From IMG/VR virus record IMGVR_UViG_3300008116_004797, positions 1 through 26,404 of that record: 26,404 bases of DNA. One strand, given 5' to 3'. The stretch comes from a virus. Each line of letters starts with the position of its first letter. Position 1 is the first letter of the stretch. The notes beneath the pieces were generated by a model, which worked only from the letters and a program-made list of their open reading frames with translations, had not been told where the DNA came from and searched no databases. Shown piece after piece: positions 1 to 26,404 of this stretch. Made by a program: the position numbers and the translations under genes.

Positions 1-1332
1 GTCTCTAGCAATAGAAACATTTGCGTTAGCTTCTGGTTTATGATTAAGTGATACTCGATAAAGAGTGGCCCCACCACCAGGAACAATACCATCAGCTAAA
101 GCTGCTTTAGTTGCGAATAATGCATCTTCTACACGATCTTTTTTCTCTTTGATCTCGATATCACTATTACCACCTACAGAGATAATAGCAACGCCTCCTA
201 CCAACTTACCAAGACGCTCTTGCAACTTCTCTTTCTCATAGAATGAAGTAGCTTGATCAATCTGATCTTTGATCTCCATAGCACGATTAGCAATTGCTTT
301 TTCGTCCCCTTTACCATCAATGATAGTAGTCTCTTCTTTAGATACAGTAATAAGTCGAGTTGTACCTAAGAACTGTGATAGTTGTTGTGTAGTTAGTTTG
401 TCTAACTTAAGACCTTTGTCTTTAGAGATCACTTGGCCACCAGTCAAGATAGCAATGTCTTCTAGAATCAAAGTCTTGCGCTCACCAAAGTCTGGTGCTT
501 TTACTGCACATACTTGTACAATACCACGCATCTTGTTTACAATCAATGTTGCTAAAGCTTCGTCTCCAATATCTTCAGCAATGATCAACAACGGCTTATT
601 CTCAGAGTTTGCTTTAGTCAATACTTGCAACAACTCTTGTGCAGTTGAAATGCGACCATCGTAAAGTAGGATATATGGATTGTCAAGCACAGCTTGCATT
701 GTCGTGTTATTAGTTACAAAATAAGGTGATTTGTAACCACGATCAAACTGCATACCTTCTACAACTTCAAGAGTAGTCTCACCTGACTTAGACTCTTCAA
801 TTGTAACAATACCATCACGGCCTACTTTATCGATAGCTTCCGCAATCAAGTTACCAACCTCCGAATCGTTGTTACCTGATATAGTTGCGACTTGTTTAAT
901 TTGTTCTTCTGATGATACATCTGTCGCTAGTTCTTTAATCTCATCAACAATCTGATTAACAATATTATCGATCTCATTCTTGATCTCAACAGCGTTTACA
1001 CCTTGACGAATCTCTTTTAGACCTTGCTTAACAAGCTCAGTTGCAATCAAAGTAGATGTAGTTGTACCATCACCTGCTTCATTTGCACTCTTGATACTAA
1101 CTTGCTTAACAAGTTGAGCTCCTAGATCTTCGATGTCGTCTTCTAATTTATGAAAGGCTTTAGCAACAGTTACACCATCTTTTGTAACCTTTACTTCACC
1201 ATTTTGCTCACGAATCAAAACAGTACGACCACCTGGTCCTAATGTAGATGAAACTGATTGATTCAACTTTTCTATACCTTGTAATAGCTTTTCTTTAAGC
1301 TCTGTTCCAAAAACGTTTTTTGTTGTGCTCAT
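1..1332 (-). CDS. groEL: GroEL-type chaperonin, 60 kDa (3' end outside window)
   Basis: Reading the minus strand from the ATG at 1332 gives 444 open codons that run off the window edge, so about 100 C-terminal residues of a usual ~545 are missing. The chaperonin folds proteins inside an ATP-driven double ring capped by GroES. Visible landmarks: ATP-site KDG (D52 in E. coli numbering) at residues 51-53, the GDGTTT nucleotide-binding motif near 87-92, the VEDAL motif carrying the catalytic Asp398 equivalent, and the family signature GIVPGGG near the window edge. It begins MSTTKNVFG. It lies 11 bases after the GroES gene, so the two are surely co-transcribed. No Shine-Dalgarno precedes the start. 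The fold assignment is firm; whether it works with host GroES or only with the phage GroES is not visible. Confidence 0.96.
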
Positions 1333-1343
1333 TGTTGTTTTGT

Positions 1344-1634
1344 TTATGATACGATTGCAAATATATCTGTCTCTTTACAAATGAAATAGTCTTGACCATC
1401 TAGAACGATTCTTTGTGAACCTAGTTTAGGGATCAAGACAATATTTCCTTCAACTAACTTAGACTCTACATGAGTGTCTGTGTTGAAGTTATAGGTTAAA
1501 GATGTGGAAACTACCTCTCCCATTTCAGGCCTTTCTTTACCAAGGTCTGGGATAATGATGTTACCAAATGTCTCTTCTTGTGTTTCGATTGGCTTTAGTA
1601 TAACGTAGCCGTTTAAAGGGGTTAATTTATTCAT
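1344..1634 (-). CDS. groES: GroES-type co-chaperonin
   Basis: This 96-aa protein has the normal length of bacterial GroES and is the lid of the GroEL cage. It opens with the beta-strand LTPLNGYVILKPIE (GroES usually has IRPLxDRVxVKxxE). A mobile-loop region follows at about residues 20-37 (EETFGNIIIPDLGKERPEMG), with GEVV after it. A VLIPKLGSQRI stretch near 67-77 corresponds to the roof/strand region of Cpn10, and the end ETDIFAIVS fits the usual C-terminus. It sits 4 bases after the 62-aa gene and 11 bases before groEL, the standard ES-EL order. T4 uses gp31 as a GroES substitute with host GroEL; here both partners are phage-encoded. The mobile loop departs from the E. coli GGIVLTG, as expected for co-evolution with its own ring. 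Confidence 0.93.
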   Translation of the reverse strand: MNKLTPLNGYVILKPIETQEETFGNIIIPDLGKERPEMGEVVSTSLTYNFNTDTHVESKLVEGNIVLIPKLGSQRIVLDGQDYFICKETDIFAIVS

Positions 1635-1638
1635 AAGA

Positions 1639-1827
1639 TTAATTTACAACTTCTAATTCAATTATTTTATTACAAAAATAGAGTGAGCCTTCTTTTTTAA
1701 AGACTGCGTCCACTCCTAACCATTCTTTGAGTAACATAGCATCCTTAACTCTTTCTTCAGAGTAAGTCCTTTTTACTTCAAACAGGTCTTCGTTTACTTT
1801 AATGAAATTTATACAGCGTTGAAACAT
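1639..1827 (-). CDS. Small hypothetical protein in chaperone operon
   Basis: A 62-aa protein I do not recognise. It is charged and looks soluble, with no signal peptide or membrane segment; a helical middle part (residues 20-40) is rich in Glu, Lys and Leu and is followed by a short beta-like tail. It lies between hsp20 and groES with only a 4-base gap to groES, so it is probably translated from the same message. The spacing makes it more likely real than a chance ORF, but no function can be assigned. Confidence 0.65.
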   Translation of the reverse strand: MFQRCINFIKVNEDLFEVKRTYSEERVKDAMLLKEWLGVDAVFKKEGSLYFCNKIIELEVVN

Positions 1828-1834
1828 AACTTAA

Positions 1835-1847
1835 TACTTGGTAGGCC
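1835..1847. repeat. Left arm of 13-bp inverted repeat flanking hsp20
   Basis: TACTTGGTAGGCC here is the exact reverse complement of GGCCTACCAAGTA at 2326-2338. The two arms enclose the Hsp20 gene, one just past its stop and the other in its leader. Confidence 0.85.
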
Positions 1848-1855
1848 GTTTACCC

Positions 1856-2266
1856 TTATTTTAGTTCAATTCTCTTGATAGCTTTTCCTTCTGCTACAGG
1901 AATAGTTAAGGTAAGAAGCCCTTTGTCTAAAGCAGCTTCTAACTTGTTTAGATCAAACTTAGAAGATATTTTCCAAGTCAGATCAAAACCAGACCTTTTG
2001 ATGCCTCTGTAGATAGCAGCTTCTTGATCAACTGGTTTTACCTTTTCGTATTTGATACGGAGTTGATCACCTTCAACTAGAATGTCAAGGTCTTTTTTGT
2101 CAAGGCCTACTGCGGCAATTTCAAATCGAATGCCGGCTTCTGTTTCGTAAATGTCTACTGGGTGTGTTACTTTCTGCGTAATCGCAGCGAAATGGGATTG
2201 TGACTCTAACAAGTCTCTCCAGAGCAGGTCAAATGGATCCAGCTCAAATGGTTTAAATATACTCAT
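1856..2266 (-). CDS. Hsp20 / alpha-crystallin small heat shock protein
   Basis: Small heat shock proteins hold unfolding proteins in an ATP-independent way. The alpha-crystallin domain occupies most of the protein, from the HPVDIYET strand to the end. It shows the typical GIRFEIAAVGLDKKDLDI segment and the diagnostic AALDKGLLTLTIP motif (family consensus A-x-x-x-x-G-x-L-x-I-x-x-P). The C-terminal RIEL may act as the I-x-I/V anchor. An upstream in-frame ATG at 2296 would add ten residues (MTVRQHKLKT), but the start at 2266 (MSIFKPFELDPFDLLW) gives the usual N-terminus, so I prefer it. The gene starts the hsp20-62aa-groES-groEL run. T4-type cyanophages also carry Hsp20. A 13-bp inverted repeat flanks the gene. 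Confidence 0.93.
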   Translation of the reverse strand: MSIFKPFELDPFDLLWRDLLESQSHFAAITQKVTHPVDIYETEAGIRFEIAAVGLDKKDLDILVEGDQLRIKYEKVKPVDQEAAIYRGIKRSGFDLTWKISSKFDLNKLEAALDKGLLTLTIPVAEGKAIKRIELK

Positions 2267-2325
2267 CGTTTTTAGTTTGTGTTGCCTTACGGTCAACGGT
2301 TAAAAAATTAATTGTTCAAAACTAA

Positions 2326-2338
2326 GGCCTACCAAGTA
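2326..2338. repeat. Right arm of 13-bp inverted repeat flanking hsp20
   Basis: GGCCTACCAAGTA pairs exactly with 1835-1847. In the mRNA this arm lies in the 5' leader and its partner just after the stop codon, so the two ends of the Hsp20 message could pair. Confidence 0.85.
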
Positions 2339-2346
2339 CCTTTCTT

Positions 2347-2355
2347 AATAAATAT
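2347..2355 (-). promoter_or_regulatory. ATATTTATW box upstream of hsp20
   Basis: Coding-strand ATATTTATT, the conserved 9-mer of this genome. It is directly preceded by TAGTTTTG (2357-2364), which fits the Bacteroidota -7 consensus TAnnTTTG, so a promoter for the chaperone operon is plausible here. Confidence 0.5.
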
Positions 2356-2394
2356 ACAAAACTAGAAAATAGTGGAAAAATTAATATATCTAGT

Positions 2395-2420
2395 ATAATA
2401 AAAACCCTCAATTAAGAGGG
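2395..2420 (-). terminator. Rho-independent terminator after GNAT gene
   Basis: On the minus strand CCCTC and GAGGG (2405-2409 / 2416-2420) form a 5-bp stem with a 6-base AT loop, followed by TTTTTATT. It lies 9 bases past the stop of the acetyltransferase gene and separates the polymerase/GNAT unit from the chaperone operon. Confidence 0.75.
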
Positions 2421-2429
2421 CGTCTACTT

Positions 2430-2858
2430 TTATTTTTTTATCATAAGATTATTCGGCCCTTGTTTTTTAAAGGTCTGAAAACCAAATTTATTATAAAAAT
2501 CAGTAAGATCTTTTAAATTAAGACCTTCACTTCCCATAGGACTAGCATTTAAATATATGGGAGTCCAACCTAATTGCTCTGCTTTATCTATAGCTTTTTG
2601 TGTAAGAATTTTAGCGTATCCTTGACCTTGATAGTTTTTATTTATTTTTAAATGTTCTATTTTACCTATAGGATCTCCTTCTAAAACTTCTAAATTTTTT
2701 ATTTCATCATCTGATAAATCATCTAAAAATTCATATTCAGGATATGTCATACTAAGCACAATAAATCCTATATTTGGAATAGATATTTTTATTCTATCTT
2801 CTTCTTTTTCAGTTTTTATTTTTATGCTCTCTATTAAAAGATCAACTAGTTTAATCAT
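2430..2858 (-). CDS. GNAT-family N-acetyltransferase
   Basis: This 142-aa protein has the GNAT fold, which transfers an acetyl group from acetyl-CoA to an amine. The acetyl-CoA loop is seen as INKNYQGQGYAKIL (motif A, consensus Q/R-x-x-G-x-G/A), preceded by the strand KIEHLKI. The C-terminal LTDFYNKFGFQTF is the usual motif B (FYxKxGF). The substrate cannot be read from sequence; phage GNATs may modify host or virion proteins or small molecules. The gene is bounded downstream by a terminator and has an ATATTTATT box only 3 bases before its ATG. It is very A+T-rich with mostly A/T-ending codons compared with the polymerase next to it, which hints at later acquisition. Confidence 0.85.
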   Translation of the reverse strand: MIKLVDLLIESIKIKTEKEEDRIKISIPNIGFIVLSMTYPEYEFLDDLSDDEIKNLEVLEGDPIGKIEHLKINKNYQGQGYAKILTQKAIDKAEQLGWTPIYLNASPMGSEGLNLKDLTDFYNKFGFQTFKKQGPNNLMIKK

Positions 2859-2861
2859 AAT

Positions 2862-2870
2862 AATAAATAT
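2862..2870 (-). promoter_or_regulatory. ATATTTATW box at GNAT start
   Basis: Coding-strand ATATTTATT ends 3 bases before the ATG. That is too close for a promoter with a normal leader, so it implies leaderless or read-through use if it is a promoter. Confidence 0.45.
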
Positions 2871-2873
2871 TAT

Positions 2874-5177
2874 CTAATGTCCGTCGCGCAAATTGGAAGC
2901 TAGTGCTGGAGGTGCTTTTAAGTCAATACTTAGCTTGGTTGTGTTCTCCATTAAATCCTGGACGATCCTGGCCGCTTCTTCTGCTTTTGCATGATCTACT
3001 TCAATTACCAACTGGTCATGGATTTGAGCACATACCCAACCTCTGATGCCGATCTCTTGGAACTTACGGTTGATAGCCAAAGCTGCACGGTTTACAATTG
3101 AAGCAGCTAGACCTTGAATCTGGACGTTACAACTATTGTTGAGTCCATTGATGTAGTCACGGCTTAGGTTCTTGATGTTGTCTACACCATACTGCCTTTC
3201 CATCTGCTTCTTGATGTTCCAATCAAGTAGATCATCACCTATCTTGTCGTAGATAGCTTTTACTTTTGGTAAGTGGCGAATACGACCGACTTGTGTTTTA
3301 ACATAGCCTTGCTCTTTAGCCTGCTTCTTAGATCTTTCCATCCACTTCTTGAGTTCAGGGAACCCGTTCAAATAACCATCAACAAGCTTCTTTGCATCTT
3401 TTGTAGCAATTCCTAAGTTCATGCCTAGAGCGTAAGCACCCATGCCATAAGGTATACCTAGAGCATAAGCCTTCGCTTTATTTCTTAGTTTAGGCTCAAG
3501 CTTACGTAAGAAGTTAGGTGCTTTTTTATCTGGTGAATATTGACTAAGACCTTCTGTCTTGATTGCAATCGTAGAATAGAAGTCCCAGTTGTTACGAAAG
3601 ATGTCTTTAAGGCCTTCATCACCTGATACGTGAGCAAATGTATGTGGCTCAAGTGATTCATAGTCACAGTCAACAAATATGTTATGCTCTTCTGGAATAA
3701 AGAATGCTCGAATTAAGTTGTTGTACTCAATAACAATAGGTTCATCATCACCTTCTTCTTTAGGTCTAGGAAGCTGTTGAGCATCTGAACCATAACGGCC
3801 AGATACTGTGCCATGTTGTTTGTAATAAAAGTAGTATCGACCATCTTCTTGATTGTCAAGAAAGCGGTCCATATATGTTGATTTGATCTTAAGTAGTCGG
3901 TTATAGATACGTAAGTGTCTAGCCCATTCATATTTGCCTGCAATAGACTGCACAGTATCATCGTCAAATTGAGGCTTACCTGTTTTAGTCTTAGATAAAG
4001 GCTTAATGCCTAGAACACCGAAAGCAATCTCACCTAGTTGATCTTTTGATTGAATGTTAAAGAACTGCCCATCATTATCTTCTTTCCAAAGTCTAAGACT
4101 AATCTTAGTCACCACCTCTTTATCAAGCACAGCATCATCACCATGTAGCAAGAAGTGTTTAACCGGTGATTCAGGAAGCCTGATCAATGCTGAATTAGTT
4201 AAACTATACTTGCCTGTTTTAGCAGACGTTTCAAGGTCTAGATTGGCTTCACGACAAAGTTCTTGAGCAAAAGTACCTTTGTTATTGGCTGGATATGCAT
4301 CTAGTGCTTTCATAATAACCCAAGCACGAACAGATTGATTTTGTAACAACTCTTTTGTAACAAGATCAGAATATCTTTGTAGCTCTTCTGTGATTTTAGC
4401 ACGACTAGATTTTATAAGATCAAGATCGATCTTCATACCAACCATTTCCATAGGAATAGTTACCTCTTTATACACAGGCATAACTTCGTCTTCAAAGAAG
4501 AACTTCTCAAGGCCTTCTTCTCTAAGTGTATTCATGAAGTGGTGATATATCCTAAGAGTTAAGTCAGTATCTGCTGATGCGTATTCTGATAGCAACTCGA
4601 GGTCTGCTTTCCAGATTTCATAGTTTTCACGCGTGATTGATCCACCATTGTTTTTGATAGACTCTTTCATCTTCAACTGCTCTTCATTTGCAGCTTGTTC
4701 AACGTCTAGGCCAATTTCTTTTTGTATAGACTTAGCAATGTCTTTAAGACCAAACGATGAGCCTGCCATAAAGCCTGCGCCTTCTTCACGAACAGTGTGA
4801 ACTAATAGTAGTGTATCAACATGAAGACTAGACAACAAATCTACGTCGTAAAAGCACTTAACGAATCTACAGTCGAATGATGCGTTGTGCATCACTAACT
4901 TCTTACCAATTAATAGTGAAATAGTTTTCTTTGCAAGGTCATGACAAAGCTTATCATCGATATAAGCGTCTTGCAGCTCGTTGTCCTTGAATATCATAGT
5001 AGGCATGTAGTAGCCTTTGCCAACTTCTCCTGATACTGAGAAGCCTATGATCTTACCTTTACGAGGGTTTAGGCTGTTTGTTTCTGTGTCAAACGCAATT
5101 AGGTCGTGCTGCTTAATGTGTTCAACCATCTGTTTTAGTGTATCGATGGTTTGAACTGTAACATAACTTTTATTCAT
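2874..5177 (-). CDS. polA: Family A DNA polymerase with 3'-5' proofreading (main replicase)
   Basis: This 767-aa enzyme probably replicates the phage genome. The N-terminal DnaQ-like exonuclease is complete: Exo I FDTET (D30, E32), Exo II NASFD (D102) and Exo III Y199xxxD203. The palm/fingers follow: a GTVSGRYGS strand motif (R461), motif A with D505 and E510 (equivalents of Pol I D705 and E710), motif B R565-xxx-K569-xxx-L573-xxx-Y577-G, and motif C IHDQL (H720, D721). The residue at the Pol I 762 position is Leu (L573), and the motif C Glu883 is replaced by Gln (Q722). There is no 5'-3' exonuclease domain; that activity would come from the separate, broken gene at 10128-11059. No Shine-Dalgarno precedes the ATG. 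The assignment is firm. Confidence 0.96.
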   Translation of the reverse strand: MNKSYVTVQTIDTLKQMVEHIKQHDLIAFDTETNSLNPRKGKIIGFSVSGEVGKGYYMPTMIFKDNELQDAYIDDKLCHDLAKKTISLLIGKKLVMHNASFDCRFVKCFYDVDLLSSLHVDTLLLVHTVREEGAGFMAGSSFGLKDIAKSIQKEIGLDVEQAANEEQLKMKESIKNNGGSITRENYEIWKADLELLSEYASADTDLTLRIYHHFMNTLREEGLEKFFFEDEVMPVYKEVTIPMEMVGMKIDLDLIKSSRAKITEELQRYSDLVTKELLQNQSVRAWVIMKALDAYPANNKGTFAQELCREANLDLETSAKTGKYSLTNSALIRLPESPVKHFLLHGDDAVLDKEVVTKISLRLWKEDNDGQFFNIQSKDQLGEIAFGVLGIKPLSKTKTGKPQFDDDTVQSIAGKYEWARHLRIYNRLLKIKSTYMDRFLDNQEDGRYYFYYKQHGTVSGRYGSDAQQLPRPKEEGDDEPIVIEYNNLIRAFFIPEEHNIFVDCDYESLEPHTFAHVSGDEGLKDIFRNNWDFYSTIAIKTEGLSQYSPDKKAPNFLRKLEPKLRNKAKAYALGIPYGMGAYALGMNLGIATKDAKKLVDGYLNGFPELKKWMERSKKQAKEQGYVKTQVGRIRHLPKVKAIYDKIGDDLLDWNIKKQMERQYGVDNIKNLSRDYINGLNNSCNVQIQGLAASIVNRAALAINRKFQEIGIRGWVCAQIHDQLVIEVDHAKAEEAARIVQDLMENTTKLSIDLKAPPALASNLRDGH

Positions 5178-5185
5178 AAACTTGA

Positions 5186-5380
5186 TTAGTCTTTTTTATC
5201 TTCAGTCTTATAAGGAAATAGTTCGTTTAATTTTTCACGGCGTTTATTACAACCGCAGTCTTCTTTACCCATAGCCTTTGCAACTTTCTCTGCTACAATA
5301 TCTAAACCTGTTGCATGAGTAATTTTGGCTACAGTATCACCTAGTCCTTTTGACTCTTCATTGTTTGTCTTGTTTTTCAT
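5186..5380 (-). CDS. Small Cys-containing phage protein
   Basis: This 64-aa, strongly charged, probably soluble protein contains a short CGC motif (EDCGCNKRREKLNELFPY). The N-terminal half (GLGDTVAKITHATGLDIVAEKV) is an amphipathic helix. From memory, small proteins ending in CGCNKRxxKLNxLFPY recur in many phages, often next to small membrane proteins, but I know of no proven function. It overlaps the upstream 68-aa gene by 23 bases and ends 8 bases before the polymerase gene, so translation is probably coupled. Confidence 0.8.
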   Translation of the reverse strand: MKNKTNNEESKGLGDTVAKITHATGLDIVAEKVAKAMGKEDCGCNKRREKLNELFPYKTEDKKD

Positions 5381-5564
5381 CGATCTTCTTTTCTAGTTTT
5401 TGTATAGTATTACCAGCTGATATAGCAATAATATGAATTTGGTTCCAAAGATCTTGTATCTCTTTTTTGAGTGCGTCTACTTTTCTCATCTGCCATACTT
5501 GGATTAAAAGAAGTAAAACCGTCACTCCAAGGTAAAGGTACTCTCTAGTAATAGTAAACGTCAT
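5358..5564 (-). CDS. Small membrane-anchored coiled-coil protein
   Basis: A 68-aa protein with one membrane segment at about residues 10-24 (LYLGVTVLLLLIQVW) followed by a basic stretch (MRKVDALKK) and then a charged coiled coil ending KKIDEKQDKQ. The size and layout resemble holin-accessory or i-spanin-type phage proteins, but nothing in the sequence proves a lysis role. It overlaps the next gene by 23 bases in another frame, a pattern also seen in spanin pairs. The call as an inner-membrane protein is sound; the lysis role is only an inference. Confidence 0.75.
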   Translation of the reverse strand: MTFTITREYLYLGVTVLLLLIQVWQMRKVDALKKEIQDLWNQIHIIAISAGNTIQKLEKKIDEKQDKQ

Positions 5565-5576
5565 ATAATTAATTTA

Positions 5577-5585
5577 AATAAATAT
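5577..5585 (-). promoter_or_regulatory. ATATTTATW box upstream of 68-aa membrane protein
   Basis: Coding-strand ATATTTATT lies 12 bases before the ATG at 5564, in a 30-base gap after the DUF5522 gene. It is preceded by TTTGTT. Confidence 0.5.
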
Positions 5586-5594
5586 AACAAATTA

Positions 5595-5789
<195 letters not shown>

Positions 5790-5800
5790 TTAAATGCCTT

Positions 5801-6439
5801 TTAGAATACTTGCATTGCAAAATGTGTTGTAGCAGCAGTAGTTGAAGGATATATCTGTTTAGATGTATCTATTGGAAATACTGAGTTAGTTAGTATGGCC
5901 AGGTCCATGTTAGCAGCTGTTCCTAATAAAGTAATATCATATTGCCCGGCTGTTAATATAGTTGTTGTATTATTAACAGGTCTTACGTCATAAGTATCGT
6001 ATTGTGATGTATTATTAGCTCTTTGTGCTACTACAGATGGTATATTAACTGTTGACTTAGTATTGAAACTTTTACTAGCAGCGCCTCCATCAATAGTTCC
6101 ACCACTTCCTCCGACTACGGATAGTGTACCTGTTACAGCATACCCTACTATTGAAGACCAGTTGCTAGGAGGGATCCTTATGAACTTGAACCCGGTTATA
6201 GTTATTGTTGATGTTACAACAAGTCTTCTAGCTGCTGAAATGTTAGTTCTAATTAGTGTAGTTGTAGTTGCCTGTCTTACACCGTTTATAATGTATTGCT
6301 CAAAGTTAGAATAAAATTCTGTTGGTGTTGGAGCAGGAGCTACTGATCCTGATGCACTCAGACTAAAATACCCTGAGTTATACTGATTTCTTAATTCAAT
6401 ATAACCGCTATTGTTTGTATTTGACAGTGTTATAGGCAT
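5801..6439 (-). CDS. Fibre-like / virion-associated protein of unknown role
   Basis: This 212-aa protein is rich in Ser, Thr, Asn, Ile and Val and poor in charge, as in beta-rich virion decoration or fibre proteins. It opens MPITLSNTNNSGYIELRNQ, followed by a low-complexity APAPTPTEF linker (about residues 35-42) and beta-strand-like repeats of Thr and Val up to the end. No catalytic motif, signal peptide or membrane segment is seen. It sits among replication and nucleotide-metabolism genes, away from the tail cluster, with its own ATATTTATT box 5 bases before the ATG, so it could be transcribed separately as a late gene. The structural role is an inference from composition. Confidence 0.7.
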   Translation of the reverse strand: MPITLSNTNNSGYIELRNQYNSGYFSLSASGSVAPAPTPTEFYSNFEQYIINGVRQATTTTLIRTNISAARRLVVTSTITITGFKFIRIPPSNWSSIVGYAVTGTLSVVGGSGGTIDGGAASKSFNTKSTVNIPSVVAQRANNTSQYDTYDVRPVNNTTTILTAGQYDITLLGTAANMDLAILTNSVFPIDTSKQIYPSTTAATTHFAMQVF

Positions 6440-6444
6440 CTAAA

Positions 6445-6453
6445 AATAAATAT
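6445..6453 (-). promoter_or_regulatory. ATATTTATW box upstream of 212-aa virion-type gene
   Basis: Coding-strand ATATTTATT, 5 bases before the ATG at 6439 and just past the stop of the ribonucleotide reductase gene. Confidence 0.5.
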
Positions 6454-6461
6454 CCTTAGTC

Positions 6462-8372
6462 CTACTTAACTGGGCAGAATCCTCCTTCACATTCAGCTAG
6501 CTCCATTTCAGATTCTTTTACTTCAACAGAGGTAATTGGCTTAACATTCTTAGTCATCTCTAGATATTGCTCTTCTGTAATGGTCTCATAAGGAGCTTGA
6601 TCGAAGCCGTGACCGTGGTATAACAAGAACGATACTGTCTTCATTTCATGGCGGAAGTGCTCTTTCAAGTACTTCTTGATGTCTTCGATGTCTTCTTTCT
6701 TGTAATATACGGTACAGCTTACAGAGTTATCTGACCATTCAGCTTGCATACGGCGAACCATATCCATCTGCGTCTTCCAGTCATAATCTGCGGCAACAGG
6801 TGTAGTTGCAGGCAGTTTACAAGGAAATGATATTACCATTGTAGACTTGTCTTCTGAACCATCAAACTTTCTTTGGTATTCGATGTGATAGCCGTGTTGA
6901 CGACATACTTCAACTAGTGGAGACTGTGAAGAGATTCTTACACGACGAATGTAGTAAGGACCTGCTGGATTAGGATGCACTCCTGGAGTTACACCTGCTA
7001 ACAAGCTGAGTGTACCGGATGGTTTAACTGTAGTTAGTTTAACACTAGTTGGAAACTTGTGCTTAGCAGAATATTCTTTATCATATTCACGAAGCCATAC
7101 ATAAGCATCTTTCAACCAGCTACGCTGCTCTTCTGTGGCTTGAAGAATCCCTGTCATACCAATTCCCATTCTCATGTTCTTGTTAACAATAGTCTCAGTC
7201 TCTTTCAAAGAACAATGAAGAGCTAGAGAGTGCTTGTTCATGCGGTATGCAAATGTGATAGCTTCTTTTAGCTCATCGTAAGAATCGATGTTAGGTAGAT
7301 ATACTTCAGCTAAACAACATGTTTCAAAGTTAGCAAGTGATTGCTCAGCACAAGGATTGAAGCCTTCTACTTCTGGGTCTGGATATTGTGTTTCACCTGT
7401 ACGACCAACTGCTTTAGATAGCTCTAGGTTGATAAGACCGTAAGGTTCACCTTGGTTATAAGTCTCCCAGAACTCAGGAAGTAGATCGTCTGTATTCTCT
7501 GGTGCTACAATTGAGTTATTACTCATAGCTCTCCAGTTAGGAATAGAACCAAGATCCCAACGCTTGGCTTTCAAATACTCGATATCATCATAATCACCAA
7601 TAGAGATCTGTGCAGAACGACGAACGTTTCCTGCTACTACCACCATACCAATAATGTTCATGATATCTAGACAGTCAATTGGTCTTAACTTCTTGTTAGC
7701 ACGACCATTCAATATCTTGTTGATCTCAGCAATACCCCAACACAAATCTTCTGGGCCAGACGCTGTACCACCAAATCCTTTGATAGGAGCACCTTTCGAT
7801 CTGATCAACATTGTAGAATAAGAAAAGCTTTCTCCAGAATAGAAATGAGCTTTCAATACTTTACCTAGAAGTTTAACCCAACCTTCACGAGTATCTGGTA
7901 CAATGAAGTCAGCGTCTTTAACATCTTTACGTTCAATCTTAACTTTGCCTTTTAGTTTAGGTAGTTGATAAACGTTATGCTTTTGAATATTGTAGCCAAC
8001 ACCAGAACCTAGCATCAACATTTCAAAGGCCCATGTGAATGGTCTAATAGGATTGTTAACTGTAACGAATGCGCAGTTTTGAAGTGATGGTAGACCTAGC
8101 TTCTCTACAGTCTTTGTACCAAGCTGCCACATAAAGCGACCTGCTGTAGAGAACTTCAAGTTAAGCCTCATCTCAGCGTACCTCTTTTTCTCTTCTTCAG
8201 TAAAGCCAACTTTTAACTGCTTGTCTGAAGCGTCTAGTTCACGTTGTACAACTTGCCAAAACTCTTCTGTTTTAGAATTAGGATCATCCTCTTTTAGTCT
8301 TCTAGCATAAGTTCTTTTGAATGTAATGTAGCCAATTTCGCCCCAAGGGATAAGAATGTCCTTTGATTCCAT
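6462..8372 (-). CDS. nrdJ: Adenosylcobalamin-dependent (class II) ribonucleoside-triphosphate reductase
   Basis: This 636-aa enzyme reduces ribonucleotides to deoxyribonucleotides using vitamin B12. The pattern matches the monomeric Lactobacillus leichmannii RTPR type. Seen: the first redox Cys in SLQNC (C100, equivalent of C119), the radical-site motif NPCAEQSL (C341, equivalent of C408), the second redox Cys at C352/C353 (C419), the TTVKPSGTLSLLAGVTPGVHP loop, and the C-terminal swinging pair CEGGFC (C628, C633). The set is complete, so the enzyme should be active. The length is a little below the ~730 of the Lactobacillus enzyme. It supplies dNTPs for the polymerases around it and needs cobalamin from the host. 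The 113-base leader (8373-8485) holds a short GGTCTC/GAGGCC hairpin but no riboswitch I can support. Confidence 0.94.
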   Translation of the reverse strand: MESKDILIPWGEIGYITFKRTYARRLKEDDPNSKTEEFWQVVQRELDASDKQLKVGFTEEEKKRYAEMRLNLKFSTAGRFMWQLGTKTVEKLGLPSLQNCAFVTVNNPIRPFTWAFEMLMLGSGVGYNIQKHNVYQLPKLKGKVKIERKDVKDADFIVPDTREGWVKLLGKVLKAHFYSGESFSYSTMLIRSKGAPIKGFGGTASGPEDLCWGIAEINKILNGRANKKLRPIDCLDIMNIIGMVVVAGNVRRSAQISIGDYDDIEYLKAKRWDLGSIPNWRAMSNNSIVAPENTDDLLPEFWETYNQGEPYGLINLELSKAVGRTGETQYPDPEVEGFNPCAEQSLANFETCCLAEVYLPNIDSYDELKEAITFAYRMNKHSLALHCSLKETETIVNKNMRMGIGMTGILQATEEQRSWLKDAYVWLREYDKEYSAKHKFPTSVKLTTVKPSGTLSLLAGVTPGVHPNPAGPYYIRRVRISSQSPLVEVCRQHGYHIEYQRKFDGSEDKSTMVISFPCKLPATTPVAADYDWKTQMDMVRRMQAEWSDNSVSCTVYYKKEDIEDIKKYLKEHFRHEMKTVSFLLYHGHGFDQAPYETITEEQYLEMTKNVKPITSVEVKESEMELAECEGGFCPVK

Positions 8373-8485
8373 TTTAGTTTTAGTTTTTAAAATAGTTTAT
8401 ATAATAAAGTGGCCTCTAAGAGACCGGTAAGCCTTCTAGTCGACAATATAACCTGTTTCTTAATCTTAAGTGATAAATGGTTCGA

Positions 8486-8707
8486 TTAAGAACCTGGTAG
8501 GATAGCTCCTTTAGAGCTATTTTGAGACAAAACAGAATTACCTGTCTTCTGAATCTGATTGATCCTAGAGGTAGTTAATCTATCAAACTGATTATTTGAA
8601 GTAGTATTAAGTTGGGCAATCTTATCGTTATATCTTACAGGAGTAGCTTTAATACGGAAGTTATCTCCTTTGGTTGCCTTTTTAAGTAGATCAATCAAGA
8701 AATTCAT
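8486..8707 (-). CDS. Small hypothetical protein
   Basis: A 73-aa basic protein I do not recognise (MNFLIDLLKKATKGDNF...). The N-terminal ten residues form an amphipathic helix; the rest is Asn-, Ser- and Thr-rich, likely poorly ordered, and ends AILPGS. It lies between helicase and ribonucleotide reductase, with an ATATTTATT box 18 bases upstream. A virion-associated or regulatory role is possible, but nothing in the sequence decides. Confidence 0.6.
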   Translation of the reverse strand: MNFLIDLLKKATKGDNFRIKATPVRYNDKIAQLNTTSNNQFDRLTTSRINQIQKTGNSVLSQNSSKGAILPGS

Positions 8708-8725
8708 AGGTGTCTGTTTTTCTCT

Positions 8726-8734
8726 AATAAATAT
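8726..8734 (-). promoter_or_regulatory. ATATTTATW box upstream of 73-aa gene
   Basis: Coding-strand ATATTTATT, 18 bases before the ATG at 8707 in the short gap after the helicase gene. Confidence 0.5.
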
Positions 8735-8739
8735 CGGCT

Positions 8740-10125
8740 TTAGATATTCAGCTCAAAAAATTTCGAAGCCAGATATGCCTTCTCATCACGATCTAGACTG
8801 GAGCTATATCCTTTGTTAGATCCAGATATAGGAGTCGAGGTTTCTATGTTCAATTCGTCATCGTCTAGACTGTCAGGGTTGATCTCAATTGATCCGTTGT
8901 TGGTACTGATCTTGGCAGCATACGTCATACCATCCATACCATAACGGTTTTTCATAATATGAATACGGCCTGTACCATTTACCTTGTCTTGTCTCTTTCT
9001 AGATAATGACATAGCAAAGTCTGCGATCATCATCTTGTTGTAAGATCCTGCTGCCTTGTCACCTTCGATTACATCGTCTTTGGCACCTGCACGATTAACC
9101 TGTGATACAGTCCAAATTGGCACTTTCAACTCTCTTGCCATACCTTTGGTAGCAGTGTACACATCATCGATTGCATCTTTAGGATCAATTGACTTAGTCT
9201 TACTCTTCAATAGATCAACATAGTCTATAATAACCAGATCAGGAGGGTATCCTAGATCACGACACTTTTGGATATGTGACTCAATGGTATGTGTAGTAGC
9301 TTTTCCCATAGGAAACTCTTTAATGATCAACTTACCTTTTACCTTAGATACAGCTTCTTCAATAGCAGCTCTATGTTTATGCACAGCTTGTACATCGATT
9401 CCGGTAAACAATGAATCATATCTTTTACCTACATAGTACTCGGACAACTCTAGTGTGTAGTGACAAACAGTATAACCACGTTGTACTGCCATGGCACCCA
9501 TATTAACTAGCATCCATGATTTACCACCGCCAGGATTTCCGAATATGATACCTAGGTCACCTGAACCAAGCCCTCCCATTAGCAGTTCATTCACGTGTGG
9601 CCACGCTGTAGGAATAGCTGCTCGTTCTTCTTCACGATATCTGGTCTCGATGTCTTTCTCGTATTCGTGGCCTATTGATTTGTCTTGACCTGCTTTTAAC
9701 GCAGCGTCCATCATATACTTAATATCGTCGTACTGACCTTTCTCTAAAAGGCCTACTGAATTCAAGATAGCTTTCTTGATTTGTTGATTCTTACAGAAAC
9801 TACTGAACTCTTGCTCTACATACTCGCGATCTTCATTAGAAGCCTTCAACGCTTCTTTTAACTGCTCGACTACTGATACTTTCAATACCTCATTCTCAAT
9901 CTTTCTAACTTCAACTTGTAGTGCATCTACAGACTGCGTTGTATGATACTTGTAGTAGTAACGTAGTATCTCACCAACAATCCATTTATGTGCAGGATTG
10001 TCAAACATTTCGGTATCTAAGATATCGTTAATGTTTTGTAGAAACTCTTTGTGCTTAAGTAAGCTTGATAAAACCTTGATTTGAAAACCAATACCGTACT
10101 GCTGTAACTGATTTAAGTTCGACAT
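8740..10125 (-). CDS. dnaB: Replicative DNA helicase (DnaB / T4 gp41 family)
   Basis: A 461-aa protein with the RecA-type motor of hexameric replicative helicases. The N-terminal ~150 residues are helical and match the DnaB-like N domain. Walker A is GNPGGGKS (residues 196-203, K202); the H1a/H2-type strand VCHYTLELSE follows; Walker B is LVIIDYVDLLKS (D301); and a sensor-like segment WTVSQVNRAGAKDD follows. The C-terminal tail is acidic and Ser-rich. It unwinds DNA ahead of the polymerase and normally recruits a primase, which is not in this window. The gene starts 2 bases after the exonuclease stop, so it belongs to the uvsX-exonuclease-helicase unit. Confidence 0.95.
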   Translation of the reverse strand: MSNLNQLQQYGIGFQIKVLSSLLKHKEFLQNINDILDTEMFDNPAHKWIVGEILRYYYKYHTTQSVDALQVEVRKIENEVLKVSVVEQLKEALKASNEDREYVEQEFSSFCKNQQIKKAILNSVGLLEKGQYDDIKYMMDAALKAGQDKSIGHEYEKDIETRYREEERAAIPTAWPHVNELLMGGLGSGDLGIIFGNPGGGKSWMLVNMGAMAVQRGYTVCHYTLELSEYYVGKRYDSLFTGIDVQAVHKHRAAIEEAVSKVKGKLIIKEFPMGKATTHTIESHIQKCRDLGYPPDLVIIDYVDLLKSKTKSIDPKDAIDDVYTATKGMARELKVPIWTVSQVNRAGAKDDVIEGDKAAGSYNKMMIADFAMSLSRKRQDKVNGTGRIHIMKNRYGMDGMTYAAKISTNNGSIEINPDSLDDDELNIETSTPISGSNKGYSSSLDRDEKAYLASKFFELNI

Positions 10126-10127
10126 AA

Positions 10128-10754
10128 CTATTTATACTTTTGTAAATTGTGAAAATGATTGAATAACCATGTTTGTACATTTTGGATTGAGTTGCCTAAC
10201 TCATCCTCATGATACAATGTAAGAAATTTCTGTGAATCGTAACCTTTATTTGGATTGAGTAGAACACTTTTTACTTCCTCTTCTGCTTCTTCTGGAATGT
10301 TAGGCCTTTTTAGATCCATTAGCCTTTGATTGATCCTAAGTTGAAACTCAAAGTTCTTGATCGACTGTAGTATCTTCTTCTTGTCATCACACTTTGCTAG
10401 AACATCATCTAGAGTTACTAGATCGTCTTTAGCCAACTCAGGAAACTCTTTCAACATTGTCTTAGATCCAAGCCCTTTTACTCCAGGTATATTATCTCCA
10501 GAATCACCTAATAGTATCTTTTGCGTCAAGAAGTTATTAGGGCTAACACCATACTCTGAAAGTACTAGATCATGGTCATAGAACTTCTTCTTTGTAGGCG
10601 AGTAGATAGTAACTTTATCAGACACTAGTTGTAGATAGTCACGATCACTTGACATGATTGTAACTTCACCAGGAAGCCTTTGACTAATATAACCAATAAC
10701 ATCATCGGCTTCTATCTTGTCGATAGAGATAAGATCTACTGGTAGTGTCTTCAA
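10128..10754 (-). CDS. 5'-3' exonuclease (FEN / T4 RNase H type), C-terminal part of a split gene
   Basis: This reading frame carries the second half of a flap endonuclease: KIEADDVIGYI, IMSSDRDYLQLV (acidic metal-site cluster), and the helix-hairpin-helix region LGDSGDNIPGVKGLGSKT. The nominal start at 10754 is a TTG inside the conserved domain, so it is not a real start. The same frame is open back to 10883 and continues the protein upstream with RLYPDYKGNRG, the normal sequence before this region. The N-terminal half is in another frame at 11059. Together they should make one enzyme that removes RNA primers and flaps and supplies the 5' nuclease missing from the polymerase. As it stands the gene is disrupted. 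Confidence 0.85.
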   Translation of the reverse strand: MKTLPVDLISIDKIEADDVIGYISQRLPGEVTIMSSDRDYLQLVSDKVTIYSPTKKKFYDHDLVLSEYGVSPNNFLTQKILLGDSGDNIPGVKGLGSKTMLKEFPELAKDDLVTLDDVLAKCDDKKKILQSIKNFEFQLRINQRLMDLKRPNIPEEAEEEVKSVLLNPNKGYDSQKFLTLYHEDELGNSIQNVQTWLFNHFHNLQKYK

Positions 10755-10771
10755 ATAGAAGATTAGTCTTA

Positions 10772-11059
10772 CTAATTGTTCAGTAATAGAGTCAGACTCT
10801 TCTTGCTGTGATTCAAATGAATCCCAAGTAGTAACTCTACTAAGTCCACGGTTACCTTTATAATCTGGGTAAAGCCTAACGATCTAAGAAAACCGGTTAA
10901 ACCTCCAATATGTGATAGGTCTTTGTTAACCCAACCAATAGCAGCGAATGCTCTCAAGAAGGTGTTTAGTCCGTCTATTAATAGCACTCGGCTGTCTACT
11001 GAGTCTAGGGTTTTCTCCTCTTTTAAAGAGTCGAATATTTTTTTGTATTCTGGGTTCAT
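10772..11059 (-). pseudogene. 5'-3' exonuclease, N-terminal part, frameshifted after residue 63
   Basis: The first 63 residues are a normal FEN-type N-terminus: RVLLIDGLNTFLRAF with metal ligand D29, then HIGGLTGFLRSLGF. After that the frame reads a nonsense tail to a stop at 10772. The proper continuation (RLYPDYKGNRG) is in another frame starting at 10877. By comparison with T4 RNase H, about 25-30 residues containing a second Asp (VFD segment) are absent, so this is a deletion and not a single-base slip. The junction bases AGGCTTT are read as part of LGF on one side and RL on the other, as expected for loss between short direct repeats. The ATG overlaps the uvsX stop by one base (TAATG). 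Confidence 0.8.
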
Positions 11060-12129
11060 TAGTCTGCTGTGTCAAATATATCTGGTGATAAGGCTGTTTC
11101 TTCTTCAACTACATCGAAAGACGTTGATCCAAGGACTTTCATCCATTGATCAGAGTACTCTTTCTTATAGTTATCAAGCTCCTTCTTATCATCATTGATA
11201 AATCCGTGCACAGTCATAATGACTTTATTAACAGCTGTAACACCAGTTACGTGATTCTTATCACAGCTAATTCTAGTTCTCTTAGCGAACTCTACTTCTT
11301 TACCATTTTTAGTAGCCTTGATCTTGTTTGTACCTGCTCTTGCAATGTTACCAAATGTGATAACTAAAGATGAGTCAAAGTACATGGTGTTACCACCTTT
11401 GTTATTGAGTGTAGGCTGACCCATTGGTGAATCAGGCTTTGCTACCCACACCTTATTAACTGCTACTAATGTATTGGTATATGGTTGAGATGCTTTACGT
11501 GATAATACAATACGCTGGTTAATGAAGTTACCAAACTGTTGTGACATGGCGCCTGCATTCCATTCGTTATTGTTTGTGCTTTTCTCAATCGACATTCTAC
11601 AAGGAATTGATCCAACTGAATCCCAGAAGAAGCAGATGTTGTAAGGAAGTGTTCCTCTCTTTTGCTCATCTAAAATATCAGCGATAAACCCTGCTACGTC
11701 TTCAATACACTCAAGCCTTTCACGATCGATATATAAGAAGAAGCCTTTGTAGTCTACAACTTCTCCAGTTGCAGGGTCTGCTATCTCTTCAAATTGAAAG
11801 CCCATCTCACGAGCGTGATTCCAATCCCACTTCATCTCTGTGATAATAAACACAGGTAGTATTCCTAACTTTTGTGCACTAACAGCTGCTTCAAGTAGCG
11901 CAGTTGTTTTACCAGTATCAGAGTGTCCTCTTAAAAGTGTAATGTGACCAACAGGAATACCAGGAATTTGAAGTGTATCTTGAAAGGCTTGTGATAATGG
12001 TATCCAACTTTGTTCTTTGAAAACAACACCTGCAGATAAGTTCTTGCCTTTCTTAAACTTCTCTAGATCAGCTGTTCCTTTGATTGCACTAGATATAGTG
12101 CTAGTAAGCGATTCTTTTGCTTTTGCCAT
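11059..12129 (-). CDS. uvsX: UvsX / RecA-type recombinase
   Basis: A 356-aa RecA-fold ATPase that forms filaments on ssDNA for recombination-dependent replication and repair. Walker A is GHSDTGKT (residues 68-75, K74). It is followed by the strand VFIITE with the catalytic Glu region, Walker B CFFWDSVGSIP, and an L1/L2-like region ending with NNKGGNTMYFDSSLVITF, as in the T4 UvsX/RecA family. The C-terminal tail is acidic (EEETALSPDIFDTAD), as is common for recombinase tails that regulate DNA binding. It lies directly downstream of the ssDNA-binding protein terminator and overlaps the exonuclease start by one base. UvsX works with gp32-type protein, which is the neighbouring gene. Confidence 0.94.
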   Translation of the reverse strand: MAKAKESLTSTISSAIKGTADLEKFKKGKNLSAGVVFKEQSWIPLSQAFQDTLQIPGIPVGHITLLRGHSDTGKTTALLEAAVSAQKLGILPVFIITEMKWDWNHAREMGFQFEEIADPATGEVVDYKGFFLYIDRERLECIEDVAGFIADILDEQKRGTLPYNICFFWDSVGSIPCRMSIEKSTNNNEWNAGAMSQQFGNFINQRIVLSRKASQPYTNTLVAVNKVWVAKPDSPMGQPTLNNKGGNTMYFDSSLVITFGNIARAGTNKIKATKNGKEVEFAKRTRISCDKNHVTGVTAVNKVIMTVHGFINDDKKELDNYKKEYSDQWMKVLGSTSFDVVEEETALSPDIFDTAD

Positions 12130-12145
12130 ACAAAACTATTGAGTT

Positions 12146-12172
12146 AAAAAACCCTGGCTTTTATTGCCAGGG
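12146..12172 (-). terminator. Strong rho-independent terminator after ssDNA-binding protein gene
   Basis: On the minus strand GCCCTGGC and GCCAGGG form a 7-bp GC-rich stem (12152-12158 / 12166-12172) with a 7-base loop, followed by TTTTTT. It begins 8 bases past the stop at 12181, so much of the transcription should end before uvsX. Confidence 0.9.
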
Positions 12173-12180
12173 CTTTGTTA

Positions 12181-12987
12181 TTAAATATCGAACAAATCAT
12201 CAATTGCCGAATCTACACTTGGCTTAGTTGTACTAAGAGTGTACTGACTGTTTGCTGGTTTTTCCCATGGCAAATCAGATGCTGGCTTAGATTCTACAGT
12301 GTCAGCAGATTCTTTCAACTCTTCTTCAGGGTTCAAATGCTTAAGTAAAGCGTCTTTCATATCTTCATAGCTATATCTTTTGAATTGAGCTAGAGGATCT
12401 GGTTGGTTTTCAAGCCATAGTTTTACTTTGTTAGCATCTTCTGATAAAGGAGTTGCTTTTGTTCTTACACGCACAGTCGATGTGTTGTACATCAAGCCTG
12501 TTGTTTCTTTACCAGCTGTTTCAACTGTAATGTCACGGCCAGTAATAGGATCTGTGTAATCTCCTACATCCTCATCTTCAGCGATAGAAAGTAAGTCCAT
12601 GTAGACTTGCTTACCAAACTCCCAAAGACGAACTCCTTTGTCTTCTTCACCACGTACAATTACAGGTGCAAAGACACGCATTTTTGGTTCAAGCTTCTTA
12701 GCTAATTGCCAATTGTCTTTTTCGCTAGACTTACGAAGTCCTTGTGCAAACTCAACAATAGGGTCTTTTTCACCAAAGTTAGTTAATGCCATCATAGAAC
12801 GGTTGTTGATGCCATAGTGCATGTAAACCTCTTTGAATGGATTTTGTTTGTTAAACACAGAAGGTACGATACGCACCGAATGTTTACCCACGGCTGGCCT
12901 CCAAATGGTTTGGCTCAGATCTTTCTTTTGTCCTCCACGTGGATTCTGTAGAGCCGACAATCTTGATTTGATGACTGATATGTCCAT
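12181..12987 (-). CDS. ssDNA-binding protein (T4 gp32 type)
   Basis: A 268-aa protein with the gp32 layout: a basic N-terminus (residues 1-30, ISVIKSRLSALQNPRGGQKK), a core OB-fold region with HSVRIVPSVFNKQNPFKEVYMHYGI and EKDPIVEFAQGL, and a linker ending in the acidic tail VDSAIDDLFDI that binds partner proteins. In T4 gp32 the core also holds a zinc site with cysteines; I see no cysteines here, so the zinc site is absent. The gene is bounded by terminators on both sides and has its own 66-base leader with inverted repeats, which suits an abundant, self-regulated protein. T4 gp32 represses its own translation through leader RNA structure; the same here is an inference. Confidence 0.88.
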   Translation of the reverse strand: MDISVIKSRLSALQNPRGGQKKDLSQTIWRPAVGKHSVRIVPSVFNKQNPFKEVYMHYGINNRSMMALTNFGEKDPIVEFAQGLRKSSEKDNWQLAKKLEPKMRVFAPVIVRGEEDKGVRLWEFGKQVYMDLLSIAEDEDVGDYTDPITGRDITVETAGKETTGLMYNTSTVRVRTKATPLSEDANKVKLWLENQPDPLAQFKRYSYEDMKDALLKHLNPEEELKESADTVESKPASDLPWEKPANSQYTLSTTKPSVDSAIDDLFDI

Positions 12988-13016
12988 ATATAACTGTTTT
13001 GGTAAATGTAATGATT

Positions 13017-13042
13017 GTTCTAGAACGGAAAAAATCGTTCTA
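13017..13042 (-). promoter_or_regulatory. Inverted repeats in leader of ssDNA-binding protein gene
   Basis: TAGAACG / CGTTCTA (13021-13027 / 13036-13042) can form a 7-bp hairpin with an 8-base A/T loop. GTTCTAGAAC (13017-13026) is itself a 10-bp perfect palindrome sharing one arm. The element lies about 30 bases before the ATG and could be an RNA element for autoregulation or an operator. Confidence 0.5.
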
Positions 13043-13053
13043 TTAAGTGAGAT

Positions 13054-13076
13054 AAAAAAACCCTTGTAATTAAGGG
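13054..13076 (-). terminator. Rho-independent terminator after 96-aa gene
   Basis: CCCTT / AAGGG (13061-13065 / 13072-13076) form a 5-bp stem followed on the minus strand by TTTTTTT. It separates the polymerase-2 unit from the ssDNA-binding protein gene. Confidence 0.78.
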
Positions 13077-13094
13077 CTTTTCATTTATTTTGTT

Positions 13095-13385
13095 TTAGAA
13101 TCCAATGCTTACAAGATCTAGATCTGTTTCTATCCAACGAATTTTAAGCACTAGTAATTTTTTTAACTTCTCTGAAGTAAGACGGGTATCTGGTGTGTCT
13201 ATATCTACAACCACTCCACGGATACCATCAAATATTTGAGCGTGTTTGCCACCAATTATTTTTTCAAATGCTAAAACTTGCTTTTGTTGAACCGGAGTTA
13301 AGTTTTCAAGACTTGTTCTACGGGATTCATTTAATATGCCAGCAGTTTTTTGTAGCTTTTGTACCTCTGTTATATGCTTTTTCAT
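13095..13385 (-). CDS. Hypothetical protein, 96 aa
   Basis: I do not recognise this protein. The N-terminal half is helical and charged (ITEVQKLQKTAGILNESRR, then LTPVQQKQVLAFEKIIGG); the C-terminal half has beta-like segments (GVVVDIDTPD and LKIRWIETDLDLVSIGF). There is no membrane segment. It lies just upstream of a terminator and before the ssDNA-binding protein gene, and its ATATTTATT box is only 3 bases from the ATG and overlaps the stop of the upstream gene. A replication-accessory role is conceivable from position only. Confidence 0.65.
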   Translation of the reverse strand: MKKHITEVQKLQKTAGILNESRRTSLENLTPVQQKQVLAFEKIIGGKHAQIFDGIRGVVVDIDTPDTRLTSEKLKKLLVLKIRWIETDLDLVSIGF

Positions 13386-13388
13386 GCT

Positions 13389-13397
13389 AATAAATAT
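13389..13397 (-). promoter_or_regulatory. ATATTTATW box upstream of 96-aa gene
   Basis: Coding-strand ATATTTATT, 3 bases before the ATG at 13385 and touching the stop codon of the preceding gene. Confidence 0.45.
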
Positions 13398-13825
13398 TAG
13401 ACTGCAACGATCTTATGGATAGTAGTGTTTAACTTTTTTAGGTCGTCACCTTGAGTCAACAAGATAGAATTCTTATAGTCGTTCCAGTTGATCATGAACG
13501 ATGTATCTAGTACGCCATTATTTAGCTTCTTGATCAAAGTGTTCAAGGCGTTAATGGTATAAAGAGTGTTTGACTCTTTCTTTCTATGGAGTAGGATAGT
13601 ATTAGGAAGGATCTTAGTCTGGCCACCTTGAAGTTCAATATTGTAGGTGCACATGTATTCCTCAGACTCTGGAGAAGCCAAAACGAATATCTTTTTATAT
13701 AAAATAGTGTACTCTCTGTTTATCTCCCTAAGGGTATCGTCCAAACCATCTTTGGAAGAGAAAGTACAAAACAACTTGTTCATAAGCGATTCTGCTGTAA
13801 TTTCAATTATTTTGTGTTCTTGCAT
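13397..13825 (-). CDS. Hypothetical protein, 142 aa
   Basis: I cannot assign a function. The sequence looks like a compact alpha/beta protein: EHKIIEITAESLMNKLFCTF, a central KIFVLASPESEEYMCTYNIEL strand pair, TILLHRKKESNTLYTINALN, and the end WNDYKNSILLTQGDDLKKLN. No signal peptide, membrane segment or catalytic motif is visible. It lies directly downstream of the second polymerase and upstream of the 96-aa gene, in one run with them that ends at the 13054 terminator, so it may be a polymerase or ssDNA-binding accessory factor. It has its own box 17 bases upstream. Confidence 0.7.
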   Translation of the reverse strand: MQEHKIIEITAESLMNKLFCTFSSKDGLDDTLREINREYTILYKKIFVLASPESEEYMCTYNIELQGGQTKILPNTILLHRKKESNTLYTINALNTLIKKLNNGVLDTSFMINWNDYKNSILLTQGDDLKKLNTTIHKIVAV

Positions 13826-13842
13826 AACTTTTATTAATTAAT

Positions 13843-13851
13843 TATAAATAT
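13843..13851 (-). promoter_or_regulatory. ATATTTATW box upstream of 142-aa gene
   Basis: Coding-strand ATATTTATA, 17 bases before the ATG at 13825. Its reverse complement is TATAAATAT, which contains the T4 late promoter sequence TATAAATA but facing away from the gene. Confidence 0.5.
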
Positions 13852-13862
13852 TGAATATAGTA

Positions 13863-15158
13863 CTAGAAAGCATAGTTGGTTCCGTATTTGTGTTTTACAA
13901 TCATGTCGTTCTTTTCTAACACTTCTTTTATCTTTTTTAGTAGTGTTTTTCCATCTTGCTGGCTGAAGTCAAACAAGAAAGAATCATAGGTGATCAAGAT
14001 TAACTTACTCTTCTTCTTACTTAGAAGTTTGTTTATCTCCAAGATCTTGTCAATGTTCTCTTTGGTCTCTAGATTCTGGACAATGTAGTTGAACAATTTT
14101 AGCTTGTTCATGCCAGGCAGCTTCTTCAAGATACGGCCAGTAGGTAGGACAGCTGCTTTGTGAGCATTGTACTTCTTCCATTCTTGATCAATAAACTCAC
14201 TCAGATGTTTAAAGAAGTCAATATGTTTGTATTGGGCTTCAATACCACCATACAGTTGCCTAAACGTAATGGTCTTTGATTCTTTATACTGCTCATCAGT
14301 TAGCTCGTCCTGGTTGAAATATGCGCGTCCTAGATACACGTGCATAGATTCTTTTGGAGGCTCAAAGCCAATCAACCTAGATATTAGTCTTAGGTGATAC
14401 GCATCGAAGTCAAACTCTACTAGAAAGTCATTCTTTGGAACAAAGCACTGTCTAAAGTCTTGGTCTTTAGGAATGGCTAGAAAGTTAATCCCATTGAATG
14501 AGTTAGTAGGCCTAGCTGTCAAATTGTACAGGTTATAGTAAGAATAGATAGTATCACCTAACAAACTATATTCTGGGTGTTGGAATTGGAACTTCTTATT
14601 AAAGCAGCTTAGATCAACTTTGATACCTGACTCTTCTACACCTTTATAAGCCTCAGTCAGTCTTTCTTGAAGTTCAATGTCCATCTCAAGATGGAAGTAG
14701 TCTCTAACCAACTTATACAAGCACTCACACTTTTCATAGTGTTTAGCGATTGGTATGATCTCATTTAGTGTAGGTAGCACAGGGTACTTTATATAAAAGT
14801 CTTTATGTACCACTGTGTCACAATTAAAAGAACTGTACTCGTTGTTTTTATCTAGACAGATAAACTGTACATCGATTGAGTTAGGTAGATCTAAGAAGTA
14901 CGAGTGAAACTTCTTGTCAAGTAGATAGATCTTAGTGTGCTTCTTTAGAAAGTCTTCTACTAACTTTAACTCTAGAGAAAAGCCTTCTGAGTGATTAATA
15001 ACAAACACATAGCCTTTCTTACCATTATGATAATATACTAAACTGGCTCTTGAAAGTTTAGGGTGATAATAATCGTTAGAAGTGACTATCTGTATAAACG
15101 CCTCGTCTGAAAGTTCTAGACGCTGTAATTGTTCTTTATCTTCAATGATGAAATACAT
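13863..15158 (-). CDS. Second, divergent family A DNA polymerase without proofreading residues
   Basis: This 431-aa protein keeps the palm and fingers motifs of family A polymerases in order. They are the TARPTNSFN strand (R216, in place of TGRLSS), motif A VEFDFDAYHLR (D250 = Pol I D705), motif B K295-TIT-F299-RQL-Y303-G304 (= K758, F762, Y766), an NYIVQ segment (N357, Q361 = N845, Q849), and motif C TYDSF (D392 = D882). Both catalytic Asp are present, so catalysis is possible. Oddities: His255 stands where Glu710 is expected, Ser393 replaces Glu883, and the motif B Arg754 is not evident. The first ~180 residues look like a decayed exonuclease domain without the acidic residues. It is much shorter than a Klenow fragment. 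It lies between virion genes and the ssDNA-binding protein unit. Confidence 0.85.
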   Translation of the reverse strand: MYFIIEDKEQLQRLELSDEAFIQIVTSNDYYHPKLSRASLVYYHNGKKGYVFVINHSEGFSLELKLVEDFLKKHTKIYLLDKKFHSYFLDLPNSIDVQFICLDKNNEYSSFNCDTVVHKDFYIKYPVLPTLNEIIPIAKHYEKCECLYKLVRDYFHLEMDIELQERLTEAYKGVEESGIKVDLSCFNKKFQFQHPEYSLLGDTIYSYYNLYNLTARPTNSFNGINFLAIPKDQDFRQCFVPKNDFLVEFDFDAYHLRLISRLIGFEPPKESMHVYLGRAYFNQDELTDEQYKESKTITFRQLYGGIEAQYKHIDFFKHLSEFIDQEWKKYNAHKAAVLPTGRILKKLPGMNKLKLFNYIVQNLETKENIDKILEINKLLSKKKSKLILITYDSFLFDFSQQDGKTLLKKIKEVLEKNDMIVKHKYGTNYAF

Positions 15159-15182
15159 AACCTGTTATTAGTAACAATAATA

Positions 15183-15221
15183 TACTATTGTAGCGATAGT
15201 AAAAAAACTATCTACATAGTA
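15183..15221. repeat. Nested inverted repeat between 150-aa gene and second polymerase
   Basis: An inner stem GATAGT/ACTATC (15195-15200 / 15207-15212) with a six-A loop is enclosed by an outer TACTAT/ATAGTA pair (15183-15188 / 15216-15221). The T-run on the coding strand is in the loop, not after the stem, so it is not a typical terminator. It could be an operator or an RNA hairpin. Confidence 0.45.
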
Positions 15222-15257
15222 GGTCTAGCAAATTTTGCGTAGTCACCACCAATGAAG

Positions 15258-15710
15258 TCAAGTGTCGTAGTCAGCAGTACCATTCACAATTGAGTTATAC
15301 TCGTCTTGAGATATTTCTGTAACGAAGCCTCGCTCGTTTTCTTTTTTAGTAAAGTAACGTATGATGTAACCTTTCTTATAATCTTGATCTGTTGGTTGAG
15401 GATAGTAAGAATTAGGTTGGCCTGGTATTCTAGTATTTGTTATTGTAGAAGCTGCGACTCCTGTTTTATTAGCAAGATCTCTTCTAGATCTTGTAGACAA
15501 ATTAGTATTACTTAATCCAGGAGCAGACTGATAAGATGGGATCCTTTGTAAAGGTTCGCTAGGTCCTACTTCTGGGCTAGATCCTGTAAACGCTCTACCA
15601 TCATATGTTTCGTAGTACCTACCAGAATAAGGTAATCCATTCAGCAAAAATTCTGTTCCTGCTGTGTTTAAATTTGGTTTTACTGCAAATGATGGATAAT
15701 ATCTTAACAT
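15258..15710 (-). CDS. Virion-type protein, 150 aa, probable frameshift at C-terminus
   Basis: This protein follows the hub gene directly and is rich in Tyr, Pro, Ser, Thr and Asn, as in small structural proteins (MLRYYPSFAVKPNLNTAGTE). It ends with the frame NGTADYDT and a TGA at 15258. The next frame, however, is open from here to 15212 and reads TLDFIGGDYAKFARPTM, which looks like a genuine tail of a virion protein. Two extra bases (AC) at an ACAC run near 15263-15266 would join the two parts as YDTLDFIGG. The true product may therefore be about 166 aa. The function is unknown; a baseplate or tail-tip role is likely from position. Confidence 0.7.
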   Translation of the reverse strand: MLRYYPSFAVKPNLNTAGTEFLLNGLPYSGRYYETYDGRAFTGSSPEVGPSEPLQRIPSYQSAPGLSNTNLSTRSRRDLANKTGVAASTITNTRIPGQPNSYYPQPTDQDYKKGYIIRYFTKKENERGFVTEISQDEYNSIVNGTADYDT

Positions 15711-15711
15711 A

Positions 15712-18700
15712 TTAACCTAATAAAGATTTTTGAACATAAATATAAAAATCATTAACTGTTAAAGGATCTCCAGGTCTTTTTCCTGCTGCTGTTGCAATTG
15801 CAGGATTTTGTCTAGATATGATACCAGCAGATTGATTTTTAGATTCTATTAGAGAGCTTAGTGGTTTTCCTACTGCTGCTGGGAAAAATACATATAGATA
15901 AAGATCATAAGCATTTCTAAATGTGTTGTTACCAAAATACTTTTCTACATAATCTAATTGCTTTAAAGGCCCCATTGTTTGAAGTTGATCAGTAGTGACT
16001 CCTAAACCGGCAGCTGTTTTTGGTAAAAATTGGATAAGTCCTACTGCTCCTATAGAATTTTTAACAGATGAATTAAACTTACTTTCTTTATAAAATACTA
16101 TGTATAAATCATCTGCAGTTACTCCTAATTTAGTTGCTATTTGTTGAACTCTTTCTGGAACTCCTGTGGTGGCTATAAAATTTTTATACCCTTGACTATT
16201 TTTTATATAGTCTGGAAGTGTAGTTGATCCGGTCGATGCTTGAACAGGATTATTAACAATTGGATTAGCAGGATTAACTCCAAATTGAACTGTTGTATTT
16301 GTTAACTGTTTAACAGATCCTACAAAATCAGTTTTATATTTTAAGAAAATCATATTAGCTCTAACCGCTGTAGTCCATTGATTATTTTTTGATAGTCCTT
16401 TTTGGTCTTGTACAATACGATTATTGTATGTGTAAGGAAGAAGTTGATCTGATATACTAAATGCTTGACCCATAGTAAAACCAGATATTCCATCTGTTGT
16501 AAAATTAACAGATACAGGAATCATAGCCGACGCTCTAGTAGGATATTCAGTATTTTTTATTTTACTCATCCTTTCTATATAGTAGTTAGTAGCTTGAGAC
16601 ACATTTGAATCTGATGGATTAATTTTACTATAAAAGTCAGATATAGTTTGATTAAATTGTATCGCGGCTGCTTTTACAGTATCTTGATCTGTTGCTTTAC
16701 TTCCAGTTATATCTCCTTTAATCGGTATGAATCTATCTTTATAGCTAGTATTAATAAAGCCGAAATTATCTCCATTAGTAGAAAGAGTTGATTTTCCTGC
16801 TACGTCTGAATTGGCAGATATAGCGATCATATTACTCAACTTAGTGCTAATATCTGTTTTTATTTCTAGACTCTTGGCTATACTAAACTTACCTACTAAA
16901 GGAATCTCACTTATGTTACTAGGTTGTAACATTTCCTCTCCTTCTAATGGCGGTGTTACTTGGTCATCTACTATATGAAAAGTATTGCCTCCGTCATTGT
17001 AGGCCAGTCTTAACAGACTAAAATTGCCTAAATATTTGTTTATGTCTAATAGCAACTGCTCTAAAAACGGCTTTAAGTATATGCTATTAGTTCCATCTTT
17101 TAGGCTATAATCTCTAACTAGTTCAATAACATAATCTATACTAATTAAAACATTCATGATTTTTGCTCTGTAGATATTATTATTTGCTTCATCAAATTTG
17201 ATAGGAGGTATTTGACTAGACAAAGCGTCATCATTAGATGTATTAAATAAAGGCGTTGTTTCGTTACTTCCAGAAAGAGGTTGTATTTTTGTTTGATCCT
17301 TAGTTAAAATGTCTTTTAAAAACAAATCTTGATAGTCAGTAAAGCTTCCTTCAAACGGGATTAATACTTTAAAAGGATTTGTACTTAAATGTTTTGTGTT
17401 AGATAAAAAGAAGTTTACATTAGGATTAAAATCAATATAAACTAAAGGAGTTTGAACTGTTGAGTCTTTAGTGTCATATATAGTACAACTATGATTAAGT
17501 ATCATTAATAATAGACCTAATGGAATATATACTGGGTGGTTTGTAGTTACGCCTTTTACTATCTCTTGACTTATTTCATAAGGAACTACATACGCATTTA
17601 ATAACCTTTTAAAATCAACATTTTTTTGATTCAACTCAGCTGTTGTAATACGGCCTGCCATCAACTCAGTTGCAAAACCATACTTAGATTGTATTTTAAA
17701 TCTATCTTCTGGATTCTTAGGATCCGTATCTACTATAGTACCTTCTACTAGTTCTGTAATATATTTAGAAAATATACCATTAGAAAATACCTGAGAATAA
17801 AATGTAGTGTTTCCAGACTTGTCATTTTTATCCCAGATAGGTAATGTATAAACTTTTCTACCAATTGAAAGATCATTGTTGCTTGCACCAATAGCTTTAT
17901 TAAGAGCATGAACTTGAATAGTTCTTAAAGTTAATTCAAGCCCTGATTGTAATTGTAAAGCTTGTTGTATCTGGGTATTAGCTGCTTCTTGTGCCGCTGC
18001 TTGTTCTTCTGCAGTGGGTCCTTGATTTTGATTTTGTGCAGCAATAGTAGCTTCTACTACTTTAATGTCAGGAGCTTTTGCACCTTTAATTACACTCTGT
18101 ATTAAATTAGAATCTGTTATATATAGAGAAATTCTAACATTAACACTAACGTCTCCTGTGGTATCTATAACAGAAGACCCTCCTATATTATTTACTTCTT
18201 TTTTAACTTTGTCATTAACTACAACTACTACATCTTTTGTTAATGATAATATAGGAAAAGATAATCTATTTTCTTTATTTACACTATTAACAGTCGAATC
18301 TATTTCTCCAATCTCAGCATATTTTAATGTACTTACACCTAAAGTAAGATTAGATACATTAAAACTTCCGTCTGTTTTTATTTGATTTATTGCTTTAGTA
18401 TAAACTTCTTCAGAATTAACTGTGTCTCTTGAAAAACTAGGATTAATAGTTTCAAACTCTACTTTTATTCCTATAGGATATTTTTTTCCATTTATTCCTA
18501 AATAAGAAAATCTTTTAGCTCTTATATCTACAGTATTTCCTCTACTAGTCTGTATTAGATCGGCTGTCTTAAATAGTTTTGCTTCTACAGGAAGAGCATA
18601 AAATAAAGCGGCTTGTTTTTGTAAAAGAGCAGTTGTGCTTACAGGATTTGAAGGATCTGCTGTTTGACCACCTTGAAAATTAGAAGGCGGTTTGTTAGAA

Positions 18701-19911
18701 TCAAAAAAACTAGTTACAGTATTAAAAAGATTTGTCGTATTTATATTTACTGATGATACGAGATCTGTTGTATTATTTACAGGAATAATCGCTCCAAATC
18801 TAGGAATTAACCAAGACCAACCTCTATCTTTAAGTTCATAAAAATAGTCTATATTATTGTCGTAATACCCAGTTAATTTTTGTTGAGAATTTGGAAGACC
18901 GGCTCTTTTAGCAATAACAAATTTCTGCTCATTAGTAGGTTCTTTATCTACTGTATTAATTTCTTTGTTTAAAACTCTAAGAATCGATTCTTGTTGACTA
19001 GTTGGTGCTGGTGGCTCCGCAGGTGGTATATTTTGAGCAGCGGCTATTTGAGAGAGTGTTTGATTATACCTTCTAATCTCTTCTGCTAATATATTAGGTA
19101 GATCTTTTGGATTGTTAATCTTAATAGCGTCTCCTAATATACCGAGAGCCATTAGTTTAATAGTGCAATCATAACCTCCGTCTTGATTATAAGTAAAATT
19201 AAAGTTAGTAACCATGCCTAGCATAGCATCATAGTTACCTTCTGATTGCCTAACATTTTTGCTTATTTGTATAGCAATTTCTTCTTTAGTAAGATTTTGT
19301 CTAAAAGGGTCTATTGAATAAAGTTCTGTAGATTGTACTCTGCTACTTCCTTCAGGATAAAAAAAAGTTTGTCCCCATTCTAGGAACATGGTAAAACCAA
19401 GCTTAAAATAAAGAGCGTCGATAATATCTAATTGGGCTTTATCCCAACATTTAAAGTTAATTGTTGCAGCTCTAAGTGATCCTAATTTACCTTGCGTATC
19501 AATAGTAACAGATTGAATACCTGGCATTGGCCTATAACCAAATTGTTGTATTTCACTTGTTCCTAATATACCGTAGGCGCCATCTTTACCAAGTCCTGCT
19601 CTTTGTTGATATGAATTTTCTCTTAGATATTTTGATGTGCCGCCGAATAAAACAAATTCCTTAGCAAGATCTTCTTTGTTCTTTATTGAGTCTCCTACTA
19701 CTTTTCTAAAATAATCTATATCATTAGGATTCAATATATCAATAGAAGAAACAAGTCTTATCCAAGCGGTTTTATTCGCTATAAATAAGATATTATCATT
19801 GTCTCTAGAATCTCTAGCTCCTTGATTAGCTCTAGTATCCAATTGGTTTATTAACCATTGTGGAATTTTAGTGCCAATAATATTTGATATCTTATTGCTA
19901 TCAAAAGCCAT
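15712..19911 (-). CDS. Baseplate hub / tail-tip protein with C-terminal lytic transglycosylase domain
   Basis: This 1399-aa protein is the largest in the window. The C-terminus is a lysozyme-like SLT (GH23-type) domain: FYKESKFNSSVKNSIGAVGL with the presumed catalytic Glu at 1276, followed by GLIQFLPKTAAGLGV, the typical ES-x-F-x-(P/S)-x-A...G-A-x-G-L-x-Q motif series. This domain would cut peptidoglycan during injection. The long N-terminal part is beta-rich (GTSKYLRE, SVTIDTQGKLGSLRAATINFKC) and fits a hub/spike scaffold; residues near 640-670 form an Ala/Gln-rich coiled segment. In T4 the hub gp27 and lysozyme-spike gp5 are separate; here they appear merged in one chain, which is an inference from position and size. 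It starts 2 bases after the LysM-like gene. Confidence 0.8.
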   Translation of the reverse strand: MAFDSNKISNIIGTKIPQWLINQLDTRANQGARDSRDNDNILFIANKTAWIRLVSSIDILNPNDIDYFRKVVGDSIKNKEDLAKEFVLFGGTSKYLRENSYQQRAGLGKDGAYGILGTSEIQQFGYRPMPGIQSVTIDTQGKLGSLRAATINFKCWDKAQLDIIDALYFKLGFTMFLEWGQTFFYPEGSSRVQSTELYSIDPFRQNLTKEEIAIQISKNVRQSEGNYDAMLGMVTNFNFTYNQDGGYDCTIKLMALGILGDAIKINNPKDLPNILAEEIRRYNQTLSQIAAAQNIPPAEPPAPTSQQESILRVLNKEINTVDKEPTNEQKFVIAKRAGLPNSQQKLTGYYDNNIDYFYELKDRGWSWLIPRFGAIIPVNNTTDLVSSVNINTTNLFNTVTSFFDSNKPPSNFQGGQTADPSNPVSTTALLQKQAALFYALPVEAKLFKTADLIQTSRGNTVDIRAKRFSYLGINGKKYPIGIKVEFETINPSFSRDTVNSEEVYTKAINQIKTDGSFNVSNLTLGVSTLKYAEIGEIDSTVNSVNKENRLSFPILSLTKDVVVVVNDKVKKEVNNIGGSSVIDTTGDVSVNVRISLYITDSNLIQSVIKGAKAPDIKVVEATIAAQNQNQGPTAEEQAAAQEAANTQIQQALQLQSGLELTLRTIQVHALNKAIGASNNDLSIGRKVYTLPIWDKNDKSGNTTFYSQVFSNGIFSKYITELVEGTIVDTDPKNPEDRFKIQSKYGFATELMAGRITTAELNQKNVDFKRLLNAYVVPYEISQEIVKGVTTNHPVYIPLGLLLMILNHSCTIYDTKDSTVQTPLVYIDFNPNVNFFLSNTKHLSTNPFKVLIPFEGSFTDYQDLFLKDILTKDQTKIQPLSGSNETTPLFNTSNDDALSSQIPPIKFDEANNNIYRAKIMNVLISIDYVIELVRDYSLKDGTNSIYLKPFLEQLLLDINKYLGNFSLLRLAYNDGGNTFHIVDDQVTPPLEGEEMLQPSNISEIPLVGKFSIAKSLEIKTDISTKLSNMIAISANSDVAGKSTLSTNGDNFGFINTSYKDRFIPIKGDITGSKATDQDTVKAAAIQFNQTISDFYSKINPSDSNVSQATNYYIERMSKIKNTEYPTRASAMIPVSVNFTTDGISGFTMGQAFSISDQLLPYTYNNRIVQDQKGLSKNNQWTTAVRANMIFLKYKTDFVGSVKQLTNTTVQFGVNPANPIVNNPVQASTGSTTLPDYIKNSQGYKNFIATTGVPERVQQIATKLGVTADDLYIVFYKESKFNSSVKNSIGAVGLIQFLPKTAAGLGVTTDQLQTMGPLKQLDYVEKYFGNNTFRNAYDLYLYVFFPAAVGKPLSSLIESKNQSAGIISRQNPAIATAAGKRPGDPLTVNDFYIYVQKSLLG
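15735..15743 (-). promoter_or_regulatory. Possible ATATTTATW-like box inside end of hub gene
   Basis: Coding-strand ATATTTATG, 24 bases before the ATG of the 150-aa gene but inside the last codons of the hub gene (FYIYV). It matches 8 of 9 positions; the match could be due to the protein sequence. Confidence 0.3.
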
Positions 19912-19913
19912 AA

Positions 19914-20222
19914 CTATCTAATTGCATTTACTAACTTGTATGTATTAATTGCGCCTGCTAAATCTACTGGTATACGAAGCTGTGTTCCTGGTTCTACTAC
20001 TAGTGAATCTCCTGGTAGTGCGTTCGCTGAAGCAATTACCCACCAAAAGCTAGAATCACCATAGAAATCAAAAGCCAACAGATCTAATCTATCACCTAAA
20101 ACTGTAATAATATAATTATCATCATTAGTAGGTGGTATTTCAGGGTAGATATTATTTACGTAGTATTCACTACCTGTTGCTGCTGATTTAATAACTTCTA
20201 TATTTTGATATCTGTAGTTCAT
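19914..20222 (-). CDS. Small LysM-like baseplate protein (T4 gp53-like)
   Basis: A 102-aa protein with a LysM-like core: VLGDRLDLLAFDFYGDSSFWWVIASANAL followed by LVVEPGTQLRIPVD. The GDxLxxLAxxxYGD-xxxWWxIAxANxL pattern is the one seen in T4 gp53-type wedge proteins and in tail protein X-type hub connectors. It probably attaches a baseplate component to the tail hub. It overlaps the 610-aa gene by four bases (ATGA) and ends 2 bases before the hub gene, so all three are translationally coupled. Confidence 0.8.
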   Translation of the reverse strand: MNYRYQNIEVIKSAATGSEYYVNNIYPEIPPTNDDNYIITVLGDRLDLLAFDFYGDSSFWWVIASANALPGDSLVVEPGTQLRIPVDLAGAINTYKLVNAIR

Positions 20223-22051
20223 ATATTAATTCTAGGTATTGGTTGATTTTCAGCAATTTGTTCTGCTAATCTAAGATTTGCATCTAATCCAGAATCAACT
20301 GTTCTTAATTCACCTAGAGTTGCTTCGGTTTGTGCAATAGTAAATTGTTGTTGTATAGTTGGCTTAATAAATGTAGTAGGATCTGATGGCGATGATTTTG
20401 GTACGTTAGCTATTAACGCAGATATATTAGAAGTTACTGTCTCTGTTGTAGTAGTTTGCTCTGTAGTTGCATTAGTAGTTTTACTAATTGTAGATGACGT
20501 GTTAGGTCTCTTAGGAAGTACATCAAGAATTGGTCTGAATGTAACTGCTACATCTACTACTTGAGGGAGTTGCGCAATATTTCCAGATTGATCATTTTCT
20601 ATATTAATCTCCCAAGGAGTATTATTATCAACTGTCATGTTGATTGATTCTATAAAGCCAGGCACACGATACAGATAATCACCAATAGTTACACGAACTA
20701 CAGGAGCTCTCATTATACCTTGATTAGGACTATAGTCTGGATAAACTTGTCCCATCAACATGTTAAGTTTGTTATATAGAGGTCTAAGATCTTCACGTGA
20801 TTGCGCAGCGACTCTGAAAGAGAATCCTACAGTTCTAGTAAAACCTTGATAGGTAAAAAAGTTTTCACCTCTACCTATATATTTAAATGAGTTTAACTCA
20901 GCATTATTTGTGTCAGTAATACCTGCTGTTAAAAACGCTCTAAAGAATATAGCAGTTGAATAAGTAGGAGCATCATTAGAGATTGCTTCAAAAACAAATT
21001 TAATAAGATCTTGACTACTATCTTTATTCTGTTGTACTTCCCAAGGTGCTTGATCATTTCTAAACAAGAAAGGATAAAGAGTGTTCATTTTATCTTTATA
21101 TCTTCCTGCTTGAACAGTATAAAATCTCTTATCAACAGTATTGTTACCCCATGGTATGTAATTAGGAACTCCGCCGAATCCAGTTAAACCAGGAAGTTGA
21201 TTTCTAAAGTCTTGTAATTGAGGAACTGGGTTATTAAGATTAGACTTTTGTGCTAACAGCTGATCATAGTTCATGGCTGTGCTTGATCTCAATCTAGTTG
21301 TATCAACAACTCTAGGAATTGTAGTTGTGCCTATACCATAAACAGAATTAGGCCCTCCTAGATATTGGAAGATCATATTCCTGTTAAGTGATATACCAAG
21401 GGTGTTTACTAAATTAATATCTGGGACATTTGCTGGATTTGCAAATGGATCTCCTGTGGTCATTTTAAGACCTAAAAGATTATATAGCCTATTAGACGCT
21501 TTCTGGTTGTTAACGTTTTGCGCGTTAACTATTGAATAGTAGAACTTTTCAAATGGATTAAATGGCACCAAACCTGCTCTATTAGCGTGAAAACCTGTTC
21601 CAGATACTCCTACTTGAGCTAATGTGTTTGCACCTAGATTATACACCCTAGTGTTCTCTAATAAACCAGGATAAGGAAGTCCTTGAGGAATACCAAACAA
21701 AGTGTTGCCTGTTTCAATCTTAGGATTAGATAGTTGAAGTCCTACTTGTTTTTGTATAAAAGCAGTGCCTCTTGGCTTATCTTCAAAGAATTTTTTGATC
21801 CTTGACCTATCTATTTTACTAGAAACAGTAAATGATTGTGATCCTAAATTAAACTCTAATTGACCTCCTCTAATAGGAAAATCTAAACCTCCTGTTGAAC
21901 CCGCTCTATAAATAGGTAGCGTATTACCTGTAGGATTAGGTGTGTCAGGCATTATAGTTTGAATATAAGGAAGGCCTGATGAACCATATCCAGGTCTATC
22001 ATTACCGAACCTGAGATTCTTAAGGTTTGATTGTAGGTTAATTAAAGGCAT
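20219..22051 (-). CDS. Baseplate / tail-tube-junction structural protein
   Basis: This 610-aa protein has no enzyme motif I can see. The first half is rich in Gly, Asn and Pro with loops such as GRGYGSSGLP-type turns and IPRVVDTTRLRSSTAMNYDQLLAQKS. The second half has a beta-rich domain at about 380-520: NFFTYQGFTRTVGFSFRVAA, then RPLYNKLNMLMGQVYPDYS, then RVTIGDYLYRVPGFIESINM and DNNTPWEINIEN. These resemble tube-like folds of T4 gp48/gp54 or gp19 relatives. The C-terminal 90 residues are Thr/Ser-rich and likely flexible. Position between the tape measure and the hub genes supports a baseplate role. The exact T4 counterpart is uncertain. Confidence 0.65.
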   Translation of the reverse strand: MPLINLQSNLKNLRFGNDRPGYGSSGLPYIQTIMPDTPNPTGNTLPIYRAGSTGGLDFPIRGGQLEFNLGSQSFTVSSKIDRSRIKKFFEDKPRGTAFIQKQVGLQLSNPKIETGNTLFGIPQGLPYPGLLENTRVYNLGANTLAQVGVSGTGFHANRAGLVPFNPFEKFYYSIVNAQNVNNQKASNRLYNLLGLKMTTGDPFANPANVPDINLVNTLGISLNRNMIFQYLGGPNSVYGIGTTTIPRVVDTTRLRSSTAMNYDQLLAQKSNLNNPVPQLQDFRNQLPGLTGFGGVPNYIPWGNNTVDKRFYTVQAGRYKDKMNTLYPFLFRNDQAPWEVQQNKDSSQDLIKFVFEAISNDAPTYSTAIFFRAFLTAGITDTNNAELNSFKYIGRGENFFTYQGFTRTVGFSFRVAAQSREDLRPLYNKLNMLMGQVYPDYSPNQGIMRAPVVRVTIGDYLYRVPGFIESINMTVDNNTPWEINIENDQSGNIAQLPQVVDVAVTFRPILDVLPKRPNTSSTISKTTNATTEQTTTTETVTSNISALIANVPKSSPSDPTTFIKPTIQQQFTIAQTEATLGELRTVDSGLDANLRLAEQIAENQPIPRINI

Positions 22052-22054
22052 TTA

Positions 22055-22561
22055 TTAATTTATTTGACCTGTTCTAAGATCTTGATCAGCAGCTTTACTA
22101 TATCTAACTTCTGCTTCTCTTTTACTATCAACTAAATAAGCATTTACATTTACATTAAGTGATTCATTTCTATTACCTTTAACCATTTTCATATCATCTT
22201 GAGCTATAGTTGTTACATTAGCTGCTGTTGTTGAAGCTGCAGCTTTATCTCCAACACTAACTCCACCAAAGTCTCCACCTAATGATCTAATTCTGTTAGG
22301 GGCATCTTTAGAAAATGCTTCAAATTTTCTTTCAAAACCCTCATCTATACCAAAGCCAAGAGTTATAAAATCTATAGCATTTATAATACCGTTAGCAATT
22401 CCTAAAACAGCTTCAACTGCAAAAGCAAAGAAGTCTCTAAGTTTACTTATAATAGCTTTGATGTTTTCTGGCTTAGAGATATATTCAAAGAAACCTTCTA
22501 TCTTTTCTATAATGCCACTCTTCTCTACAAAGTCAGCTATTGATTGTTTTATCTTCTCCAT
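22055..22561 (-). CDS. Tape measure protein, C-terminal part (frame shifted from N-terminal part)
   Basis: The nominal ATG at 22561 gives 168 aa, but this frame is open back to 22693 and reads QAKVQALKAQGKSKEEIIRL and then LTGEEAYQNLTNASLQEKI before that Met, which looks like real tape measure sequence. No ribosome site supports the internal Met. The part contains a hydrophobic segment (FFAFAVEAVLGIANGIINAIDF, about residues 44-65) and ends with a low-complexity charged tail (DSKREAEVRYSKAADQDLRTGQIN). It continues the protein at 22650-24035 in another frame, so the two are best read as one disrupted gene of about 660 residues. It ends 3 bases before the 610-aa gene. Confidence 0.75.
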   Translation of the reverse strand: MEKIKQSIADFVEKSGIIEKIEGFFEYISKPENIKAIISKLRDFFAFAVEAVLGIANGIINAIDFITLGFGIDEGFERKFEAFSKDAPNRIRSLGGDFGGVSVGDKAAASTTAANVTTIAQDDMKMVKGNRNESLNVNVNAYLVDSKREAEVRYSKAADQDLRTGQIN

Positions 22562-22649
22562 GAAGCCGCCAATCTTTTCTTGAAGAGAGGCGTTTGTTAA
22601 GTTTTGATAAGCTTCTTCACCAGTAAGTCTAATAATCTCTTCTTTAGAT

Positions 22650-24035
22650 TTACCTTGTGCTTTTAATGCTTGTACTTTTGCTTGTTTGACTTGTTATTTC
22701 TTTTGCAGCAGTTGCAAGATCATTGTTCAAGAAAGCTTCACGAGCTTTAGTTAAGTTAATATCTTTTCCAGTTAATAGTTGAGCTTCAAACTCTTTTGAT
22801 ATAGACGATTCAAAGTCTAAGAATGAATCAGCTATTGAATCAAGTTGCTTTAACTCCATACCCATTGACTTAACAGTAACTAATGATTTAGTTAACTGTG
22901 CTGGGTATTTTGCAAATGTAAGACCTAAATATCCTCCTAAATTAGATGCTTCTTTAAGTATTTTCTGATAGTTAAAGCTAATTCCTGTTGCCTGTTTTAA
23001 ACCTGCTACTTGTGATAAAACAGATTTAGTTATACCTTCTGAAGATTGTCCTGTTAAAGTTGACGCTTCAACTATACCTTTTCTTGTTTCTAAGTCTAGG
23101 CCTGCTATATCTCTTAACTTAATGTTAGTAGCTAACTGTTCATTAGTAAGTCTGTTAGTTACTCCTAAAGCATCAGCTAATTCCATTTGAGACTCAACCA
23201 TCTTTTGGCTATTGATGAATAAGTCTCCAGAAGAAACACTAAGGCTAGCGAACTCCATTTTGATTGCTCGAGCTTCACCTGTTGAAAGGTTCATGGCTCT
23301 TGCAAACTTTACAGTTTGATCTTGTATTCCTACTATATAATCAAATACAGATTTTAATCCGCTAACAATCCCTCCTATAGCGGCTCCGGCTAAAGGTATT
23401 GCGGTCAAAGGATCTGTTATAGCTTCTTTTGTACCTAAACCTAGTTTATTAGCAAAGAACCCTAATGCCTTTCCTGATAATCCTATGCTTTTATTAATTT
23501 CTTTTTCTACGTCTAGCTCTTCTTGTAATAATTGAACATTTTCTTGAGCTATTTTGTTTGCTTCAATAGTAGCAGCATATCTTCTTTCATCTATATTAAG
23601 AGAAGACTCTTGTTGTGATATCTGATTATCTAGTGTGGCTAATTGTTGGCCAAGAGATCTAGCTAAAGATTGGTTGTTTTGTAACTTAGCTCTTTGGATA
23701 TCTCCTTCTATCTTTTTTCTATTAGTTATATTGGTTATATAACCTATAGCATTTTGTTTCTCTTGATCACTCATGGACTTTTCTAAGTCCGATATCTTCT
23801 TGGTTGTGAGGATGTCTTTTTCCTTAGCCTTTTGTAACTCTTTTTGTATGTCTTTGGTATTAATGGTCTCTCTATTAAGAGCCTTTACCTTAGAAATAGA
23901 AGCGTCTCTTAAGTCATTTATCTTAGATAAAAGATTTATAGACTTATTTAATTCAGAGTTAGAATCCTGTTGAAGCTTTCTAGATTGCCTAATCGATTCT
24001 TCTAACTGCCTACTGATATCTATTTCGTCTGCCAT
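22650..24035 (-). CDS. Tape measure protein, N-terminal part (frameshifted near 22690)
   Basis: This 461-aa frame begins with about 190 residues of coiled coil (LQKAKEKDILTTKKISDLEK, QNNQSLARSLGQQLATLDNQ), followed by a hydrophobic segment (LTAIPLAGAAIGGIVSGLKS, about 210-230) and helical repeats typical of tape measure proteins that set tail length. It ends well with AREAFLNNDLATAAKEITSQ, then turns into a Ser/Thr/Lys-rich nonsense tail to the stop at 22650. The rest of the protein is in the +1 frame from 22693. The junction CAAGTCAA is shared by both frames, as expected for a deletion between short repeats. Position directly after the frameshifted chaperone gene is the standard place for a tape measure gene. 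Confidence 0.85.
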   Translation of the reverse strand: MADEIDISRQLEESIRQSRKLQQDSNSELNKSINLLSKINDLRDASISKVKALNRETINTKDIQKELQKAKEKDILTTKKISDLEKSMSDQEKQNAIGYITNITNRKKIEGDIQRAKLQNNQSLARSLGQQLATLDNQISQQESSLNIDERRYAATIEANKIAQENVQLLQEELDVEKEINKSIGLSGKALGFFANKLGLGTKEAITDPLTAIPLAGAAIGGIVSGLKSVFDYIVGIQDQTVKFARAMNLSTGEARAIKMEFASLSVSSGDLFINSQKMVESQMELADALGVTNRLTNEQLATNIKLRDIAGLDLETRKGIVEASTLTGQSSEGITKSVLSQVAGLKQATGISFNYQKILKEASNLGGYLGLTFAKYPAQLTKSLVTVKSMGMELKQLDSIADSFLDFESSISKEFEAQLLTGKDINLTKAREAFLNNDLATAAKEITSQTSKSTSIKSTR

Positions 24036-24057
24036 TTACTGTATTGTATTACCTACG

Positions 24058-24066
24058 AATAAATAT
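24058..24066 (-). promoter_or_regulatory. ATATTTATW box upstream of tape measure gene
   Basis: Coding-strand ATATTTATT, 22 bases before the ATG at 24035 and abutting the stop of the chaperone GT frame. Confidence 0.55.
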
Positions 24067-24366
24067 TTACCTTTTGGTTTTTACCTTAGATACAAAGGTA
24101 GGCTCTTCTGACTTCTTGACGAAGTCTGGCAGTTTGATCTTACTAGGATCCGTCTTCTCAGTTACCTTTTGCTGGTTTTGATTGCGCATCTCTTCAACCT
24201 TCTCAAGATATTCATTGATCTTCTTTAGGTTGAATCTACGTTTTGGAACGTCCATGTTCCATACCTCAGAATAGGTAAAACCACCTCCACCATGATAGGT
24301 GAGTTCAAATACCTCGGTCATGAATGCGGACCTATAGTCCGCTCCCGGGAAAAAAGAACTCGGCAC
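24067..24366 (-). CDS. Tail assembly chaperone, frameshift (GT-type) extension
   Basis: This frame continues the gp26/chaperone gene in the +1 frame. A GTG at 24366 could give a separate 99-aa product, but no ribosome site precedes it. The reading FFPGADYRSAFMTEVFELTY joins smoothly to the upstream GAEFFFPG if the ribosome moves +1 at 24350-24349, giving a fusion of about 343 aa. The domain has the ELTYHGGGGFTYSEVWNMDV and PKRRFNLKKINEYLEK pattern that recurs in tail chaperone extensions. The place between the tail tube and the tape measure gene is that of the lambda gpG/gpGT pair, which binds the tape measure. The tail (QNQQKVTEKTDPSKIKL) is flexible and charged. Confidence 0.8.
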   Translation of the reverse strand: MPSSFFPGADYRSAFMTEVFELTYHGGGGFTYSEVWNMDVPKRRFNLKKINEYLEKVEEMRNQNQQKVTEKTDPSKIKLPDFVKKSEEPTFVSKVKTKR

Positions 24367-25099
24367 CCATTGGAAGGGAGGTTTGTATCTCTGTGCCGTC
24401 TTTTAAAGTAAATGATACAGTAGTATCGATATCAGGAGTTACATCAGCTATATACTTTCTAAGTTCAATAGAATCTCTAGATAGTAGGTATCCTTGATCA
24501 ATAAAGTCTCTGACTGTCTTAACAGAATAATCCCCATTAACAGATGTAATCTGGTGTTTAAGTCTTGTAGAAAGCGTACCGGCGTCTTGGCCTACAATTT
24601 TCTTCATACCTTTTACTTCTTCATCAATCTTTCTATCATCAACCACAGTTAGAATCTTGAAAGTAACTTGGTTCTTAGAATATGGAAGAGTGAAAGCAAA
24701 TTCATTTTTATTGTTGAATTTAGACCAATCTAGCTCTTTATACTTAAGAGTTTGTAGATCTACGTCTACTTTCTCTTCTTCATTAGTATTTGGATTAGTA
24801 TACTTGAAAGAGTAGTCTTTACCATAGGCTAGAATCCTAGCGGCTATCAGTAAGCCATTCCTGTCACCTAAGGTTAGGTCTTCGTAGTTGATAGGTGATT
24901 TGATTAGGCTCTTTAGCATCTTCTCGATGGCGAGGCCCTGGCGAAGTAGGTTGACATTTGTAAGGATGTCTTCCTCTTTCGCTGTCATGTACTTCATTTC
25001 AACTTGGCCAGATGATAGTTGGTTTTCTTTTGGGTAGATAAGACCTTTTGAAGGTAGGTCGATCATTTCTGTAGGTACCGTAAACTTTTGTTCACTCAT
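24332..25099 (-). CDS. T4 gp26-like baseplate / tail assembly chaperone (G-type product)
   Basis: A 255-aa protein of the T4_baseplate (gp26) type. It starts FTVPTEMIDLPSKGLIYP, the usual opening of this family (vPS-G-l-YP), then VEMKYMTAKEEDILTNVNLLRQG and GDRNGLLIAARILAYG. No membrane segment or catalytic residue is seen. In T4, gp26 is a baseplate hub subunit; in related phages the gene just before the tape measure acts as an assembly chaperone, and the position here supports that role. The C-terminus reads PMGAEFFFPGSGL and stops at 24332, inside the overlap with the +1 frame. It has an ATATTTATA box 18 bases upstream. Confidence 0.88.
   Translation of the reverse strand: MSEQKFTVPTEMIDLPSKGLIYPKENQLSSGQVEMKYMTAKEEDILTNVNLLRQGLAIEKMLKSLIKSPINYEDLTLGDRNGLLIAARILAYGKDYSFKYTNPNTNEEEKVDVDLQTLKYKELDWSKFNNKNEFAFTLPYSKNQVTFKILTVVDDRKIDEEVKGMKKIVGQDAGTLSTRLKHQITSVNGDYSVKTVRDFIDQGYLLSRDSIELRKYIADVTPDIDTTVSFTLKDGTEIQTSLPMGAEFFFPGSGL
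24344..24355 (-). promoter_or_regulatory. Candidate +1 ribosomal frameshift site
   Basis: The coding strand reads TTT TTT CCC GGG in frame 0. The P-site Phe-tRNA (anticodon GAA) on the second TTT can move one base to TTC, a better pair, and continue with CCG GGA in the +1 frame. Stop codon TAG follows 4 codons later in frame 0. A -2 shift at the T6 run would reach the same frame with one more residue. Confidence 0.7.
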
Positions 25100-25117
25100 A
25101 AACTATTGTCTTTTATA

Positions 25118-25126
25118 TATAAATAT
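25118..25126 (-). promoter_or_regulatory. ATATTTATW box upstream of tail chaperone gene
   Basis: Coding-strand ATATTTATA, 18 bases before the ATG at 25099. Confidence 0.55.
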
Positions 25127-25169
25127 ACTAATATCAAATTTACCAAAATAAAAAAAGCCTCTAGTAAGG

Positions 25170-25808
25170 TCACTTATATTTAACGCTGTATCCTTTGAAC
25201 ATTATTCCGTGCTTGGTTTTCAGTCTATATCCTATTGTCCTAAAGTCTATATTGACTTTTTTACTCAATTGTAGAGCACTGCCTGCTTCTATAATAGTGC
25301 CATCTTCTGATTCATATATAACAGCTCCTTTACTAGCTCTTGATTGCTCTCCTACTTTACCTATTTTAGACTTGCTTGCAGCTATAGACATGTTTCTTCT
25401 TTGTTCATCAGTGGGTGTCCAGTTCTTTTTATTACCAAGGCCATTCTTATTGCCTTTCATTATCTGACCCATCTTCTCTTTGAATGAGTCAGTCTTGTCT
25501 CTCTTCCAAAGGTGCATGAGTAATTCTCTGGCTTCAACATACTCTTGCTCAGTTATCTTTCTGCCATTATTATAAGTCATTCTGTGAAATGCCCACAACA
25601 TTTTCTGTCCATATACAGAATGGTGCTTAAATGACTCAGCTAAATACCTGTGTGCTTTGTAGTGCTCTTCTGCTGTTAGTAGAACTGTTGAGCTCTTCTT
25701 ACCAAATGATGTAGGTACAATATGATGGCGTTCGTAGTATGTGCCTTGACCTTTCTTTCTGTCTTCTGCTATTGCTTTACGTATAATAGCAAAGTAATTT
25801 TTGAGCAT
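25170..25808 (-). CDS. Free-standing HNH homing endonuclease with NUMOD domains
   Basis: This 212-aa protein has an HNH nuclease core (YYERHHIVPTSFGKK, H28-H29) with LTAEEHYKAHRYLAE (H49, H53), as in T4-type HNH homing enzymes. A NUMOD3-like segment follows (about 115-150: MKGNKNGLGNKKNWTPTDEQ...MSIAASKSKIGK) and a NUMOD1-like DNA-recognition helix region (about 165-205: SALQLSKKVNIDFRTIGYRL). Such genes copy themselves into empty sites in related phages by cutting the recipient. It sits between the tail tube and chaperone genes, a typical insertion site, with its own hairpin just upstream. Its ATG is preceded by AAGGGGAGG at 7 bases, the only strong Shine-Dalgarno I see among the starts in this window. 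Confidence 0.9.
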   Translation of the reverse strand: MLKNYFAIIRKAIAEDRKKGQGTYYERHHIVPTSFGKKSSTVLLTAEEHYKAHRYLAESFKHHSVYGQKMLWAFHRMTYNNGRKITEQEYVEARELLMHLWKRDKTDSFKEKMGQIMKGNKNGLGNKKNWTPTDEQRRNMSIAASKSKIGKVGEQSRASKGAVIYESEDGTIIEAGSALQLSKKVNIDFRTIGYRLKTKHGIMFKGYSVKYK

Positions 25809-25846
25809 AAAAAAACCTCCCCTTTATAATAAATATCAGGGAGGTT
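25809..25846 (-). promoter_or_regulatory. Hairpin covering the HNH ribosome site / terminator of tail tube gene
   Basis: On the minus strand AACCTCCC (25839-25846) pairs with GGGAGGTT (25814-25821), an 8-bp stem with a 17-base loop, followed by a T7 run directly before the HNH ATG. It can act as a rho-independent terminator for the tail tube gene and also hides the GGGGAGG ribosome site of the HNH gene. Confidence 0.8.
25828..25836 (-). promoter_or_regulatory. ATATTTATW box inside the hairpin loop before HNH gene
   Basis: Coding-strand ATATTTATT lies in the loop between the two stem arms. A transcript starting from it would lack the 5' arm and leave the HNH ribosome site free. Confidence 0.55.
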
Positions 25847-25878
25847 AGTAAATTAGAAGTTAAGTACTCGATATTATA

Positions 25879-26364
25879 TCAATAGTTCAAAACACAATAA
25901 TCCATGCCGATTGACATAGTCAATTCAGTTGGATCTGATGTTGACCAGTCGTAGTTACCAAAAGTAGCTTCTTTAATGAAAGCTCCTTTGATGATCCACT
26001 CACTTACGATATCACCTACAGGACCTAGAATAGACAAGTTAAGATCTTTCTTATAAAAGTCAGAATAACCATCGCGGCCTGTTACAGACTCATGGTGTAG
26101 ACGTACCCACTCAATTACAGCTTGTTGGCCAGATGGAGAGATTGGGTTATAAAGAGACAAAGTCATATCACGCCATTCAGCTTTACCTTTGATCTTACGG
26201 TAAACGTTGATGTGATCAAGTTTAATCTCATTTAGAGTAACACCAGGAGCGTCTGCCTTCTTGATCATATAAGATGGAATACCATCAATGTACATGATAA
26301 AGCGGTTTGATACTGTAGGTTCAAACGCTGTGAACATTATTTCATTTGGATCCAATACTGGCAT
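25879..26364 (-). CDS. 19: Tail tube protein (T4 gp19 type)
   Basis: A 161-aa protein, close to the 163 aa of T4 gp19, forming the inner tube of the contractile tail. The motifs of the family are present: FEPTVSNRFIMYIDGIPSYM near the N-terminus, then KKADAPGVTLNEIKLDHINV, the WRDMTLSLYNPISPSG strand, and the C-terminal part FIKEATFGNYDWSTSDPTEL followed by LTMSIGMDYCVLNY. The family is also called T4-like virus tail tube protein gp19. It is the first gene of the tail cluster in the window and should be followed upstream by the sheath gene (outside the window). It ends at the hairpin described at 25809. Confidence 0.93.
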   Translation of the reverse strand: MPVLDPNEIMFTAFEPTVSNRFIMYIDGIPSYMIKKADAPGVTLNEIKLDHINVYRKIKGKAEWRDMTLSLYNPISPSGQQAVIEWVRLHHESVTGRDGYSDFYKKDLNLSILGPVGDIVSEWIIKGAFIKEATFGNYDWSTSDPTELTMSIGMDYCVLNY

Positions 26365-26388
26365 TGTATATGCGATTTAGTTTCTTAC

Positions 26389-26397
26389 TATAAATAT
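26389..26397 (-). promoter_or_regulatory. ATATTTATW box upstream of tail tube gene
   Basis: Coding-strand ATATTTATA, 24 bases before the ATG at 26364; reverse complement TATAAATAT. Confidence 0.55.
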
Positions 26398-26404
26398 TCA
26401 ATAA

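Follow-up and report, generated by a model that had tools for sequence, protein, structure and literature searches.

Genes and motifs at the locus

The window (the whole stretch of DNA analysed, 26,404 bases, which are all that viral record IMGVR_UViG_3300008116_004797 comprises) carries a reading frame for a 431-aa protein running from 15158 to 13863 on the minus strand; stops abound in the plus-strand frame. An earlier reading made from the letters alone (hereafter the sequence-only reading) had described the product as a minimal polymerase, and the residues it named were all found in place (R216-P-T-N219, D250, H255, K295, F299, Y303, N357, Q361 and Y391-D392-S393). The gene, its motifs and the genes relevant to its interpretation are as follows.

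13863..15158, minus strand: divPolA1, 431-aa divergent family A DNA polymerase with truncated thumb and inactive exonuclease domain (homology, AF2 model, profile alignment)
14502..14513, minus strand: R216-P-T-N219 strand, R216 corresponding to Klenow R668 (R and P in 100/100 representatives; profile alignment)
14388..14411, minus strand: motif A, D250-FDAYH255LR, with D705 kept, D252 at the S707 position and His255 at the Glu710 steric-gate position (D250 and H255 in 314/314, D252 in 308/314)
14247..14276, minus strand: motif B, K295-TITFRQLYG304, with the K758, F762 and Y766 equivalents (K295 and Y303 in 314/314, F299 in 310/314)
13968..13988, minus strand: motif C, Y391-D392-S393-FLF-D397, with D882 kept, H881 replaced by Tyr and E883 by Ser/Ala (Y391 and D392 in 314/314)
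13397..13825, minus strand: hyp142, 142-aa constant partner with motif HRKKxTNTLYTINALN, of no known family (275/287 loci; co-occurrence)
12181..12987, minus strand: gp32-type single-strand DNA-binding protein, SSB (Pfam gp32, 7.7e-11; conserved order)
11059..12129, minus strand: UvsX-type recombinase (PHROG 97, 2e-16; conserved order)
10128..11059, minus strand: 5'-3' exonuclease of FEN type, in two frames in this record (Pfam 5_3_exonuc_N, 1.2e-13)
8740..10125, minus strand: DnaB-type replicative helicase (PHROG 19, 1.3e-74; Pfam DnaB_C)
2874..5177, minus strand: main family A DNA polymerase, outside the module, with intact 3'-5' exonuclease motifs and Glu kept at 710 (Pfam DNA_pol_A, 2.2e-66; exonuclease, 7e-14)

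The frame split in the FEN-type gene corresponds to a 79-nt deletion relative to the close relatives L008 and L010, and is either a real deletion or an assembly collapse.

The window protein belongs to the divPolA1 family

The window protein matched gp001 of the Flavobacterium phage immuto over 99% of the query (34.8% identity, E 9e-74, tblastn). Immuto is one of the 14 phages in which Yutin et al. 2024 (Virol J 21:200) named the family divPolA1, characterized by a truncated thumb, replaced exonuclease acids and replication genes downstream, with its function left open (PMC11348598). In the literature searched, the name divPolA1 occurred only in that article (PMC11348598) and its preprint. Like immuto gp001, the window protein combines a truncated thumb and a dead exonuclease domain, its catalytic acids replaced, with a catalytic palm, and it is likewise encoded besides a regular polymerase and upstream of replication genes. 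Given the full-length match, we assign it by homology to divPolA1; no defining difference from the published members was found, and it represents a diverged sublineage sharing about 35% identity with immuto. The earlier remark that no characterized enzyme shows this combination of residues is thus valid for biochemistry, but the family itself had been described in 2024 (PMC11348598). New here are a signature that stays invariant in a much larger set, the separate main polymerase in every large relative surveyed, the DnaG-type primase in most of these, and hyp142 as a near-constant companion.

A second family named in the same study, divPolA2 (AUR84708 of Vibrio phage 1.063.O), resembles divPolA1: it too is an additional family A enzyme that lacks an exonuclease and a normal thumb and is encoded alongside a regular polymerase (PMC11348598). 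It differs in keeping the motif A Glu (DFKAFE) and in having FDE as motif C, and its gene neighbourhood is variable (PMC11348598). A relationship between the two families was considered and rejected, as no profile similarity was detected.

Family A fold of divPolA1

Taken alone, the window protein matched Pfam DNA_pol_A (PF00476) with 1.7e-4 and 21.1 bits, under the cut-off of 34.3. The same Pfam family was matched by 58 of 92 divPolA1 relatives (best 7e-13), and a profile of these 92 divergent relatives retrieved Klenow at about 1e-6, each of motifs A, B and C aligning with its counterpart. An AF2 model built from the 92 relatives (pLDDT 95.9, pTM 0.91) was compared by Foldseek with 350,542 PDB chains; its top match was the Klenow structure 1kfd (TM 0.73, E 6e-19). 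Because the Pfam matches of the relatives, the profile and the model agree, we conclude that the fold is a real family A fold and not a chance resemblance, in line with the sequence-only reading, which had proposed this fold and a structural comparison with Klenow.

Of the hallmarks of family A, the palm and fingers fold with motifs A, B and C is present. Glu at 710 and an acidic residue at 883 are absent, with His in 314/314 and Ser or Ala in 314/314 relatives, respectively; we did not take this to exclude the protein from family A because the polymerase of Thermus phage Tt72, which also has no acid at 883, is active. Neither a Toprim nor an archaeo-eukaryotic primase fold was found, the fold and profile matches of divPolA1 being family A polymerases, and no relation to T7-type single-subunit RNA polymerases emerged, all 31 PDB profile matches being DNA polymerases.

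The family-profile alignment equates R216 with Klenow R668, D250 with D705, H255 with E710, K295 with K758, F299 with F762, Y303 with Y766, N357 with N845, Q361 with Q849, and Y391/D392/S393 with H881/D882/E883. Alignment to Klenow further revealed three features beyond those of the sequence-only reading, namely Y291 at the R754 position, D252 at the S707 position and the absence of the thumb. E175 (Klenow E541) and R216 lie 41 aa apart (range 23-43 across the family) versus 127 aa in Klenow, and Y303 and Q361 58 aa apart versus 83. By this alignment, the thumb is shorter by about 86 aa and the fingers by about 25 aa. The N-terminal domain retains the exonuclease-like series of strands and helices in the AF2 model; no conserved acidic residue precedes D96, residues 1-95 containing no acidic column conserved at 70% or more in 100 representatives, which agrees with the proposed loss of the exonuclease acids. 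In sum, divPolA1 and E. coli Klenow share the fold, motifs A, B and C, the palm and two catalytic Asp, and differ in the thumb and fingers deletions, in E710 to His, E883 to Ser/Ala, H881 to Tyr and R754 to Tyr, and in the missing exonuclease residues.

An altered active site is fixed across the family

Relatives were gathered by four IMG/VR scans with divPolA1 queries and one scan of GTDB genomes. They number at least several hundred, and the family is larger than the set listed; the eight GTDB relatives listed are all on MAG contigs. Residues were counted in 314 near-full-length sequences and in 100 representatives of less than 80% identity. R216, D250, H255, K295, Y303, Q361, Y391 and D392 were invariant in both sets. 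Tyr was found at Y291 in 312/314, Asp at D252 in 308/314 and Phe at F299 in 310/314, while the S393 position held Ser in 191, Ala in 123 and Glu in none. In the two broad scans of viral sequences, the query patterns included stretches of motifs A and C without H255, so those scans did not build in its invariance; D250 and D392, each kept in 314/314, lay inside one pattern each, and one pattern sufficed for a sequence to be included.

For pairs with estimable dS, dN/dS was about 0.03-0.10. The family is thus under purifying selection; the enzyme is maintained and its altered active site is fixed. A decayed gene, which random loss of D250 or D392 among homologues would have indicated, is ruled out by residue invariance and purifying selection. 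The His at the E710 position, noted before in the window protein, is universal among the 314 relatives; of the YDS motif, Tyr and Asp are fixed and the third position alternates between Ser and Ala.

Significance had also been attached to Ser at the E883 position. This was overstated: YDS is unremarkable, since the active Tt72 polymerase has Ser (PMC9324360) and the window's own main polymerase Gln at this position. From the alignments, the unusual features of divPolA1 are rather the invariant His and the near-invariant Tyr291. The Tt72 enzyme is, like divPolA1, a phage family A polymerase, but it keeps E710 (as E389), a full thumb and strong proofreading. In Tt72, both Asp are essential (4% activity left when mutated), whereas an Ala mutant of the E710 equivalent retained 35% activity and Ser-to-Ala at the 883 position 76% (PMC9324360). 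As these mutants stay partly active, His and Ser/Ala at the two positions are compatible with activity. With the equivalents of R668, D705, K758, Y766, Q849 and D882 unchanged in all 314 sequences and the low dN/dS, we argue that divPolA1 is very probably a catalytically competent nucleotidyl transferase. We expect His255 to keep the hydrogen bond to Tyr303, and it may continue to crowd the 2' position of the sugar; E710 being the ribonucleotide gate of family A (PMC9324360), its substitution possibly alters sugar discrimination.

hyp142 is a near-constant partner in a conserved replication cluster

The gene order divPolA1, hyp142, SSB, UvsX, FEN, DnaB was found in 72 loci, and most other loci showed shorter stretches or minor variants of it. 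hyp142 lay on the same strand and downstream of divPolA1 in 275 of the 287 loci with room for it; in some lineages it is 1-4 kb off, with another conserved gene in between. In immuto, hyp142 corresponds to gp002. About 100 loci from other lineages have a gene for a long conserved protein between the two (e.g. L238, 3850-5958). Among 50,697 phage records, relatives of hyp142 and of divPolA1 were found in the identical six records. Conversely, divPolA1 was present in 76 of 78 loci found via hyp142 alone, the remaining two having hyp142 at a contig edge; since the 78 loci were those closest to the window's hyp142, this converse test carries most weight near that sequence. Phages with a related UvsX but without divPolA1 were sought for a synteny comparison, and UvsX relatives at E <1e-10 came only from immuto phages.

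Mean column identity of hyp142 was 44% in 70 representatives, with N62, H80, K82, N86, Y89, N92, N95 and W114 invariant and HRKKxTNTLYTINALN, NNGVLD and WxxYxN making up an invariant polar motif. Its predicted model (pLDDT 88.8) and sequence gave no usable match in Pfam, PHROG, PDB sequences or PDB folds; the sole significant match in a viral fold library was an uncharacterized phage protein. Insignificant matches to Rep, parvovirus NS1 and SV40 origin-binding folds recurred (E about 0.1 or worse).

Large relatives carry a separate main polymerase

The sequence-only reading had placed a full proofreading polymerase at 2874-5177. Pfam matches and motifs bear this out, on the minus strand, and with it the status of divPolA1 as a second polymerase. 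In this main enzyme and in its relatives, F762 is replaced by Leu and E883 by Gln (IHDQ), the exonuclease motifs being intact.

The genome-level survey covered 13 large relatives of 129-484 kb, and all 13 encode a separate DNA polymerase: seven PolA (immuto, G001, G002, G006, G007, G009, G010), five PolB (Mel-JY01, G008, G011, G012, G013), and one both PolB and PolC (LR756508). divPolA1 therefore stays while the main enzyme changes. A DnaG-type primase homologue was found in 11 of the 13, immuto included, and not in G002 (136 kb) and G011 (132 kb), genomes not known to be complete. The absent thumb, together with a cluster devoid of primase genes, had suggested a primase role for divPolA1, which was dropped on account of the DnaG-type primase in immuto and the other large relatives. 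Priming, one of the roles raised by the sequence-only reading, is hence unlikely, and nothing in this analysis lent weight to another, a terminal-protein-like function.

Possible roles of divPolA1

Tentatively, we favour the view that divPolA1 is an active, distributive, exonuclease-free family A polymerase that may make short DNA patches within the phage replication and recombination complex, with hyp142 as accessory factor. Activity, low processivity, hyp142 binding and the gap-filling role are all inferred. Since the thumb that clamps the primer-template duplex is absent, divPolA1 should hold DNA weakly and depend on partners, of which the co-conserved hyp142 would be the likeliest, its binding being putative. 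Acting on SSB-covered DNA, the enzyme would fill gaps after primer removal by the 5' nuclease and/or briefly extend recombination intermediates, leaving long synthesis to the separate main polymerase. Two features count against this reading: replacement of the R754 equivalent by Tyr removes one triphosphate contact, and the large deletions could make the activity weak or unusual. Nor can gap filling be told apart from recombination, lesion bypass or some other function by the gene neighbourhood.

A translesion or modified-base polymerase, whose open, thumbless, exonuclease-free site would bypass damaged or modified bases that stall the main polymerase, seems unlikely. Loss of the exonuclease, the shortened thumb and fingers, a main polymerase that proofreads, and the 7-deazaguanine DNA modification genes of immuto, including DpdA, all fit such an enzyme, but divPolA1 heads the core replication genes in nearly every relative, which points to constitutive use more than to a damage response.

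It is distinctly improbable that divPolA1 was or still is the cluster's own replicative polymerase, serving as lagging-strand or initiation enzyme while a swapped polymerase of family A, B or C does the rest. Its place in the conserved replication cluster, with the regular polymerase elsewhere among mixed genes (PMC11348598) and of different family in different carriers, would suit this role; an enzyme without exonuclease and with hardly any thumb, accompanied by another polymerase in every large relative, does not. We give similarly little credence to the idea that divPolA1 and hyp142 make up a novel two-subunit polymerase, hyp142 replacing the thumb or supplying an initiator-like DNA-binding fold, so that the pair would start or extend DNA at special sites; the clustered invariant polar residues of hyp142 and its insignificant but recurrent origin-binding fold matches would fit such a pair.

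Very improbable is a primer-making or ribonucleotide-using enzyme, akin to primases or RNA polymerases, with sugar selection relaxed by His255. Primase-polymerases can be without a thumb, which counts for it, as does the fixed His at the gate; against it stand the DnaG-type primase in 11/13 large relatives (G002 and G011, where none was found, may be incomplete), the size of His, which is not smaller than Glu, the retained F762 and Y766 equivalents, and profile matches to DNA polymerases only. A non-catalytic scaffold or regulator on a polymerase fold would explain why the E710, E883, H881 and R754 equivalents are all replaced and the thumb and exonuclease gone, but is just as hard to credit with both metal-binding Asp and the K758, Y766, R668 and Q849 equivalents unchanged in 314/314.

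Because every relative has His in place of the steric-gate Glu, the family offers a natural test of that residue's role, and a nearly thumbless family A enzyme tests what a minimal polymerase needs. The constant partner hyp142 turns divPolA1 into a defined, assayable two-gene module, whose persistence while the main polymerase swaps among families A, B and C bears on the tolerance of phage replication machines to polymerase swapping.

Flanking genes

Directly upstream of divPolA1, the window encodes a 150-aa protein (15258-15710, minus strand) that is upstream in 249 of the 258 loci with room and possibly marks the end of a tail/baseplate module. GroEL, GroES and a small heat-shock-like protein are encoded near the main polymerase (1-1634 and 1856-2296, minus strand), and GroEL/GroES also lie next to the main polymerase in immuto.
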